From contig NZ_JARUXC010000002.1 of NCBI RefSeq assembly GCF_030433855.1, positions 62,001-126,000 on the forward strand: DNA of 64,000 bases, read 5' to 3'. Made by a program: the position numbers and the translations under genes. Each line of letters opens with the position of its first letter. Position 1 is the stretch's first letter. The DNA comes from Agreia sp. PsM10 (GTDB taxonomy: Bacteria; Actinomycetota; Actinomycetes; Actinomycetales; Microbacteriaceae). The notes below the pieces were generated by a model. That model worked only from the letters and a program-made list of their open reading frames with translations. It made no database searches and was not told where the DNA came from. This document shows positions 1-64,000 of this stretch, piece after piece.

Positions 1-30
1 CGTGATCGATCCGATGTCGGTGGTCACTGT

Positions 31-1341
31 TTGACTTCTCCTATGACACCAGCCGATATCCCTCCCGAGCAGTCACCATATGTGGTGGCACTCGAGCGAA
101 TAGCCGCCCGTGACAGACAGATAGCCGAGCTGTCTGCGTTGCGGGCCACCGACGTGCACGACGCCTGGCAGCTGCTGCTGGCCGACGCCCCGCACGATCA
201 GTCCACGGCAGGCCCACAGTGGTCGCCGCGACGAGTGGCCGAGGTGGAGTTCTTCACCGAGGTCGCCATGCTCACCCACCGCACCGAGTACCGTGCCCGC
301 ACCCTGGCAGACACCGCGATCGCGTTGGTATCGAAACTCCCGGCATCGTTCGCCGTGCTCGCCGCGGGGGAGATGTCCCAGGAGCATGCGACGGTGATCG
401 CGGTCCACTCCGACGGCTTGGAGGGGGAGGCGCTCGAGAAGTACGACAGCCGCATGGCAAAACTCGCTCCCGCCCTCACCTACAAGCAACTCGAGTACCG
501 CGCGCGTTCGCAGGCCCAGACCGCGAACCCGAAGACGGTGGTCGAGCAGGTTGAGAAGGCAGTCAAGACGAGGCGCGTCACGGTCGACCCAGGCAAGGAT
601 GGCATGGCCTACCTCACCCTGTTCGCCCCGGCCCCTGAGATCTACACGATCGCGAACCGGGCAATGGTGTTGGCGAAGGGTCTGAAAGCGGGCGGTGACC
701 CGCGTAGCATCACCCAACTGCGCGTCGATGTCCTCACCGACCTCACGCTGAACGGGGAACCATCGATCCCGGGTGCAACACAGGGCATCCGGGGCCGGGT
801 GCATGTGATGGTCCCCGCGATGACGCTGCTCGGTGTGGGGGAAGAGCCGGCGATCCTCCGCGGGTACGGCCCGATCGACCCGGTCACCGCGGCACGGCTG
901 ACCGCCGATGCGACCTCGTGGCGGCGCATCCTGACCGACCCGATCACGGGCCGCATCCTGCAGGTGAGCCCAACTGACTACCGGCCGACGCAGGAGATGC
1001 GTGACCACGCCACCCTGGTGCATCCGTACTGCGTGTTCGGCGGCTGCGCCGACGACTCCGTCGGGGCCGACATCGACCACACCGTCGACTTCGCGGCCGC
1101 GGGACTGACTGAAGACGACAACCTCGCTCCGCTCTCGCCCACCCATCACCGGGTGAAGCATCACACCCGGTGGCAGATCGAGCAAGGAGAGAACAACACC
1201 CTCAGCTGGACCTCGCCCGCCGGCCTCGTCTACGTCTTCGAACCCCAAGGCATCATGCGACCCGCCCCCGAAGTGCTTATCGACGCGATGACGAAGACCA
1301 CACCGGGGGAGGCGACCACAGAAGAACCCTGCCCCTTCTGA
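31..1341 (+). CDS. DUF222 / HNH endonuclease domain protein (13E12-like family), possibly 5'-partial
   Basis: Protein of up to 436 aa. The N-terminal two thirds resemble the DUF222 domain seen ahead of HNH nucleases in the actinobacterial 13E12-type repeat family. The C-terminus carries an HNH/McrA-like core: Cys near residue 334, a second Cys shortly after, D-I-D-H at about 347-350 and a His-rich HHRVKHH stretch from about 372, the usual metal-binding beta-beta-alpha arrangement. Starts offered are TTG at 31 or ATG at 43. The frame stays open to base 1, so the real start may lie outside the window. Family members are often multicopy in actinobacterial genomes and their biological role is not established. 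Nothing here shows whether it is active or part of a mobile unit. Confidence 0.85.
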   Translation: MTSPMTPADIPPEQSPYVVALERIAARDRQIAELSALRATDVHDAWQLLLADAPHDQSTAGPQWSPRRVAEVEFFTEVAMLTHRTEYRARTLADTAIALVSKLPASFAVLAAGEMSQEHATVIAVHSDGLEGEALEKYDSRMAKLAPALTYKQLEYRARSQAQTANPKTVVEQVEKAVKTRRVTVDPGKDGMAYLTLFAPAPEIYTIANRAMVLAKGLKAGGDPRSITQLRVDVLTDLTLNGEPSIPGATQGIRGRVHVMVPAMTLLGVGEEPAILRGYGPIDPVTAARLTADATSWRRILTDPITGRILQVSPTDYRPTQEMRDHATLVHPYCVFGGCADDSVGADIDHTVDFAAAGLTEDDNLAPLSPTHHRVKHHTRWQIEQGENNTLSWTSPAGLVYVFEPQGIMRPAPEVLIDAMTKTTPGEATTEEPCPF

Positions 1342-1455
1342 GAATTCTGTCGGCTGCATGCACTTGCAATGCGCGCCGACGCGAACTAGCGTCGCGCTCG
1401 ACCCGCCTCATGCAGAACGAGTGGGCATGAGCAGAAGCAGAAGAGGGAGTCGACG

Positions 1456-2400
1456 ATGGCGACGATTGTTCAGTATTCACGTCTCGGAGGACCGGACGTT
1501 CTGGAGGTCGTCGAGGTTCCGATCCCCGCAGTCTCGGACGGGCAGGTGCTCGTCGAGGTGCAGGCCGTCGGGGTGAACCCCATCGACTCGAAGCTGCGCT
1601 CGGGCAAGCGGCCGACCCCTCCGATCGACGCGCCGCGGCGCGTGGGGTCGGATGCGTCGGGCGTGGTTCTCGAGGTCGGGTCCGGGGTCCACGGCTGGGC
1701 CGCTGGCGACGAGGTCATCGTTCAGGGCGCCACCGGCGCCTACGCGAGCCACCTCGTGCTCGAGCCCTCCACGCTCGTGCGCAAGCCGTCGGTGTGGACC
1801 TGGTCGCAGGCCGCGGCCGTCGGCATTCCCGTGTCGACGGCGTACCAGGCGCTCCGCTCGCTCGGAGTGGGCGAGGGGACCCGCCTGCTCATCCACGGTG
1901 GAACGGGCGGCGTCGGTCAGGCCGCGGTGCAGTTCGCGGTGGCCTGGGGTGCGACGGTGTTCGCCACGGCGAGTCCGTCGAATCACGCTCGGCTGGCCGA
2001 ACTGGGCGCCGTTCCCCTGAGCTACGGCGACGGCCTCGTCGAGCGCGTGCGTGAGGCGGCACCCGACGGAATCGATGTCGTGCTCGACGGGGCCGGCACC
2101 GACGAGGCGCTCGAGGCATCCTTCGCCCTCGTCGACGACCGTTCGCACATCGGCACGATCGTGGCAGGCCCCAGGGCAGCCGAACTGGGCATCCGCGCCT
2201 GGTCGGGCGGAAGCCCGGTTCCGCTCACCGACGAGGAGCTGCGGCTGCGCGCCGAGGGAGTTCCCGCGGCGATCGAGCTCGCGTCGCAGGGACAGTTCGA
2301 CGTCGAGGTCTCGGAGCGGTTCCCGCTGGCCCGTGCCGCCGATGCGCAACGCCTCAGCGAAGAGGGCCACACCCGCGGAAAGATCGTGCTCATCCCTTAG
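1456..2400 (+). CDS. Zinc-independent MDR family NADPH:quinone reductase-like dehydrogenase
   Basis: Medium-chain dehydrogenase/reductase of 314 aa, the usual size for QOR-type quinone oxidoreductases. An N-terminal GroES-like fold (about 1-125) precedes a Rossmann domain with the nucleotide-binding motif GGTGGVGQAAVQFA near residues 150-165. The cysteine cluster of zinc-containing alcohol dehydrogenases is absent, which favours an NADPH-dependent quinone or enone reductase. The start ATG is preceded by AGGGAG at good spacing. It is flanked by a nuclease gene and a glycosidase gene with no operon link, so the substrate cannot be inferred. Confidence 0.85.
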   Translation: MATIVQYSRLGGPDVLEVVEVPIPAVSDGQVLVEVQAVGVNPIDSKLRSGKRPTPPIDAPRRVGSDASGVVLEVGSGVHGWAAGDEVIVQGATGAYASHLVLEPSTLVRKPSVWTWSQAAAVGIPVSTAYQALRSLGVGEGTRLLIHGGTGGVGQAAVQFAVAWGATVFATASPSNHARLAELGAVPLSYGDGLVERVREAAPDGIDVVLDGAGTDEALEASFALVDDRSHIGTIVAGPRAAELGIRAWSGGSPVPLTDEELRLRAEGVPAAIELASQGQFDVEVSERFPLARAADAQRLSEEGHTRGKIVLIP

Positions 2401-2483
2401 CGGATCCTCACATCGAACGGTCACGGGGTGCTGACGCGTGGCGACGCCTGCGCAGTCCGGGGGCAGATCGACGTCTGCAGGAC

Positions 2484-2569
2484 GTTGGAACGGTTCAACT
2501 ATGAGCGCTCACAATTTTGATCATTGCCGTCTCATAATCCATACCCTATGGTCATTGTTACCGCTCACA
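2484..2569 (+). promoter_or_regulatory. LacI-type operator cluster and promoter of the GH127 gene
   Basis: Two imperfect palindromes of LacI-family type flank a -10-like CATAAT (2533-2538). ATGAGCGCTCACAATT (2501-2516) contains the perfect core TGAGCGCTCA, and TGTTACCGCTCACA lies at 2556-2569. Each matches 11 of 14 positions of the araB operator core TGTGAACGGTCACA near 25021. A weaker symmetric element, GTTGGAACGGTTCAAC, lies at 2484-2499. The arrangement suggests repression of the arabinofuranosidase gene by the arabinose LacI regulator encoded at 23955. No convincing -35 was found. Confidence 0.5.
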
Positions 2570-2608
2570 TCTCGCATCATCGAGCGCTTCTGAATTGACC
2601 TGGTACCT

Positions 2609-2622
2609 CAGCAACGTTGCTG
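2609..2622 (+). promoter_or_regulatory. Perfect 14-bp palindrome with CAACGTTG core upstream of GH127 gene
   Basis: CAGCAACGTTGCTG is a perfect palindrome just upstream of the Shine-Dalgarno of the GH127 gene. Its CAACGTTG core recurs in front of the LacI gene at 41903 and in the promoter of the ABC/GH51 operon at 43024-43039, so it is probably a site for that second LacI regulator. Confidence 0.5.
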
Positions 2623-2641
2623 TCGACAGAAGGAAAGAACT

Positions 2642-5600
2642 ATGACCGGCGTCATCTCGCGAACTCGTCTTCGCACGCCTCTCGCCCTCGCACTCTCCAC
2701 CGTTCTGGCCCTCGGGCTGTCGACAGGAGCGCCCCAGCTCGTCGCGGCCGAGCCCGTCGCATCCGGGGCCCTCGACGCAGCCAAGGTGCTCGACCTGACG
2801 TTCGACGGTTCGCTGTCCGACTCGAGCACGCGCGCCGGCAACGCCACGATGCAGAAGGGCACCGAGAAGTACGACACCGGAATCGACGGGCAGGCCTTCT
2901 CGTTCGACGGGTCGAATGCGATCAACCTCGGAACCGACTCGGCACTGCAGCCGACCGACCTCACGGTCTCGTTCTGGTTCAAGCCGAACGGCGCGATGTC
3001 GGGCGAGCAGGTGTTCGCCTGGAGCAAGACCGTGTACAACTCGGATGGCTGGTACCTCACCTCGGAGGGTGCCGGCACCCCGCTCGCTCTCTCGATCGGG
3101 CCCTCGGATGGGCAGCCGTACAAGGTGGTCGTTCAGTCTCCCCGCTCCGACTTCTTCCCGTCCGGGGCGTGGACGCACGTGGTGGCAAGCTACGACAGCG
3201 CCACGAAGAAGGTCGATTTCTACCGCAACGGAGTACGGCAGGTCGCAACGATCTCCACGCCCGTGTCGTCGGCGGCATCGGGCGTGCTCGGCTCCGAGAA
3301 CACCTCGGTCAAGACCCTCGGCTTCAACGGCCCGACCTACAACGGCGGCCACGTGGCGGGACTGGTCGACGACTACTCGCTCTACAGCTCGGTCGCCACG
3401 ATCGACGATGTCGTGACGCTGACGCAGAAGAACGACTCCGCATTCGACCCGCAGACGATCGCCCAGGCGGCGCTCGATGCGGTGACCGTCCCCGCCCAGT
3501 CGGCGACATCCTTCACATTGCCGGTCGAGGCATCCGATGGAACCCGCTTCGCCTGGTCGTCGTCGGACCCCGAGCGCATTTCGGTCGACGGAGCCACAGC
3601 CACCGTCGTGCGTGGCGATGATGCGGCGACCGTTGTTCTCACCGCGTCGGCCGCCTACGGATCCGGCGCCCCCGTGTCGAAGACGTTCGAGGTGATCGTG
3701 CCGACCGACGCATCCGCCGAATCGCCGTTCCTCGACGCGACGGGTCTCGATCAGGTACTGCTCGAGGATCCCTACCTCGTCAACGGCAACCAGAAGATGA
3801 TCGACTACCTGCTGAGCCTCGACCCCGAGAAGTTCCTCAACGGTTTCTACACACAGGCGGGCCTGCCCGTGACGGCCGATCCGTACGGCGGATGGGAGCG
3901 CACGAGCGGTGTGCGTTTCCAGGGCCACTTCTTCGGGCACTACATCTCGGCCCTGTCGCAGTCGTACTCGACGACCACCGACGCGACGACCAAGGCGGCG
4001 CTCCTCGCCAAACTCACGACCGCGGTCAGCGGTCTCAAGAAGGCGCAGGATGCCTATGCCCAGGTCGATCCCGCGAACGCCGGCTACGTGGCTCCCTTCT
4101 CGGTGAACCTGCTTCCGGGCGGTGGCGACGGACTGCTCGTTCCCTTCTACAACCTGCACAAGATCGAGGCGGGGCTGCTCGATGCCCACAAGTACGCCCC
4201 CGCGGATGTGTCGGCGGATGCGCTGGCGGTGGCGAGCGGATTCGGCACCTGGGTCACGAACTGGGCAGGCCGACAGTCGAACCCCGGCGCTCTGCTGAAC
4301 ACCGAGTACGGCGGAATGAACGAGGCGCTCTACTCGCTCTACGCCATCACCGAGGATCCGACCCACAAGCGCGCGGCGGAGTACTTCGACGAGGTGACGC
4401 TCTTCCAGCAGCTGGCCGCGGGCCAGGACGTGCTGAACGGAAAGCACGCGAACACCACCATCCCCAAGCTCATCGGAGCACTCAAGCGCTACACGGTGTT
4501 CACCGAGAATCCGAACCTCTACGCCACGCTGACCGAGGCGGAGAAGGCGAACCTCGGCATGTACCGCACAGCGGCCGAGAACTTCTGGCAGATGGTGGTC
4601 GACGACCACACCTACGCCAACGGGGGCAACAGCTACTCCGAGCACTTCCACGAAGCCGACACCCTCTACCAGTACGGCACGAGCGGATCGACCACCGGGT
4701 ACGGCGAGAACAGCACCTCGGAGGGCTGCAACGAGTACAACATGCTCAAGCTCTCGAAGGCTCTCTTCCAGGTCGATCCCGACGTGAAGTACGCCGACTT
4801 CTACGAGTCGACCTACATCAACACCATCCTCGCCTCGCAGAACCCCGAGACCGGAATGATGACCTACTTCCAGCCTCAGGCGGCGGGCTACGCCAAGGTG
4901 TTCGGGCGCGAACTCGACGAGTTCTGGTGCGACCACGGCACCGCCACCGAGAGTTTCACGAAGCTCGGCGACTCGATCTACTTCACGAAGGACTCCACCG
5001 TCTACGTGAACCAGTTCCGGTCGTCCGTGTTCACCTCCGACGCGCAGAACCTCCGGCTCCGGCAGGTGGCCGACGTGCCCTCGAGCGACACGGTCTCCCT
5101 GACCGTCGAGTCCATCGATGGCGGCGCCCTTCGCGACGGAACGACCCTGAAGCTCCGTGTGCCCGCGTGGGTCGCTTCGACCCCGACCCTCACGGTCAAC
5201 GGATCGCCCGTCGATGTCGCGACGATCACGTCGGATGGGTACGCCGTTCTGCCTGTCTCCGCCGGTGATCAGATCAGCTACGTGATTCCCGCGTCGGTGA
5301 CCGTCGACAACAACACCGAGAACAAGGACTGGGTCGCTTTCAAGTACGGCCCCGTGCTTCTTGCGACCGAGCTCAACCGCAACAACGTCGACGCCGACTA
5401 TGTGGCCGGCGTGCTCGTGCGCATGAGCCAGGCCGACAAGTCGGTGAGCAACGACATCGTCGTTCCGGATGCGACGGCATTCAGGGACGACATCGCCCAC
5501 AACCTCGTGCGGCTTGACGATGGTGCCAACAAGAACGGCCTCACGACGATGCGCTTCGCTCTGCAGGGCACCGATGCCGCATCGGCCGCACTCGTCTTCG

Positions 5601-7027
5601 AGCCGTATTACAGCCTCTACAACGCGCGTTACGCCACCTACATGAACCTGATCGAGCCCGACTCGGCGCAGGCCCAGGCTCTGATCCGCCAGAACAAGGA
5701 GCAGTTGCGGGTCGACGAGACCACGATCGATTCGCTCACCTCGTTCGACAACAACAACAGCGAGGCCGACAAGAACTACCGCTTCGCCAAGTCCGGCGTC
5801 GGGGTGCACCTCGGCCAGGGCTACCGAGACGGGCAGAGGGCCACCGACGCGTTCTTCCAGTACGAGATGATCGTCGACCCGTCGCTGCCGAAGAACTACC
5901 TCGGGGTCCGCTACTTCGGAGGTGACAATGGGCGCACGTTCGATGTCTACCTCAACGACGTTCTGCTGAAGAACGAGCGCGTGACGAATGCCAATGGATC
6001 CAGCTCGTGGTACATCCAGTACGACGAGATTCCGGCCTCCGTGCTGGCCTCCATCGAGGCAGAGGACAGCTACAAGCGCGATCAGAGCGGTGCCTACGTG
6101 CTCGACGCGCAAGGCGAGAAGATCCCGGTCGTGACCGTTCGATTCCAGGGAAACGGATCGAGCTACGTGGGCGGGGTGTTCGGTGTCTACACCGCATCCG
6201 ATACCTCATTCGCCACAGAGTCGGATCTGGCGGGCCTGTCGTTCGAGGGCGGAAGCCTGACCCCGCAGCTGGCGGGTGGCGTCTACTCCTACAGGGTGAG
6301 CGTGCCCGAGGGCGCGACGGCCGCGACGTTCGATGCCGACCCCGCCGTGCCGAGCGGCCTCGTCTTCGTGGGCGACGTGCTCATCGACGACTCGCTGCCT
6401 CGCACCGTGACACTCGCCGAGAGCGGACCGACCACCCTGACCCTGCGTGCCAGTGCGCAGGACCACGTGACGATGTCGACCTACGACATCACCATCACCG
6501 CAGATGCGGCACCTCCCGTCGAGGCCGCCGTCCTGGAACTCGACTCGACCGAGCTCCGGGCCGGTGGCAGTTTCACCCTGAGCGGCACCGGCTTCGACGC
6601 CGACGAGAAGGTGATCGTGCAGTTGTTCTCCGAGCCGGTCACGTTGGCCGAGGTGCAGAGCGACGGTGCCGGTGCGTTCACGGGAACATTCACCGTGCCT
6701 GCCGAGCAGCCGGTGGGAGCGCACACCCTGCGCGCCACGGGTGAACGCTCCGGCATCATCGGAGAGGCGGCCGTCACCGTGCTGGCCCCGACGGTTCCCG
6801 ATCCGGGCACTGACCCGGGCCCCGGTCCGACTCTGCCCGGCTCCGGCGGATCGCCCTGGATCGTCGTTCCACCGGCGGACGCGGCCGTCGCCGGCACGGG
6901 CGACACGATGCTTCCGGCGACGGGACTCTCCGTCGACCATGGGGTGTGGGCGGCGGCTCTCCTCACGCTTCTGGCGGGGGCGGCGCTGCTGGTCCTCGGC
7001 CGCCACCGACGGGCGGTGAAGGCTTAG
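2642..7027 (+). CDS. Secreted, wall-anchored GH127-type beta-L-arabinofuranosidase
   Basis: Multidomain extracellular glycosidase of 1461 aa, predicted to release L-arabinofuranose from plant arabinan or glycoprotein side chains. In order: signal peptide (about 1-36), LamG/concanavalin-like lectin domain (about 45-255), bacterial Ig-like module (about 275-355), GH127/DUF1680 alpha/alpha-barrel (about 365-960), a DUF6805-like region (about 1070-1200), two beta-sandwich modules (about 1200-1390), a Pro/Gly linker, and an LPATG sorting motif at 1424-1428 followed by a hydrophobic segment and basic tail. By analogy with Bifidobacterium HypBA1 the zinc and catalytic residues map to E694, C696 and C763, but the fourth ligand, normally a second adjacent Cys, is Asp764 (FWCDHG instead of the usual FWCC). 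Start supported by AGAAGGAAAG upstream. No sortase gene is in the window. Confidence 0.85.
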   Translation: MTGVISRTRLRTPLALALSTVLALGLSTGAPQLVAAEPVASGALDAAKVLDLTFDGSLSDSSTRAGNATMQKGTEKYDTGIDGQAFSFDGSNAINLGTDSALQPTDLTVSFWFKPNGAMSGEQVFAWSKTVYNSDGWYLTSEGAGTPLALSIGPSDGQPYKVVVQSPRSDFFPSGAWTHVVASYDSATKKVDFYRNGVRQVATISTPVSSAASGVLGSENTSVKTLGFNGPTYNGGHVAGLVDDYSLYSSVATIDDVVTLTQKNDSAFDPQTIAQAALDAVTVPAQSATSFTLPVEASDGTRFAWSSSDPERISVDGATATVVRGDDAATVVLTASAAYGSGAPVSKTFEVIVPTDASAESPFLDATGLDQVLLEDPYLVNGNQKMIDYLLSLDPEKFLNGFYTQAGLPVTADPYGGWERTSGVRFQGHFFGHYISALSQSYSTTTDATTKAALLAKLTTAVSGLKKAQDAYAQVDPANAGYVAPFSVNLLPGGGDGLLVPFYNLHKIEAGLLDAHKYAPADVSADALAVASGFGTWVTNWAGRQSNPGALLNTEYGGMNEALYSLYAITEDPTHKRAAEYFDEVTLFQQLAAGQDVLNGKHANTTIPKLIGALKRYTVFTENPNLYATLTEAEKANLGMYRTAAENFWQMVVDDHTYANGGNSYSEHFHEADTLYQYGTSGSTTGYGENSTSEGCNEYNMLKLSKALFQVDPDVKYADFYESTYINTILASQNPETGMMTYFQPQAAGYAKVFGRELDEFWCDHGTATESFTKLGDSIYFTKDSTVYVNQFRSSVFTSDAQNLRLRQVADVPSSDTVSLTVESIDGGALRDGTTLKLRVPAWVASTPTLTVNGSPVDVATITSDGYAVLPVSAGDQISYVIPASVTVDNNTENKDWVAFKYGPVLLATELNRNNVDADYVAGVLVRMSQADKSVSNDIVVPDATAFRDDIAHNLVRLDDGANKNGLTTMRFALQGTDAASAALVFEPYYSLYNARYATYMNLIEPDSAQAQALIRQNKEQLRVDETTIDSLTSFDNNNSEADKNYRFAKSGVGVHLGQGYRDGQRATDAFFQYEMIVDPSLPKNYLGVRYFGGDNGRTFDVYLNDVLLKNERVTNANGSSSWYIQYDEIPASVLASIEAEDSYKRDQSGAYVLDAQGEKIPVVTVRFQGNGSSYVGGVFGVYTASDTSFATESDLAGLSFEGGSLTPQLAGGVYSYRVSVPEGATAATFDADPAVPSGLVFVGDVLIDDSLPRTVTLAESGPTTLTLRASAQDHVTMSTYDITITADAAPPVEAAVLELDSTELRAGGSFTLSGTGFDADEKVIVQLFSEPVTLAEVQSDGAGAFTGTFTVPAEQPVGAHTLRATGERSGIIGEAAVTVLAPTVPDPGTDPGPGPTLPGSGGSPWIVVPPADAAVAGTGDTMLPATGLSVDHGVWAAALLTLLAGAALLVLGRHRRAVKA

Positions 7028-7034
7028 CCTGCGA

Positions 7035-7083
7035 GGTGGTCTCGATACGCCGCGAGGAACGAGCATCGCGTATCGAGATCACC
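7035..7083. repeat. Inverted repeat between convergent genes; family GGTCTCGATACGC
   Basis: Left arm GGTGGTCTCGATACGC (7035-7050) pairs with GCGTATCGAGATCACC (7068-7083), 15 of 16 positions, around a 17-nt loop. It sits between the convergent GH127 and MTOX-like genes, so it could terminate both transcripts, though no T-run is present. The TGA stop of the MTOX-like gene (7081-7079 on the minus strand) lies inside the right arm. Related sequence recurs at 62978-63012 and 63153-63169. Confidence 0.75.
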
Positions 7084-8242
7084 GAGCCGCCGCGAGCGAG
7101 AACAAGGCGGGCGCGAGACCTGTGCCATCGACGAGGTCGGCGAGGATGCGGCCGATCGACGGCGTGAACTTGAACCCGTGGCCCGAGAAGCCCGCACCCA
7201 CGGAGACGGGTCCGACGCTGTCGACGACGAAGTTCGAGTCGGGAGTCGTCGTATAGGTGCAGCTGATCTCGACGAAGGAGTCCGCGACGGCGCCCGGAAG
7301 CCACTCCCGGGCGTAGCGCCGCAGCGCCGCCAGCTGGGCCGGCTCCGAGACGAACGTGCGCGCATCGGGATCGACCACCGCGCCCGTGCCGTGCCATCCG
7401 GCCTTCACGCCTTGGCCGGGCGTGAACATGCCGTAGACGCCCGAGTACCAGTACTCGTACGACGGGTCGAGGGGGTTCGGGGCGTGATTGAAGCCGGGCC
7501 AGGTCAGCGTCGCGTCGCGCACGGCGAAATGCGCGGGCTGCTCCTGCGTCACGACGAGACGCGGCAGCGCGATGGAGGGGACCGACGAACCGAGAAGTTT
7601 CGACGTCCAGGCGCCGAGGGTCACAACGACGCGTCGAGCGTCGAGCGTCTCGACCGCGCCGGCCGGTTCGCCGGAGTCGGGATCGACCGGCTGCACATCG
7701 ACGAGCACCGATTCGTCCGACACGACCCGGATGGCGACGACCCGGGAATGGTGCCGAACCGCGGCGCCGCGCGCGGCCGCCGCCCGCTGCAGGGCCGACA
7801 CCGCAGCATCCGCGTCGAGCCTGCCGGCCTGGGGAGTGAAGAGCACTCGACCATCGAAGCGGATGCCCGGCCAGCGTTCGCCCGCCTCCTCCGGTGTGAG
7901 GAATGACGCGTCGAAACCGTACGTCGGCAACGCCGACGCCACCGCATCGAAGGCCGGATTCGTGCCGTGATTGGCGAGCCCGACCTGGTCCAGCACGGCG
8001 ACCCCTGACTCCGCCTCGAGCTGGCGCCACAGCGGCAGCGCCTCGCGCAGCAGCGACAGGTAGGTGTCGTCGCCGTAGCTGAGGTTGAAGTTGCGCGAGG
8101 CCCCGTGCGAGGCGCCCTGCGTGTGCCCGGGGCCGAAGCGTTCGAGCAGGGTCACCTCGCGCCCCCGCCGGGCGAGCTGCCAGGCGGCGGCGGAGCCCAT
8201 GGCCCCGCCGCCCACGACGACGACGTCTGCGCGCGTGACCAC
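7079..8242 (-). CDS. MTOX/sarcosine oxidase-like FAD-dependent N-methyl amino acid oxidase
   Basis: Flavoenzyme of 387 aa, the length of monomeric sarcosine oxidase and N-methyltryptophan oxidase. An N-terminal FAD-binding GGGAMGSAAA motif lies at about 8-18. Near residue 328 a Cys sits in the context CTYTTTPDSNF, matching the Cys that carries covalent FAD in monomeric sarcosine oxidase, followed by the family motif GFSGHGFKF. The likely reaction is oxidative demethylation of a secondary amine to amine, formaldehyde and hydrogen peroxide; the substrate is unknown. The GTG start at 8242 shares one base with the upstream monooxygenase stop (TAGTG), so translation is probably coupled. It is the last gene of a four-gene operon with two LLM monooxygenases and a DUF1684 protein. 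Confidence 0.85.
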   Translation of the reverse strand: MVTRADVVVVGGGAMGSAAAWQLARRGREVTLLERFGPGHTQGASHGASRNFNLSYGDDTYLSLLREALPLWRQLEAESGVAVLDQVGLANHGTNPAFDAVASALPTYGFDASFLTPEEAGERWPGIRFDGRVLFTPQAGRLDADAAVSALQRAAAARGAAVRHHSRVVAIRVVSDESVLVDVQPVDPDSGEPAGAVETLDARRVVVTLGAWTSKLLGSSVPSIALPRLVVTQEQPAHFAVRDATLTWPGFNHAPNPLDPSYEYWYSGVYGMFTPGQGVKAGWHGTGAVVDPDARTFVSEPAQLAALRRYAREWLPGAVADSFVEISCTYTTTPDSNFVVDSVGPVSVGAGFSGHGFKFTPSIGRILADLVDGTGLAPALFSLAAAR

Positions 8243-9621
8243 TACGCCGAGGCCAGCGCCGCGGCCGAACGAGAAGAGACAGCCGGCAGCCCGAGCGTCT
8301 CGTGCAGGGTGGCGTTCTCGTCGTAGTCGGTGCGGTATACGCCGCGCTCCTGCAGCTCGGGAATGACCCGGTCGACGAACTCGTCGAGGCCGGTCGGGTT
8401 GGTGTTTCCCACGATGACGAAGCCGTCCGAGGCGTCCTCCTGCACGTGCCGGTTGATCGTCTCCGCGACGACGCCGGGCGTGCCCACGAAGGTGTGCTTC
8501 GCGGCGAACGAGATCACGAGCTCTCGAATCGACCAGCCGGATGCCGCGGCCTGTTCGCGCCACGCATTCGCCGTGGCGACAGGGTCGGTGTGCACGTGGG
8601 CGCGGCCCTTCGCGCCGCCCTCCGCCGTGACGACGGGGTCGATCTCGGGCAGCGGACCCTCGACGTCGTAGCCCGAGAGGTCGGTGTTCCACACCTGCTC
8701 GAGAAACGAGATGGCCGTCTGCGGGCTCACCTGCAGGCGGGAGATCTCGCGCGACCGCTCCAGCGCCTCGGCGTGCGTGTCGCCCAGGATGAAGGTGGCG
8801 GCGGGCAGGATCTTGAGCGAATCGCGGGGGCGACCCACCGCATCCAATCGCCCTTTCACGTCGTCGTAGAACGCGCGCCCGGCCTCGTAGTCGGCGTGCC
8901 TCGAGAAGATGACATCGGCCGAGCCGGTCGCGAAGTCGCGGCCGTCGGGCGAATCGCCGGCCTGCACGATCACCGGATGCCGCTGCGGGCTGGGCGGCAG
9001 GGTCGCGTAGCCGGTCACGTCGAACTGCGGTCCGTGGTGGTCGACGAGCCCGAGCCGAGAGGTGCGCACGAACTCGCCCGATGCCTTGTCGGCGACGATC
9101 GTGTCATCGGCCCAGCTGTCCCACAGCTGCGACGAGACGTCGAAGAACTCACTCGCGCGGCTGTAGCGGTCGGCGAGGTCGAGGAACTTGCCGCGACGGA
9201 AGTTCGCCCCGTGGAATGCGTCCGACGTGGTGACGATGTTCCAGCCGGCGCGGCCGCGACTGAGGTGGTCGAGGGTCGCGAGCTGCCTGGCCAGCTCGTA
9301 GGGCTCGTTGAAGGTCGAGCTCAGCGTTCCGACGAGCCCTATGTGAGACGTGACCCCGGCCAGCGCGGCGAGGATCGCGAGCGTGTTGGGGCGACCGACC
9401 ACGTCGAGGTCGTGGATGAGGCCGCGCGTCTCGCGCAGCCGCAGCCCTTCGGCCAGGAACAGGAAGTCGAACTTGCCGCGCTCCGCGTTCTGGGCGAAGT
9501 GACGGAACGACGAGAACGCGATCTGGCTCTGCGAACGCTCGTCGCTCCACACGGTGGTGTTGTTCACGCCGGGAAAGTGCGCGGCGAGGTGGATCTGCTT
9601 GACGGGCTTCTGAGTTGTCAT
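8242..9621 (-). CDS. NtaA/DmoA-family FMNH2-dependent monooxygenase (LLM class)
   Basis: Bacterial luciferase-like monooxygenase of 459 aa in the NtaA/SnaA/DszA/DmoA subgroup. Its N-terminus (QIHLAAHFPGVNNTTVW) and the SRGRAGWNIVTT and GANFRRGKF segments are typical of that subgroup. Such enzymes use reduced FMN and oxygen to cleave C-S or C-N bonds in compounds such as dimethyl sulfide, nitrilotriacetate or organosulfur heterocycles, and need a separate flavin reductase, none of which is seen here. The ATG overlaps the previous stop as ATGA. The neighbouring methionine and sulfur genes favour an organosulfur substrate, but this is inference. Confidence 0.85.
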   Translation of the reverse strand: MTTQKPVKQIHLAAHFPGVNNTTVWSDERSQSQIAFSSFRHFAQNAERGKFDFLFLAEGLRLRETRGLIHDLDVVGRPNTLAILAALAGVTSHIGLVGTLSSTFNEPYELARQLATLDHLSRGRAGWNIVTTSDAFHGANFRRGKFLDLADRYSRASEFFDVSSQLWDSWADDTIVADKASGEFVRTSRLGLVDHHGPQFDVTGYATLPPSPQRHPVIVQAGDSPDGRDFATGSADVIFSRHADYEAGRAFYDDVKGRLDAVGRPRDSLKILPAATFILGDTHAEALERSREISRLQVSPQTAISFLEQVWNTDLSGYDVEGPLPEIDPVVTAEGGAKGRAHVHTDPVATANAWREQAAASGWSIRELVISFAAKHTFVGTPGVVAETINRHVQEDASDGFVIVGNTNPTGLDEFVDRVIPELQERGVYRTDYDENATLHETLGLPAVSSRSAAALASA

Positions 9622-10868
9622 CGGCTGGCGCTTTCGATCAGTTCGGCGGTGTCGGGGCTGGCGCTCGCGTAGCGGTTGACGGCGCGCGCCAAACCGAGGC
9701 GTTCGCGCAACGACGACGCGGATGCCGGCCGCTCGAGCACGCCGGTCTCGGCGAGCACGGGCACGAGTTCGTGCGTGATGCGCTCGAGGTCGAGCGGCAG
9801 GCGCGCGGGGCGCAGGCGCACGCCGGTGATGCCGGCCTGCTGCCAGCGCAGCAGCTGCGCGGCCACCTTCTCTGCGGTGTCGGCCAGAATCAGGGCGTCG
9901 GATGCGTAGGGCGACCCGTGCAGGTCGTCGAGCGCCGCGAGGGCGGCGACGGCGGCCTCGCTCGTGTCCTCGATGAGCACCACGGCCTCGGTCCAGACGC
10001 GCAGCGGTTCGCCGGCGCGGCGCTCGACGGACAGCTCCGCGTCGCCGAGCTCGCCGAGGATCTGCTCGAGGTGCTCGTCGGAGTGCGGCGTGACGCCCAC
10101 GATGTCGGCCTGGGCGACGGCGAGCTCGTAGGGCACCGTCTGGTGAGCCAGAACGAAGACGACGGGCTGGCCCTGGGGCGATCGCGGCACGATCGACGGC
10201 CCCTTCACGCTGAAGTTCTCGCCGTCGAAGTCGACGTAGTGCAGCCGGTCGCGGTCGATGAAGCGGCCCGTCGGCACGTCGCGGATCACCGCGTCGTCCT
10301 CCCAGCTGTCCCAGAGTCGACGAGCCACCTCGATGGCGTCGGCGGCCTCGCCGAACAGGCTGCGGATGAGTGCTGTCTGCTCCTCGTCGGTGCCGCTCGC
10401 CGCGCGCGCGGGATCGAGCACGGGGATCTCGCGGCGGCCCACGTGGGCGGCCTCGTGGGAGCGGCCCGAGACCTGCACCCGCCATCCGGCCCACCCTTCG
10501 GAGACGTGATCGAGGGTCTGGATGCCCGTGGCCGTGTGGAACGGCTCGGTGTGCGTGGTGGTCACGGTCGGCACGATGCCGATGCCGGGCACCTGCGCCG
10601 CGATGGTGTTGGCGAGCAGCAGCGCGTCGAGCCGGCCGCGCACCTCGTCGCCGCGCAGCTCGAAGGGTCCGTAGCCACCGCTCTGCAGTCCGAAGGAGTC
10701 CTCGATGGTGACGAGGTCGATTCCGGCGGACTGCGCCTCGACGACGAGCGAGACCCAGTAGTCGGGGTCGAACAGGGCTTCGGGCCGCGCGGTGGCGTCG
10801 CGCCACGCGGCGGGATGCCAGCCGGCCCCGTCGAGGGCGACGCCGAGGTGGAACGGGGTGCGGCTCAT
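9618..10868 (-). CDS. LLM class flavin-dependent oxidoreductase
   Basis: Luciferase-like TIM-barrel flavoprotein of 416 aa. The N-terminus FHLGVALDGAGWHP and the segment GIGIVPTVTTTHTEPFHTA are typical of the LLM superfamily, followed by a substrate-facing insert with WDSWEDDAVI. It resembles the downstream NtaA-like enzyme in layout but is clearly a separate paralogue. It overlaps both neighbours by 4 bp (ATGA on each side), so the operon is probably translated as a block. Two different monooxygenases in one operon suggest either stepwise oxidation or a broader substrate range. Confidence 0.8.
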   Translation of the reverse strand: MSRTPFHLGVALDGAGWHPAAWRDATARPEALFDPDYWVSLVVEAQSAGIDLVTIEDSFGLQSGGYGPFELRGDEVRGRLDALLLANTIAAQVPGIGIVPTVTTTHTEPFHTATGIQTLDHVSEGWAGWRVQVSGRSHEAAHVGRREIPVLDPARAASGTDEEQTALIRSLFGEAADAIEVARRLWDSWEDDAVIRDVPTGRFIDRDRLHYVDFDGENFSVKGPSIVPRSPQGQPVVFVLAHQTVPYELAVAQADIVGVTPHSDEHLEQILGELGDAELSVERRAGEPLRVWTEAVVLIEDTSEAAVAALAALDDLHGSPYASDALILADTAEKVAAQLLRWQQAGITGVRLRPARLPLDLERITHELVPVLAETGVLERPASASSLRERLGLARAVNRYASASPDTAELIESASR

Positions 10869-11734
10869 CGCGCGTCGCCGTCCGTTCCGGCGCTCGGGTG
10901 CAGCGGCGTCTTCTCGCCGGCCTCGATGCCGACGGGCAGCCGGTTCTCGGCGGGAGGCAGCGGGCAGGTGGCGAACTCGGTGTAGGCGCAGGGCAGGTTC
11001 GTGGCCCTGTTGAAGTCGACGATCACGCGACCTGAGTCATCTGGTGCGTCGATCTGCAAAGAGCGGTTCGCGGCGTAGGTCGTGACCCCGCTGGTGGCGT
11101 CGGTGAAGAGCACGAACAGCGACCCGGGCGTGGGGCCGTTGAAGGCCGTGAGCGACAGCGGCTCGCCGGCGAGGTCGAACTCGACCGTGCCGGGGGAGTC
11201 GTAGATGTGCTCGAGCCCTTCGGCCACCGAGCCGACGGTCACCGGCCTCGGCTCGTCGAACGGGCGGAACGTTCCCTCGGCGGCCCACCTGCGGTTGGGC
11301 GGGTAGACCGGCGTGCCCTGATACTCGACGCGGGTCGGGTGCGATGGATGCCGCGGGCGCACGATATCGGCGCCGCCGCGGCGGGCCACTTCGAGCTCGG
11401 CGTCGCCTGAGATCACCGTGATGCCGCCGCGCTCGGGGATGACGCCGAACTCGTAGGTGACGGGTTCGGCGCCGCCGGCGATGGTCCGCCCGTCGACCAC
11501 GATCTGCTCTCCGTCTGCGAGGGTGACCACGGGGCCGGCGGCCGACGTCGACCACTCGCCCGGCGCATCCGGGTATCTCGTGGGCGTCTCGTCGAGCCAG
11601 TTGAGGCTCGTGACCGCGAGGAATCCGTGCGGGTCTGCGCGGTTCTTCTCGTGGGCCTCGTGCCATGCCTGCCACTCGGCCGCGAAGGCGGTGTCATCGA
11701 CGGCGGCTTCGGATTCTGACTGCAATGTGCTCAT
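10865..11734 (-). CDS. DUF1684 domain protein
   Basis: Protein of 289 aa covering essentially a whole DUF1684 domain, with the C-terminal hallmark DFNRATNLPCAYTEFATCPL followed by PPAENRLPVGIEAGEK. No catalytic function is established for the family. No signal peptide or membrane segment, so cytoplasmic. First gene of the operon with the two LLM enzymes and the MTOX-like oxidase. ATG at 11734 is preferred to the in-frame GTG at 11740, because a TAGCGT -10-like hexamer lies about 6 nt upstream of the ATG, suggesting a leaderless mRNA. Association with flavin monooxygenases suggests a helper or hydrolytic role, which is speculative. Confidence 0.8.
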   Translation of the reverse strand: MSTLQSESEAAVDDTAFAAEWQAWHEAHEKNRADPHGFLAVTSLNWLDETPTRYPDAPGEWSTSAAGPVVTLADGEQIVVDGRTIAGGAEPVTYEFGVIPERGGITVISGDAELEVARRGGADIVRPRHPSHPTRVEYQGTPVYPPNRRWAAEGTFRPFDEPRPVTVGSVAEGLEHIYDSPGTVEFDLAGEPLSLTAFNGPTPGSLFVLFTDATSGVTTYAANRSLQIDAPDDSGRVIVDFNRATNLPCAYTEFATCPLPPAENRLPVGIEAGEKTPLHPSAGTDGDAR

Positions 11735-11835
11735 GGTCACACGCTACGAACGTCGGCTGCTTTTCGCCGTGATGCCCCGACACAGAGAGTCATGGATGCA
11801 ACGCGAGGTAACGCAACTTGACGCCGCCCGCGAGT

Positions 11836-11897
11836 CCAGTAGCGCCCGATGCGGTCAATGGTGCCCGGTGCGCCGGTACCTCTTGTCCGCGGCGGGC
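11836..11897. repeat. 62-bp intergenic repeat, copy A
   Basis: Noncoding sequence about 84% identical (52 of 62 positions by hand alignment) to 34617-34678. The longest identical block is GTGCCCGGTGCGCCGGTA. Read on the minus strand it starts a few bases after the stop of an LLM gene and can fold through GTGCCCG...CGGGCAC. The rest of the 11741-11919 gap holds only the promoter of the DUF1684 operon. Confidence 0.7.
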
Positions 11898-11919
11898 ACT
11901 ACTGACGTTCGAGCAGGAG

Positions 11920-13362
11920 TCAGATCACCCAGTGCGGGCCGACCGTCGGCGCGACCGGTGCCTCGCGAAGGGGCTTCGTGAGGTTCAGGTGGCCTCGCAG
12001 GGTCTTCGCGTCGTAGCCCTCGTGCACGAGGCCGCGGCGCACCAGCTCGGGTACGACGGAGTGCGCGAACGCGTCGAACTGCTCGTGCAGGAACGCGCTC
12101 TGGATGGCGAAGCCGTCGGCGGCGCTGGCGCGGAACCAGGTCTCGAGGTGATCGGCGATGTCGATGGCCGATCCCACGACGAGCGGAGCCGCGATGGCCT
12201 GCGCGACGACGAGGTGCCGATAGGTGATCGGCCGTGCGCCGCCGACGGTGCGCCCGGAGCGCGCCTCGACGACCTCGAGCAGGCGCTGCCCCACGGCGTT
12301 GAAGCGCTCGGCGGTGGCGAGCGACACGGCCTCGTCGAGGCCGCGTTCGAGCAGGGGCAGTCCCACGGAGCGCAGGAGCGCCGAGGTCGACCGGCTCGCC
12401 GGCAGACCGAGAGCCTGCGCGCGGGGGCTGCCGTCGTCGAGGGGCACGAGCGCGACGAGCTCGTCGTAGATCGCGAAGGCGGCCTGTCGCGTCTCGCCCA
12501 CGATGGGCAGGATGGGAGCGATGATCGTGATGTCGCCGGGTGCCCGACCGGCCGCCGTCGCCCGGAGGCCCGCCTCGCGGTAGAACTTCACCGCATCTCC
12601 GAGGCTCGACGGCGCCACGATGTGGATGTCGGCGTGCGCCGCCGCGAACTCCCTGGCGCGAACCGAGACACCCGCGTGCACCACGGGTATCTGCCCCTGC
12701 ACGGGGCGCAGCGCATTGAGGGGCCCGGCCACGCTGAACCGCCTGCCCTCATGGTCGACCGGATCCACCCGTGAGTGGTCCACCAGGATTCCGCGCTTCG
12801 CGTCGGCCACGACGGCATCGTCGTCCCAGCTGTCCCAGAGGCTGCGCAGCAGCCGCACGTACTCGACCCCGGTCTCGAAGCGGTTGTCGTCGGCGCCGCC
12901 GGCATCCGTTCTGCCGAAATTCGCACCGGCCCTCGGGTCGGTTCCCACGGTCAGGTTGAGGCCGAAGCGCCCGCCGCTCAGACGGTCGATGGATGCCGCG
13001 GCCCGGGCGATCGCGTAGGGCTCGGAATGCGCGGTGCTGGCCGTGGCGATCAGCCCGATGCGGTTCGTGACGGCGGCGAGGTACGCGGCCGAGCTGAACG
13101 GATCGATGCGCGCCAGGAGCGACGGTTCCGTGTACTCGAGGTCGGGGCTCGACGACAGCCAGTCGCCCAGGAAGAGGAAGTCGAGGCCGGCCTTCTCTGC
13201 GGTGCGGGCGAGGCGTTTGAGCGCCGCCGGGTCGTTCGCCGGGTTCTTGTGGGCGCCGGGATACCGCCATCCGGACGGGAACGCCCCGAGCGTGCGCACC
13301 ATCGCCCCGAGAACCAGCTGTCCATCGCGTTCGAACATGCGGACAGGCGTGGGGGTGGTCAT
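11920..13362 (-). CDS. NtaA/SnaA-family FMN-dependent monooxygenase (third LLM enzyme)
   Basis: LLM-superfamily protein of 480 aa, FMNH2-dependent NtaA/SnaA/DszA type, with LDFLFLGDWLSSSPDLEY, SGGRFGLNLTVGTDPRAGANFG and WDSWDDDAVVADA segments. It is transcribed separately from the operon downstream, with 180 bp between them. A longer reading frame reaches 13410, but ATG at 13362 is chosen because the protein begins properly there and TTATGG lies about 7 nt upstream, consistent with a leaderless transcript. It is divergent from patB-metY, 98 bp away, suggesting shared regulation with thiol and methionine synthesis. Confidence 0.8.
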   Translation of the reverse strand: MTTPTPVRMFERDGQLVLGAMVRTLGAFPSGWRYPGAHKNPANDPAALKRLARTAEKAGLDFLFLGDWLSSSPDLEYTEPSLLARIDPFSSAAYLAAVTNRIGLIATASTAHSEPYAIARAAASIDRLSGGRFGLNLTVGTDPRAGANFGRTDAGGADDNRFETGVEYVRLLRSLWDSWDDDAVVADAKRGILVDHSRVDPVDHEGRRFSVAGPLNALRPVQGQIPVVHAGVSVRAREFAAAHADIHIVAPSSLGDAVKFYREAGLRATAAGRAPGDITIIAPILPIVGETRQAAFAIYDELVALVPLDDGSPRAQALGLPASRSTSALLRSVGLPLLERGLDEAVSLATAERFNAVGQRLLEVVEARSGRTVGGARPITYRHLVVAQAIAAPLVVGSAIDIADHLETWFRASAADGFAIQSAFLHEQFDAFAHSVVPELVRRGLVHEGYDAKTLRGHLNLTKPLREAPVAPTVGPHWVI

Positions 13363-13460
13363 GCGACGACCATAAGCGCGGAGACGGGGAACGCCGAGGG
13401 CCGATGACACATGGCGTAAAGCAGGAACGGGATCGGGCGCGTTGTCCGTACGATCGCTGC

Positions 13461-14660
13461 ATGACTCACGCCCGCTTCGACCACATCACCCGTGCCGAGC
13501 TGAGCATCCCCTCGAGCCGCAAGTGGAGCCTGCACCCCGGAACCATCGGAGCCTGGGTGGCCGAGATGGACTTCGGAACGGCGCCGCAGGTGACCCGCGC
13601 GCTGCATCAGGCCATCGACGACGGCAACCTGGGCTACCTGGCTCCGGCGACCTCGCACGAGATGGGCAAGGCCACCGCGGCCTGGCACCGCGACGAGTAC
13701 GGCTGGGATTTTCCATGGCAGAACGTGCACGCCGTCTCCGACGTGATGGCCGCGCTCGAGGTGGCCATCACCAAGTTCTCGCCATCCGGAACGGGGGTCA
13801 TCATCCCCACGCCGGCGTACATGCCGTTCCTCAGCTTCGTTCCCACGCTGGGCCGCGAGGTCTTCGAGGTTCCCGGGGTCGTGAACGCCGACGGCCGCTG
13901 GCAGCACGACCTCGCCGGGCTCGAGGCGGCCTTCCGCGCCGGCGCCCGCACGCTCATTCTCTGCAACCCGCAGAACCCCACCGGAACGGTGCTCACGCGC
14001 GACGAGCTCGAGGCGATCGCCCGCATCGTCGACCGGCACAACGGGCGTGTGTTCGCCGACGAGATCCATGCGCCCCTGCGCTACGACGGCGTCGCGCACA
14101 TCCCGTACGCGTCGCTGTCCGAGACCACGGCGAGGCACACGATCACGTCGACGTCGGCATCGAAGGCCTGGAACCTGCCCGGCCTGAAGACCGCGCAGCT
14201 GATCACCTCGAACACGTCAGACGAGGAGCTGTACCAGACCTTCGGGTTCGCGGTCATGCACGGGGCCGCCACCCCGGGCGTGATCGCCGCGACCGTCGCC
14301 TACACCGAGGGGCGCGAGTGGCTGGGCGAGGTCGTCGACTACCTCGACGGCAACCGCCGGCTTCTCGGGGAGCTGCTCGACGAGCACCTGCCCGAGGTGC
14401 GCTACACGATCCCGGATGCGACGTACATCGCCTGGCTGGACTGCTCCGATCTGCGGATCGACGGCTCGGTCGCCGACTTCTTCCGCCTCGAGGCGGGCGT
14501 CACGCTCACCGACGGATCCCTCTGCGGTCGCGGCTACGAGGGGTACGCGCGCCTCATCTTCGCCATGCCCCGGCCCATCCTCGAGCAGGCGGTGCTCGAC
14601 ATGGCGGCCGCCGTGCGTCGATGTCTCAGCCCTTCAGCCAAAGAAAGCAGTGTTCTGTGA
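13461..14660 (+). CDS. patB: MalY/PatB-type PLP-dependent C-S (cystathionine beta-) lyase
   Basis: Fold type I aminotransferase-like enzyme of 399 aa with the MalY/PatB signature: N-terminal SSRKWSLHPGTIGAWVAEMD, the CNPQNPTG motif, and the PLP lysine K235 in SASKAWNLPG. PatB-type enzymes split cystathionine, cysteine or S-alkyl-cysteines into pyruvate, ammonia and a thiol. ATG 13461 is chosen over 13404 because TACGAT lies 6 nt upstream (leaderless arrangement) and homology begins there. The stop overlaps the GTG of metY (GTGA). The thiol it releases would be the natural substrate of the next enzyme. Confidence 0.88.
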   Translation: MTHARFDHITRAELSIPSSRKWSLHPGTIGAWVAEMDFGTAPQVTRALHQAIDDGNLGYLAPATSHEMGKATAAWHRDEYGWDFPWQNVHAVSDVMAALEVAITKFSPSGTGVIIPTPAYMPFLSFVPTLGREVFEVPGVVNADGRWQHDLAGLEAAFRAGARTLILCNPQNPTGTVLTRDELEAIARIVDRHNGRVFADEIHAPLRYDGVAHIPYASLSETTARHTITSTSASKAWNLPGLKTAQLITSNTSDEELYQTFGFAVMHGAATPGVIAATVAYTEGREWLGEVVDYLDGNRRLLGELLDEHLPEVRYTIPDATYIAWLDCSDLRIDGSVADFFRLEAGVTLTDGSLCGRGYEGYARLIFAMPRPILEQAVLDMAAAVRRCLSPSAKESSVL

Positions 14661-15997
14661 CCGATGCGAACCAGCCCGCGACCGATGCCGCGCAGCCCGA
14701 ATACGACTGGCAGGGCTACGCCTTCGACACCCGCCAGGTGCACGCCGGCGAGTACGACGACCTCAACGCCGGAGCCCGCGTCTCGCCCATCGCGATGACC
14801 GCCGGCTACCGCTTCGACTCGTTCGACGACGCCCGTGACAGGTTCTCCGGAGACGCCGACGGACTCATCTACTCCCGACAGCGCAACCCCTCAGGAGCCG
14901 TGGCCGAGAAGCGCATCGCCTCGCTCGAAGGGGGCTCGGAGGCCATCGTCGTCTCGTCGGGGCAGGCTGCGATCACCGCGGCCCTGCTCGCGCTCGCGGA
15001 GAACGGCGAGCGCATCGTGTCGACCGCCAGCATCTACAGCGGAACGCGGGTGCTCTTCGGGCGCAGCTTCGCCCGCTTCGGTGTCTCGGTCGACTACGTG
15101 TGGAACACGGCGGACGACGACGAGTGGGATCGCGTCATCCAGCCGAACACGAAGGCGATCTTCACCGAGACCATCCCCAATCCCAAGAACGACATCGTCG
15201 ACATCGACCAGGTGGCCCGGGTGGCCGCCCGGCACGGCATCCCCCTCGTGGTCGACAACACGATCGCGTCGCCCTACGTGATCCGCCCGATCGAGCACGG
15301 CGCCGCCGTGGTCGTGCACTCGTCGACGAAGTTCCTCTCGGGCCACGGCGCCGGGCTCTCCGGGGCGATCGTCGATGGGGGCACGTTCGACTGGGCCGCC
15401 TCGGAGAGGCGCTATCCGCTGCTGACCGAGCCGCAGACATCCGGTGGCAGATCGCTGCTCGAGCGCTACGGCCGCACCGGCTACGCGCGGCTCGCGCGCG
15501 AGGCCGTGGTCAACGACATCGGGCCGGCGCTGTCGCCCTTCAACTCGTTCCTGCTGCACCAGGGAATAGAGACCCTGTCACTGCGCATGGAACGGCACCT
15601 CGACAGCTCGGTCACGATCGCCCGCTGGCTCGAGCAGCACCCGAAGGTCGAGAGCGTCGACTTCGCCGGGCTGGAATCCAACCCGGCGTACGAGCTGGCG
15701 CAGCGTCTGTACGGTGGCCGCACCGGGTCGGTCTTCGCCGTGACCGTTCGCGGGGGAGCAGCCGGGGCACGGAGCTTCCTCGACGGCCTGCGTGTCATCT
15801 CCCGCATGACGAACATCGGCGACGTGCGGTCGATGGCGCTGCATCCCGCCACGACGACGCACATCTCGTTCACCGAGGAGCTGCGGCAGAGACTGGGAAT
15901 CACCCCGGGGCTCATCAGGCTGTCGGTCGGCATCGAGGACGTGAACGATCTCATCGCCGACCTCGACCAGGCGCTCGCCCGCGTCATCGTTCCCTGA
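14657..15997 (+). CDS. metY: O-acetylhomoserine sulfhydrylase / Cys-Met metabolism PLP enzyme (MetY-like)
   Basis: Cys/Met metabolism gamma-family PLP enzyme of 446 aa. It has the N-terminal DTRQVHAGE motif typical of MetY, SSGQAAITAALLAL in the PLP phosphate region, and the Schiff-base lysine K225 in SSTKFLSGHG. MetY enzymes condense O-acetylhomoserine with sulfide, or with methanethiol to make methionine directly. Coupled to patB by a GTGA overlap, the pair could recycle methanethiol from S-methylated compounds into methionine. A homocysteine gamma-lyase or methionine gamma-lyase role cannot be excluded. The TGA stop is supplied by a dispersed palindromic repeat, giving a C-terminus ending VIVP. 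Confidence 0.85.
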   Translation: MTDANQPATDAAQPEYDWQGYAFDTRQVHAGEYDDLNAGARVSPIAMTAGYRFDSFDDARDRFSGDADGLIYSRQRNPSGAVAEKRIASLEGGSEAIVVSSGQAAITAALLALAENGERIVSTASIYSGTRVLFGRSFARFGVSVDYVWNTADDDEWDRVIQPNTKAIFTETIPNPKNDIVDIDQVARVAARHGIPLVVDNTIASPYVIRPIEHGAAVVVHSSTKFLSGHGAGLSGAIVDGGTFDWAASERRYPLLTEPQTSGGRSLLERYGRTGYARLAREAVVNDIGPALSPFNSFLLHQGIETLSLRMERHLDSSVTIARWLEQHPKVESVDFAGLESNPAYELAQRLYGGRTGSVFAVTVRGGAAGARSFLDGLRVISRMTNIGDVRSMALHPATTTHISFTEELRQRLGITPGLIRLSVGIEDVNDLIADLDQALARVIVP

Positions 15998-16049
15998 GCC
16001 TGTCGAAGGGAACCTCAGCGGACGTGCCCTTCGACGGGCTCAGGGAACG
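15988..16049. repeat. Inverted pair of CGTTCCCTGAGCC-type dispersed repeats
   Basis: A 23-bp copy beginning CGTTCCCTGAGCC and ending CGAAGGG (15988-16010) is followed after 16 nt by its inverse (16027-16049), forming a large hairpin between the convergent metY and ArsR-SRPBCC genes. It holds the metY stop. Related copies lie at 36126-36172, 44637-44682 and 63169-63191. Confidence 0.85.
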
Positions 16050-16051
16050 GA

Positions 16052-16804
16052 TCAGGTGTACATCAGCGAACCCGGCGTGGTGAGCTTCTCGCCGGTCTCG
16101 AGCAGGGTCTTGAGGCCGGAGAGGATCATCGGCCAGCCGCCGTACAGCTCCTCGTTCGCGCCCTCGCGCAGCTCGTCGTGGGTCACGACGAGGCGGCACG
16201 AGTCTCCGACCTGCTCGATCTCCCACGTGATGCGGGTGGTGCCCTCGGAGGCGACCTCGTCGCTCCAGCGCGCCACCATCGACTGCACCAGTCTGCGAGG
16301 CGGATCGACCACGAGGTTCACCCCGTCGCCGAGGGGCGCGTTGGCCTTGGGATTGGTCTGCACATAGCTCGACCCCTCGGTGAAGTCCGACTCGATGCGA
16401 TTGCCGAAGCTGTAGACGCTGCGCATCTCGGTGTCGGTGATCGCGTGCCACAGACGCTCGGGCGTCGTGCGGATGTAGATCTCGAATACCTTCTCCATGG
16501 TTCTCTCCAGTTCTGTCTTGAGGTCGCTGAGAGCGGCCGTCCAGGGTTCCGCGTACTTGCTCGTCCACCGGTCGTGCACGAGCCGGATGGGCACGGGATT
16601 GAGGAAGTGCAGCTTCTCGCGGCCTCGTCGTCGAGTGACCACGAGCCGTGCCTCCTCCAGGATTCCCACATGCTTCATCACGCCGAAGCGGCTCATGTCG
16701 AACCGCGCCTCGAGTGCGCCGAGGGTCTGGCCGTCTTCGATGAACAGCGCGTCGAGGATCGCCCGCCGCGTGGGGTCTGCCAGAGCCCGGAACACCTCGT
16801 CCAT
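16052..16804 (-). CDS. ArsR-family winged-helix regulator fused to SRPBCC (AHSA1-like) domain
   Basis: Two-domain protein of 250 aa. An N-terminal ArsR-type winged helix (about 1-95, start MDEVFRALADPTRRAILDAL, recognition helix around MSRFGVMKHVGIL) is joined to a C-terminal SRPBCC/AHSA1 ligand-binding domain (about 105-245, EIYIRTTPERLWHAITD). The conserved metal-binding cysteines of SmtB/ArsR are not seen, so it more likely senses a hydrophobic ligand. An in-frame GTG at 16834 would add 10 residues but falls inside the palindromic operator. ATG 16804 fits a leaderless mRNA from the promoter described next. Divergent from an acetyltransferase gene. Confidence 0.85.
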   Translation of the reverse strand: MDEVFRALADPTRRAILDALFIEDGQTLGALEARFDMSRFGVMKHVGILEEARLVVTRRRGREKLHFLNPVPIRLVHDRWTSKYAEPWTAALSDLKTELERTMEKVFEIYIRTTPERLWHAITDTEMRSVYSFGNRIESDFTEGSSYVQTNPKANAPLGDGVNLVVDPPRRLVQSMVARWSDEVASEGTTRITWEIEQVGDSCRLVVTHDELREGANEELYGGWPMILSGLKTLLETGEKLTTPGSLMYT

Positions 16805-16841
16805 GCCGTCAAAAATAGGTGACTGTTTGGTCACCTGTCAA
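16804..16841 (-). promoter_or_regulatory. Leaderless promoter with perfect inverted-repeat operator
   Basis: On the minus strand a consensus -35 TTGACA (16841-16836) and -10 TATTTT (16817-16812) are 18 bp apart, and the ATG of the ArsR-SRPBCC gene follows after 7 nt. The spacer is occupied by AGGTGAC-N6-GTCACCT (16817-16836), a perfect 7-bp-arm palindrome, well placed for autorepression by the ArsR domain and perhaps for control of the divergent acetyltransferase. Confidence 0.65.
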
Positions 16842-16871
16842 GGATTCTCTTCCGTTGCTACGCTCGATCGA

Positions 16872-17333
16872 ATGATCCGACCGATACCCGTGGATCCGCG
16901 CGACACCGCGGAATTGCATGACTTTCTCGCGGAGGCCGACCTTACGACGGCCGGGCTGGATGTGCGGGGCGCGCGGTACTGGATCGTGCGAGGGGAGCGG
17001 GGCGAGATCGTCGGCAGCACGGGCTTCGAGCGGTCGCCCTCGGCGCCCGACGCCCTGATCCGCAGCGTGGCCGTCGCCTCCTCCGTTCGAGCAGCCGGAG
17101 TCGGCAGCGAGTTGGCGCGGTTCGCCCTCGATGCGGCGCGGGCTGCGGGCATCGAGCATGCCTGGCTGTTCAGTCGGCGCTCCGGCCCGTTCTGGCAGAA
17201 GCTCGGCTTCGAGCGGGTGTCGACCGCATCGCTGGCCGCGGCTCTCGGCGAGACGACGCAGGTCGCCCTCTTCCGGCGGACCGGGCAGCTCGACCGCGAG
17301 GTCGCCTGGAAGCGCGTCGTTCACATTCGGTAA
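16872..17333 (+). CDS. GNAT family N-acetyltransferase
   Basis: Single-domain GNAT of 153 aa with the acetyl-CoA-binding region VAVASSVRAAGVGSELARFA (about 69-88) and a later FWQKLGFERV motif. The sequence loosely recalls ArsN2-type acetyltransferases, but the substrate is not determined. It is divergent from the ArsR-SRPBCC gene and 68 bp from it, suggesting control by that regulator. In some sulfur-salvage pathways an acetyltransferase N-acetylates S-modified cysteine before monooxygenase cleavage; the nearby LLM enzymes make that an attractive but unproved role. Confidence 0.75.
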   Translation: MIRPIPVDPRDTAELHDFLAEADLTTAGLDVRGARYWIVRGERGEIVGSTGFERSPSAPDALIRSVAVASSVRAAGVGSELARFALDAARAAGIEHAWLFSRRSGPFWQKLGFERVSTASLAAALGETTQVALFRRTGQLDREVAWKRVVHIR

Positions 17334-17433
17334 CACGAATTGGTCGGCCGGTTCGGGCTCGGCCACACTGGGAAGACCTTGAGTTGCGCGGTGCTGTGCA
17401 ATGTCGTCTGCACCACCGACCCCCGGGAATCCC

Positions 17434-18429
17434 ATGATCGCCATCACCGACGTCACCAAGACGTTCGGCCGCGCTGACCGCCGGGTCACCGCCCTCGACA
17501 ACGTGAGCCTCACGGTCGAGCGAGGCGAGATCTTCGGCGTCGCCGGCCAGAGCGGCGCGGGTAAGAGCACGCTCATCCGCACCGTCAACCTGCTCGAGCG
17601 GCCCGACTCGGGAAGCATCGAGGTCGACGGACGCGTTCTGACGAGCCTCGCCGGCGCGGAGCTGCGCAGTGCGCGGCGGGGCATCGGCATGATCTTCCAG
17701 CACTTCAATCTGCTCACCAGCCGCACGGTGCAGGGCAACGTCGAGCTCGCCCTCGAGATCGTGGGCGTCGAAGCGCGAGAGCGTCGCCGCCGGGCGGCGG
17801 AGATCCTCGACCTCGTGGGCCTGTCGAGCAAGGCGTCGGTCTACCCGGGCCAGCTCTCGGGCGGGCAGAAGCAGCGTGTCGGAATCGCCCGCGCGCTCGC
17901 CGCGAAACCGTCGGTGCTGCTCAGCGACGAGGCCACGAGCGCCCTCGACCCCGAGACGACGCGATCGATCCTCGCGCTGCTCAAGACGATCAACGCCGAG
18001 CTCGGGCTGACCGTGCTGCTCATCACCCACGAGATGGATGTCGTCAAGACGATCTGCGATTCGGCCGCCCTTCTCGAGGGTGGCCGGGTCACGGAGACCG
18101 GCAACCTCGTCGACCTCATCCGCACTCCGGGTTCGCGTCTCGCGCGCGACCTGTTCCCGCTCGGCGAGGTGCACACCCCGGCCGGCCACACCGTCGTCGA
18201 CATCACCTTCAGCGGCGGCCTGGCCGACCGGCCGGTGATCGCCCAGCTGGCACGGGTGCACGGACTCGACGTCAGCATCCTCGGCGCCGCCGTCGAGACC
18301 ATCGGCGGCAATCAGGCCGGGCGCACGCGGCTCGCCCTCCCCGGCGCGCGCGACGACATCGACAGGGCGCTCGCCGACCTGCGCGGCCAGGGGCTTCTCG
18401 TCGAGGTCGTGGGAGGGGCGGACGCATGA
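17434..18429 (+). CDS. metN: Methionine ABC transporter ATP-binding protein
   Basis: ATPase of 331 aa of the D/L-methionine importer MetNIQ. Walker A GQSGAGKST at about 38-46, signature LSGGQKQR at about 141, Walker B followed by a switch His in LLITHEMD, and a C-terminal NIL/ACT-like domain (about 250-330) that in E. coli MetN binds methionine and inhibits transport. An in-frame ATG at 17401 would add 11 residues; 17434 is preferred because the conserved sequence starts there. First gene of metN-metI-metQ. No SAM riboswitch was recognised upstream. Confidence 0.92.
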   Translation: MIAITDVTKTFGRADRRVTALDNVSLTVERGEIFGVAGQSGAGKSTLIRTVNLLERPDSGSIEVDGRVLTSLAGAELRSARRGIGMIFQHFNLLTSRTVQGNVELALEIVGVEARERRRRAAEILDLVGLSSKASVYPGQLSGGQKQRVGIARALAAKPSVLLSDEATSALDPETTRSILALLKTINAELGLTVLLITHEMDVVKTICDSAALLEGGRVTETGNLVDLIRTPGSRLARDLFPLGEVHTPAGHTVVDITFSGGLADRPVIAQLARVHGLDVSILGAAVETIGGNQAGRTRLALPGARDDIDRALADLRGQGLLVEVVGGADA

Positions 18430-19133
18430 TCGACCCATCCGCTCCCGGGTTCTGGTCCGACCTGTTCGAGGTGCTGCTGATCGGCACAGGCCAGACCCTC
18501 TACATGGTCGGCGTCGCGCTGCTCGTGACGATCATCGTCGGCCTGCCCCTCGGCATCCTGCTGGTCGGCACGGAGAAGGGCGGGCTCTTCTCTGCGCCCT
18601 TCGGCTCCCGTCGCGCAGGCATCGTCATCAACCGGGTCCTCGACTTCGTCGTCAACCTCGGTCGCAGCGTGCCGTTCATCATCCTGATGATCGCGGTCAT
18701 CCCGTTCACCCGCCTCATCGTCGGCACGTTCATCGGCTCGACAGCCGCGATCGTGCCGCTGTCGCTGGTGGCCATCCCCTTCTTCGCCCGCATGGTCGAG
18801 ATCGCGATCAAGGAGGTCGAGCCCGGGCTGTCCGAGGCGGCCGACTCCCTGGGCGCGACCTCGTGGCAGATCGTGCGCAAGGTGCTCGTGCCCGAGGCGC
18901 TCCCCAGCATCCTCCTCGGGCTCGCCACCACGGTCACCTCGATCATCAACTTCTCGGCGATGGTCGGCACCGTTGCCGGCGGCGGACTCGGCGATGTCGC
19001 GTTCCGCTACGGCTACCAGCGCTACAGCACCATCCACATGGTGGCGGTCATCATCGTCATCTACCTGATCGTGCAGGCCCTCGCCGCCCTGGCGGCGTGG
19101 GGCGCACGACGCCTCCAGCGCCAGAACTCCTGA
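18426..19133 (+). CDS. metI: Methionine ABC transporter permease
   Basis: Integral membrane permease of 235 aa with about five hydrophobic segments. The EAA-type cytoplasmic loop reads EAADSLGATSWQIVRKVLVPEALPS in pieces around residues 137-161. The NRVLDFVVNLGRSVPFIILM segment is characteristic of MetI. The ATG overlaps the metN stop as ATGA, so translation is coupled. It forms the channel of the MetNIQ importer with a dimer of MetN. Confidence 0.93.
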   Translation: MIDPSAPGFWSDLFEVLLIGTGQTLYMVGVALLVTIIVGLPLGILLVGTEKGGLFSAPFGSRRAGIVINRVLDFVVNLGRSVPFIILMIAVIPFTRLIVGTFIGSTAAIVPLSLVAIPFFARMVEIAIKEVEPGLSEAADSLGATSWQIVRKVLVPEALPSILLGLATTVTSIINFSAMVGTVAGGGLGDVAFRYGYQRYSTIHMVAVIIVIYLIVQALAALAAWGARRLQRQNS

Positions 19134-19174
19134 TCTCCTCACCACCCCTGCACCTCGATCCGAAAGGCACCCTG

Positions 19175-20011
19175 ATGAAGAACAGCATCCGCATCGCCGC
19201 CGCCGTCGCAACGGCCGCACTGTCGTTCACCGCGCTCGCCGCGTGCTCCACCACCTCCGATTCGCCCTCCGACGCCGGTTCCGGCTCCGGCTCGGGCGAC
19301 CTGGGCACGATCAAGGTAGGCGCGCTCGCGACGCCCGCCGGCGACATCCTCACGTTCGTCTCCGACAACCTGGCCGCCGACGCCGGCCTCACGATCGAGT
19401 TCACCGAATTCACCGACTACAACACGCCCAACACAGCCCTGAGCGACGGCTCGATCGACGCGAACCTCTTCCAGAACAGCACCTTCCTCGAGACGTACAA
19501 CGAGCAGGCCGGCGGCACGCTGGTCAGCGCGGGCGAGGTCTACCTGCCCAGTGCGGCGTTCTACAGCGACACGATCACGAGCCTCGACGATCTGAAGGAC
19601 GGCGCGAAGATCGCCATCCCCAACGACCCGACCAACGAGGGCCGCGCCCTCAAGATCCTCGCCTCCGAGGGCCTGATCGAGGTCACCGACGAGCCGACGG
19701 TGCTCGCCGACATCACCGAGAACCCGCACGACTACGAGTTCGTCGAGATCGAGAACGCCACCCTCGCCCAGGCGGTCGCCGACGTCGACACGGCGTTCGT
19801 CACGATCTCCTTCGCGCTTCCCGCTGGTCTCACCGCCAAGCAGGCCATTCTCATCGAGGGCAGCGACAGCCCGTACTTCAACGTGCTGGCCACCAGCGAC
19901 AAGCTCAAGGACGACCCGCGGGTCGCGAAGCTCTACGAGCTGCTGACCTCGCAGGAGACCAAGGACTACATCGACGAGACCTGGGGCGGGCTCGTCGTTC
20001 CCGTCTCCTAG
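19175..20011 (+). CDS. metQ: Methionine-binding lipoprotein
   Basis: NlpA/MetQ solute-binding protein of 278 aa. A lipoprotein signal peptide ends in the lipobox LAAC at about 24-27, followed by a Ser/Gly-rich linker and the two-lobe binding fold with the MetQ-type EFTDYNTPNTALSDGSIDAN motif. Anchored outside the membrane, it delivers D- or L-methionine, or a related thioether, to MetI. AAAGG precedes the ATG at 8 nt. It converges on the LuxR-type gene with only 12 bp between stops and no clear terminator. Confidence 0.92.
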   Translation: MKNSIRIAAAVATAALSFTALAACSTTSDSPSDAGSGSGSGDLGTIKVGALATPAGDILTFVSDNLAADAGLTIEFTEFTDYNTPNTALSDGSIDANLFQNSTFLETYNEQAGGTLVSAGEVYLPSAAFYSDTITSLDDLKDGAKIAIPNDPTNEGRALKILASEGLIEVTDEPTVLADITENPHDYEFVEIENATLAQAVADVDTAFVTISFALPAGLTAKQAILIEGSDSPYFNVLATSDKLKDDPRVAKLYELLTSQETKDYIDETWGGLVVPVS

Positions 20012-20023
20012 CCTCGGCCCGTC

Positions 20024-22579
20024 TCAGGGCACGCGACGCTGGCTCAGTACGGCGATCGCGTCTGCCCTATTCGAGACGCCGAGCTTGCGGTAGATCGACC
20101 TGAGCTGGCTCTTGACCGTGTTCGGCGACACGGTCAACGCCGTCGCGATGTCCGAGATCGAGGCGAAGCGCGCCAGCTGTTCGGCGACCGCCTCCTCCCT
20201 GGCGGTGAGCGACACCCTGGTCTCCGCGACCGGCACGAGCGACGGAGCGGACGCGAGGGCGGGATTCACGGCGAGCATGCCCGGCATCATCGGGCGCTGG
20301 TGCAGCTCGGGGATGAGTGCGAAGGCGAGTCCCTGGTGGCTGTGCTGCAGGAAGGTCGCCGCCCGCCGCGTGGCGGCGGATGCCTCGGTCCGTTCGCCGG
20401 CCGTGAGCGCGGCGGCCATGAGTACCAGCACCTCGCCCTCGACCCGGGGCGTCTGATCGTTGCCGGGCGCGGTCTGCCCGAGCAGTTCGAGGGCGCCGTC
20501 GGGATTTCCTCGTGCCAGCATGATGCGGGCCAGGGCGACCGTGTCGCGCCGCGCGCGCCGGCCCTGAACCGCCAGGGCGTTCTCGGCGGCGTCGGCATCG
20601 CCCGCCGCGAGGTGCAGGAGCGACCGGGTGGCTCGGAGCCGTGCCGCCGTGAAGGGGCCGAGCGAGGAGCGCTTCGAATGGGTGGCGATCTCTCGTTCGA
20701 GGTCGAGCAGAGCGCGATCGGGGTCTCCGCGGAACATGGCGATCAGGGCATCGAGGTGCGCGAGGATCGGCCAATGCTCGATGGTCGCACGGTGCCGGTC
20801 GAGTGAGCGCACGTGCTCGTCGGCCTTGTCTGCATCGAAGCGTTCGAGCGCGATGAACGCCTCGGCGACCTGGTAGAAGCTGCCCATGTATCCGGTGATC
20901 CACCCATCGGGCCAGTGGCGGCGCACCGCATCGGCCGAGCGGTCCTCGGCCGTCACGAGATCTCCCGTGATGGCTGCGGCTCCCGCTTCGAGCGCGAGGC
21001 CCTCGAGTCCCGACGGCACGTTCTCGGCCTCTCCGATCGACGAGCTGCGGCGGAAGCTGGCCATGGCCTTCTCCATGCGCCCGTTGTAGAAGAAGCTGAT
21101 GCCCACGTGATTGAAGAGCGCAGGCTGCAGACGGCCGAGTCTGGCGAGGTCTTCGAGGTCGAGCCCCATGAGCGTCTCGTAGGCCGATTCCGCCGCGGAG
21201 AGCGCAGGCTCGAACGACCCGAGCACCCGCAGCGAGCTGCTCTCGATCGTGCGGAACAGTGCGCGGTCGGCCGGGGCGGCGCGCGACCCGAGGATGCGCG
21301 AGGAGGCGATCGCGAGGCCGAAGAACTCGATCGCCCGAACCCGGTGGTGTGCGCGTGCGTTGAAGATCAGCGCGAGAAGCAGCGAGAGGAGCGGGTACTG
21401 GCGCAGTGCCACGAGAGGGGTGGTGGCGAAGGTCTCGATGACCTGAGACCCGTGGTTGCGCAGCAGCAGCATCCACGAACTGCGAGCGACCGTCGACGCG
21501 AAGGCGAGGTCTTTGGCGCGCACCGCGAAGTCGAGGGCCTCGAAAGGCCGGCCGTGCGCGTGCGACCACACGGCGACCTGCCGACGCAGTTCGACCAGGG
21601 AGCCGCGTCTCTCGCCTGTCAGCTCGCGCAGGAAGGTCTCGCGCAGCAGCGGCGTGAGGGTGAAGGTGCGGGTGGCGCCTTCGCCGTGCCAGAGTCCGAG
21701 CCCGTCGCGTTCGGCGCGATCGAGCAGCGCCGCCGCGAGCGGCGATCCGGAGAGGGTCTCGGCCAGCTCGGCGTCGAGCACATCGGCGATCGAGATGGAG
21801 AGGAGGAAGGAGCGGTACTGCTCGGCGCTCGCGCCGGAATCGCCGCTGGCCGCCGTGTTCGCCCAGACGTAGCTCGCGTAGGTGTCGACGGCGCGGGCGA
21901 TCCGCTCGGGCACATCGGATGTCCTCGGTCCGGCCGCTGCGAGGGCGCGCGTGAGCAGGGGCGAACCGCCGAAACGCACCACCTCGTCGACGAGCTGCTC
22001 GGTCTCGCCCGCACCGAGGGCGACGCGGACGTCGGAGCGGGAGAAGGCGAGCTCCTTCCACCCGATGACGGAGCGCACGACGCCGACGACGGGGGTCGAG
22101 GCGTCGACGACGGAGATGCGTCGTGTCGAGAGGACGAGTCGCAGGCCCTCCACGCGGGGAAGAATCGACAGGAGCGACTGCAGCTCGGAGGGGATCAGGA
22201 GATCGGCGCGGTCGATCACGAGAACGAGCTCGCGACCGAGCGCCTGCAGGCCACGACGCAGCAACGACCATTCGTCGGCGCCGCCCGCCATCGCCGCGTC
22301 GGCCAGATGGAGGGGGTTCGGCTCGGCGATCATTCCCGCGGCCGACAGCTCGGCGGCGATCATCGAGACAGCCGCGGGCCCGGTCGTGTCGGCCGTCTCG
22401 AACTGCACCCAGACGCCGTGCTGGGCCGTTCCGGCCGCCCACTCGGCGAGCAGCGACGTCTTGCCCGCACCGGCCGGCCCGTGCACGATGGCGAGCGGAA
22501 CCGGAGCCTCGAGGATCTCCACCAGTCCGGGCCTGGACACGAAGTTGGGCGGCAGTCGCGGCGCGCCCCACACCGTCAC
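20024..22579 (-). CDS. Large ATP-binding LuxR-family transcriptional regulator (MalT/LAL-like)
   Basis: Regulator of 851 aa. An N-terminal STAND-type NTPase has Walker A GPAGAGKT at 34-41, then a long helical, TPR-like middle (about 330-760), then a C-terminal LuxR/GerE helix-turn-helix in the last 60 residues (LTAREEAVAEQLARFASISD...SPNTVKSQLRSIYRKLGVSNRA). This is the MalT/LAL layout, in which inducer and ATP binding trigger oligomerisation and activation. The frame continues upstream to 23137, but GTG 22579 is the likely start because it overlaps the stop of the membrane-protein gene as GTGA and the STAND domain begins there. Target and inducer unknown. Confidence 0.88.
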   Translation of the reverse strand: MTVWGAPRLPPNFVSRPGLVEILEAPVPLAIVHGPAGAGKTSLLAEWAAGTAQHGVWVQFETADTTGPAAVSMIAAELSAAGMIAEPNPLHLADAAMAGGADEWSLLRRGLQALGRELVLVIDRADLLIPSELQSLLSILPRVEGLRLVLSTRRISVVDASTPVVGVVRSVIGWKELAFSRSDVRVALGAGETEQLVDEVVRFGGSPLLTRALAAAGPRTSDVPERIARAVDTYASYVWANTAASGDSGASAEQYRSFLLSISIADVLDAELAETLSGSPLAAALLDRAERDGLGLWHGEGATRTFTLTPLLRETFLRELTGERRGSLVELRRQVAVWSHAHGRPFEALDFAVRAKDLAFASTVARSSWMLLLRNHGSQVIETFATTPLVALRQYPLLSLLLALIFNARAHHRVRAIEFFGLAIASSRILGSRAAPADRALFRTIESSSLRVLGSFEPALSAAESAYETLMGLDLEDLARLGRLQPALFNHVGISFFYNGRMEKAMASFRRSSSIGEAENVPSGLEGLALEAGAAAITGDLVTAEDRSADAVRRHWPDGWITGYMGSFYQVAEAFIALERFDADKADEHVRSLDRHRATIEHWPILAHLDALIAMFRGDPDRALLDLEREIATHSKRSSLGPFTAARLRATRSLLHLAAGDADAAENALAVQGRRARRDTVALARIMLARGNPDGALELLGQTAPGNDQTPRVEGEVLVLMAAALTAGERTEASAATRRAATFLQHSHQGLAFALIPELHQRPMMPGMLAVNPALASAPSLVPVAETRVSLTAREEAVAEQLARFASISDIATALTVSPNTVKSQLRSIYRKLGVSNRADAIAVLSQRRVP

Positions 22580-23160
22580 AGGGTGCCCCCGCCGACGGGC
22601 CGCCGACGGAGGCCCGACCGTGTGAGCGCCTTCTCGACGCGCACGGCGACGGCAGCGAGCAGCAGAATCGACAGCATCCGGCCGCCCAGCGTGAGGATGA
22701 CCACCCACGGCGACATGACCGCCGGATCGATCACGACGAGCGAGATGGCGAAGAGCACCAGGGCGAGGGTGGCGGCCGCGGCGTACCAGGACGCCTCTCG
22801 AGGTCTGGTGGAGAAGCTGCTGGCCAGCAGCACCAGTTCGCCGGCGAGCGCGGGCAGTCCCAGCGCCACGAGGATCAGGAATCCGAGCGCGGTGAAGGGC
22901 ATCGCCAGGAGGCCGGCCACGAGTGCCGTGATCAGGAGCGAGCCCGGTGCGCGCAGCCACCGGGCGGCGATCAGCGGGCCGAGCGACGAGATCGATCCCA
23001 CGAGGGAGTAGGCCACCGGAGAGGCGAGGGCGATCGACGAGGTGATCGGGCTCATGGCCGTGATGAGCACGGCCGTCAGGGCTCCGAATGCCGCGCACTG
23101 AAGCAGCATCGACGTACTCCACGCCGATACGATCCATGATCTGCCCCCTGTTCTCGTCAC
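22576..23160 (-). CDS. Polytopic membrane protein, possibly ECF-transporter S-component-like
   Basis: Integral membrane protein of 194 aa with about six hydrophobic helices and a short basic tail. The pattern of conserved prolines and glycines (a VGSISSLGPLIAARWLRAPG segment and a further AGLLAMPFTALGF block) vaguely resembles YkoE-type ECF substrate-binding subunits, but the match is too weak to assert. Start is GTG at 23160. It is translationally coupled to the downstream LuxR-type regulator, an unusual pairing that suggests it senses or imports the regulator's signal. Confidence 0.6.
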   Translation of the reverse strand: MTRTGGRSWIVSAWSTSMLLQCAAFGALTAVLITAMSPITSSIALASPVAYSLVGSISSLGPLIAARWLRAPGSLLITALVAGLLAMPFTALGFLILVALGLPALAGELVLLASSFSTRPREASWYAAAATLALVLFAISLVVIDPAVMSPWVVILTLGGRMLSILLLAAVAVRVEKALTRSGLRRRPVGGGTL

Positions 23161-23301
23161 GTCAGGAGTGCGGGGTCGATCGGGTGGAATCAGGGAAGTC
23201 CCATATCGTCATGATGATTCATTAAACACCCGCGCGGGGGGTACGGGCCGCGAATCGAGCCAGCCGGTATCCTGACGGCACGACGTTCGACAGGAGATCG
23301 T

Positions 23302-23958
23302 GTGAGCCAGTTGACTCAGCCGCCCGGCTTCTCGTACCCGAACGAGCGCGTCGTGAGGCCGCCTCTGACGCGGGCGCACCGCAATCGCGCGTGGTTGGCG
23401 GGCGCCGTGTCGAACACCGTTCTCACCGCCGGCCTGACCATCGTGACGCTGGCCGGCGTCCTGTTCCTCATCGTCGTGATCATGTCGCTCGTGCAGGGCA
23501 TCGCCCGACAGTCCGACGGCTACCAGGTAAGGCCCCTCGATTCCGTTCTCGAGGCCGTGGGGCTGTCGCCTCAGCATGCCTGGGTGGCGTGGCTCGTGCT
23601 GATCGTCGGCATGCTGCTGGGCGCCGCGGTCGGCTGGGCGGGCATCTGGATCGGCAAGGCCATGATCGCGTCGGTCGGAGTCGCTCGCCCGTGGGCGGTG
23701 ACCTGGAGCGCGACGGGGATCCTGGTCGGCATCGGCCTCATCGCGTCGACCGTCATGTCTCCGCTGATCGCGCCGCTGATCACGATCGTCTTCGGCGCCG
23801 TCCTCGGCAGCGGCTCCGTCTCGGGGGAGGACGCGTCCGGAATCGCTCTGACCTTTGCGGCCTCGATCCTCGCCACGATCTTCTCGCTCCTCGTCTATGC
23901 GGCCGCGGGCTCCCTGGTGTGGTGGTGGATGGCGCACGCCCTGCGGAGGGCCGAGTGA
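23302..23958 (+). CDS. Hypothetical membrane protein upstream of araR candidate
   Basis: Protein of 218 aa with a cytoplasmic N-terminus and about four hydrophobic segments (around 35-62, 95-120, 130-185 and 190-212). No family recognised. The GTG start is preceded by AGGAG at about 4 nt, and TATCCT upstream may be a -10. Its stop overlaps the start of the LacI-type gene (GTGA), so the two are cotranscribed. Confidence 0.65.
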   Translation: MSQLTQPPGFSYPNERVVRPPLTRAHRNRAWLAGAVSNTVLTAGLTIVTLAGVLFLIVVIMSLVQGIARQSDGYQVRPLDSVLEAVGLSPQHAWVAWLVLIVGMLLGAAVGWAGIWIGKAMIASVGVARPWAVTWSATGILVGIGLIASTVMSPLIAPLITIVFGAVLGSGSVSGEDASGIALTFAASILATIFSLLVYAAAGSLVWWWMAHALRRAE

Positions 23959-24974
23959 CGCAGCCGCCGGCATCCGGGCGCGCCCCCAGCATCCGCGACG
24001 TCGCCCGCATTGCGGGGGTCTCGCACCAGACCGTCTCGCGCGTGCTCAACGCGCACCCGAGCATCCGGCCCGAGACCAAGGAGCGGGTGCTCGCCGTGAT
24101 GGGCGAGCTCAACTACCGACCCAACCGCGCGGCCCGTGCCCTGGTCACCTCTCGCTCGGCGACCCTCGGCGTGCTGTCGGCGTCGAGTGCGCAGTACGGG
24201 CCGGCATCGAGCATCCGCGCCATCGAGCGGGCGGCCCGCGCCGAGGGCTACTTCGTGAACACGGTCAATGTCGACGGCAACGACGTCGACGAGATCCAGG
24301 CGGCGCTCACCCACCTGCTCGACCTCGGGATCGAGGGTCTGGTGGTGATCGCGCCGCAGGTGCGTGTGTTCGACGCGCTGGTCTCGCGAGGGCTCGAACT
24401 TCCGTTCGTCACGATGCAGTCCACCGGTCGTCGCGGCGATCACGCGCTCTCGGTCGACCAGATCACGGGGGCCAGGCGCGCCACGCGGCACCTCCTGGAG
24501 CTGGGGCACACGCGCATCCGGCACCTGGCGGGCCCGCTCGACTGGATCGAGGCGGAGGCGCGCATCGTGGGCTTCCACGCCGAGCTCGAGGCCGCGGGGC
24601 TCGCCCCCAGCGAGCCGCTCGTCGGCGACTGGACGCCGGAGTCGGGTTATCTCGCCGGGCAGAGGATCGCCAGAGAGGGCGACGTCACCGCCGTGTTCTC
24701 GGCGAACGACCAGATGGCGCTGGGCCTGCTTCACGCGCTCCGCGACGCGGGGTTGGATGTCCCGGGTGACGTGAGCGTCGTCGGTTTCGACGACATTCCC
24801 GAGGCCTCGCATTTCTGGCCGCCGCTCACGACCGTGCGGCAGGACTTCGACGAGTTCGGGCGGCGCTGCATCGCGCTGCTGCTGGCGGCGATCCGCGGCA
24901 CGCCGGCGGAGGAGCGCGCCCTGGTTCCCGACCTCATCGTTCGAGCATCGACGGCTCCGCCGCACGCGCGGTGA
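23955..24974 (+). CDS. LacI-family repressor, probable regulator of the arabinose operon
   Basis: LacI/GalR protein of 339 aa: DNA-binding helix-turn-helix at about 12-33 (SIRDVARIAGVSHQTVSRVL), hinge, then a periplasmic-binding-protein-like effector domain ending in DVSVVGFDDIPEASHFWPPL. It lies directly upstream of araBDA, separated by a region containing the palindrome AATGTGAACGGTCACATT, its most likely operator. By position it is the functional counterpart of AraR, though Bacillus AraR has a GntR DNA-binding domain. Similar half-sites at 2501-2569 and 29077-29088 suggest it also controls the GH127 gene and the sugar-ABC region. Confidence 0.88.
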   Translation: MTQPPASGRAPSIRDVARIAGVSHQTVSRVLNAHPSIRPETKERVLAVMGELNYRPNRAARALVTSRSATLGVLSASSAQYGPASSIRAIERAARAEGYFVNTVNVDGNDVDEIQAALTHLLDLGIEGLVVIAPQVRVFDALVSRGLELPFVTMQSTGRRGDHALSVDQITGARRATRHLLELGHTRIRHLAGPLDWIEAEARIVGFHAELEAAGLAPSEPLVGDWTPESGYLAGQRIAREGDVTAVFSANDQMALGLLHALRDAGLDVPGDVSVVGFDDIPEASHFWPPLTTVRQDFDEFGRRCIALLLAAIRGTPAEERALVPDLIVRASTAPPHAR

Positions 24975-24978
24975 GCGC

Positions 24979-25036
24979 TTGACATCGGGCGGCGCCGCTC
25001 AGGTAACATGAAGACGGCAATGTGAACGGTCACATT
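24979..25036 (+). promoter_or_regulatory. araBDA promoter and LacI-type operator
   Basis: A -35 TTGACA (24979-24984) and -10 TAACAT (25004-25009), 19 bp apart, are followed by AATGTGAACGGTCACATT (25019-25036), a near-perfect palindrome overlapping the expected transcription start. A repressor bound there would block initiation. AAAGGAG upstream of the araB ATG is the ribosome binding site. Confidence 0.7.
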
Positions 25037-25077
25037 AACCGGATCCACCGCGTGACGCGAACAAAGGAGTTCCCCCG

Positions 25078-26754
25078 ATGAGCACTTCCGACACGAACGA
25101 CGACGAGCGCTACGTCGTCGGCATCGACTATGGAACGCTCTCGGGCAGAGCGGTCGTCGTGCGCGTCAGCGACGGCGCCGAACTGGGCAGCGGTGTTCTC
25201 GAATACCCGCACGCGGTCATGGATCGCACGCTCGCCGCATCCGGAGCCGCCCTGCCGCCCGAGTGGGCCCTGCAGGTGCCGAGCGACTACGTCGATGTGC
25301 TCAAGCACACCGTTCCCGCCGCGCTGGCCGAGGCGGGCATCGACCCGTCGAAGGTCATCGGGGTCGGCACCGACTTCACCGCCTGCACCATGGTTCCGAC
25401 CCTGGCCGACGGCACTCCGCTGAACGAGCTGCCCGAATACGCCGACCGCCCCCACGCCTACGTGAAGCTGTGGAAGCACCACGCCGCCCAGCCCCAGGCC
25501 GACCGCATCAACCGCGTCGCGGAAGAGCGCGGCGAGGCCTGGCTGCCCCGCTACGGAGGGCTCATCTCGAGCGAGTGGGAGTTCGCCAAGGGCCTGCAGC
25601 TTCTCGAAGAGGACCCCGAGCTCTACAACCGCATGGACCACTGGGTCGAGGCCGCCGACTGGATCGTCTGGCAGCTCACCGGCGAGTACGTGCGCAACGC
25701 CTGCACCGCCGGCTACAAGGGCATCTGGCAAGACGGGGAGTACCCGTCGTCCGACTTCCTCGCAGCCCTCAACCCCGATTTCGCCGACTTCGCCACCAGC
25801 AAAGTCGAGCACCGCATCGGCCAGCTGGGGGATGCCGCGGGTCGGCTCTCCGCGGAGGCCGCGGCCTGGACGGGCCTGCCCGAGGGCATCGCGGTGGCCG
25901 TCGGCAACGTCGACGCCCACGTGACCGCCCCCGCCGCCCGAGCAGTCAAGCCCGGACAGATGGTGGCCATCATGGGCACCTCGACCTGCCACGTGATGAA
26001 CGCCGAGGTGCTGAAAGAGGTGCCCGGCATGTGCGGCGTCGTCGACGGCGGCATCGTCTCGGGCCTCTACGGCTACGAGGCGGGGCAGTCCGGCGTCGGA
26101 GACATCTTCGCCTGGTACGTCGAGAACCAGGTGCCCGCCCACTATCGCGAGGCGGCAGACGCACGCGGCATCAGCATCCACCAGTATCTGACCGAGCTCA
26201 GCGAGCACCAGCCGGTGGGCGGTCACGGACTGCTGGCCCTCGACTGGAACAACGGCAACCGCTCCGTGCTCGTCGACACCGAGCTGTCGGGCCTGCTCGT
26301 CGGCCAGACGCTCGCGACCCGCGCGGAAGAGATCTACCGGGCGCTCCTCGAGTCGACGGCCTACGGAACCCGCAAGATCATCGAGACGTTCAACGCCTCC
26401 GGCGTCGAGGTCACCGAGTTCATCGTGGCCGGCGGACTCATCAAGAACGCGTTCCTCATGCAGACCTACAGCGACATTCTGCGCCTGCCGATCTCGATCC
26501 TCGCCAGCACCCAGGGCCCCGCGCTCGGCTCCGCCATCCACGCTGCCGTCGCGGCCGGCGCCTACCCCGACGTGCTCGCCGCGAGCAATGCCATGGGCCG
26601 CCTCGATGAGGCCGTCTACGTGCCGAACGAGGCCAACGCCGACGCCTACGACGACCTCTACGCCGACTACTCCGAGCTGCACGACTACTTCGGTCGCGGC
26701 GCCAACGACGTGATGAAGCGGCTGAAGACCGCCAGAAAGAAGGCCCTCGCGTGA
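25078..26754 (+). CDS. araB: L-ribulokinase
   Basis: FGGY-family kinase of 558 aa that phosphorylates L-ribulose to L-ribulose 5-phosphate with ATP. The N-terminal phosphate-binding segment [16 protein letters not shown], the [13 protein letters not shown] block and the C-terminal [18 protein letters not shown] block are hallmarks of ribulokinase rather than xylulokinase. AAAGGAG lies 8 nt upstream of the ATG. First gene of araB-araD-araA, with araD overlapping its stop. Confidence 0.95.
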
Positions 26755-27473
26755 GCGACACCGTGACAGAGTTCACCCCCGAGATCCAGGATGCGATCGC
26801 GCGCGTCCGCGACGACGTCGCGCGGCTGCACGGCGAGCTGGTGCGCTACGGCCTGGTCATCTGGACGGGAGGCAACATCTCGGGCCGCGTTCCGGGCGCC
26901 GACCTGTTCGTGATCAAGCCCTCGGGCGTCGACTACGACGACCTCGCGCCGGAGAACATGATCCTCTGCGACCTCGACGGCGCCGTCATCCCCGGCACGC
27001 CGGGCTCCGAGCGCTCGCCCTCGAGCGACACGGCGGCACACGCCTACGTGTACCGGCACATGCCCGAGGTCGGGGGAGTGGTGCACACGCACTCCACCTA
27101 CGCGGTCGCCTGGGCCGCGCGCGCCGAGCCGATCCCGTGCGTCATCACCGCCATGGCCGACGAGTTCGGCGGCGAGATCCCGATCGGGCCGTTCGCCATC
27201 ATCGGCGACGACTCGATCGGGCGCGGCATCGTCGAGACGCTGAAGGGCCACCGCTCGCGCGCCGTGCTCATGAAGAGCCACGGCCCGTTCACGATCGGAA
27301 AAGATGCCCGCGACGCGGTGAAGGCCGCCGTCATGGTCGAGGACGTCGCCCGTACCGTGCACATCTCCCGCCAGCTCGGCGCGCCGGTCGAGATTCCCGA
27401 GCCCGCGATCGACTCCCTCTTCGACCGCTACCAGAACGTCTACGGACAGAACCCCGAAGGATCCCTCGCATGA
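26751..27473 (+). CDS. araD: L-ribulose-5-phosphate 4-epimerase
   Basis: Class II aldolase/epimerase-fold protein of 240 aa that converts L-ribulose 5-phosphate to D-xylulose 5-phosphate. Conserved features include [20 protein letters not shown] and the zinc-binding His pair in [17 protein letters not shown] start overlaps the araB stop (GTGA), and its own stop overlaps the araA ATG (ATGA), so the three genes are translationally coupled. Confidence 0.95.
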
Positions 27474-28987
27474 GCACACTCCGCACCACCCTCGACGACT
27501 ACGAGATCTGGTTCCTCACCGGCAGCCAGGGCCTCTACGGAGAGGAGACCCTCCGCCAGGTGGCCGAGCAGTCGAAGACGATCGCCGACACGCTCGAGGC
27601 GTCCACGGGCATCCCGGTTCGCATCGTGTGGAAGCCGGTGCTGACCGACTCCGACGCGATCCGTCGCATGGCCCTCGAGGTCAACGCGAACGACAAGGTC
27701 ATCGGCGTCACAGCCTGGATGCACACGTTCTCGCCGGCCAAGATGTGGATCACGGGCCTCGACCTGCTGCGGAAGCCCTTGCTGCACCTGCACACGCAGG
27801 CGAACGTCGAACTGCCCTGGGGCGAGATCGACTTCGACTTCATGAATCTCAATCAGGCGGCGCACGGCGACCGCGAGTTCGGTTACATCCAGGCCCGCCT
27901 CGGCGTGGCCCGCAAGACCGTCGTCGGCCACGTCACCGACCCGAGCGTGCAGAAGCAGATCTCGGACTGGAGCCGCGCGGCCGCCGGCTGGGCAGCCACG
28001 CACGAGCTGAAGCTCGCCCGGTTCGGCGACAACATGCGCTACGTCGCGGTCACCGAGGGCGACAAGACCGAGGCCGAGCTGCGGTTCGGCGTGCAGGTCA
28101 ACACCTGGGGTGTCAACGAGCTGGTCGAGGTCGTGGATGCGCAGAGCGATGCCGATGTCGACGCCCTCGTGGCGGAGTACGAAGAGCTCTACGACGTCGT
28201 CCCCGAACTGCGCAAGGGTGCAGAGCGTCACGAGTCGCTGCGCGACGGTGCGCGCATCGAACTGGGGCTGCGCTCCTTCCTCGAGGCCGAAGGATTCTCA
28301 GCCTTCACCACGAGCTTCGAAGACCTCGGCGGGCTGAAGCAGCTTCCGGGTCTCGCCGTTCAGCGCCTGATGGCCGAGGGCTACGGCTTCGGTGCCGAGG
28401 GCGACTGGAAGACGGCGGTGCTCGTGCGCGCCGCCAACGTGATGGGTGCGGGCCTGCCCGGAGGCGCGAGCCTCATGGAGGACTACACCTACGACATGAC
28501 TCCCGGGGCGGAGCTCATCCTGGGCGCCCACATGCTCGAGGTCAGCCCGTCGCTCACCACGGCGAAGCCGACCCTCGAGATCCACGCGCTCGGTATCGGC
28601 GGCAAGGACGACCCGGTGCGCCTGGTCTTCACCGCCGACTCCGGCCCCGCCGTCGTGGTCGCCCTGAGCGACATGCGCGACCGCTTCCGCCTGGTGGCCA
28701 ACGTGGTCGAGGTCGTGCAGCCCACGGCTCCGTTGCCGAAGCTTCCCGTCGGGCGTGCCGTGTGGAAGCCCGAGCCGAACTTCCAGACGTCGGCCGCCGC
28801 GTGGCTCACGGCCGGTGCGGCGCACCACACGGTGATGTCGACGACGATCGGCCTCGAGGTGTTCCAGGACTTCGCCGAGATCGCGAAGACCGAGCTGCTC
28901 GTCATCGACGAGAACACCGAACTGCGCGAGTTCGCCAAAGAGGTGCGCTGGAACGCGGCCTACTACCGCCTTGCGCAGGCGATCTGA
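27470..28987 (+). CDS. araA: L-arabinose isomerase
   Basis: Enzyme of 505 aa, the normal AraA length, which isomerises L-arabinose to L-ribulose using a divalent metal. The N-terminus [17 protein letters not shown], the [16 protein letters not shown] block, and the metal and catalytic region around EDYTYDM and [11 protein letters not shown] are all present. Last gene of the operon, followed by a hairpin terminator at 29004-29050. Confidence 0.96.
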
Positions 28988-29003
28988 CCCGAGTCGTCCC
29001 CTG

Positions 29004-29050
29004 GGCCCGACGGGTCGCATCCATCGCGGTGCGGCCCGGCGGGCCTTTCT
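29004..29050 (+). terminator. Intrinsic terminator of araBDA
   Basis: GGCCCGACGGG (29004-29014) pairs with CCCGGCGGGCC (29035-29045), one mismatch in 11, followed by TTTCT. An inner shorter hairpin with a 3-nt loop is also possible. Confidence 0.7.
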
Positions 29051-29076
29051 CATGGTGGCGTTGTTGCACCTATCGA

Positions 29077-29088
29077 GTGACCGGTCAC
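29077..29088 (+). promoter_or_regulatory. LacI-type palindrome in the ara/ROK intergenic region
   Basis: GTGACCGGTCAC is a perfect 12-bp palindrome; extended with CATT on its right it matches 14 of 15 bases of the right part of the araB operator. It lies upstream of the ROK regulator gene and probably places it, or the sugar importer behind it, under the same LacI repressor. Confidence 0.5.
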
Positions 29089-29103
29089 ATTCTCTGTCGG
29101 CTA

Positions 29104-29127
29104 TGCGTTAACTTCTTGACTACAAGG
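29104..29127 (+). promoter_or_regulatory. Putative ROK-regulator operator, copy 1
   Basis: TGCGTTAACT followed by TTGAC and ACAAGG over 24 bp is repeated with only three differences at 30361-30384, before the importer operon. It lies just upstream of the ROK gene, which suggests autoregulation. The TTGAC part looks like a -35 hexamer. Confidence 0.6.
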
Positions 29128-29135
29128 TGAACATG

Positions 29136-30341
29136 ATGCACCCTACTAACATGCCCGCACGAACACGCTCAGCGAAGAGCCGCCCTCGGAACCCGGGGTC
29201 ACAGGGGGCTCTGCGGCAGCAGAACCAGCAGCGCATCGTCGAGTCCCTGCTCACCGGGGGGCCCTCGACCCAGGCCGAGCTCGCCCGCATCACGGGGCTG
29301 TCCACCGCCACGGTCTCCAACATCGTGAAAGACATGGAGTCGAACGGCCTCGTCGACACCTCGCCCGTCACCAGTTCGGGGCGCCGCGCCCTTTCGGTGC
29401 GTCTGCTCGACAGCGGCTCGGTGGCCGTGGGAGTCGACTTCGGACGGCGGCACGTGCGCGTCGTCATCACCAGCCTCGGCTACGAGGTGCGTGCGGAGGA
29501 GGCCCTGGCCCTGCCCCTCGGCTACGCCGCGGAGGACGGCCTCATCGTCGGCGCCGAGCTGCTCGACCGGCTGCTCGAGGAGAACGGCATCGAGCGCTCC
29601 CAGGTGCTCGGGGTGGGCATAGGAATCCCCGGACCGATCGACCGGCGCACCAATACCGTGGTCGTCGGCGCCATCCTTCCCGAGTGGGTGGGAGTGGGCC
29701 TCACCGACCTCGAACGGCGCTTCGCCTTCCCCGTCATCATTGACAACGACGCCAACTTCGGCGCCCTCGCCGAGGTCACCTGGGGAGAGAATCGCGGCGT
29801 GCGCAACCTCGTGTTCGTGAAGATCGGCTCGGGCATCGGCTCGGGCCTCATCCTGAACGGGGCGCCCTATGGGGGCCACCTCGGAATCACCGGCGAGATC
29901 GGGCACACCCCGGTCTCCGACCACGGTCTCGTGTGCCGCTGCGGAAACCGGGGATGCCTCGAGACCGTGGCATCCATCTCGATCATGATCGAGCTGCTCG
30001 GCCGCGGGTCGCCCGTGCCGGTGACCACGGCCGACATCGTGCGGCGGGGGCTCGCACGCGACCCCGCCACGCTGCGTGTGCTCGACGACGCCGGCACCGC
30101 AGTGGGCCGCGCGATCGCCAACATGGCCAACATGATCAATCCCGAGGTCGTGCTCATCGGAGGGCCGCTGGCCGCCCTGGGCGACATCATCCTGGAGCCG
30201 GTGAAGCGGGGTCTGGTGCGCAACGCCCTGCCGATCGTGGGCGAGACCACCGCCATCCGCATGTCGTCGCTCGGCGACCGGGCCGAGGCCCTGGGCGCCG
30301 CCGCGCTCGTGCTGCAGCAGCCCGGCGTGCACCCGCACTGA
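29136..30341 (+). CDS. ROK-family transcriptional regulator of the sugar ABC importer
   Basis: Protein of about 401 aa. An N-terminal winged helix (AELARITGLSTATVSNIVKD, about 45-65) precedes a ROK sugar-kinase-like domain with the zinc motif CRCGNRGCLE and GEIGHTPV. Several starts are possible: GTG 29127, ATG 29133, 29136 and 29151. The one at 29136 is chosen because AGGTGA lies 5 nt upstream. Two nearly identical 24-bp sites before this gene and before the downstream importer operon indicate it is an autoregulated repressor of that importer. The sugar sensed is unknown; a pentose or glucose is likely from context. Confidence 0.85.
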   Translation: MHPTNMPARTRSAKSRPRNPGSQGALRQQNQQRIVESLLTGGPSTQAELARITGLSTATVSNIVKDMESNGLVDTSPVTSSGRRALSVRLLDSGSVAVGVDFGRRHVRVVITSLGYEVRAEEALALPLGYAAEDGLIVGAELLDRLLEENGIERSQVLGVGIGIPGPIDRRTNTVVVGAILPEWVGVGLTDLERRFAFPVIIDNDANFGALAEVTWGENRGVRNLVFVKIGSGIGSGLILNGAPYGGHLGITGEIGHTPVSDHGLVCRCGNRGCLETVASISIMIELLGRGSPVPVTTADIVRRGLARDPATLRVLDDAGTAVGRAIANMANMINPEVVLIGGPLAALGDIILEPVKRGLVRNALPIVGETTAIRMSSLGDRAEALGAAALVLQQPGVHPH

Positions 30342-30360
30342 CCTCCCGTTATCAAGTCGT

Positions 30361-30384
30361 TGCGTTAACTATTTGACGACAAGG
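30361..30384 (+). promoter_or_regulatory. Putative ROK-regulator operator, copy 2, at importer promoter
   Basis: Second copy of the 24-bp site at 29104-29127 (21 of 24 identical). It overlaps a TTGACG -35-like hexamer (30373-30378) about 90 bp upstream of the ATPase gene, well placed to repress the mmsA-mmsB-chvE operon. Confidence 0.6.
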
Positions 30385-30467
30385 GGGTCGAGGGCGTTTA
30401 CTACCTAAGCGAGAGATTTCGACAGAATCCTCGAGTCCGACAGCGGAGTCTTTCAAGGAGCGCATGA

Positions 30468-32015
30468 ATGTCTTCTAGTCCCACGATCCTTGAGATGCGA
30501 TCCATCACCAAGGAGTTCCCCGGGGTCAAGGCCCTCTCCAACGTGTCGCTGACGGTCAGGGCCGGCGAGATCCACGCGATCTGCGGCGAGAACGGCGCGG
30601 GCAAGTCCACCCTCATGAAGGTGCTCTCGGGCGTCTACCCCTTCGGCACCTACGAGGGAGACATCGTCTTCCAGGGCAGCGAGGTGCGCTTCCGCGACAT
30701 CCGCTCCAGCGAGCAGACCGGCATCGTCATCATCCACCAGGAGCTGGCGCTCATCCCCGAGCTCTCCATCACCGAGAACATCTTCCTGGGCAACGAGCCC
30801 GGCCGCGGCGGCGTCATCGACTGGAAGGACGCGAAGAAGCGCGCCATCGAGCTGCTCGCCCGGGTCGGCCTCAAGGACGACCCCGACTCGCTCATCAAGA
30901 ACATCGGTGTGGGCAAGCAGCAGCTCGTCGAGATCGCCAAGGCGCTCAACAAGAGCGTGAAGCTGCTCATCCTCGACGAGCCCACGGCGGCGCTCAACGA
31001 GAACGACTCGCAGCACCTGCTCGACCTGATCCGCGGCCTCAAGTCCAAGGGCATCGCGTCGATCATGATCTCGCACAAGCTGAACGAGATCGAGCAGGTG
31101 GCCGACTCCATCACGATCATCCGCGACGGCCGCAGCATCGAGACCCTCAACGTCAAGGAGGACGGGGTCAACGAGGACCGCATCATCCGCGGCATGGTGG
31201 GCCGCGACCTCGAGAGCCGCTTCCCCGAGCACACCCCCAAGATCGGCGAGGTCTTCTTCGAGGTGCGCAACTGGACCGTGCAGCACCCGCTCATCTCCGA
31301 CCGCCTGGTCTGCAAAGACGAGAGTCTTTTCGTGCGCCGCGGCGAGATCGTGGGCATCGCCGGGCTCATGGGCGCCGGTCGCACCGAGCTCGCCATGAGC
31401 ATCTTCGGCCGCTCCTACGGAACCTACGTCTCGGGAACGATCATCAAGGACGGCAAGGAGATCGTGCTCAAGAACGCGGGCGACGCGATCGACCACGGTC
31501 TCGCCTACGTGAGCGAGGACCGCAAGGTCCTGGGGCTCAACCTGCTCGACGACATCAAGCGCTCCACGGTCTCGGCCAAGCTCAAGAAGATCTCGAAGCG
31601 CGACGTCGTCGACGAGGTCAAGGAGTACGAGATCTCGGATGCCTACCGCAAGAGCCTGCGCATCAAGACACCCACGGTCAACGAGGGTGTCGGCAAGCTC
31701 TCGGGCGGCAACCAGCAGAAGGTCGTCCTCGCCAAGTGGATGTTCACCGACCCCGACCTGCTCATCCTCGACGAGCCGACACGCGGCATCGACGTCGGTG
31801 CCAAGTTCGAGATCTACGGCATCATCCAGAAGCTCGCCGACGAGGGCAAGGGCGTGATCGTCATCTCGAGCGAGCTGCCCGAGCTCCTCGGAATCTCCGA
31901 CCGCATCTACACGGTCTTCGAAGGCGCCATCACCAATGACATCCCGGCCGCCGAGGCCGATCCCGAAACGCTCATGAAGAGCATGACCTCCGCCAAGAAA
32001 AAGGTTCTTTCCTGA
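30468..32015 (+). CDS. mmsA: Multiple-monosaccharide ABC transporter ATP-binding protein (MmsA/GguA type)
   Basis: Tandem-domain sugar ABC ATPase of 515 aa. The first domain has Walker [10 protein letters not shown] (about 44-52), a degenerate signature IGVGKQQL and Walker [12 protein letters not shown]. The second lacks a canonical Walker A (GLMGAGRTE) but has signature LSGGNQQK and [10 protein letters not shown]. This asymmetry is normal for the RbsA/XylG/GguA class. AAGGAG is 7 nt upstream. It opens an ATPase-permease-binding protein operon, whereas in many relatives the binding protein comes first. Confidence 0.92.
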
Positions 32016-33385
32016 TGACTCAAATCACCGAAGCCCCCAAGAAGTCCGGAGGCATTCGCGACCTCGGCAAGATGTTCGGCAGCGGATCCGGGGCCAAGCA
32101 GCTCGGCATCCTCGGCGCCCTGGTCGTCATCATCATCATCTTCCAGGTGTGGACGGGCGGGCTCACCCTCACCCCGGGCAACCTGATCGCCCTGGTGAGC
32201 CAGTACTCCTACATCCTCATCCTCGCCATCGGCATGGTCATGGTGATCATCGCGGGCCACATCGACCTCTCGGTCGGCTCGGTCGCGGCGTTCTCCGGCA
32301 TCGTGGTGGCGAGCCTGATGCAGAACTTCAACGTGCCGTGGCCCGTCGCGATCGTGCTCGGCCTGGTCGTGGGCGCCCTCATCGGAGCCTGGCAGGGCTT
32401 CTGGGTCGCCTACGTGGGAGTTCCGGCCTTCATCGTGACGCTGGCCGGCATGCTCATCTTCCGCGGCGGCAACCAGTTCATCGGAAACGCCAACTCGGTC
32501 GCCGTGCCCAAGGAGTTCCAGTTCATCGGCGCCGGCTACCTGCCGGAGGTCGGGCCGGACACCGGTTACAACAACCTCACGCTGCTGCTCGGGCTCGTCG
32601 TGATCGTGGCCATCGTCTGGCGTGAGTTCTCGGCCCGCCGCACGCAGGCCGAGATGGGCAGCGACATGGCTCCGCTGTGGGTCTCCCTGGTCAAGATCGC
32701 GGGACTCGTCATCGTGACCGGCTACGCCACCTACCTCTTCTCGTCCGGTCGCGTCGGCACCAGCTTCCCGATCTCGGGCATCATCCTCGGTGTACTCGTT
32801 CTGCTCTACTCGTTCGTCACCCGCAACACGATCTTCGGCCGCCACATCTACGCGGTCGGCGGCAACTCGCACGCCGCCGAGCTCTCGGGCGTCAACTCCC
32901 GCCGGGTCAACTTCTTCGTGATGATGAACATGTCGGTGCTCGCCTCGCTGGCCGGCATGATCTTCGTGGCCCGCTCCACGGCATCCGGCCCGCAGGACGG
33001 CCTGAACTGGGAGCTCGACGCGATCGCGGCCGTGTTCATCGGCGGCGCCGCCGTCGCCGGTGGTGTCGGAACCGTGACCGGCTCGATCATCGGTGGTCTG
33101 GTCATGGCCGTTCTCAACAACGGTCTTCAACTCGTCGGCGTTCCGTCCGACCGGGTGCAGATCATCAAGGGCCTCGTGCTCCTCGCCGCCGTCGCCATCG
33201 ACGTCTGGAACAAGAGCCAGGGTCGCCCGTCGATCACCGGATTCCTCACCCGCAAGCGCACGGGCGGCGCACTCACCACCGAGACGCCTCCGGTTCCCCG
33301 GGTGCAGGACGACACGAACGCCCTCGAGCCCACCGTCGGCGCCTCGGAGACGAACCGCCCCTCGTCGGTCACCCCCAACAACTAG
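32015..33385 (+). CDS. mmsB: Multiple-monosaccharide ABC transporter permease (MmsB/GguB type)
   Basis: Permease of 456 aa with about ten hydrophobic segments, belonging to the RbsC/XylH/GguB class. Recognisable blocks are MVMVIIAGHIDLSVGSVAAF, GVPAFIVTLAGMLIFRGGNQ and GRHIYAVGGNSHAAELSGVN. The last 50 residues are a hydrophilic tail. ATG shares one base with the ATPase stop (TGATG). Probably imports glucose, galactose, arabinose or xylose. Confidence 0.92.
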   Translation: MTQITEAPKKSGGIRDLGKMFGSGSGAKQLGILGALVVIIIIFQVWTGGLTLTPGNLIALVSQYSYILILAIGMVMVIIAGHIDLSVGSVAAFSGIVVASLMQNFNVPWPVAIVLGLVVGALIGAWQGFWVAYVGVPAFIVTLAGMLIFRGGNQFIGNANSVAVPKEFQFIGAGYLPEVGPDTGYNNLTLLLGLVVIVAIVWREFSARRTQAEMGSDMAPLWVSLVKIAGLVIVTGYATYLFSSGRVGTSFPISGIILGVLVLLYSFVTRNTIFGRHIYAVGGNSHAAELSGVNSRRVNFFVMMNMSVLASLAGMIFVARSTASGPQDGLNWELDAIAAVFIGGAAVAGGVGTVTGSIIGGLVMAVLNNGLQLVGVPSDRVQIIKGLVLLAAVAIDVWNKSQGRPSITGFLTRKRTGGALTTETPPVPRVQDDTNALEPTVGASETNRPSSVTPNN

Positions 33386-33439
33386 ATCTTTCCTTCCTGC
33401 ACCACTCATCCCTGCACCACACAAAAGAAAGTGATTGAA

Positions 33440-34537
33440 ATGCGTAAAGTCGCACTAACCGCTGCAGCTGTCGCTGCGGTCGCAGCATTGGCGCTGTCCG
33501 GTTGCTCCAGCCGCGCCGGAGACACGACCTCCACCGATGGAGCGTCGGCCGGTTTCGCCGCCGATTCCGTCATCGGAGTCGCACTGCCCTCGAAGACCAG
33601 TGAGAACTGGGTCCTCGCCGGTGGACTGTTCGAAGACGGCCTCAAGGAGGCCGGCTACAAGGGCGACGTGCAGTACGCCGCCGCATCCGGCACCGTCGCC
33701 GACCAGCAGGGCCAGATCCAGTCGATGGTCACCAAGGGCGCGAAGGTCATCATCATCGGTGCCGCCGATGGTTCGCAGCTCTCAACCCAGGTCGAAGCCG
33801 CGCACGACGCCGGCGCGATCGTCATCGCGTACGACCGCCTGATCCTCAACACCGAGGCCGTCGACTACTACGTGGCCTACGACAACTTCAAGGTCGGCGA
33901 GCTCCAGGGCCAGGCCCTGCTCGACGGCATGAAGGCCAAGAAGGCCGAAGGCCCGTACAACATCGAGCTGTTCTCGGGTTCGTCGGATGACGCCAACTCG
34001 GCCGTCTTCTTCGACGGCGCGATGAGCGTTCTGCAGCCGGCCATCGACGACGGCACCGTCGTCGTGGGCTCGGGCCAGACCGACATCAAGCAGACGGCGA
34101 CCGCCGGCTGGAAGGCGGAGAACGCCCAGAGCCGTATGGACTCGCTGATCACCAGCACGTACAGCACCACGTCGCTCGACGGAGTCCTCTCCCCGAACGA
34201 CACGCTGGCTCGCGCGATCATCACCTCGGTGAAGGCCGCCGGAAAGCCGATCCCGGTCGTCACCGGTCAGGACTCCGAGGTCGAGTCCGTGAAGTCCATC
34301 ATGGCGGGCGAGCAGTACTCGACCATCAACAAGGACACCCGCGCGCTGGTCAAGCAGGCCATCGACATGGTCGGCGAGCTGCAGAAGGGTGGCAAGGCCA
34401 CGACGAACGACGACGAGTCGTACGACAACGGCGTGAAGGTCGTTCCGGCCTTCCTGCTCGACCCGGTCATCGTGACCAAGGACAACGCGGCCGAGGCGTA
34501 CGCCAACGACCCGACCCTCGAGCCGCTCACCAAGTAG
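33440..34537 (+). CDS. chvE: ChvE-like sugar-binding lipoprotein
   Basis: Substrate-binding lipoprotein of 365 aa for the importer encoded just upstream. Signal peptide with lipobox LSGC (about 20-23), then a periplasmic-binding-protein type I fold with GVALPSKTSENWVLAG, GADGSQLSTQVE-like and GQDSEVESVKSIMAGEQYST segments typical of ChvE and MmsC-type proteins binding aldopentoses and aldohexoses. GTG at 33431 is an alternative start; ATG 33440 gives a cleaner signal peptide. Followed by a strong terminator. Confidence 0.9.
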   Translation: MRKVALTAAAVAAVAALALSGCSSRAGDTTSTDGASAGFAADSVIGVALPSKTSENWVLAGGLFEDGLKEAGYKGDVQYAAASGTVADQQGQIQSMVTKGAKVIIIGAADGSQLSTQVEAAHDAGAIVIAYDRLILNTEAVDYYVAYDNFKVGELQGQALLDGMKAKKAEGPYNIELFSGSSDDANSAVFFDGAMSVLQPAIDDGTVVVGSGQTDIKQTATAGWKAENAQSRMDSLITSTYSTTSLDGVLSPNDTLARAIITSVKAAGKPIPVVTGQDSEVESVKSIMAGEQYSTINKDTRALVKQAIDMVGELQKGGKATTNDDESYDNGVKVVPAFLLDPVIVTKDNAAEAYANDPTLEPLTK

Positions 34538-34558
34538 CACCCGCTCGACAGCAGTAAG

Positions 34559-34602
34559 GCTCAGGCCGATCCGAGATCTCTCGGGTCGGCCTGAGCTGTT
34601 TC
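34559..34602. terminator. Bidirectional intrinsic terminator between chvE and xylB
   Basis: A 16-bp stem beginning GCTCAGGCCGA (34559-34574) pairs with its complement at 34581-34596, with one G-T pair and a 6-nt loop, followed by TGTTTCT. It separates the convergent importer and xyl operons. Confidence 0.85.
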
Positions 34603-34616
34603 TACGCAGCCTCGAG

Positions 34617-34678
34617 CCAGTAGGTGCCGGTGCGGTCAGTCGTGCCCGGTGCGCCGGTAATTCTTGTCCGCAGTGGGC
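34617..34678. repeat. 62-bp intergenic repeat, copy B
   Basis: Counterpart of 11836-11897 (about 52 of 62 identical). It lies immediately 3' of xylB, as copy A lies immediately 3' of an LLM gene. In the same shifted frame both copies encode a short peptide ending ADK-x-YRRTGH before TGA, but no complete gene. Confidence 0.7.
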
Positions 34679-34691
34679 GCAGCTGCGGGAT

Positions 34692-36095
34692 TCAGACCGC
34701 GTGCGCCGCGTACTGGGCGCGGATCTCCGGGCGGTAGTCGGGAGTCGGGGTCGCCACGGTCGAGACGGTCCAGGTCGGGCGCGTGCCCGTGAGAACCCAG
34801 GCGGCCTGTGCCGCGGCGCCGTCGGCCACGTACTCGCCGGGCGTCGGGATGCTCACGGGCAGCTCGAACACCTGGGCGGCGATCGCCTGCACGGCCGGGT
34901 TCAGGGCGGCTCCGCCGATGATGAGCAGCCGCTCGGCCTGCACACCCAGCGCGGTCACGGCGGCGACGCCGTCTGCGAGGCCGCAGAGCATTCCCTCGAT
35001 GGCGGCGCGCGCGAGGCCCTCGCGCGTGGTCGAGGCGAGGGTCATGCCGAAGAGGGTGGCCGTGGCATCCGGCAGATTCGGTGTGCGTTCGCCCTCGAAG
35101 TACGGCTGCAGCACGAGGCCGTCCGATCCCGGCGCCGCGGCCAGGGCGAGTGAGCCGAGCTCGTCGTGAGTGACCCCGAGCAGCCGGGCCGTCGCATCCA
35201 GGATGCGCGCGGCATTGAGGGTGGCGACCAACGGCAGCGACAGTCCGCTCGCGTCGGCGAAGCCGGCGACGGTGCCCGACGCGTCGTTGATGGGGGCCTC
35301 GGTCACGGCGAAGACCGTGCCGCTCGTGCCGATCGAGACGACGACGTCTCCGGCGCGTGCGCCCAGGCCGAGAGCCGCGCCCGCGTTGTCGCCGGCGCCG
35401 GCGCCGAGGACGACGCCCGAGGGAGTCGTTCCGGCAGACTCCGCCGGGCCGAGCACGCGCGGAAGGATGCAGTCGTGGCCGAGCGCGGCGACGAGGAGCT
35501 CGCGGTCGTACTCGCCTGCGACCGAGTCGAAGTACCCGGTGCCGCTCGCATCGGAGCGGTCGGTGGTGAGCTCGGAGAGGACCGGGCCCAGCGGGCTGGT
35601 CTCATCGTCGGCGGGACCGTAGCCGCGCAGTCGCCAGGTGAGCCAGTCGTGGGGGAGGGCGACGGCGGCGACGCGCTCGGCGTTGGCGGGTTCGGCGTCG
35701 CGCAGCCAACGCAGCTTGGTGATGGTGAACGACGCGACCGGAACGCAGCCGGTGCGTCGCGCCAGCTCCTCGGCGCCGAACTCCGCGATGAGGTCGGAGG
35801 CCGCGGCGGCCGAGCGGGTGTCGTTCCAGAGCAGGGCGTCGCGGATCACCCGGCCATCGGCATCCAGAGCGACCATGCCGTGCTGCTGGCCGGCCACGGC
35901 CAGTGCGTCGACGTCGTCGAGACCGCCCGCGGCGGTGAGCGCCTGGCGCAGTGCCTGCCACCAGGCGGCGGGGTCGACCTCGGTGCCCTCCGGATGCGGC
36001 GCGCGGCCCATGCGAACGAGCGCGCCGGTCTCGGCGTCGCGGATGACGACCTTGCAGCTCTGGGTGGACGAGTCGACTCCGGCGACGAGGGGCAT
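34692..36095 (-). CDS. xylB: Xylulokinase
   Basis: FGGY-family kinase of 467 aa that phosphorylates D-xylulose to D-xylulose 5-phosphate. N-terminal [20 protein letters not shown], the [13 protein letters not shown] block with the substrate-site residues, LGPVLSELT and C-terminal [18 protein letters not shown] are typical XylB features. It follows xylA on the minus strand, separated by an 86-bp gap that holds a palindromic repeat, so xylA and xylB likely form one operon with an internal hairpin. Confidence 0.94.
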
Positions 36096-36125
36096 GGGTG
36101 TGGTTCCTTAAGGATGAAAACGGGT

Positions 36126-36172
36126 CGTTCCCTGAGCCTGTCGAAGGGGACCTTAGACAAGCTCAGGGAACG
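36126..36172. repeat. Inverted pair of CGTTCCCTGAGCC-type repeats between xylA and xylB
   Basis: A full copy at 36126-36148 faces a variant inverse copy at 36151-36172 (TTCG changed to TTAG), so the hairpin has almost no loop. It lies inside the xylAB operon and could attenuate xylB or stabilise the xylA message. Confidence 0.8.
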
Positions 36173-36181
36173 GAGGGATTA

Positions 36182-37375
36182 CTAGCCGCGAGCTCCGAGC
36201 AGGTGCTCGAGTGCCAGCTGCTGCAGGCGCACGAAGCCGAAGCCCTTGCCGTCGAAGTAGGCGTCGGCGTCGAACTCCTCGTAGGCGCTGCGGTCGGCGA
36301 GCAGGTCGTCGTAGCTCTCGCCCTCGCCGAGCGTGTTCTGCGACAGCTCGAGAACGCGCGACGCGGCGAGCTGCTCCTGCACCTCGGGGTCGGCGCGGAA
36401 CGCGGCGGCGCGCTCCTTGAGCAGCAGGTAGGTGCGCATGTTCGCGGCAGCCGAGTCCCAGACGCCCGTGATGTCCTCGGTGCGCGACGGCTTGTAGTCG
36501 AAGTGGCGGGGGCCGTCGTAGGCCGGTCCGCCGTTCGGGCCGCCGTTCTCGAGCAGGTCGACGAGGGCGAAGGCGTTCTGCAGGTCGCCGTGGCCGAAGA
36601 CCAGGTCCTGGTCGTACTTGATGCCCCGCTGGCCGTTGAGGTCGATGTGGTAGAGCTTGCCCTGGTAGAGCGCCTGCGCGATTCCGGCAGCGAAATTGAG
36701 TCCGGCCATCTGCTCGTGGCCGACCTCGGGGTTCACACCCACGAGCTCGGGACGCTCGAGCGTGTCGATGAATGCGAGCGCGTGGCCCAGGGTCGGCAGC
36801 AGGATGTCGCCACGCGGTTCGTTGGGCTTGGGCTCGATGGCGAACCGGATGTCGTAACCCTTGTCGGTGACGTAGTCGCCGAGCATGTTGACGGCCTCGC
36901 GGTAGCGCTCGAGAGCCTGGCGGATGTCCTTGGCGGAGTCGTACTCGGCGCCCTCGCGGCCACCCCACATGACGAACGTCTTGGCGCCCAGCTCGGCGGC
37001 CAGGTCGATGTTGCGCAGCACCTTGCGCAGCGCGAAGCGGCGCACGCCGCGGTCGTTCGAGGTGAAGCCGCCGTCTTTGAACACGGGAGCGGAGAAGAGG
37101 TTGGTGGTGACCATCGGCACGATCACGCCGGTGTCGGCGAGGGCCTGCTTGAGGCGGTCGATCTGCGTCTGGCGCTCTGCGTCGGTGGAGCCGAAGGCGA
37201 AGAGGTCGTCGTCGTGGAAGGTGAGTCCGTAGGCGCCCAGCTCGTTGAGCTTGTGCACGGCCTCGACGACGTCGAGGGGGGCTCGGGTGGGGCCGCCGAA
37301 CGGGTCGGCTCCGTTGTAGCCGATGGTCCAGAGGCCAAAGGAGAATTTATCGTCGCGCGTGGGCTCGAGGGCCAT
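36182..37375 (-). CDS. xylA: Xylose isomerase
   Basis: Actinobacterial-type (short, class I) xylose isomerase of 397 aa, converting D-xylose to D-xylulose. It has the catalytic His in LTFHDDDLF, the metal and substrate ligands in [18 protein letters not shown], and [11 protein letters not shown] and [15 protein letters not shown] further on. The ATG at 37375 is preceded by GGGAA. First gene of xylAB, divergent from the ROK gene xylR; the 91-bp gap holds the probable operator. Confidence 0.95.
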
Positions 37376-37415
37376 GGTGATTCCCGTCTCTCAACGTCAT
37401 TGGTGAATTGTTGCT

Positions 37416-37439
37416 GTCGAAAACATATCAGCTTTCGAC
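37416..37439. promoter_or_regulatory. Putative XylR operator in the xylA-xylR divergent promoter
   Basis: GTCGAAA (37416-37422) and TTTCGAC (37433-37439) form a perfect 7-bp inverted repeat with a 10-bp centre containing an extended -10 for xylA (TGATATGTT on the minus strand). For xylR, TAGTAT (37454-37459) lies 7 nt before the ATG, a leaderless geometry. One bound repressor could block both genes. Confidence 0.6.
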
Positions 37440-37466
37440 GGCGATCGGGAGACTAGTATTCGGATC

Positions 37467-38669
37467 ATGAGTGTCGAGTCTGCGCCCGCCCCTCTCAGTC
37501 GCGTGGGCAACAGCAACGACCAGGCCAGGCGGCACAATCTCTCCACGATCCTGACGCTGCTGCACCACGGAGGGTCGCAGACGCGGGCCGGCCTCACCAG
37601 GGCGACCGGCCTGAACCGCTCCACGATCGCTGCGCTCGTCGCCGAGCTGGCGGAGCTCGGGCTCGTGTACGAGACCCAGCAGACAGACCCCGGAACCGTG
37701 GGACGCCCCAGCCCGTTCGTGCACCTGACCGACCGCATGCTCGCCGTGGCGGTGAACCCCGATCTCGACGCGGTGACCATCGGCCTGGTGGGTCTCGGCG
37801 GCCGCGTGCACTCGCGCGTGCGGCACGAGACGCCCGCGGCCCCGGGCGTCGCCGAGACCATCGACATCGTGACACGCGAGGTGGATGCGCTGCGCGCCGG
37901 CCTCGACGACGACCAGCGCATCGTGGGTGTCGGCCTGGCCGTGCCCGGCCTCGTGCGCACGTCGGACGGCGTCGTCACCCTTGCCCCGCATCTGCTCTGG
38001 AACGATGAGCCCCTCGCCGAACCGGTCGCCGCCCGGGTCGGCATCCCGGCTCTCGCGGCGAACGACGCGCAGCTCGGCCTGCTCGCGGAGAGCCTCTTCG
38101 GCGCCGGCCGCGGCGTCGACGACATCGTCTACCTCAACGGGTCGACCTCGGGCATCGGCGGCAGCGTGCTCGTCGCGGGCCGCACCCTGCAGGGCTCCCG
38201 CGGCTACGCGGGCGAGCTCGGCCACACCCTCGTGAACAGCAACGGCGTCACCTGCTTCTGCGGCAAGACCGGATGCCTCGAGACCGAGGTGAGCGTCGGT
38301 CGCCTGCTCGAGGTGCTCGGTGTGGATCCCGTCGACGGCGACGAGTTCGACCGCATGCTCGGAGAGACGGTCGACGACGCGGTGCGGGCCGAGATCGACC
38401 GGCAGCTCGATGTTCTGGGCGTCGCGCTGGGCAACTTCGTGGCCATCTTCAACCCGTCGTCGATCATCCTCGGCGGATTCCTCGGATCGCTCTTCGCCGC
38501 GAATCCCGCCCGGCTGCAGGAGGGCATCCGACGCGCGTCGTTCGGCACCCTCGGCGAGCAGGTCACCGTGGAGCGCGCCCAGCTGCGCACGCGCCTGCTG
38601 ATGGTGGGCGCCGCCGAGCTGGCCTTCGGGCCGATGCTGGCCGACCCCGCGGGAGTGCTCGGGCCGTGA
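37467..38669 (+). CDS. xylR: ROK-family xylose repressor
   Basis: ROK regulator of 400 aa: N-terminal winged helix (RAGLTRATGLNRSTIAALVAEL, about 33-54) and a ROK domain with GYAGELGHTLV and the zinc motif CFCGKTGCLE. Position divergent from xylA and the palindrome between them support a xylose-responsive repressor role. Its stop overlaps the GTG of the glycerate kinase gene (GTGA), so the kinase is cotranscribed with the regulator. Confidence 0.88.
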   Translation: MSVESAPAPLSRVGNSNDQARRHNLSTILTLLHHGGSQTRAGLTRATGLNRSTIAALVAELAELGLVYETQQTDPGTVGRPSPFVHLTDRMLAVAVNPDLDAVTIGLVGLGGRVHSRVRHETPAAPGVAETIDIVTREVDALRAGLDDDQRIVGVGLAVPGLVRTSDGVVTLAPHLLWNDEPLAEPVAARVGIPALAANDAQLGLLAESLFGAGRGVDDIVYLNGSTSGIGGSVLVAGRTLQGSRGYAGELGHTLVNSNGVTCFCGKTGCLETEVSVGRLLEVLGVDPVDGDEFDRMLGETVDDAVRAEIDRQLDVLGVALGNFVAIFNPSSIILGGFLGSLFAANPARLQEGIRRASFGTLGEQVTVERAQLRTRLLMVGAAELAFGPMLADPAGVLGP

Positions 38670-39763
38670 GTCGGGTGGTGATCGCCCCCGATTCGTTCAA
38701 AGGCACCGCGTCGGCCGATGCCGTCGCCCGCGCGATCGCCGAGGGGTGGGCCCGTGTGCGCCCCGACGACGAGCTCGTGCTGCTGCCGCTGGCAGACGGG
38801 GGAGAGGGCACGATCGACGCCGTCGCGGCCGCGGTGCCGGGGTCGCTGCGCATGCCCGTTCGGGTCACGGGCCCGGACGACGCGCTGGTCGACGCCGAAT
38901 GGCTCCTCCTGCCCGACGGTACGGGCGTGGTCGAGCTGGCGAACACCAGCGGCCTGTCGCTGCTCGCCGGCCTCCGGCCTGTGGATGCGCACACGCGCGG
39001 ATTCGGCCAGGCCGTGCGGGCGGCCCTCGACCACGGGGTGGGCCGCCTCGTGCTGGCCATCGGCGGAAGCTCATCGACAGACGGGGGAGCGGGCGTGCTC
39101 ACCGAGCTCGGCGCGCGGTTTCTGGATGCCGAGGGCTCGCCGATCGCCGACGGCAACCGGGGCCTGCACGACCTCGCCGAGGCAGAGCTCAGCGGCCTGA
39201 GGCCGCTGCCGCCGGGCGGAGTCACCGTCCTCTGCGATGTGACGAACCCCCTGCTGGGCGAGCGCGGATCGGCCCGGGTCTTCGGACCGCAGAAGGGCGC
39301 CTCTGAGGGCGTCGTCGACGAGCTCGAGCGCGGTCTCGCCGCCCTCGCCTCGGCCCTGCCCGCGGTTCCCGCCGATCGTGCCGGCGTCGGGGCGGCCGGG
39401 GGAGCGGGCTTCGGCCTCGTGGCCTGGGGCGCGGTGCTCGTCTCGGGATCGGACGAGATCGCCCTCCTCTCCGGCCTCGACGCGGCGATCGCCACAGCAG
39501 ACGTCGTGGTCACGGGAGAGGGCAGCTTCGACGAGCAGTCCGCCGGCGGCAAGGTGGCGTCGCGCGTTCTCTCGGCCGCTCGCGCCGCATCCACCGTGCC
39601 GATGCTCGTGGCCGGGCGCATCGCAGCGCCGAGCGACGACTTCGCCGCGGCCGTGTCGCTGACCGACCTTGCCGGGTCTCAGGAGCGCTCGCTCGCGCAT
39701 CCGCTCGTCTATGCGGAGCAGGCCGGGGCCGTTCTCGCCGCCGATCTCTCGCGCGACGACTGA
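38666..39763 (+). CDS. Glycerate kinase (GlxK/GarK family)
   Basis: Type I glycerate kinase of 365 aa. N-terminal VVIAPDSFKGTASADAVARA, LPLADGGEGTIDA, LAIGGSSSTDGGAG and C-terminal VVTGEGSFDEQSAGGKV are the family signatures. It phosphorylates D-glycerate, feeding glycolysis. GTG start overlaps the xylR stop. Coupling to a xylose regulator is unusual. It may reflect a side pathway yielding glycerate or glycolaldehyde-type products from pentoses, but no such enzymes are visible nearby. Confidence 0.9.
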   Translation: MSRVVIAPDSFKGTASADAVARAIAEGWARVRPDDELVLLPLADGGEGTIDAVAAAVPGSLRMPVRVTGPDDALVDAEWLLLPDGTGVVELANTSGLSLLAGLRPVDAHTRGFGQAVRAALDHGVGRLVLAIGGSSSTDGGAGVLTELGARFLDAEGSPIADGNRGLHDLAEAELSGLRPLPPGGVTVLCDVTNPLLGERGSARVFGPQKGASEGVVDELERGLAALASALPAVPADRAGVGAAGGAGFGLVAWGAVLVSGSDEIALLSGLDAAIATADVVVTGEGSFDEQSAGGKVASRVLSAARAASTVPMLVAGRIAAPSDDFAAAVSLTDLAGSQERSLAHPLVYAEQAGAVLAADLSRDD

Positions 39764-39769
39764 AAGCGA

Positions 39770-39821
39770 CTCGAACCGATTCGAGCGCACGGGATCAGAA
39801 GTCGAATCGATTCGGTAATGT
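39770..39821 (+). promoter_or_regulatory. Tandem palindromic operators upstream of the Bcr/CflA gene
   Basis: CTCGAACCGATTCGAG (39770-39785) and TCGAATCGATTCGG (39802-39815, core CGAATCGATTCG perfect) are two related palindromes about 31 bp apart centre to centre, close to three helical turns. The second abuts a TAATGT -10-like hexamer. They suggest cooperative repression of the exporter by a regulator not encoded next to it. Confidence 0.55.
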
Positions 39822-39862
39822 GGATTCCATTCGTCTACCGCCGCGATCGCGCAAGGAATCCC

Positions 39863-41104
39863 GTGACAACTGACTCCATCACCGTCGTTCACCCGGGCGA
39901 CTCGCTCTCGCGGCGCCAACGCCTCGTCTACGTCCTCCTTCTCGGCGGACTGACCGCGCTCGGGCCGCTCACGATCGACCTCTACCTGCCGGCGTTCCCG
40001 ATCCTCGAGGAGGACCTGGGGGTGTCGGCCGGAGCGATCCAGCTCACCCTCACCGGCACCACGATCGGATTCGCGCTGGGTCAGCTCGTGGTCGGCCCGT
40101 GGAGCGACAAGGTCGGTCGACGGCTGCCGCTCATCGTCGCGACGCTGCTTCACATCGCGGCCTGCATCGGAGCAGCCGTCGCTCCGGAGATCGTGTCGCT
40201 CGGAATCTTCCGCGTGCTTCAGGGCGCCGGTGCCGCCGCGGGCGGAGTGGTCGCCATGGCGATGGTGCGCGACCTGTTCGGCGGCCGTCCGCTGGTGCGC
40301 ATGCTCTCGCGTCTCGCCCTCGTCACGACGCTCGCGCCTCTTCTGGCGCCGCTCATCGGCTCGCAGATGCTGCGCTTCACCGACTGGCGCGGAATCTTCT
40401 GGGCGCTCGCGATCTACGGCATCCTCGTCGTGGTGGCGGTCTGGCTCTGGATCGTCGAGACCCTGCCCAAGGATCGCCCGCGAGACGACGGGCACTCGAC
40501 CCTGGGTCAGCGGTACAAATCGGTGCTCAGCGACCGCATCTTCGTGGGCGTCGCCCTCATCGGCGGAATGACCTTCGCCGGGCTCTTCACCTACCTGTCG
40601 GCGTCGTCGTTCCTGTTCCAGCTCGTCTACGAGCTCGACCCGCAGCAGTACGGGCTGCTCTTCGCCGTCAACTCGATCGGCATCGCCGTCGGCACGCAGG
40701 CCTCGGCCCGACTCACTAAATACGTGGCCCCGCAGTGGATCCTGGCGGGAACGACGATGGTCATGCTGGTGTGCGCCATCGCGATCGTGGTGCTCGACTC
40801 TGCCGGAGCCGGGCTGGTGGGCATCCTCATTCCGCTCTGGTTCTTCATCGCCTCCTGCGGCTTCGGGTTCCCGTGCGTGCAGGTGCTCGCCCTCGACCGG
40901 CACGGCAAGGAGGCCGGCACGGCGGCGTCTCTTCTCGGGGCGGTCAACTTCGGCCTCGCGGGCCTCATCTCGCCCGTCGTCGGGTTCCTCGGCATCACCA
41001 GCGCGGTGCCGATGGGGGCGGTCATGGCCGTGACCGCGGCCGTCGCCGTGCTCGCCCTGTGGCTCATCGTGCGACCGTCGACGGTGCCGGCGCTGGGCCA
41101 CTGA
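39863..41104 (+). CDS. Bcr/CflA-family multidrug MFS exporter
   Basis: Twelve-helix major facilitator of 413 aa. The N-terminal LTALGPLTIDLYLPAFPIL motif, the loop motif GPWSDKVGRRLPLIV between helices 2 and 3, and FRVLQGAGAAAGGVV in helix 4 to 5 are those of the Bcr/CflA drug:proton antiporters. GTG start at 39863 with AAGGA upstream; an in-frame ATG at 39818 is less likely because it would read through the promoter. Preceded by tandem palindromes that imply inducible expression. Substrate unknown. Confidence 0.87.
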   Translation: MTTDSITVVHPGDSLSRRQRLVYVLLLGGLTALGPLTIDLYLPAFPILEEDLGVSAGAIQLTLTGTTIGFALGQLVVGPWSDKVGRRLPLIVATLLHIAACIGAAVAPEIVSLGIFRVLQGAGAAAGGVVAMAMVRDLFGGRPLVRMLSRLALVTTLAPLLAPLIGSQMLRFTDWRGIFWALAIYGILVVVAVWLWIVETLPKDRPRDDGHSTLGQRYKSVLSDRIFVGVALIGGMTFAGLFTYLSASSFLFQLVYELDPQQYGLLFAVNSIGIAVGTQASARLTKYVAPQWILAGTTMVMLVCAIAIVVLDSAGAGLVGILIPLWFFIASCGFGFPCVQVLALDRHGKEAGTAASLLGAVNFGLAGLISPVVGFLGITSAVPMGAVMAVTAAVAVLALWLIVRPSTVPALGH

Positions 41105-41156
41105 CGCCGATAGCAAGCCCTGCGCACGGATTCGACGCAGCCGCTACGGTCGGTGG

Positions 41157-41867
41157 ATGACGACGCGCAACCCCGAGAACATCGAGCCGGGCACCCAGCC
41201 CAGCACCGACCAGAAGACTCGCAGAGTGCAGCGGCTCTGGCCGCTGGTCAGTGCATTCGCCGTGCTCGTGGTCGCTGTGCTGATCGGCGCGCTCGTGATG
41301 CTGCGCGGGGCCGGCAACCCGCTCGGCTTCGACACCGAGTGGATGGACGAGATCGTCGAGCACCGCTCGCCCGTCTGGGAGATCCCGTCGCTCGCGATGA
41401 ACTACCTCGGGGGTGGGGTGATCGGGGTGTTCATCGTGCCGATCGCCATCATCGTGGGGCTCTGCCTGTTCGGCCGGTTCTGGGCCGCGCTGTACTTCGC
41501 GGCAGCGACCATCCTGTCGGCCGGCCTCGTGCAGTTACTCAAGGGCATCTTCGGCCGGGCGAGGCCCGAGGAGATCCTGGTGCACGCCGACGTCGGGTCG
41601 TTCCCCTCCGGCCACGTCGCGAACGCGACGACCATGGCCGTGGTGCTCGCGATCATCCTGCGCCGCGGCTGGGTCTGGATCGTGGGAGTCGTCTACGTCG
41701 TGCTCATGCTGCTGAGCCGCACGTATCTCGGCGCGCACTGGCTGAGCGACACGTTCGGAGGGCTGCTGCTGGGCGCCGGAGTCGCGATCATCGTGTGGGC
41801 TCCGATCGCGAACAGGCTGTACCGGGAGAACGAGCGGGTGCACCGATTCGTCCTGGAGCGCGAATGA
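41157..41867 (+). CDS. PAP2-family membrane phosphatase
   Basis: Membrane protein of 236 aa with about six helices and the three PAP2 phosphatase motifs: KGIFGRARP (about 130-138), FPSGH (about 150) and SRTYLGAHWLSD (about 187-198). Likely dephosphorylates a lipid phosphate such as undecaprenyl pyrophosphate or phosphatidic acid on the outer face. No operon partner evident. Confidence 0.88.
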   Translation: MTTRNPENIEPGTQPSTDQKTRRVQRLWPLVSAFAVLVVAVLIGALVMLRGAGNPLGFDTEWMDEIVEHRSPVWEIPSLAMNYLGGGVIGVFIVPIAIIVGLCLFGRFWAALYFAAATILSAGLVQLLKGIFGRARPEEILVHADVGSFPSGHVANATTMAVVLAIILRRGWVWIVGVVYVVLMLLSRTYLGAHWLSDTFGGLLLGAGVAIIVWAPIANRLYRENERVHRFVLERE

Positions 41868-41880
41868 TGGTTGCGCTTTC

Positions 41881-41892
41881 TGCAACGTTGTA
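41881..41892 (+). promoter_or_regulatory. CAACGTTG operator at the second LacI gene
   Basis: TGCAACGTTGTA lies 10 bp upstream of the GTG start of the LacI gene. Its core is shared with 43024-43039 and 2609-2622, indicating autoregulation. Confidence 0.6.
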
Positions 41893-41902
41893 GTCTCGAC
41901 CC

Positions 41903-42913
41903 GTGGCCATTACCCTGCACGATGTCGCCCGGATGGCGGGCGTGTCGATCAAGACCGTCTCGAACGTCATCAACGACTATCCGCACATCAGGCCGACCAC
42001 CCGCACCAAGGTCGAGGCCGCCATCTCAGAGCTGGGCTACCAGCCCAATCTCTCTGCCCGCAGTCTGCGCTCGGGGCGGTCGGGTGTCATCAGCCTGCTC
42101 ATCCCCGACCTGCGAAACGCCTACTTCGCCGAACTCGCCGACGCGGTCATGCGCGCGGCCCAGGCGAGGGGCCTGTCGGTGATCATCGAGCAGATGCCCG
42201 GCGGCAAGAAGGAGGAGCTCGAGATCCTGCGCGGGCCCCGCATGCAGCTCGTCGACGGCATCCTCTACAGCGTTCTCGCTCTTGGCGAGGAGGACGCGCA
42301 CGAGCTCGACAGCCGGATGCCGATGGTGCTGCTCGGCGATCGCATCTTCCACGGCCCGAAGGATCACGTGACGATGCAGAACACGGCCGGCGCGAAGGCG
42401 GCAACCGAGCATCTGCTCTCTCTGGGCAGGCGCCGGATCGCCGCCCTCGGCTCGCATCCCGGCGAGGTGGTCGGGTCGGCGGGACTCAGGCTCGACGGGT
42501 ACCGGCAGGCCCTCGACGAGGCGGGGGTCGCCTACGATCCGTCGCTCGTGATCCCCGCCATCAACTGGCACCGCAAAGACGGCGCCGCGGCGATGCGGCG
42601 CTTCCTCGAACAGGACGTGCCGTTCGACGGGCTCGTCGCGTTCAACGACTCCATGGCCCTCGGTGCCATGCGCGTGATGCAGGAGGCGGGACTCCGCATT
42701 CCCGACGACGTCTCGGTCATCGGGTTCGATGACATCGACGAGACGCGGTATTCGATCCCCTCGCTGTCGACTATCGACCCGTCGAAGGACGAGATCGCCG
42801 AGACCGCCGTCGACCTGCTCCTCGAACGCATCGAGAATCCCGATTCGGATGTTCCGGCGCGCGATCTCGCGACCGTGTTCCGCGTGGTGCAACGGGAGTC
42901 GAGCGCGCGCTGA
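41903..42913 (+). CDS. LacI-family repressor of the arabino-oligosaccharide ABC/GH51 operon
   Basis: LacI/GalR regulator of 336 aa. HTH at the very N-terminus (ITLHDVARMAGVSIKTVSNV, residues 2-21), hinge with RSLRSGRSGVISLLIPDLRN, and an effector domain ending DVSVIGFDDIDETRYSIPSL. Start is GTG 41903. It lies just upstream of the ABC transporter and GH51 genes, and a TTTACAACGTTGTAAA palindrome sits in that promoter. Probable inducer: arabinose or an arabino-oligosaccharide. Confidence 0.88.
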   Translation: MAITLHDVARMAGVSIKTVSNVINDYPHIRPTTRTKVEAAISELGYQPNLSARSLRSGRSGVISLLIPDLRNAYFAELADAVMRAAQARGLSVIIEQMPGGKKEELEILRGPRMQLVDGILYSVLALGEEDAHELDSRMPMVLLGDRIFHGPKDHVTMQNTAGAKAATEHLLSLGRRRIAALGSHPGEVVGSAGLRLDGYRQALDEAGVAYDPSLVIPAINWHRKDGAAAMRRFLEQDVPFDGLVAFNDSMALGAMRVMQEAGLRIPDDVSVIGFDDIDETRYSIPSLSTIDPSKDEIAETAVDLLLERIENPDSDVPARDLATVFRVVQRESSAR

Positions 42914-42976
42914 GTGCCGCCTGAGCGCGCCGTGGGTGCCGTTCGTATCGATTGCGCACTCGTCACGATTCTTGTC

Positions 42977-43039
42977 TTGACAGGGGTGTCGAGGCAGTGC
43001 AGAATCACTTTTACAACGTTTACTTTACAACGTTGTAAA
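42977..43039 (+). promoter_or_regulatory. Promoter and tandem LacI operators of the ABC/GH51 operon
   Basis: The 348-bp gap after the LacI gene holds TTGACA (42977-42982) and, 17 bp on, CAGAAT (43000-43005) as -35 and -10. TTTTACAACGTTTACT (43009-43024) and the perfect 16-bp palindrome TTTACAACGTTGTAAA (43024-43039) cover the start site. The rest of the gap contains a small ORF and a spacer. Confidence 0.75.
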
Positions 43040-43103
43040 TGACAAGAATTCGACTTGGCCCACCACGCCGATGTCGATTGCCCGAATCAAGGAGGATTCG
43101 CTG

Positions 43104-43190
43104 ATGGTCATGTGCCGCTACCCGCAGGCAGGCGTCATCGTCGAGTTCTTCCACCCCTCTCCCGCCTCGGCGCACGCACCGCTGCGCTAG
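43104..43190 (+). CDS. Small ORF (28 aa) in the leader of the ABC/GH51 operon
   Basis: ATG at 43104 preceded by a consensus AAGGAGG (43089-43095) at 8 nt, a stronger ribosome binding site than that of the following lipoprotein gene. The 28-residue product starts MVMCRYPQAG and ends AHAPLR before TAG. It is moderately hydrophobic with no recognised family, signal peptide or obvious run of one amino acid. It lies between the operators and the binding-protein gene, 71 nt upstream of the latter, so it is either a leader peptide or a genuine small protein. Confidence 0.45.
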   Translation: MVMCRYPQAGVIVEFFHPSPASAHAPLR

Positions 43191-43261
43191 GGAGACGACG
43201 CACCCCCACCCGAACTCGCGACAGCATCGTCGCGGTTCTTTCCTCGAAGGGAACCATCACA

Positions 43262-44626
43262 GTGAAGACCAAATCACTTCTGGCCGTGGTGAGCGCTGGC
43301 GCTCTCCTGGTCACTCTCGCAGGCTGCTCGCCCGATGTCAGCGCAGGAGGCAGCACCGACTCCGCAGGCGGTGACGCAGGCTCGTGCAGCAACACCATCG
43401 TCAACAAAGACGCCCCCCAGGTGTCGGTCTGGGCGTGGTACCCGAACATCAACACGGTCGTGGACATGTTCAACAAATCGCACGACGACGTGCAGGTCTG
43501 CTGGTCGAACGCGGGCCAGGGCGCAGACGAATACGCCAAGTTCTCCACCGCGATCGCGGCCGGAACGGGTGCCCCCGACGTGGTCATGCTCGAGGCCGAG
43601 GTCGTTCCCGGGTTCATCCTGCAGGACGCCCTCGTCGACCTCAGCGAGCACGGCGCCGACGACGTGAAGGCCAACTTCAGCGCCGGCGCATGGAAGGACG
43701 TCTCCAGCGGAGACTCCGTCTACGCCATCCCGGTCGACGGCGGCCCGATGGCCATGATCTACCGCGCCGACATCTTCGCGAAGTACGGCATCGCCGTGCC
43801 GACGACGTGGGACGAATACGCCGCTGCGGGGCAGCAGCTCAAAGACGCGGGTGGCCCGTTCATGGGCGACTTCGGCAGCAACGTACCCGCCTGGTTCACG
43901 GCTCTGATGACGCAGAACGGCCAGAAGGCCTGGGACTACGAGTCGGCCGACCCGCAGAACATCGGCGTCGAGCTGAACGACAGCGGCTCGAAGAAGGTCG
44001 CCGACTACTGGGCGGACCTGGTCAAGAAGGGCATCGTCGACACGCAGGACCAGTTCAACACCGACTACATCGGCGGCCTGGCCAACGGCTCCTACGCCAC
44101 CTACGTCTCCGCGGCGTGGGCTCCCGGATACCTGACCGGAGCCGGAGCCTCGACCGAGGGAGACGGCGCAGACTGGAAGGCGGCCCCGCTTCCCCAGTGG
44201 GATCCCGCCAACCCCGTCTCCGTGAACTGGGGCGGATCCACGTTCGCCGTCACCACGCAGGCCAAGGACAAGGATCTGGCGGCGACCGTCGCCAAGGAGC
44301 TGTACGCATCCGACGACGAACTGCAGGACGGCGTCGACACCCAGACGATCTTCCCGCTCAACCAGAAGATTTTGGCCTCTGACGCGTTCGCCGACACGCC
44401 CGTCAAGTTCTTCGGCGGCCAGACAGCCAACAAAGAGGTCTACATCCCCGCCGAGAACGCGTACGAGGGCTACACCTACAGCCCGTTCACCACGTACTAC
44501 TACTCGGAGCTCACAAAGGCGATGGTCTCGATCATCGACGGGTCGAAGTCGGGTTCCGATGCTCTCGACGACCTGCAGGGCACGATGACCGACTACGCCA
44601 AGGCGCAGGGCTTCACGGTCAAGTAG
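43262..44626 (+). CDS. Sugar ABC transporter substrate-binding lipoprotein (CUT1 family)
   Basis: Extracellular binding protein of 454 aa, family 1. GTG start, then KTKSLLAVVSAGALLVTLAGC with the lipobox Cys near residue 22. The mature part shows the CUT1 pattern: VSVWAWYPNINTVVDMFNKS, APDVVMLEAEVVPGFI, YAIPVDGGPMAMIYRADIF. Probable ligand is an arabino-oligosaccharide, inferred from the GH51 gene at the end of the operon. No ATPase gene is present in the operon, so a shared MsmK-type ATPase encoded elsewhere must energise it, as is common for actinobacterial CUT1 importers. Confidence 0.9.
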   Translation: MKTKSLLAVVSAGALLVTLAGCSPDVSAGGSTDSAGGDAGSCSNTIVNKDAPQVSVWAWYPNINTVVDMFNKSHDDVQVCWSNAGQGADEYAKFSTAIAAGTGAPDVVMLEAEVVPGFILQDALVDLSEHGADDVKANFSAGAWKDVSSGDSVYAIPVDGGPMAMIYRADIFAKYGIAVPTTWDEYAAAGQQLKDAGGPFMGDFGSNVPAWFTALMTQNGQKAWDYESADPQNIGVELNDSGSKKVADYWADLVKKGIVDTQDQFNTDYIGGLANGSYATYVSAAWAPGYLTGAGASTEGDGADWKAAPLPQWDPANPVSVNWGGSTFAVTTQAKDKDLAATVAKELYASDDELQDGVDTQTIFPLNQKILASDAFADTPVKFFGGQTANKEVYIPAENAYEGYTYSPFTTYYYSELTKAMVSIIDGSKSGSDALDDLQGTMTDYAKAQGFTVK

Positions 44627-44636
44627 CACGTCTCCA

Positions 44637-44682
44637 CCCTTCGACAGGCTCAGGGAGCGACACCGTTCCCTGAGCCCGTCGA
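44637..44682. repeat. Inverted pair of dispersed repeats between binding-protein and permease genes
   Basis: A copy in CCCTTCGAC orientation (44637-44659) is followed after 4 nt by a CGTTCCCTGAGCCCGTCGA copy (44664-44682). The orientation is opposite to the other pairs. The hairpin lies 11 nt after the lipoprotein stop and could protect or attenuate the transcript so that binding protein is made in excess over permease. Confidence 0.8.
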
Positions 44683-44723
44683 TGCCCCCCCACTCTTTCC
44701 TCACAGTCGATCGAAGGACTGAC

Positions 44724-45644
44724 ATGACACACCCCGCCGCCGTGCTGAGAGCACCCTCCCGGCGCCGCAACCTGCGTCGCCCCTGGATAGGCTGGCTCTT
44801 CATCGCCCCGTTCGGAGCGATCTTCCTCGTCTTCCTCGTGGCGCCCCTGGCCTACGCGTTCTATCTCAGCCTCTTCTCCAAAGGCCTCGCCACCGGCACG
44901 ATCTTCGCCGGCGCCGGCAACTACATCAAGGCGTTCACCGACCCGGAGTTCCTCTCGGGCATCTGGTTCGTCATCCGCTTCGCGGTCATCCTCATTCCCA
45001 TCCAGATGGCGGTATCGCTCGCGGCGGCGCTCGTGCTCGACGCGCTCACCACGAGGCTGTCGCGCTTCGCCCGGCTGGCCATCTTCGTGCCCTACGCCAT
45101 CCCGGCCGTCGTCGGCACGCTCATGTGGGGCTTCCTCTACAGCCCGACCTTCGGGCCGCTCACCGACCTCTTCAAGGTGGTCAATCAGAGCGCACCCGAG
45201 ATCCTGAGTTCGGGAAACATCTTCGGCGGGCTGATGAACATCGTCGTCTGGCAGTGGGCCGGCTACTACATGATCATCATCTACGCGGCACTCCGGGGAA
45301 TCGATCCCTCGATCTACGAGGCCGCACGCATCGACGGCGCGACGCCGAGACAGATCGCCCTGCGCATCAAGGTGCCGATGATCTCGAGCGCGATGGCCCT
45401 GATCCTCGTCTTCGCCCTCATCGGAACGCTGCAGTTCTTCACGGAGCCGCAGGTGCTGAGGCCGATCTCGAACGGCTCGATCACCTCGAGCTTCACGCCC
45501 AACATCTACGCGTTCGACCTCGCGTTCCGGTTCTCGCAGTTCAACTACGCGTCGACCATCTCGTTCTCGCTCGGCATCGTGGTCTTCATCGCGGTGTACA
45601 TCTTCTTATTCGCCAGCCGCAAGCGCCGGGGAGGCCTCTCATGA
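44724..45644 (+). CDS. Sugar ABC transporter permease (MalF-like, CUT1)
   Basis: Permease of 306 aa with six hydrophobic helices and the EAA loop EAARIDGATPRQIALRIKVP. ATG at 44724 with GAAGGA upstream is preferred to an in-frame ATG at 44682, which lies in the repeat. Pairs with the next permease; their genes overlap as ATGA. Confidence 0.92.
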   Translation: MTHPAAVLRAPSRRRNLRRPWIGWLFIAPFGAIFLVFLVAPLAYAFYLSLFSKGLATGTIFAGAGNYIKAFTDPEFLSGIWFVIRFAVILIPIQMAVSLAAALVLDALTTRLSRFARLAIFVPYAIPAVVGTLMWGFLYSPTFGPLTDLFKVVNQSAPEILSSGNIFGGLMNIVVWQWAGYYMIIIYAALRGIDPSIYEAARIDGATPRQIALRIKVPMISSAMALILVFALIGTLQFFTEPQVLRPISNGSITSSFTPNIYAFDLAFRFSQFNYASTISFSLGIVVFIAVYIFLFASRKRRGGLS

Positions 45645-46522
45645 CGACGATCACGAGCCCGATCAAGGTCAGGAAGAAGCCGAACGTCGCGGCGCACGTC
45701 TTCCTCGTCATCCTCATCGTGTACTTCCTGCTGCCCCTGTGGTGGCTGTTCGTCGCCAGCACGAAAGACCCGCAGGGCCTGTTCACGGGCACGGGAGGCG
45801 CACTCTGGTTCGACAAGAACTTCAACCTGCTGGCGAACATCCAGGAGCTCGTCACCTACAAGGGCGGCATCTACTTCCGCTGGCTCGGCAACTCCGCGCT
45901 GTACTCGCTGCTCGGCGGCGTCGGCGCCACCGTGCTCGCGGTGCTCGCGGGCTACGGCTTCGCCAAGTTCGCCTTCAAGGGTCGTGACTTCTCGTTCGCG
46001 ATCCTGCTCGGCTCGGTCATGGTGCCGCTCACCGCGCTCGTCATTCCGACGTTCATGCTCATGTCGCAGCTGCACCTCACGAACACGATCTGGGCGGTCA
46101 TCCTCCCGTCGCTGCTCAGCCCGTTCGGCGTGTACCTCATGCGGGTCTACGCTGCCGACGCCGTTCCCGACGAGCTGCTCGACGCCGCCCGCGTCGACGG
46201 CTCGGGCGAGCTGCGCACCTTCTTCACCGTGGCGCTGCCTCTGATGCGCCCCGCCGTCGTCACGGTGCTGCTGCTCTCGGTGGTCGGAACGTGGAACAAC
46301 TACTTCCTTCCCCTCGCCGTGCTGAGCGACCAGAACCTCTACCCCGTGACGGTCGGGCTGGGCGGCTGGCAGGCGCTCGCGGCGTCGAACAACGGCGGCG
46401 GCACCTCGCTCTACACGCTCATCGTCGTCGGGTCGCTCATCTCGATCATCCCGCTCGTCATCGCGTTCCTCTCGCTGCAGAAGTACTGGCAGGGCGGTCT
46501 CTCGCTCGGCGCACTCAAGTAG
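45641..46522 (+). CDS. Sugar ABC transporter permease (MalG-like, CUT1)
   Basis: Permease of 293 aa with six hydrophobic helices, the EAA-type loop DELLDAARVDGSGELRTFFT and typical C-terminal NNYFLPLAVLSD region. Starts inside the stop of the preceding permease (ATGA). Together they form the channel for the predicted arabino-oligosaccharide importer. Confidence 0.92.
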   Translation: MTTITSPIKVRKKPNVAAHVFLVILIVYFLLPLWWLFVASTKDPQGLFTGTGGALWFDKNFNLLANIQELVTYKGGIYFRWLGNSALYSLLGGVGATVLAVLAGYGFAKFAFKGRDFSFAILLGSVMVPLTALVIPTFMLMSQLHLTNTIWAVILPSLLSPFGVYLMRVYAADAVPDELLDAARVDGSGELRTFFTVALPLMRPAVVTVLLLSVVGTWNNYFLPLAVLSDQNLYPVTVGLGGWQALAASNNGGGTSLYTLIVVGSLISIIPLVIAFLSLQKYWQGGLSLGALK

Positions 46523-46577
46523 TCCCGCTCGCGAAGCACCACTCACCTCACTCACCCCTGAAATCCAGGAGACATCC

Positions 46578-48089
46578 ATGGTCACCGCACGCCTCACCCT
46601 CGATCCCCACTTCGCCGTCGGGGCGATCAATCGCCGCATCTTCGGCTCGTTCGTCGAGCACCTCGGACGCTGCGTGTACGACGGCATCTACGAGCCGGGG
46701 CACCCCACGGCCGATGCCGAGGGATTCCGCGGCGACGTCATCGACCTCGTCAAAGAACTCGGAACCACGACCATCCGCTACCCCGGCGGCAACTTCGTCT
46801 CGGGATTCAAGTGGGAGGACAGCGTCGGCCCTCGGGAGGACCGCCCGCGGCGGCTCGACCTGGCCTGGCACTCCACCGAGACGAACGAGATCGGGCTGCA
46901 CGAGTTCTCGTCATGGCTTACGAAGGTCGACAGCGAGCTGATGCTCGCGATCAACCTGGGCACCCGCGGTGTCGAAGAGGCGCTCGACCTGGTCGAGTAC
47001 ACGAACATCCGCTCGGGCTCGACGCTCAGCGACCTGCGCATCGCCAACGGCCGGGTCGACCCGTTCGGCGTCACCATGTGGTGCCTCGGCAACGAGATGG
47101 ATGGCCCGTGGCAGCTCGGTCATCGCAGTGCGGAGGACTACGGCAAGATCGCGAGCCAGACCGCCAAGGCCCTGCGCCAGCTCGACGAGCGACTCGAGCT
47201 GGTGGTCTGCGGATCGTCGAGCGCGCAGATGCCCACCTTCGGATCGTGGGAGCGCACCGTGCTGCAGCACACCTACGAAGACGTGGACTACATCTCGTGC
47301 CACGCCTACTACGAGGAGCGTGGGGGCGACCTCACGAGCTTCCTCGCGTCGGGCGTCAACATGGACCACTTCATCGAGTCCGTCGTGGCGACGGCCGACA
47401 GCGTGAAGGCCGAGCTGCGCTCGTCGAAGCAGATCAACATCTCGTTCGACGAGTGGAACGTCTGGTACATCGACCGGTACCACGCCGTCGACAGGATCAC
47501 CGACATCGAGGAGTGGCCCGTCGCCCCGCGCCTGCTCGAAGACGTCTACTCGGTCGCCGACGCGGTGGTCTTCGGCAGCCTGCTCATCTCGCTGCTGAAG
47601 CACGCCGATCGAGTGCAGTCGGCCTCGCTCGCCCAGCTCGTGAACGTGATCGCGCCGATCATGACGGAACCGGGCGGCGACTCGTGGCGCCAGACCACCT
47701 TCTTCCCCTTCGCCGTCACCTCGCGTCTCGCCCGCGGCACGGTCCTCGAGGTCAAGCTCGAGAGCGACACCCACGACACGAAGGACTACGGAACGGTGGC
47801 GACGGTCGACGCTGTCGCCACCTTCGACGCCGAGGCGGGAACCGCTGCCGTCTTCCTGGTGAACCGCAGCGAGACGGACGAGGCGACCGTGACCATCGAC
47901 GTCGCGGGGCTGGGGGCTCTGGGCATTCTCGAGGCCTCGACGCTCGCCGACGCCGACGTCTACGCGGCGAACACGCTCGCCGACCAGAACCGAGTCGGCC
48001 TCACCCCGAATACGACGGCGAGCCTCGCCGACGGCGTCGTCACGATCACCCTCCCGGCGGTCTCGTGGAGCGCGGTGAGCCTGGGGTAG
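46578..48089 (+). CDS. abfA: Intracellular alpha-L-arabinofuranosidase, GH51
   Basis: GH51 enzyme of 503 aa, the full normal length: TIM barrel plus C-terminal beta-sandwich. Acid/base Glu173 lies in WCLGNEMDGPW and nucleophile Glu292 in ISFDEWNVWY. IRYPGGNFVSGFKWEDSVGP is also a family signature. No signal peptide, so it acts in the cytoplasm on imported arabino-oligosaccharides and supplies L-arabinose to AraA. CAGGAGA precedes the ATG. Last clear member of the LacI-controlled importer operon. Confidence 0.95.
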   Translation: MVTARLTLDPHFAVGAINRRIFGSFVEHLGRCVYDGIYEPGHPTADAEGFRGDVIDLVKELGTTTIRYPGGNFVSGFKWEDSVGPREDRPRRLDLAWHSTETNEIGLHEFSSWLTKVDSELMLAINLGTRGVEEALDLVEYTNIRSGSTLSDLRIANGRVDPFGVTMWCLGNEMDGPWQLGHRSAEDYGKIASQTAKALRQLDERLELVVCGSSSAQMPTFGSWERTVLQHTYEDVDYISCHAYYEERGGDLTSFLASGVNMDHFIESVVATADSVKAELRSSKQINISFDEWNVWYIDRYHAVDRITDIEEWPVAPRLLEDVYSVADAVVFGSLLISLLKHADRVQSASLAQLVNVIAPIMTEPGGDSWRQTTFFPFAVTSRLARGTVLEVKLESDTHDTKDYGTVATVDAVATFDAEAGTAAVFLVNRSETDEATVTIDVAGLGALGILEASTLADADVYAANTLADQNRVGLTPNTTASLADGVVTITLPAVSWSAVSLG

Positions 48090-48098
48090 CGTTCACCC

Positions 48099-49385
48099 AT
48101 GAGAATCCTCCTGGTCGGCGCCGGCGGCGTCGGCGATGCCATAGCCAAGATCGCAGCGCGGCGGTCGTTCTACGAGCAGATCGTCGTCACCGACTACGAC
48201 ATCTCGAGGGCGCAGCGCACCGTCGATTGGATCGCCTCGAAGCACGGCAGCGAGGTCGCCGGCCGTTTCGCGGTCGACGCGATCGACGCATCCGACCCCG
48301 ACAGCGTCGCCGACGTCGCCCGGCGCCACGGCGCCAGCCACGTGATGAACGCGGTCGAGCCGAAGTTCGTGCCCACGATCTTCGCGGGCGCGCTCGCCGC
48401 GGGCGCCGACTACCTCGACATGGCGATGAGCCTGTCGGAGCCGCACCCCACCGACCCGCACTCCGAGACCGGCGTGAAGCTCGGGGACGACCAGTTCGCG
48501 CAGGCCGCCGACTGGGAGACCGCGGGGCGCCTCGCCCTCGTGGGCATGGGGGTGGAGCCCGGGCTCAGCGACGTGTTCGCACGCTACGCCGCCGATCACC
48601 TCTTCAGCGAGATCGATGAGCTCGGCACCCGCGACGGCGCCAACCTCGTGGTGCGCGACGAGGCCGGCAACGAGATCTTCGCCCCGTCGTTCTCGATCTG
48701 GACGACCATCGAGGAGTGCCTCAACCCTCCGGTCGTCTGGGAGAAGGAGCGCGGCTGGTTCACGACCCCGCCGTTCTCGGAGCCCGAGATCTTCACCTTC
48801 CCCGAGGGCATCGGCGACGTCGAGTGCGTCAACGTCGAGCACGAGGAGGTGCTGCTGATGCCGCGCTGGGTCGACGCCAAGCGGGTCACGTTCAAGTACG
48901 GGCTCGGCAACGAGTTCATCGGCATCCTCAAGACGCTGCACCAGCTGGGGCTCGACTCCACCGTGCCCGTGAGGGTGCGCTCGGCCAACGGCCCCGTCGA
49001 GGTCGCACCGCGCGACGTCGTCGCCGCCGGGCTGCCCGATCCGGCCACCCTCGGACCCCGCATGTCGGGCAAGACCTGCGCGGGCCTGTGGGTCACGGGC
49101 ACCGGCGTCGACGGCCGGCCCCGCGAGGTCTACCTCTATCACGTCAGCGACAACGAGTGGACGATGCGCGAGTACGAGGCCCAGTGCGTGGTCTGGCAGA
49201 CCGCCCTGAACCCCGTGATCGCGCTCGAACTGCTCAGCACGGGCGCCTGGTCGGGCGTCGGCGTGCTCGGCCCGGAGGCGTTCGACGCGAGCGCCTTCCT
49301 CGACCTGATGAAGGCGCCGGAGTCCGAGGGCGGCTACGGCCAGGCCTGGGGTCTGGAAGACCGGCTCGTTCCGCTCGTCTCGTGA
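48099..49385 (+). CDS. Saccharopine dehydrogenase-like NAD(P)-binding protein
   Basis: Protein of 428 aa. N-terminal Rossmann motif MRILLVGAGGVGDAIAKIAA, a second conserved block GADYLDMAMSLSEPH, and the long catalytic domain of the saccharopine/lysine dehydrogenase superfamily with VGMGVEPGLSDVFARYAADH. Members act on amino acid-derived imines in lysine or polyamine metabolism. It starts only 9 bp after abfA, so it is probably cotranscribed, and its stop overlaps the racemase gene. The substrate cannot be told from sequence. Confidence 0.82.
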   Translation: MRILLVGAGGVGDAIAKIAARRSFYEQIVVTDYDISRAQRTVDWIASKHGSEVAGRFAVDAIDASDPDSVADVARRHGASHVMNAVEPKFVPTIFAGALAAGADYLDMAMSLSEPHPTDPHSETGVKLGDDQFAQAADWETAGRLALVGMGVEPGLSDVFARYAADHLFSEIDELGTRDGANLVVRDEAGNEIFAPSFSIWTTIEECLNPPVVWEKERGWFTTPPFSEPEIFTFPEGIGDVECVNVEHEEVLLMPRWVDAKRVTFKYGLGNEFIGILKTLHQLGLDSTVPVRVRSANGPVEVAPRDVVAAGLPDPATLGPRMSGKTCAGLWVTGTGVDGRPREVYLYHVSDNEWTMREYEAQCVVWQTALNPVIALELLSTGAWSGVGVLGPEAFDASAFLDLMKAPESEGGYGQAWGLEDRLVPLVS

Positions 49386-50491
49386 AGATCGCACGGATCA
49401 GCCTGCACCGCCTCGCGATGCCCCTGGTCAGGCCGTTCGAGACCAGCTTCGGCACCCAGACCGAGCGCGACGTGCTGCTCGTGCACGTCGTCACCTCGGA
49501 CGGCGTCGAGGGCTGGGGAGAGTGCGTGGCGGGGGCGGACCCCGTGTACTCGAGCGAGTACGTCTCCGGCTGCGAGCACGTCATCGAGTACTACCTGGCG
49601 CCCGCCGTGCTGGCCGCGCCCGACATCACGGCCGAGACACTGGATGCGCGACTGCGCTTCGTGGTCGGCCACCGCATGGCGAAGGCCGCCGTCGAGGCGG
49701 CCGTTCTGGACGCCCAGCTGCGCGCATCCGGGCTCTCATTCGGGCGGTACCTCGGCGCCGTGCGCGACGAGGTCGACTGCGGGGTGTCGGTGGGCATCGC
49801 CCCGAGCATCGACGAGTTGCTCGACGAGGTCTCCGGCTATGTCGCCGAGGGGTATCGGCGCATCAAGCTGAAGATCAAGCCGGGGTGGGATCTCGAGCCG
49901 GTCGGTGCGGTGCGCGCTCTGCTCGGCGACGAGGCCCTGCTGCAGGTCGACGCCAACACGGCCTACACCCTCGACGACATCGATCACCTGCGCGAGCTCG
50001 ACGCGTTCGGGCTGCTCCTCATCGAGCAGCCCTTCGTCGAGGAGGACATCGCGGGCCACGCCTTGCTCGCCGCCGCCATCGACACCCCGGTGTGCCTCGA
50101 CGAGTCGATCACGTCTGCCGCCGTCGCGAGCGATGCGATCGATCGCGACGCGACATCCATCGTCAATGTGAAGCCCGGTCGGGTCGGGGGATACCTCGAG
50201 TCCGTGCGCATCCACGACGTGTGCCGTGCCCGCGACGTGCCCGTGTGGTGCGGGGGCATGCTCGAGACGGGACTGGGCAGAGCGGCGAACGTGGCGCTCG
50301 CGGCGCTGCCGGGGTTCACGCAGCCCGGCGACACCTCGGCGTCGAGGCGCTACTACGCAGAAGATCTGACCGAGCCGTTCGAGCTCGTCGACGGGCGCCT
50401 CCGTGTTCCCACGGGCCCGGGAACGGGTGTGACCGTGCGCACCGAGCTCGTGGCCGAGTGGGCGACCCGCCCCCCGATGCTGCTGCGCTGA
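49382..50491 (+). CDS. Enolase-superfamily N-succinylamino acid racemase / o-succinylbenzoate synthase
   Basis: Muconate-lactonising subgroup enzyme of 369 aa. The catalytic set is complete: K162-x-K164, D190 (VDANTAY), E215 (IEQPF), D240 (CLDESI) and K264 (NVKPGRVGG). This numbering is nearly the same as in the Amycolatopsis NSAR/OSBS enzyme. Because no menaquinone genes are nearby and it is coupled (GTGA) to an amino acid dehydrogenase-like gene, an amino acid racemase role is more likely than menaquinone synthesis. It may recycle N-succinyl D-amino acids. Inference from family and context. Confidence 0.85.
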   Translation: MKIARISLHRLAMPLVRPFETSFGTQTERDVLLVHVVTSDGVEGWGECVAGADPVYSSEYVSGCEHVIEYYLAPAVLAAPDITAETLDARLRFVVGHRMAKAAVEAAVLDAQLRASGLSFGRYLGAVRDEVDCGVSVGIAPSIDELLDEVSGYVAEGYRRIKLKIKPGWDLEPVGAVRALLGDEALLQVDANTAYTLDDIDHLRELDAFGLLLIEQPFVEEDIAGHALLAAAIDTPVCLDESITSAAVASDAIDRDATSIVNVKPGRVGGYLESVRIHDVCRARDVPVWCGGMLETGLGRAANVALAALPGFTQPGDTSASRRYYAEDLTEPFELVDGRLRVPTGPGTGVTVRTELVAEWATRPPMLLR

Positions 50492-50519
50492 GCGCGCCGC
50501 CGCCGCCTCTGCGCGACGT

Positions 50520-50577
50520 CGAGTTGCACGAATCTGCCCGCTCGACCGCCTGCCAGGCGGCGGATTCGGGCAACTCG
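50520..50577. repeat. Large palindrome R1, 3' side of the nuclease gene
   Basis: Arms begin CGAGTTGCACGAATC and end GATTCGGGCAACTCG, with an inner hairpin CCGCCT-GCC-AGGCGG. It ends one base before the minus-strand gene's stop codon. Closely related to R2 at 51551-51608; the pair brackets a single gene. Confidence 0.85.
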
Positions 50578-50578
50578 G

Positions 50579-51496
50579 CTACGACCGGGCCCGAATCGAG
50601 GCCGCCAGATCGGCGATGAACTCGTCGGGCGCCGTGAGGTCGTCGGCTGTGTAGCGCTTCGCGTCCCAGCCCATCGTCTTCAGCCTTCTGAATCGAGCGA
50701 TGTCGCGGCGCCACTGCTTCTTGTCGGTGCGGTGGTGGTCACCCTCGTAGTCCATCGAGATCTTCAGGGCGGGGTATGCGAGATCGACGCGCGCCACGAA
50801 GACGCCCCGATCGTCGTATACCTCGTAGTTGGTGACGGGCGTGGGCAGCCCCGCCAGAATGATGGTCACCCGCTGCCATGACTCCATCGGTGACTCGCTG
50901 CCGTCGTCGAGCATCGGAAGTGCCCGAGCGAGAAGCCTGGCACCCCGCCCGGAACCGTGGTTGCCGACGGCGAGAGCGAGACGGGCGAGGTCTGTCCGGG
51001 GGAGGGAGCGGTGGATGAGACGGTCGCCGATCGCTACCAGCGGCGCAAGGGCGAGAACCGCAGCCAGATCGCACCAGGTGCGTTCGGGCGTTGTCGCCCC
51101 GAAGCCGAACCGGGCATCGACATCGCCGGGCGACAGAGTGGCTTGATGCCCGACCACTCCGTGCCGGTGAGGCGCGCGCCGGCCGCGAGGCACCGTCACG
51201 TGCAGAGGTGAGTTCTGCAACTCGGTCGGCAGGGGCAGCCGGTGCAGGGCTGCGGCGGTCGCATGACTGAAGGCCGCCTCGGGAGGAAGGGTCTGTGCCA
51301 GAGCGCGGCACCTCTCTTCGAACACCATCGCAGGCGGAAGACCGTCTTCCCATCCGGCGCGGAGGCGTAGGCCGTGGAACGGCGTCGTCAGATCTCGGGC
51401 GCGGAGGCGCTTGTCCGTGACACCGTTCGCTCGGGCCTCGGCCACCGTGAACGCGCGGTGCGGGAACACGATTCGTTTGGGAGGGACCGGACTCAC
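50579..51496 (-). CDS. Putative nuclease: AbiEi-like HTH plus DUF559/Vsr-like domain
   Basis: Protein of 305 aa. The N-terminus (FPHRAFTVAEARANGVTDKR, then LRARDLTTPFHGLRL) resembles the winged helix of AbiEi-type antitoxins; the middle has an AFSHATAAALHRLPLP block. The C-terminal 110 residues resemble DUF559/Vsr PD-(D/E)xK folds: an early Glu in PMESWQRV, VARVDLAYPALKISMDYEGD, and HHRTDKKQWRRDIARFRRL, then a W-x-x-K-R-Y end. The frame extends upstream into palindrome R2, but GTG 51496 is preferred because the residues before it are encoded by the repeat. It is bracketed by R1 and R2 and has no toxin partner. Function unknown; self-mobilising or anti-phage roles are speculative. Confidence 0.7.
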   Translation of the reverse strand: MSPVPPKRIVFPHRAFTVAEARANGVTDKRLRARDLTTPFHGLRLRAGWEDGLPPAMVFEERCRALAQTLPPEAAFSHATAAALHRLPLPTELQNSPLHVTVPRGRRAPHRHGVVGHQATLSPGDVDARFGFGATTPERTWCDLAAVLALAPLVAIGDRLIHRSLPRTDLARLALAVGNHGSGRGARLLARALPMLDDGSESPMESWQRVTIILAGLPTPVTNYEVYDDRGVFVARVDLAYPALKISMDYEGDHHRTDKKQWRRDIARFRRLKTMGWDAKRYTADDLTAPDEFIADLAASIRARS

Positions 51497-51550
51497 CCGC
51501 TCACTATGCCCACAATCGTGAATGCTCACGGAAGTTGTCCACAGCGTCGC

Positions 51551-51608
51551 CGAGTTGCCCGAATCTGCCGCCTTGTCGCCCGGGAAGGCGGCGGAATGAG
51601 GCAACTCG
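51551..51608. repeat. Large palindrome R2, 5' side of the nuclease gene
   Basis: A 24-nt arm starting CGAGTTGCCCGAATCTGCC pairs with its inverse ending GCAACTCG, with about five mismatches around a 10-nt loop. It is 55 bp upstream of the nuclease start and 43 bp upstream of the HerA-like gene. Confidence 0.85.
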
Positions 51609-51650
51609 ACTCGTCGCTCGGAGCGCGGGCTTCGTCGGTAGAGTCTGTGT

Positions 51651-53489
51651 ATGACGAACGACGACGGTTCTGTTCAGGATGCCGCTGCCGCACTCGCGCA
51701 GGCGAAGGCCGCGGCTGCAGCGGCGCAGGCTGCCGCGGATGCGGCCGAAGCAGCACTCGCCGAAGCGACGCGGCGAGCCGCTGAGGCGGAGGCCGCTGCC
51801 GCGCCGGTCGATCCCCAGCCTGTCGCATCCACGCAGCCCGTCGCGTCCACCCCACCCGTCGCATCCGGCCCTTTGAGCCCGGCGGCGGTCGACGCGGTGC
51901 GGGCGGGCTACGACTTCGCGGGCGAGGCCCTGCAGATGGGGGCGCTCGTCAACGGCGAGGCGCTCGCCGATGTGCAGGTGCGGATCCCGCTCGGCATGGT
52001 CGCGAGGCACGGCCTCGTGGCCGGAGCGACCGGAACAGGCAAGACGAAGACCCTCCAGGGGCTCGCCGAGCAGCTCTCCGCTGCGGGCGTGCCCGTGTTC
52101 GCGGCCGACATCAAAGGCGACCTGTCGGGCATCGCCACGCCGGGCGCATCCAGCGACAAGCTGACCGAGCGCACCCGCGGAATCGGTCAGGACTGGAAGT
52201 CCACCTCCTTCCCCACCGAGTACTTCACCCTCGGCGGCCTCGGCACCGGAGTGCCGATCCGCGCGACTATCACCAGTTTCGGGCCCCTCCTGCTGTCGAA
52301 GGTGCTCGGCCTCAACGAGACGCAGGAGTCGAGTCTCGGGCTGGTGTTCCACTACGCCGACGCGCAGGGCCTGCCGCTGATCGACCTCGCCGACCTGCGT
52401 TCGGTTCTGAGCTATCTGCAGAGCGACGAGGGAAAGGGCGAGCTGAAGGAGCTGGGCGGCCTCGCACCCGCGACCGTGGGCGTGATCCTGCGCGAGCTCA
52501 TCACGTTCTCCGACCAGGGCGCCGACGTCTTCTTCGGGGAGCCCGAGATCGACACGGCCGACTTCCTGCGGGTCGCATCCGACGGTCGCGGCATCGTCAG
52601 CCTGCTCGAGGTGCCGGGGGTGCAGGACAAGCCGGCGCTGTTCTCGACCTTCCTGATGTGGCTGCTCGCCGATCTCATGAACGACCTTCCCGAGGTCGGG
52701 GACATCGACAAGCCGAAACTGGTGTTCTTCTTCGACGAGGCCCATCTGCTGTTCAACGGCGCCTCGAAGGACTTCCTGTCGGCCATCACGCAGACGGTTC
52801 GCCTCATCCGCTCGAAGGGTGTGGGCATCTTCTTCGTGACGCAGACCCCGAAGGACGTTCCGGGCGATGTGCTCGCCCAGCTCGGATCGCGCGTGCAGCA
52901 TCAGCTGAGGGCCCACACCCCCGATGACGCCAAGGCCTTGCGGCAGACCGTCCAGACGTATCCGGTGAGCGAGTACGACCTCGGTGAGGTCCTGCAGAGC
53001 CTGGCCATCGGCGAGGCGATCGTCACGGTCATGAACGAGAAGGGTGCACCCACCCCGGTGGCATGGACGCGGATGCGCGCACCCCAGGGATCGATGGATC
53101 CGACGCCGGCGACCGACATGCAGGCCACCGTGCAGGCGTCGCCGCTGCTCGCGCGCTACGGAACCGCCGTCGACCCCGACTCGGCGAGGGAGATGCTGGC
53201 CCGTCGCCTCGACGCCGCCTCCGCTGCGGCCGCCCAGGCGGAGGCCGCCGAAGCCGCCGCTGCGCAGGCCGCCAAGACCGAGAAGGAGCGACTGGCCGCG
53301 CAGAAGAAGATCGACGCCGAGTACGACCGGATGACCCGCCAGAGTCAGCCTCGCCGCACCACGACGAGATCGTCGTCGACCCGCCGATCGTCGAAGACGC
53401 CCATGGAGCAGGTGCTCGGTTCGCCCGTCACCAAGACCATCCTCACCGAGGTCATGCGCGGCATCTTCGGCAACGCACGACGGCGCTGA
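51651..53489 (+). CDS. HerA-like ATPase, DUF853 family
   Basis: Protein of 612 aa. An Ala-rich coiled-coil leader (about 10-50) precedes a FtsK/HerA-type ATPase with Walker A AGATGTGKTKT (about 124-134) and Walker B VFFFDEAHLLF (about 362-372); then another Ala/Glu-rich coiled coil (about 523-555) and a basic tail. This is the DUF853/YjgR layout, a hexameric motor of unknown function. ATG 51651 starts at the coiled coil. The basic C-terminus may bind nucleic acid. A GNAT gene follows with a one-base overlap. Confidence 0.87.
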   Translation: MTNDDGSVQDAAAALAQAKAAAAAAQAAADAAEAALAEATRRAAEAEAAAAPVDPQPVASTQPVASTPPVASGPLSPAAVDAVRAGYDFAGEALQMGALVNGEALADVQVRIPLGMVARHGLVAGATGTGKTKTLQGLAEQLSAAGVPVFAADIKGDLSGIATPGASSDKLTERTRGIGQDWKSTSFPTEYFTLGGLGTGVPIRATITSFGPLLLSKVLGLNETQESSLGLVFHYADAQGLPLIDLADLRSVLSYLQSDEGKGELKELGGLAPATVGVILRELITFSDQGADVFFGEPEIDTADFLRVASDGRGIVSLLEVPGVQDKPALFSTFLMWLLADLMNDLPEVGDIDKPKLVFFFDEAHLLFNGASKDFLSAITQTVRLIRSKGVGIFFVTQTPKDVPGDVLAQLGSRVQHQLRAHTPDDAKALRQTVQTYPVSEYDLGEVLQSLAIGEAIVTVMNEKGAPTPVAWTRMRAPQGSMDPTPATDMQATVQASPLLARYGTAVDPDSAREMLARRLDAASAAAAQAEAAEAAAAQAAKTEKERLAAQKKIDAEYDRMTRQSQPRRTTTRSSSTRRSSKTPMEQVLGSPVTKTILTEVMRGIFGNARRR

Positions 53490-54067
53490 TGGCCGAGCCG
53501 CGCATCCGGCCGTTTCGCGAGGGCGACGAATCGCACGTCTTCGATGTCTGCGTCCGTATCGGCCACGGAGACCCCGCGATCCTCGCGGATGTGTACGCGG
53601 CGCCGTATCTCCGTTTCGACCCGACGCTCGCGTTCGTCGTCGACACGGGCGAGCGGGTCGCGGGCTACATTCTCGGCACCGCCGACACGCGTGAGTTCGT
53701 CCGGCGGTATCGCGCCGAGTGGCTTCCAGCCTTCGCTGCGCGTCACGAGGTGCCAGACGACGCACCCGCCGACGGTCCGCAGGGGGTGCTCGCGGCCGGG
53801 CTGAGTCCCGAGCGCATGCTCGTGCCCGGGGTCGACGAGTATCCCGCCCACCTGCACGTCGACCTGCTTCCCGAGCTGCAGAGGCAGGGCCTCGGCCGGA
53901 TGCTCATTCAGACCCTCGTAGACGCGTTGCGGACCCGCGGTGTGCGGGGTCTGCACCTCGTCGCCGATCCGGCGAACACGTCGGCGGTCGCGTTCTACTC
54001 TCGACTCGGCTTCGTCGCGCTGCCGGCCGAGCCCGAGGTCGGTGCGCTGATGGGCATGACGCTCTAG
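53489..54067 (+). CDS. GNAT family acetyltransferase
   Basis: Acetyltransferase of 192 aa with acetyl-CoA motif LQRQGLGRMLIQTLVDALR (about 130-148) and AFYSRLGFVALP near the C-terminus. The HLHVDLLPELQRQGLG arrangement recalls the acetyltransferase domain of bacterial O-GlcNAcase-like proteins. ATG overlaps the HerA-like stop by one base (TGATG). Substrate unknown. Confidence 0.8.
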   Translation: MAEPRIRPFREGDESHVFDVCVRIGHGDPAILADVYAAPYLRFDPTLAFVVDTGERVAGYILGTADTREFVRRYRAEWLPAFAARHEVPDDAPADGPQGVLAAGLSPERMLVPGVDEYPAHLHVDLLPELQRQGLGRMLIQTLVDALRTRGVRGLHLVADPANTSAVAFYSRLGFVALPAEPEVGALMGMTL

Positions 54068-54076
54068 GATCGCCAC

Positions 54077-54484
54077 ATGACCGACGACGCTCCCCTCATC
54101 GCCCCCTTCGAGATCATCGGCTGGGAGCAGTCCCCCTATGGCGACGAGGGGGAGCGCAACGAGCTCGCCCGCGTGACGGTGACCAAGGTCTTCACCGGCG
54201 ACATCGAAGGGGAGAGCACGGCCGAGCTGCTGATGGCCGGTAATCCCGTCGGCGCCGGCTATGTGGCCTCCGAGCTGTTCACCGGTGTGATCGGCGGCCG
54301 CGCCGGGTCGCTGGTCATCCAGCACGGAGGGCTCGCCGAGGGCGACGACGGCCACAGCTTCGGCAGCATCGTGCCGGGCTCGGGCACAGCAGAACTCGCG
54401 GGCGCCCGTGGCGAGGCTCTCTACGCGAATGGCGAAGAGGGACACACGCTCACCCTCACGCTGAGGTTCGTCGCTGAGGGTTAG
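54077..54484 (+). CDS. DUF3224 family protein
   Basis: Small soluble protein of 135 aa matching DUF3224: a lipocalin-like beta pattern with VTVTKVFTGDIEGESTAELL and GTAELAGARGEALYA. Members are common in actinobacteria and of unknown function. Its stop overlaps the stop of the convergent membrane-protein gene. Confidence 0.75.
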   Translation: MTDDAPLIAPFEIIGWEQSPYGDEGERNELARVTVTKVFTGDIEGESTAELLMAGNPVGAGYVASELFTGVIGGRAGSLVIQHGGLAEGDDGHSFGSIVPGSGTAELAGARGEALYANGEEGHTLTLTLRFVAEG

Positions 54485-55206
54485 CCGACGACGAGGTTCT
54501 CCGGCGACATCAGAAGGATGAGCACGAGAGACAGTCCGGCGATCGCACCCGCGGAGACGGCGGCGCCCAATAAAGGCCACCGCTCGAACCAGTAGAGAAT
54601 CGGCGCATAGTCACGGCGAAGCGCGGCCCCGGTGATGGGCTCCTCCACGCGGCGCACCGGCACGTCGAACGCGGAGGCCATGGCCTCGATGCTGTCGACC
54701 GACCAGAACTGACCGCGCATGCGCAACAGCGCATCGCCGGTGGTGTCGAGCAGGAAGAGCTGCTGAACGGTCTCGAGCGACTGACCCCGATACACCGTCA
54801 GGATGAGCACGCTCTCGATGCGCTTGCTCGCGACCCTGTTGGTGGTGAAGAAGCCGCGTTCGTTCACGCAGTCGTGTGAGATGCGGATCGACACGCGCGA
54901 GAGCAGGTACGACGCGAGCGCGTAGACGACGGTCACGACCAGCAGCGCGACCAGCACGCGGGGCCACGTTCCGCGGGGGATGGTGAACCAGAAGACCGCG
55001 GCGAAGACGGGAATCAGCAGGGCGGCGGTGACCAGACGCGTCTGCCCGTGCAACTGGGCCACCGGCCGGAGGAGGCGTTCGGCGCGCGAGACGGGGTTCT
55101 GTATCACCGCGCGACCCCATTCCTCATGCTCCGAAGGAGAGGAGGGGCTCGGCGCCCCCGCCTTCGGCCATCGTAGATCGCCCGGTGCGGTGTAGGACAG
55201 CCGCAT
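54481..55206 (-). CDS. Membrane protein with possible bacterial PH-like domain
   Basis: Protein of about 241 aa. Two adjacent hydrophobic helices (about 62-105) are followed by a soluble beta-rich stretch (SIRISHDCVNERGFFTTNRV, then SKRIESVLILTVYRGQSLETVQQL) resembling bacterial PH (YdbT-like) domains, then one or two C-terminal helices. An earlier in-frame ATG at 55287 would run into the TetR gene, so 55206 is preferred, not strongly. Function unknown. Confidence 0.6.
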   Translation of the reverse strand: MRLSYTAPGDLRWPKAGAPSPSSPSEHEEWGRAVIQNPVSRAERLLRPVAQLHGQTRLVTAALLIPVFAAVFWFTIPRGTWPRVLVALLVVTVVYALASYLLSRVSIRISHDCVNERGFFTTNRVASKRIESVLILTVYRGQSLETVQQLFLLDTTGDALLRMRGQFWSVDSIEAMASAFDVPVRRVEEPITGAALRRDYAPILYWFERWPLLGAAVSAGAIAGLSLVLILLMSPENLVVG

Positions 55207-55237
55207 TAATGAGGACACGCCGAATCGGCGGGTCAGA

Positions 55238-55789
55238 TCACTTCGAAGCTGCGGGTTCTCCGGCGCCGACCAGCTCGACAGCGGCATCGGCCAGGCTCTC
55301 GATGAGCGTGTCGGATGCAGGCTTGTGCAGCACCAGCTCGCTGAAGTAGACCGGTCCGACGAGCTGGGCGAACTGCTCCTCGGTGACGGGTCCGATGAGC
55401 TGACGCAGCTGCTCGAGGCGCTTGTCGCTCATGTCGTCCATCGATGCGACGGCCTTGTCCTCCTGCGTCGCGTGGTGGATCAGCGAGGTCAGAGCCACCT
55501 TGGTGATCGGCTCGTGGATGCCGTCGCGCACGCTGGTCAGGAAGTGCACGACGCGCTCGCGGTTCGACAGGCCCTCGGGGTCGAATCCGTCGCCGCCCGG
55601 CGCGAGGCTCACGGCCTCGCTGATGACCTGCTCGATGGTGCCCCAGTGCACGTAGAGAGTGCGTCGGGAGACCTCCGCCTCCTTGGCGAGGCTGCTCAGG
55701 GTGATCGTCTCGCCGTTGCGCTCTGAGAGCATACGACGGGTCGTCTCGAGGACGTGCAGGCGGGTTCTTTTGATTCGAGGGTCAGTCAC
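55238..55789 (-). CDS. TetR-family transcriptional regulator
   Basis: TetR regulator of about 183 aa. The N-terminal HTH is clear (ITLSSLAKEAEVSRRTLYVHW, about 28-48); the ligand domain is divergent. GTG 55789 is preferred to GTG 55810 because TATCAT lies 7 nt upstream, a leaderless geometry. The target is unknown; adjacent candidates are the membrane protein gene and the divergent aldo/keto reductase gene. Confidence 0.8.
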   Translation of the reverse strand: MTDPRIKRTRLHVLETTRRMLSERNGETITLSSLAKEAEVSRRTLYVHWGTIEQVISEAVSLAPGGDGFDPEGLSNRERVVHFLTSVRDGIHEPITKVALTSLIHHATQEDKAVASMDDMSDKRLEQLRQLIGPVTEEQFAQLVGPVYFSELVLHKPASDTLIESLADAAVELVGAGEPAASK

Positions 55790-56077
55790 GCTGGCAATGA
55801 TAGGCGACACGTATCCTTTGCAGCACCTGCTTGACTCAGATCGTTAGACACTGTAGGTAACTTCCCGGGACTCGCTATTACCGTCAGTTCGGTCACAGGG
55901 GAAGCGTGGGAGTCTCCCGCGGTGAATCTTTCACCTCCTAGATCACCCCCTCTCATCCGATCGAGAGCGGTTCGGGGGTATCTTGTCTGCGGAACGATTC
56001 CGTCCCGCCGTGCGGGCTGGTCCGTCCTAAGGTACGTGGTGGTCATCAGTGATGTGCAACAGTCGAAGGAGTTCGCC

Positions 56078-57019
56078 GTGTCAACGATCGGTTCATCGGA
56101 TCTCACCGTCTTCCCCCTGGCTCTCGGGGGCAACACGTTCGGCTGGACGAGCGACGAATCGTCGTCACGGGCAGTGCTCGACGCCTTCGTCGCCGGCGGG
56201 GGAGACCTGATCGACACGGCCGATGCATACTCGGCCTGGGTCCCGGGCAATTCGGGTGGCGAGTCAGAAACGATCATCGGCCGATGGATGGCGGACGCGG
56301 GCAACCGATCGGATGTCGTCATCGCCACCAAGGTGAGCCAGCATCCCGAGTTCCGCGGCCTCTCCGCGAGCACGGTCGCCGCGGCGGCCGACGCGAGCCT
56401 GGCGCGTCTCGGCACCGACTACATCGACCTCTACTACGCGCACTACGACGACGAGAACACTCCTCTCGAAGAGACGGTCGCCGCCTTCGATGCGCTGGTC
56501 ACCGCCGGGAAGGTGCGTTACGTCGGCATCTCGAACTTCACGGCCGAGCGCGTCTCCGAGTGGGTCGGCATCGCCCGGCGAAACGGCTTCGCGCCCCCTG
56601 TCGCCCTGCAGCCGCACTACAACCTCGTTCATCGTTCCGCCTTCGAGCAGCACCTCGCTCCCGTCGCCGAGCGGAACGACCTCGGGGTTCTTCCCTACTA
56701 CGGACTCGCGAGCGGGTTCCTGACCGGCAAGTACCGCACGACGGCCGATCTCGACCAGAGCAGTCGCGGGGCGGGCGCGAAGAGCTACCTCACCGACGAT
56801 GGCCTCGGCGTCGTCTCCGCATTGGCGACGGTGGCGGATGCGCGGGGCGTCGCGATCGCGAGCGTCGCGTTGGCCTGGCTGCTGGCTCGCCCGACCGTGG
56901 TCGCGCCGATCGCGAGTGCCCGCACGGTCGATCAGCTGCCCGACCTGCTCGAAGGCGCCCGCCTCGAACTCACCGATTCGGAGATCGCGCTGCTCGACGA
57001 CGCCTCTTCGGGGTTCTAG
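56078..57019 (+). CDS. Aldo/keto reductase
   Basis: NADPH-dependent AKR of 313 aa with catalytic Asp and Tyr in LIDTADAYSAW, Lys in VIATKVS and His in DLYYAHYDD. GTG 56078 with AAGGAG 7 nt upstream is the clear start, although the frame is open to 55922. The 267-bp gap before it holds no gene I can support, only promoter-like elements such as TTGACT with TAGGTA 17 bp on. The gene converges on the kinase gene, the two TAG stops sharing the palindrome CTAG. Confidence 0.88.
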   Translation: MSTIGSSDLTVFPLALGGNTFGWTSDESSSRAVLDAFVAGGGDLIDTADAYSAWVPGNSGGESETIIGRWMADAGNRSDVVIATKVSQHPEFRGLSASTVAAAADASLARLGTDYIDLYYAHYDDENTPLEETVAAFDALVTAGKVRYVGISNFTAERVSEWVGIARRNGFAPPVALQPHYNLVHRSAFEQHLAPVAERNDLGVLPYYGLASGFLTGKYRTTADLDQSSRGAGAKSYLTDDGLGVVSALATVADARGVAIASVALAWLLARPTVVAPIASARTVDQLPDLLEGARLELTDSEIALLDDASSGF

Positions 57020-58410
57020 CGGCTCACCGTCTCCGTGGCGCCGGCGGCGCGGCGCAGTTCGAGGCGGAGCTCGAGCTCGTTCATGACCATCGCGGCGAGG
57101 TCCGTCAAGGTCTCGAGTTCCTCCGGGCTCGTCTCGCGGGGCTCGAAGTCGAGAACGCAGAGCGTGCCGAGGTTGTGTCCGTCGCGCGTGGTGAGGGGAA
57201 CGCCGGCATAGAACCTCAGTCCGAACTCCCCGGCCACGAGCGGATTGGCCATCGCCCGCGGGTCGAATGACGCGTCATCCACCACCCATGCCTCGCCGCC
57301 GAGGATGGCGGAGGCGCAGAGACCCGCGTCGCGGCCCGTCTCCGAGATCTCCAGGCCGTGATGCGACTTGAACCAGATGCGGTCGAGATCCACGATGCTG
57401 ACGATGGCGACGGGAACGTCGAAGAGTCGGGCGGCCAGTGCCGTGATGCGGTCGAAGGTGCCGTCGGCGGGGGTGTCGAGCACGTCGTAGCGCCTGACGG
57501 CGGCGAGGCGGGCTGCTTCGTCGTTCGGCAGCACCGAGGCCTCGGGTGCTCCATGCCGGGCCGAGTCGGTCAGGAAGGCGCGGCGGAAGAACAGGATGAT
57601 GTCGCCCAGGGCCGGCCGGTCGGCGACTGCGCGCGCGGTCATGCCGGTGAGCACGATCCGCCAGTCGACGGGCAGGTCGTCGGGCACCTCGGGATCGTCG
57701 ATGAGCCGCGCCATCGCGGCCTGCAGCTTCGGCCCGGTGAACGACGGCTGGCCGCTGAGCGCTTCGAGCAGCACGAGACCGAGCGAGTACACGTCGCTCG
57801 CCGGGCCGAGGGCCTCGCCTCGGGCCTGTTCCGGGCTGAGGTAGGCGGCGGTTCCCGTGGCGGAGCCGCTGCTTTCGGGCAGGCTGTTGGGCGACTGTGC
57901 GATGCCGAAGTCGGCGAGCTTCGCCCGGGTGCGCACGCCGTGGCTCGTGTATTCGGCCAGCAGGATGTTGGCCGGCTTCACATCGCGGTGAACCACGCCG
58001 TGGTGGTGGGCGTATTCGAGTCCCTCTGCGAGGTCGTAGGCGAGCTGGGCGACCTGGCGACGGGTCATCGGCCCCTCGGCGAGCGCCTCCTTGAGGTTCT
58101 TGCCCTTGACGAGTTCCATGACCAGGAACCGACGCGGGTTCTCGGGGTCGGTGCGATCGATTCCCGCATCGTGGAGGGTGACGAGGCTCGGGTGGTTCAG
58201 GCTGGCGAGCACGGCGAGCTCGTGATGCTGGCGCGCCAGTTCCTCGGTGTTGGCCGGTGCGGGCTCGAAGAGCTTCACCGCCACGTCTCGACCCAGCATC
58301 TGGTCGTGCGCGCGATAGACGGAGGCCATTCCGCCTCTGCCGACGAAGGAGTCGATGCGGTAGCGGTCGTGCAGCACGGAGTACGGGTGGTGCGCCGTCT
58401 TCTCGCTCAT
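57016..58410 (-). CDS. Ser/Thr protein kinase with C-terminal GAF domain
   Basis: Protein of 464 aa. An N-terminal Hanks-type kinase (about 15-275) has glycine loop GRGGMASVY, catalytic Lys in VAVKLFEP, HRDVKPANILL, DFG in LADFGIA and activation-loop end AYLSPEQARG. A C-terminal GAF domain (about 310-455) includes FDRITALAARLFDVPVAIVS and GLCASAILGG. No transmembrane helix and no PASTA repeats, so it is a soluble kinase probably controlled by a ligand or redox state at the GAF domain, unlike the wall-sensing PknB type. Confidence 0.88.
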   Translation of the reverse strand: MSEKTAHHPYSVLHDRYRIDSFVGRGGMASVYRAHDQMLGRDVAVKLFEPAPANTEELARQHHELAVLASLNHPSLVTLHDAGIDRTDPENPRRFLVMELVKGKNLKEALAEGPMTRRQVAQLAYDLAEGLEYAHHHGVVHRDVKPANILLAEYTSHGVRTRAKLADFGIAQSPNSLPESSGSATGTAAYLSPEQARGEALGPASDVYSLGLVLLEALSGQPSFTGPKLQAAMARLIDDPEVPDDLPVDWRIVLTGMTARAVADRPALGDIILFFRRAFLTDSARHGAPEASVLPNDEAARLAAVRRYDVLDTPADGTFDRITALAARLFDVPVAIVSIVDLDRIWFKSHHGLEISETGRDAGLCASAILGGEAWVVDDASFDPRAMANPLVAGEFGLRFYAGVPLTTRDGHNLGTLCVLDFEPRETSPEELETLTDLAAMVMNELELRLELRRAAGATETVSR

Positions 58411-58535
58411 CGTGCAGCCTCCATCCCCAGTGGATGCCGGTCACCCCTACCTGCGATCGTAGAGGGGTATACGACGGAAACTCAGCAACGCAGTCGGGGG
58501 TTGACGAGGAGCGCTCACCCGTGCTGTGACCGCTT

Positions 58536-58564
58536 TTGTCCGGGGCCGGTGTGTTTGCGAGAAT
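58536..58564 (+). promoter_or_regulatory. Probable leaderless promoter of the GNAT gene at 58571
   Basis: TTGTCC (58536-58541) and GAGAAT (58559-58564) are 17 bp apart, with TGC immediately before the -10. The ATG follows after 6 nt, and no Shine-Dalgarno is visible. Confidence 0.45.
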
Positions 58565-58570
58565 CGTCGG

Positions 58571-59077
58571 ATGCCCGCACCTCACGCAGTCGAGATTCAG
58601 CACGTCGAATGGACCGATCCTCGGGCGCTGGCCATGCGCGCGATCATGGATGCGGAGATGCACGTGCGCTACGGCCTCGACAGCCCGGCCGACGCCGAGT
58701 TGTCGGCCGAGATCGACCGTGCGCTCGCGGTCGACGAGACGACGGTCGTCGACACGGTACTGCTCGTCGACGCCGGCGTCGCGGTGGCTCACGCGGGTCT
58801 TCGGATGCTCAGCACCGATTCTGGTCGCGAATGGGAGGTCAAGCGGGTCATCGTCGACGGCTCGCAGCGTGGACGCGGGCTGGGCCGAGCGGTGATGACG
58901 GAGATCATCGCCATCGCCCGCCGCGGGGGTGCACGCCGCCTCATCCTGCAGGCGGGAGACCGGCAGCCCGAGGCGGTCGGCCTGTATGCCAGCCTGGGAT
59001 TCACGCCGATCCCGGTGTACGCGCCCTACGCCGAGGTCATGCCCCAGTCGCTGTGCTTCGAACTCGTGCTTCGGTAG
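58571..59077 (+). CDS. GNAT family N-acetyltransferase
   Basis: Acetyltransferase of 168 aa with motif A VKRVIVDGSQRGRGLGRAVM (about 95-114) and LQAGDRQPEAVGLYASLGF near the C-terminus. Start ATG 58571 fits the promoter just upstream. Substrate unknown. Confidence 0.82.
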   Translation: MPAPHAVEIQHVEWTDPRALAMRAIMDAEMHVRYGLDSPADAELSAEIDRALAVDETTVVDTVLLVDAGVAVAHAGLRMLSTDSGREWEVKRVIVDGSQRGRGLGRAVMTEIIAIARRGGARRLILQAGDRQPEAVGLYASLGFTPIPVYAPYAEVMPQSLCFELVLR

Positions 59078-59102
59078 CCTGACGGCAGAACAAGGAGCGC
59101 AC

Positions 59103-59690
59103 GTGAACGACATCACCGGCAACGCCGCCGACCAGGACGCGGATCCCGACGACGGTCGACACGAGACTCGCACGGAGAGACTGGATCGCAACTGGGACGA
59201 GATCCTGCAGGAGCTGCGCGTCATTCAGACGGGAACCCAGATCCTCACCGGCTTTCTGCTGGCGGCGGTGTTCCAGAGCAGATTCTCCGACCTCGACGAC
59301 TATCAGAGAACCGTCTACGCCTGCCTCGTCGTCGCAACCATCCTCACGACCGTCATGGGGTTGGCTCCGGTCAGCCTGCACCGGGTGCTCTTCCGCCAGC
59401 GTGCGAAGGCCACGATCGTGGCCTCGACCGATCGTCTTCTGCAGGTCACGATGGCCGGTGTGGCGATCACCCTGGCCGGCACCGCGATGCTCATCTTCGA
59501 CTTCGTCTTCGGACGCGTCGGGGGTGTGCTCGCCGGTGCGGGTGTGCTCGCCGTCGTGTGCATGCTCTGGGTCGTGCTGCCGCGCATGCTGCGGCGTCGC
59601 GCCGCGGCCGCGGCAGCCGTCTCCCACCGCGTCGATCACAGCGTCGATCAGCGCGGCGGCAGCACGACCTCGAACGATCGACGCGAGTAG
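59103..59690 (+). CDS. DUF6328 family membrane protein
   Basis: Protein of 195 aa: acidic soluble N-terminus, the family motif RNWDEILQELRVIQTGTQIL (about 30-49), then four hydrophobic helices and a polar tail. GTG start with AAGGAG 6 nt upstream. Widespread in actinobacteria; function unknown. The last 43 bp overlap the convergent AlkD-like gene. Confidence 0.75.
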   Translation: MNDITGNAADQDADPDDGRHETRTERLDRNWDEILQELRVIQTGTQILTGFLLAAVFQSRFSDLDDYQRTVYACLVVATILTTVMGLAPVSLHRVLFRQRAKATIVASTDRLLQVTMAGVAITLAGTAMLIFDFVFGRVGGVLAGAGVLAVVCMLWVVLPRMLRRRAAAAAAVSHRVDHSVDQRGGSTTSNDRRE

Positions 59691-60784
59691 CGGCGGCCGT
59701 TGATCTGCAACTCGATCAGGTGCGTGCCCGCGTAGTGCACCCGGGTGGTCATCTGGTGGATCGCATGTCGTTTGCGCAGTTCCACGGATTCGCCGTGCTC
59801 CAGGTCTCGGGTGGTGAGCTTGAACACTTTCTCGGCCAGCGCTCCGGAGCTCTTGACGTAGGACACGATGTAGTCGATCGCCAGTCTCACGCCTGATCCT
59901 GCGTCGTTCGTGACGGTGAAGGAGAAGTCGAGCGCGCCGGGAAGGACGACCGTGTCGTCGACGACCGAGATCTCGGAGACGATGACGGCCGTGTTGGAGA
60001 AGCCCATGAGGGCGAGGGCTCCCGGGTCGGCCTTCTTCACCAGGGTGCGGAGCCCGTGCCGCACCACCCAGCGGGTGTTCTCGTCGGGCTCGCGCATCCA
60101 TCGTTCTGCCGTCTGCACCACGAGCGCCGGGTTCTGCCGACTGAGATCGTTCAGGTGGTTGGCGACCGAGCGCCGCACGTAGTCGCTCGAGTCACGGCGG
60201 AGCGCATCGAGGATCGGCAGCGTCTTCTCGGGTCGGGCGGTGAGCGCCGCCACGCGCACGGCCCAGGGCAGGAACGGACGCGTGCCCTCGGTGGCCAGCC
60301 GACGAACGTGCTCGTCGTCGCTCAGGGTCCAGGGCAGGATCCGGTCGATGGCGCGGTCGAGGTCGGCCGCCAGGAACCGCCGGATCGCGAACTCGGAGGT
60401 GAGGCGCGGCGTCAGCTCGGAGAGCAGGTCGAGACCGTCGTCGAAGGGGCCGCCGTCGCGAGGTGTTCGACTCGACCAGGCGAGAAGCGCTGCCGAGGCG
60501 ACCGCCTCGGACACGGGCCAGACCATCCAGCCGGCGAGCGCGCTCGCGTGCAGGGCCCGGCGAACGGTTGCGGCGAGCCGCTCGGAGTTCGCAGAGTGGT
60601 CGTCGTCGGGGCCCGAATTATCACGCAGGATGGCCGCCGCGACGAGGTCGCTGCGAGCGCGCAGCTGCAGACCGTCCACATGATCGGCAGACTCCTCCAC
60701 AGCGGCCCAGTCGCGCGAGGAATCGGCCTCGCGGAGCAGAGTCATCAGTCGCAGAACAGTGGCTCTGTCGATCAGCTCGTTCAT
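59648..60784 (-). CDS. AlkD-like DNA alkylation repair / HEAT-repeat protein
   Basis: All-helical protein of 378 aa. The middle has HEAT-like repeats resembling the AlkC/AlkD glycosylase superfamily (RDSSDYVRRSVANHLNDLSR and ENTRWVVRHGLRTLVKKADP). A C-terminal beta region of about 100 residues follows. Such proteins excise alkylated bases by a base-flipping-free mechanism; whether the catalytic Asp is present cannot be judged here. ATG 60784 is taken, with 60793 as an alternative. Confidence 0.75.
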   Translation of the reverse strand: MNELIDRATVLRLMTLLREADSSRDWAAVEESADHVDGLQLRARSDLVAAAILRDNSGPDDDHSANSERLAATVRRALHASALAGWMVWPVSEAVASAALLAWSSRTPRDGGPFDDGLDLLSELTPRLTSEFAIRRFLAADLDRAIDRILPWTLSDDEHVRRLATEGTRPFLPWAVRVAALTARPEKTLPILDALRRDSSDYVRRSVANHLNDLSRQNPALVVQTAERWMREPDENTRWVVRHGLRTLVKKADPGALALMGFSNTAVIVSEISVVDDTVVLPGALDFSFTVTNDAGSGVRLAIDYIVSYVKSSGALAEKVFKLTTRDLEHGESVELRKRHAIHQMTTRVHYAGTHLIELQINGRRYSRRSFEVVLPPR

Positions 60785-60836
60785 CACACCCATGCGGTCA
60801 CGGTACTCGACAGGGGCGACCGGGCAGGATGCGCGG

Positions 60837-61142
60837 CTAGAGCTGCGTCAGAAGGCGGGAGCGGGCCGTGTCGTACTCCTCGCCCGTAATGGTGCCGGCA
60901 GCGCGCAGCTGCTCGATCTTCTGCAGTCGCGCCTCCACCGTGGGTTGGGAGCTCAGCGCATCGCTGTCGAGCAGCTTCGTGGCGATGTCTGTCTGAAGGG
61001 TCAGCGGGTTGTGGCCCGCCCTGCGGACACGAGCCGCGTTCGTGACCGCAGAGATGATCACGAAGATGGCGACGACGACGACGATGCCGCCGATGACCCA
61101 GAAGATGACGGGCATGAATCCGGACATGGTGCTCTCGGGCAT
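60837..61142 (-). CDS. Small membrane protein with SHOCT domain
   Basis: Protein of 101 aa: one N-terminal transmembrane helix (about 9-33) and a C-terminal SHOCT motif (RLQKIEQLRAAGTITGEEYD, then TARSRLL). SHOCT modules are short oligomerisation motifs. GAAGGGA upstream of ATG 61142 is a good ribosome binding site. Function unknown. Confidence 0.75.
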   Translation of the reverse strand: MPESTMSGFMPVIFWVIGGIVVVVAIFVIISAVTNAARVRRAGHNPLTLQTDIATKLLDSDALSSQPTVEARLQKIEQLRAAGTITGEEYDTARSRLLTQL

Positions 61143-61222
61143 GGTGGTTCCCTTCTCTTGATCTCCACCCTGCCGTCGATCAGCCCCGAACGGGGGGCAT
61201 ACGGAGGGAACTCGGAGGAAGG

Positions 61223-61579
61223 TCAGGCGTCGATGATCGCGATGAAGCGCGAGCCGATGCCGTCGAGTTCGCTGCGCTTGAGGCCCTCGGCAGGCAGGGG
61301 GATGTCGCCGATGCTGTGGTGATCGCAGGTCAGGTAGGTGAATTCGGGCCACCACTTCTTCGGCCTGACCGACTCCTCGAAGCCGCACACGTCGCACCGC
61401 AGCCGCACCCACACGGCCTTCTTGCCCGTGCGGTTGGCGCGCGACTGAGCGAGCCACGGCGGGGGATTGTCGTTCAGCTCGTCGAGCTCCGCTTCGGAGA
61501 TCTTGCCGGCGATGCCGTGCTTTCGAGCCATCTCCACAGAGATGTCGAGGCGGAGGGCGGCTTCTCGTCGAGTGATCAT
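61223..61579 (-). CDS. Conserved hypothetical protein with HTH-like N-terminus and Cys/His cluster
   Basis: Protein of 118 aa. The N-terminus MITRREAALRLDISVEMARK looks like a helix-turn-helix. The second half has a possible zinc site C-x2-C (RCDVCGF) followed by TCDHH. The frame extends to 61654 but would overlap thyA and its promoter, so ATG 61579 is chosen. No family recognised with confidence. It is divergent from thyA. Confidence 0.6.
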   Translation of the reverse strand: MITRREAALRLDISVEMARKHGIAGKISEAELDELNDNPPPWLAQSRANRTGKKAVWVRLRCDVCGFEESVRPKKWWPEFTYLTCDHHSIGDIPLPAEGLKRSELDGIGSRFIAIIDA

Positions 61580-61644
61580 CGTTGACCACGATAGTTCGTC
61601 GATAGCTCGTCCCACGCGGGCAGCCGGTGGTTTAAGATCGCAGG

Positions 61645-62451
61645 GTGCCCACACTTCAGACTCCGTACGAAGATCTTCTGCGCCACACGCTCGAGACGGG
61701 AGCCGCGAAGTCCGACCGCACGGGCACGGGAACGACGAGCGTCTTCGGTGCCCAGCTGCGCTTCGATCTGAGTGAGAGCTTTCCGCTCATCACCACGAAG
61801 CGGGTTCACTTCAAGTCGATCGCCTACGAGCTGCTGTGGTTCCTGCGTGGCGAAAGCAACGTGGGCTGGCTGCGCGAGAACGGTGTCACGATCTGGGACG
61901 AGTGGGCCGACGCCGACGGCGAGCTCGGCCCCGTCTACGGTGTGCAGTGGCGCTCGTGGCCCACGCCGTCCGGCGGCCACATCGACCAGATCGCGCAGGT
62001 CATCGAGACGCTGAAGACCGATCCCGACTCGCGGCGCATCATCGTGTCGGCGTGGAACGTCGCAGAGATCCCCGAGATGGCGCTGGCTCCGTGCCACGCC
62101 CTCTTCCAGTTCTACGTGGCCGACGGCAAGCTGTCGTGCCAGCTGTACCAGCGTAGCGCCGACCTGTTCCTGGGCGTTCCGTTCAACATCGCGAGCTACG
62201 CGCTGCTGACCCACATGGTCGCCCAGCAGGCCGGCCTCGAGGTGGGCGACTTCGTCTGGACAGGAGGCGACTGCCACATCTACGACAACCACGTCGAGCA
62301 GGTCACCGAGCAGCTCACGCGCGAGCCCTACCCGCTGCCGACCCTGCGCATCACCCGCACGCCCGACAGCATCTTCGACTACCGCTACGACGATTTCGAG
62401 ATCGTCGACTACGTGCACCACCCCGCGATCAAGGCCCCTGTCGCCGTATGA
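61645..62451 (+). CDS. thyA: Thymidylate synthase
   Basis: ThyA of 268 aa, methylating dUMP to dTMP with methylenetetrahydrofolate. Nucleophile Cys150 lies in [12 protein letters not shown]; also [23 protein letters not shown] and [21 protein letters not shown] start with TAAGAT 6 nt upstream, a leaderless geometry. Its stop overlaps the folA ATG (ATGA), coupling dTMP synthesis to regeneration of tetrahydrofolate. Confidence 0.96.
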
Positions 62452-62987
62452 GCATCGCCCTCATCTGGGCCGAGGCGCGCGGCGGAGTCATCGGCGGCGA
62501 CGGCACGATCCCGTGGCACCTGCCCGAAGACCTCGCGCACTTCAAAGAGGTCACCCTCGGCGGCACCGTCGTCATGGGCCGCCGCACCTGGCAGTCCCTC
62601 CCCGAGCGCTTCCGGCCCCTTCCCGGCCGCCGCAACGTCGTGCTGACCCGCGATCGCGACTTCGCCGCCGAAGGCGCCGATGTTGCGCATTCGCTCGACG
62701 AGGTTCTGGATGCGACGGGTCGCGACGATCCGTCGGCTCCCGTCTGGGTCATCGGCGGCGGTGACATCTACGCGCAGACCCTGCCCCGGGCATCCCGTAT
62801 CGAGGTCACCGAGGTCGACCTCGATGTGGCGGGCGACACCAGAGCCCCGACGATAGATCGCGCCTTGTGGCAGGTCGCACACGAGACCGAGTGGCTCGTC
62901 TCGCGCACGGGCATCCGTTACCGCTTCGTGAGCTACGCGCGCACTGCACCCGCTGCGCCCGCCGCGCGCACCGCGCCGGTCGAGTAG
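62448..62987 (+). CDS. folA: Dihydrofolate reductase
   Basis: DHFR of 179 aa reducing dihydrofolate, the by-product of Thy[31 protein letters not shown] and [13 protein letters not shown] are the family motifs. The C-terminal 15 residues are an Ala/Pro-rich tail beyond the usual end ([17 protein letters not shown]), and the TAG stop is contributed by a dispersed repeat (62978-63012), so the tail may have been added or altered by the repeat. Confidence 0.94.
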
Positions 62988-63012
62988 CGAGGCACGAGCG
63001 TATCGAGGCCAC
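62978..63012. repeat. Dispersed repeat copy (GGTCGAGTAGCGAG...GAGCGTATCGAGGCCAC)
   Basis: It starts inside folA, providing its TAG stop, and ends with GAGCGTATCGAGGCCAC (62996-63012), which recurs exactly at 63153-63169. Related to the 7035-7083 palindrome. Confidence 0.65.
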
Positions 63013-63152
63013 TTCGGGCGGAGATTCGCACGTGCCGAGACGAATAGGCGGCCGGTAGCTCGAAATCTCCGCCCAGCCTGGCGAAGGGGAGGAGATACGC
63101 CACATCGACGCAGTATTCGGGTCGGATGCGCTCATCTCCTCCCATTTCGCCG
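63013..63152. repeat. Double-hairpin element between 17-bp direct repeats (MITE/REP-like)
   Basis: Two successive inverted repeats: GGGCGGAGATT (63016-63026) with AATCTCCGCCC (63064-63074), perfect 11 bp; and GGCGAAGGGGAGGAGAT (63080-63096) with its near-perfect complement at 63134-63151. The element is bracketed by two identical 17-bp copies of GAGCGTATCGAGGCCAC. No protein is convincingly encoded. It fills most of the folA-MFS gap. Confidence 0.65.
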
Positions 63153-63168
63153 GAGCGTATCGAGGCCA

Positions 63169-63191
63169 CCCTTCGACAAGCTCAGGGAACG
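63169..63191. repeat. Single CGTTCCCTGAGC-type dispersed repeat at MFS gene 3' end
   Basis: A solitary copy in CCCTTCGACAAGCTCAGGG orientation. On the minus strand its CGTTCCCTGA ends the MFS gene, giving C-terminus SVP and the TGA stop. Confidence 0.8.
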
Positions 63192-64000
63192 CTGTGGCTG
63201 CGGTGCCAGTCGTCCTCGAGCATCCGGGGCCGTGCGACGACCCTGCCCGCGACGACCACAACCACGAGCGTGAGCAGCAGGAACACGAGGGGCGCGGTCC
63301 AGCCGCCGGAGAGCTCGTGCAGCACGCCGACGAGCAGCGGTCCGAGGGCGCCGAGCGCGTAGCCGATGCCCTGGGTGAATCCGCTGAGCGCGACGGTTCC
63401 CTCGGGCGTGCGGCTTCGGAGCCCCACGAGCACGAGCACAAGCGGGAACAGCAGGGGCCCGGCTCCGGCGAGCGCCACCCACACCCACGGGAGGGCGGCC
63501 GGCGCGATGAGCAGGCCGCCGTAGCCGAGCACGTAGAACACCAGGCCGAGCGCGATGAGCGGCGAGACGGAGCGCATGCGGCTCGCGAGCACAGGCACGA
63601 GGAGCGAGAACGGGATGCCCATGCCCGCATAGAGCGACAGCAGAACGCCGGCCTGCGCGGGCGACACCCCGGCGAGATCGATGAGGATCTCGGGGAGCCA
63701 CGCGAAGGCCGCGTACACGTTGAGGCTGGTGGCGCCGAACAGCAGCCCCATCGACCAGGCCAACCGCGAGCGCCAGACCCTCCCGGCGAGGGTCGGCGAC
63801 ACCTCCGGCAGCAGTTCGGCGTCGAGCCGCGAATCGGATGCCGCCGGTGCGGCCGCCGCCGTCGACCGGCGGTCGCGCATCCAGAGGCCGAGCCACGGCA
63901 CGATCGCGACCAGGGCGAGCACCGCCCACATCGAGACGCTGACCCGCCAGCCGATGGAATCGGCCACGGGCACGGCGACGAGCGGAGGGATCAGGCTGAA
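63182..64000 (-). CDS. CynX/NimT-like MFS transporter, 5'-truncated by window end
   Basis: The C-terminal 272 residues of a major facilitator are visible and the frame is open at base 64000, so the start lies outside. At least seven hydrophobic helices. Blocks such as NVYAAFAWLPEILIDLAGVS, SLYAGMGIPFSLLVPVLA and GFTQGIGYALGALGPLLVGV are typical of the cyanate/nitroimidazole-type CP family. Substrate unknown. The stop codon is part of a dispersed repeat. Confidence 0.82.
   Translation of the reverse strand, partial: FSLIPPLVAVPVADSIGWRVSVSMWAVLALVAIVPWLGLWMRDRRSTAAAAPAASDSRLDAELLPEVSPTLAGRVWRSRLAWSMGLLFGATSLNVYAAFAWLPEILIDLAGVSPAQAGVLLSLYAGMGIPFSLLVPVLASRMRSVSPLIALGLVFYVLGYGGLLIAPAALPWVWVALAGAGPLLFPLVLVLVGLRSRTPEGTVALSGFTQGIGYALGALGPLLVGVLHELSGGWTAPLVFLLLTLVVVVVAGRVVARPRMLEDDWHRSHSVP

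Follow-up and report, generated by a model that had tools for sequence, protein, structure and literature searches.

Does the single nuclease gene that lies between two large, related palindromes in this 64-kb stretch of DNA (the window) belong to a repeat-associated element, or have a gene and two hairpins come together by chance? An earlier note had put forward the first possibility, placing one long hairpin directly beyond the end of the gene and another shortly before its start. Both palindromes are where the note placed them (see the table), at 58 nt each, and both fold into long hairpins as single-stranded DNA (-22.0 kcal/mol and z -5.1 for R1; -21.1 kcal/mol and z -5.9 for R2). None of 200 shuffles was equally good for either palindrome, and the pairing of R1 and R2 exceeds chance. 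R1 ends at 50577, one base from the stop codon (50579-50581, minus strand), and 54 nt separate R2 from the likely start codon; an alternative start at 51529, giving 316 amino acids, is also possible. The 68-nt surroundings of R1 and R2 are 76% identical in direct register. Four hairpins in the whole window have at least 19 of 24 arm positions paired, namely R1, R2, and two of a hairpin repeat of the CCCTGAGCCTGTCGAAGGG type, which occurs at three places. The outer limits of the unit are placed by analogy with the unit copies compared in genomes G092 and G079 (discussed below). Its neighbors are presumably genes for a mandelate-racemase-like protein and a DUF853 protein.

Features of the window unit, a hairpin repeat of the window, and the states of five further sites in the genus (G000 is the genome of the window)
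Feature	Position	Strand	Length	Remarks
Whole unit, palindrome-gene-palindrome	50520..51608	minus	1089 bp	
Palindrome R1, downstream end of unit	50520..50577		58 nt	arms CGAGTTGC...GCAACTCG
Nuclease gene	50579..51496	minus	918 bp	GTG start codon at 51496, likely by alignment
Palindrome R2, upstream end of unit	51551..51608		58 nt	
AbiEi-type DNA-binding module	residues ~16-208			numbering of the 316-aa form
Vsr/EDxHD-like nuclease domain	residues ~211-316			numbering of the 316-aa form
CCCTGAGCCTGTCGAAGGG type hairpin repeat	15988-16049, 36126-36172, 44639-44684			
Site S1 (unit L018)				occupied in G000, G001, G002, G004; empty in G003; ~130 nt of other sequence in G005
Site S2 (L022)				occupied in G000, G002, G003, G004, G006; ~2.6 kb between flanks in G001, G005
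Site S3 (L023)				occupied in G000, G001, G004; empty in G006; apparently empty in G007 (short contig); other sequence, 1.4-1.5 kb, in G002, G003, G005
Site S4 (L024)				occupied in G000, G001, G002, G005; empty in G003, G006; lone palindrome of L025/L098 family, best match 38, in G004
Site S5 (L025)				occupied in G000, G001, G003, G004; other short sequence, 186-356 nt, in G002, G005, G006

A known RNA was rejected as the identity of the feature. Our Rfam search of window positions 50300-51900 returned one match, to mir-1295, which scored 29.9 of 100 bits, under the gathering threshold, and was judged to be due to chance. We also take the arm motif of the palindromes to be unsuited to an integron attC site.

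The nearest named relatives of the window protein are from Agreia sp. Leaf283 (98%) and Agreia Leaf210 (83%). In a structural comparison of its AlphaFold2 model (mean pLDDT 84.9), residues 213-316 matched the catalytic domain of I-Bth0305I (3r3p; Z 12.3, rmsd 2.8, 96/97 aligned), and residues 211-316 matched 3hrl (Z 11.2) and Vsr (1cw0, Z 10.2). The model has the Vsr-like catalytic fold of the EDxHD homing endonucleases. Used by itself, Foldseek found no match to this model with an E-value under 0.001, the best again being 3r3p (9.3e-3). Residues E216, D249, H266, and D276 are invariant among 20 aligned sequences of the subfamily to which the window protein belongs (A1), and the profile alignment puts the histidine one residue away from its position in 3r3p, as compared with the residues that we take to be catalytic in I-Bth0305I.

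Residues 16-208 resemble AbiEi (6y8q, Z 9.3, rmsd 6.2); the similarity of the model to Rv2827c (Z 7.8) may mean little. The AbiEi models of PADLOC match the protein at 2.6e-13, and the AbiEi-like assignment made at the outset is upheld by both profile and fold. Beyond these models, the PADLOC defense families yielded only a weak match to ZorE (E 0.0096). The N-terminal two thirds of the protein are like AbiEi of the AbiE type IV toxin-antitoxin systems, but the protein differs from those systems in having a C-terminal nuclease domain and in being encoded by the single gene of its unit. The nuclease gene fills the unit, and no AbiEii toxin gene was found inside it.

The C-terminal part had been described as a DUF559/Vsr-like nuclease. 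The Vsr-like fold is clear from the structural comparison, but Pfam support is weak, with no DUF559 match among those listed for the window protein. The Pfam family MTES_1575 (PF18741) matches it with an E-value of 4e-4 and 20.7 bits, below the gathering cut-off of 38.2, which was reached by none of ten further proteins. One of ten homologues (L054, 22.5) reached the DUF559 (PF04480) cut-off of 20.6. With E-values up to 0.1 allowed, 17 of the 20 A1 members match MTES_1575, 10 match DUF559, and none matches a Y1 transposase model. The likeness to DUF559 and MTES_1575 Vsr-like proteins consists of these weak to marginal domain matches. According to a passage in PMC3710099, MTES_1575 itself is longer than 2000 residues and combines helicase, Vsr, and HEPN domains. 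NCBIfam offered nothing useful for the proteins compared, and PHROGs gave weak matches only, for one of three proteins. The expectation that the enzyme would be something other than a Y1 tyrosine transposase agrees with the absence of Y1 models from the 20 members and with the two folds, AbiEi and Vsr-like.

We identified nine places homologous to the nuclease gene in the window's own genome. A hairpin scan showed several of them to be bracketed by pairs of other palindromes, as is also the case across the genus. The proteins form two subfamilies, A1, which is Vsr-like, and A2, which carries the motif EEKIRED. The A2 members (L022-L025, L088-L102) have AbiEi_4 matches and palindrome pairs of their own. 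The A1 profile, at E-values up to 1e-10, had matches in 31 of the 40 genomes of the family and, with at most 19 candidates scored per genome, in at least 88 of 118 class genomes and at least 38 of 119 phylum genomes.

From these searches we drew up to 30 loci each at the family, class, and phylum levels, out of longer tables of matches. At 71 of 126 nuclease loci the left and right palindromes are alike (score of at least 20). By set, these are 29 of 53 loci in the genus, 8 of 14 among named GTDB genomes, 14 of 30 in the family, and 20 of 29 in the class. The genus loci are not independent, because orthologous units have common ancestry; the class-level set, which draws a single locus from each genome, comes closest to independence. 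Three of the 126 loci are doubles (L126 = L018, L127 = L036, L144 = L031), and the gene position of one class-level locus (L165) was set wrongly in the scoring, although its true pair was seen in the comparison of units. Leaving these four out gives 68 of 122. The gene position was likewise wrong at the short locus L155, which has no pair. In the 71 paired loci the median unit length is 1161 bp (5-95%: 1076-1300), the median palindrome length is 60.5 nt, and the downstream palindrome starts a median of 2 nt past the stop codon. The two ends are in direct relative orientation in 30 cases and inverted in 14, with 27 undecided.

Several controls bear on these counts. Among 1500 random cross-locus pairings, a null that takes in pairs of related loci, 1.07% scored 20 or more. 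Hairpins with at least 18 of 24 positions paired occur on both sides of the gene, within 400 bp, at 23/53 genus, 10/14 named GTDB, 10/30 family, and 11/29 class loci, and at 2 of 170 control open frames, not all of which are true genes and one of which is that of the window gene itself. A cleaner control, the 79 called ordinary genes of the window's own genome with the window gene skipped, contained no matching pair. At the phylum level, where 27 new loci were examined and four were too short, 9 of 23 usable loci have a matching pair (3 of 4 from the same class and 6 of 19 from other classes), and at 17 of the 23 hairpins of 18/24 are not present on both sides. The earlier note had predicted palindromes around the homologues and an enrichment of such pairs near this gene family. 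The enrichment is evident when the nuclease loci are set against the ordinary genes; flanking by palindromes applies to many homologues in Actinomycetota, but the likeness score gives no matching pair at 55 of the 126 loci.

A single CGAGTTGC palindrome for the whole protein family, as had been imagined, does not exist; the palindromes differ from one protein lineage to the next. In a comparison made without L165, palindrome scores of at least 20 occurred in 1 of 2331 locus pairs whose proteins are less than 50% identical, 3 of 34 at 50-60%, 10 of 11 at 60-80%, and all 39 above 80%. The rank correlation between palindrome likeness and protein identity is modest, at 0.19 over all pairs, yet above all 999 permutations (p 0.001), and 0.12 for pairs below 45% protein identity (p 0.002). 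On the sequences compared, each protein lineage has a palindrome of its own. Both palindromes have changed in step in their two arms between L045 of genome G006, where both ends have GGTTGC/GCAACC, and L018, L043, L044, and L048, which mostly have GGCCGC/GCGGCC.

Because the palindrome sequence is so closely tied to the protein sequence, recognition by the nuclease protein is the simplest cause. The same tie counts against a passenger unit, whose ends would be used by some other enzyme in trans or spread by replication slippage while the nuclease rides along or regulates. We consider a passenger unit quite improbable, although palindromes exist without a close nuclease in genome G150 and endonucleases of Vsr-like fold are not known to move short palindromes alone.

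The palindromes also occur away from the gene. The window's own genome has six copies of GAGTTGC-N42-GCAACTC (56 nt), along with two more degenerate copies on contig C106. Of the six, two bracket the window gene and the other four are solitary. Over the eight genomes of the genus, the pattern GAGTTGC-N37..47-GCAACTC gave 20 matches in five genomes, all of them 56 nt long though 51-61 were permitted, and its backwards control gave one match. In eight genomes of family f19, the strict pattern found 27, 9, 29, 7, 0, 6, 0, and 42 copies, with none for the control. Strict-pattern copies number 6-42 per genome where there are any, and 0-6 in the eight genomes of the genus; looser matching would give more. 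Across 31 distinct copies of 59 nt, pairing at the 12 inner stem positions is intact in 259 of 372 cells (mean 235.5 and maximum 255 in 2000 shuffles), which is only suggestive of a constraint on the hairpin because the 31 copies are related.

The genome with 42 strict palindromes (G150) has no homologue of the nuclease above 30% identity, and G005, with four GAGTTGC copies, has no full-length homologue above 37%. Since both hold copies but no close homologue, the palindromes persist without a close nuclease. The suggestion that copy number would follow the number of nuclease genes fails on the same example of G150. We looked at 20 of the solitary copies in G150 and found nine between convergent genes, seven between tandem genes, two between divergent genes, and two inside called genes. 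This mostly intergenic placement is what would be expected if the palindromes were ordinary terminators between genes, or REP-like repeats, and bracketed the gene by chance. Such repeats are a most improbable explanation of the pairs, which are specific to the protein, place one palindrome upstream of the start codon, match between left and right, and are absent from the 79 control genes.

Genome G159 contains a dispersed repeat (L219, L221-L226, ~1983-2367), mostly about 390 bp long, with several hairpins that include the TTGATCATGGAGAA palindrome. To judge from its make-up, it is a BIME-like composite. A recent burst of the palindrome in G159 was considered and rejected, the seven identical copies being situated inside the longer repeat with other hairpins. 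Because they are so embedded, these copies are no sign of the palindrome moving alone.

Unit boundaries could be seen where one genome has two similar copies. In G092, a Micromonospora-like genome whose genus is a guess, two copies at different places share 90% identity along 1122 alignment columns, and the likeness stops 0-26 nt from the outer palindrome edges. Two copies on different contigs of G079 are 80% identical over 1134 columns and end 4-22 nt from the edges. In both genomes the copies have a complete palindrome on each side, as does the window unit. Because the G092 copies are alike from palindrome to palindrome at different places, the unit is a discrete one of about 1.1 kb. The inner stems of G092 agree at 0.53-0.60 between the copies and at 0.94 and 0.90 within them. 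Over six units, agreement averages 0.78 within and 0.57 between units, in pairs that are not independent and in sets that overlap: two of the six within-unit values (0.66 and 0.65) are lower than the best between-unit value (0.84).

The window site, from the gene ending at 50491 to the gene starting at 51651, is occupied in G000, G003, and G004, although one of the two palindromes in G004 is degenerate (16/24). G002 is empty there, with a bare 32-nt gap, and G006 has a single palindrome, for which the best match (42) is the G003 unit at the same site. Two hairpins in G001, with scores of 24 and 22, resemble the ones of unit L080, and G005 has other repeats, including a copy of the CCCTGAGCCTGTCGAAGGG type hairpin repeat. 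No match for the flanks was found in G007. The states of five more sites are given in the table, in a comparison that leaves out G006 at S1 and G007 at sites other than S3. Between the S5 flanks in G002 (L263), where G000 has the unit, a GATCGAGTAGCCACGCGAGGAACGAGCACGG repeat is present in seven tandem copies. Empty orthologous sites in sister genomes, which the earlier note had called for, are present in G002 (window site), G003 (S1, S4), and G006 (S3, S4). Mobility as a unit is supported. Gains are not told from losses in these data because the tree, which covers seven genomes of the genus, has no root.

The palindrome-gene-palindrome units are apparently a widespread and undescribed mobile family in actinobacteria. 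Within the open-access literature, searched by title and start of abstract, none of the papers listed ties this protein family to palindromes. The original idea of a repeat-associated nuclease-palindrome element is strengthened by the recurring pairs, the empty sites, and the solitary copies, but it has to do without a single common palindrome and without a link to copy number.

The units could instead be modules that serve the host and spread by ordinary recombination, the AbiEi-like part repressing through the upstream palindrome, the nuclease acting in defense, and the palindromes being operators or terminators. The PADLOC and fold matches to AbiEi fit such a role, as does the location of one palindrome upstream of the start and the other just past the stop. 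A host-serving module leaves the solitary copies, the unit limits, and the matching downstream palindrome unexplained, and the weak ZorE match is all that the other defense families add; we think it unlikely.

We favor selfish units of about 1.1-1.2 kb, in which the nuclease would recognize the palindrome at the ends of its own unit and spread by way of break repair, as the probable explanation. The AbiEi-type and Vsr/EDxHD-like protein would bind its cognate palindrome of about 60 bp, most likely as a dimer, and the endonuclease domain would make its cut within the palindrome or next to it. If the break were then repaired from a palindrome-gene-palindrome copy, a bare palindrome would become occupied; if the two ends of a unit recombined, one palindrome would be all that is left. 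We infer the binding, dimerization, cleavage, and spread by break repair, and likewise the direction of each gain or loss. Recognition by the nuclease of its own palindrome would explain the specificity of the palindromes, their length, which is nearly constant at about 60 nt, and the existence of bare copies. Filling and emptying both fit the three site states of occupied, empty, and single palindrome.

It is conceivable, if somewhat doubtful, that the units represent a new mechanistic class of transposable element, in which an AbiEi-aimed Vsr/EDxHD endonuclease is the sole protein needed and also maintains the bare palindromes. Each insertion in such a class would take both ends from one resident palindrome. 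That common source would explain why the ends are alike within a unit and unlike between the near-identical units of G092.

REP sequences with RAYT are the standard example of a palindrome population linked to a domesticated enzyme. As in the REP and RAYT (or TnpA-REP) systems, the palindromes are dispersed, the enzyme gene lies between copies of its own palindrome, and palindrome and enzyme form lineage-specific pairs. The units share with REP/RAYT the occurrence of palindromes both flanking the enzyme gene and alone. They differ in that the enzyme is an AbiEi and Vsr-like nuclease and the palindromes are about 60 nt long, and we have not filed them as REP/RAYT because no Y1 transposase was seen. 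REP copy number is usually over 100 per genome according to PMC2817692, in contrast to the 0-42 strict matches per genome here. REP palindromes carry a GTAG or CGTC tag at one end, according to PMC3733652.

The EDxHD homing endonuclease I-Bth0305I has the closest solved fold to the nuclease domain, but the DNA-binding part of the window protein is AbiEi-like instead. Homing endonucleases usually occupy a split site and do not have a complete palindrome on each side. Insertion in an intron, an intein, or a split site is not what is found here, the window unit being intergenic with a complete palindrome at each end. I-Bth0305I dimerizes on a target of nearly 60 bp, as stated in a review (PMC3943268), and the palindromes of the units, at about 60 nt, are comparable to this target by length.

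Were the units a second such system, built on an unrelated enzyme fold, the logic of palindrome and enzyme would have arisen more than once, and many genes labeled AbiEi-like or DUF559 would gain a function. Because the enzymes come with candidate targets of about 60 bp built in, a family of putative long-specificity nucleases becomes directly testable.

A phage or plasmid origin of the units was rejected. One degenerate pattern found no relative in IMG/VR, 50,697 phage records gave one weak match (coverage 42%), and 72,556 plasmid records gave five matches, all with less than 36% identity. Within the genus, the homologues at L061, L066, L082, and L086 have early stops; because of these, some units seem to decay.
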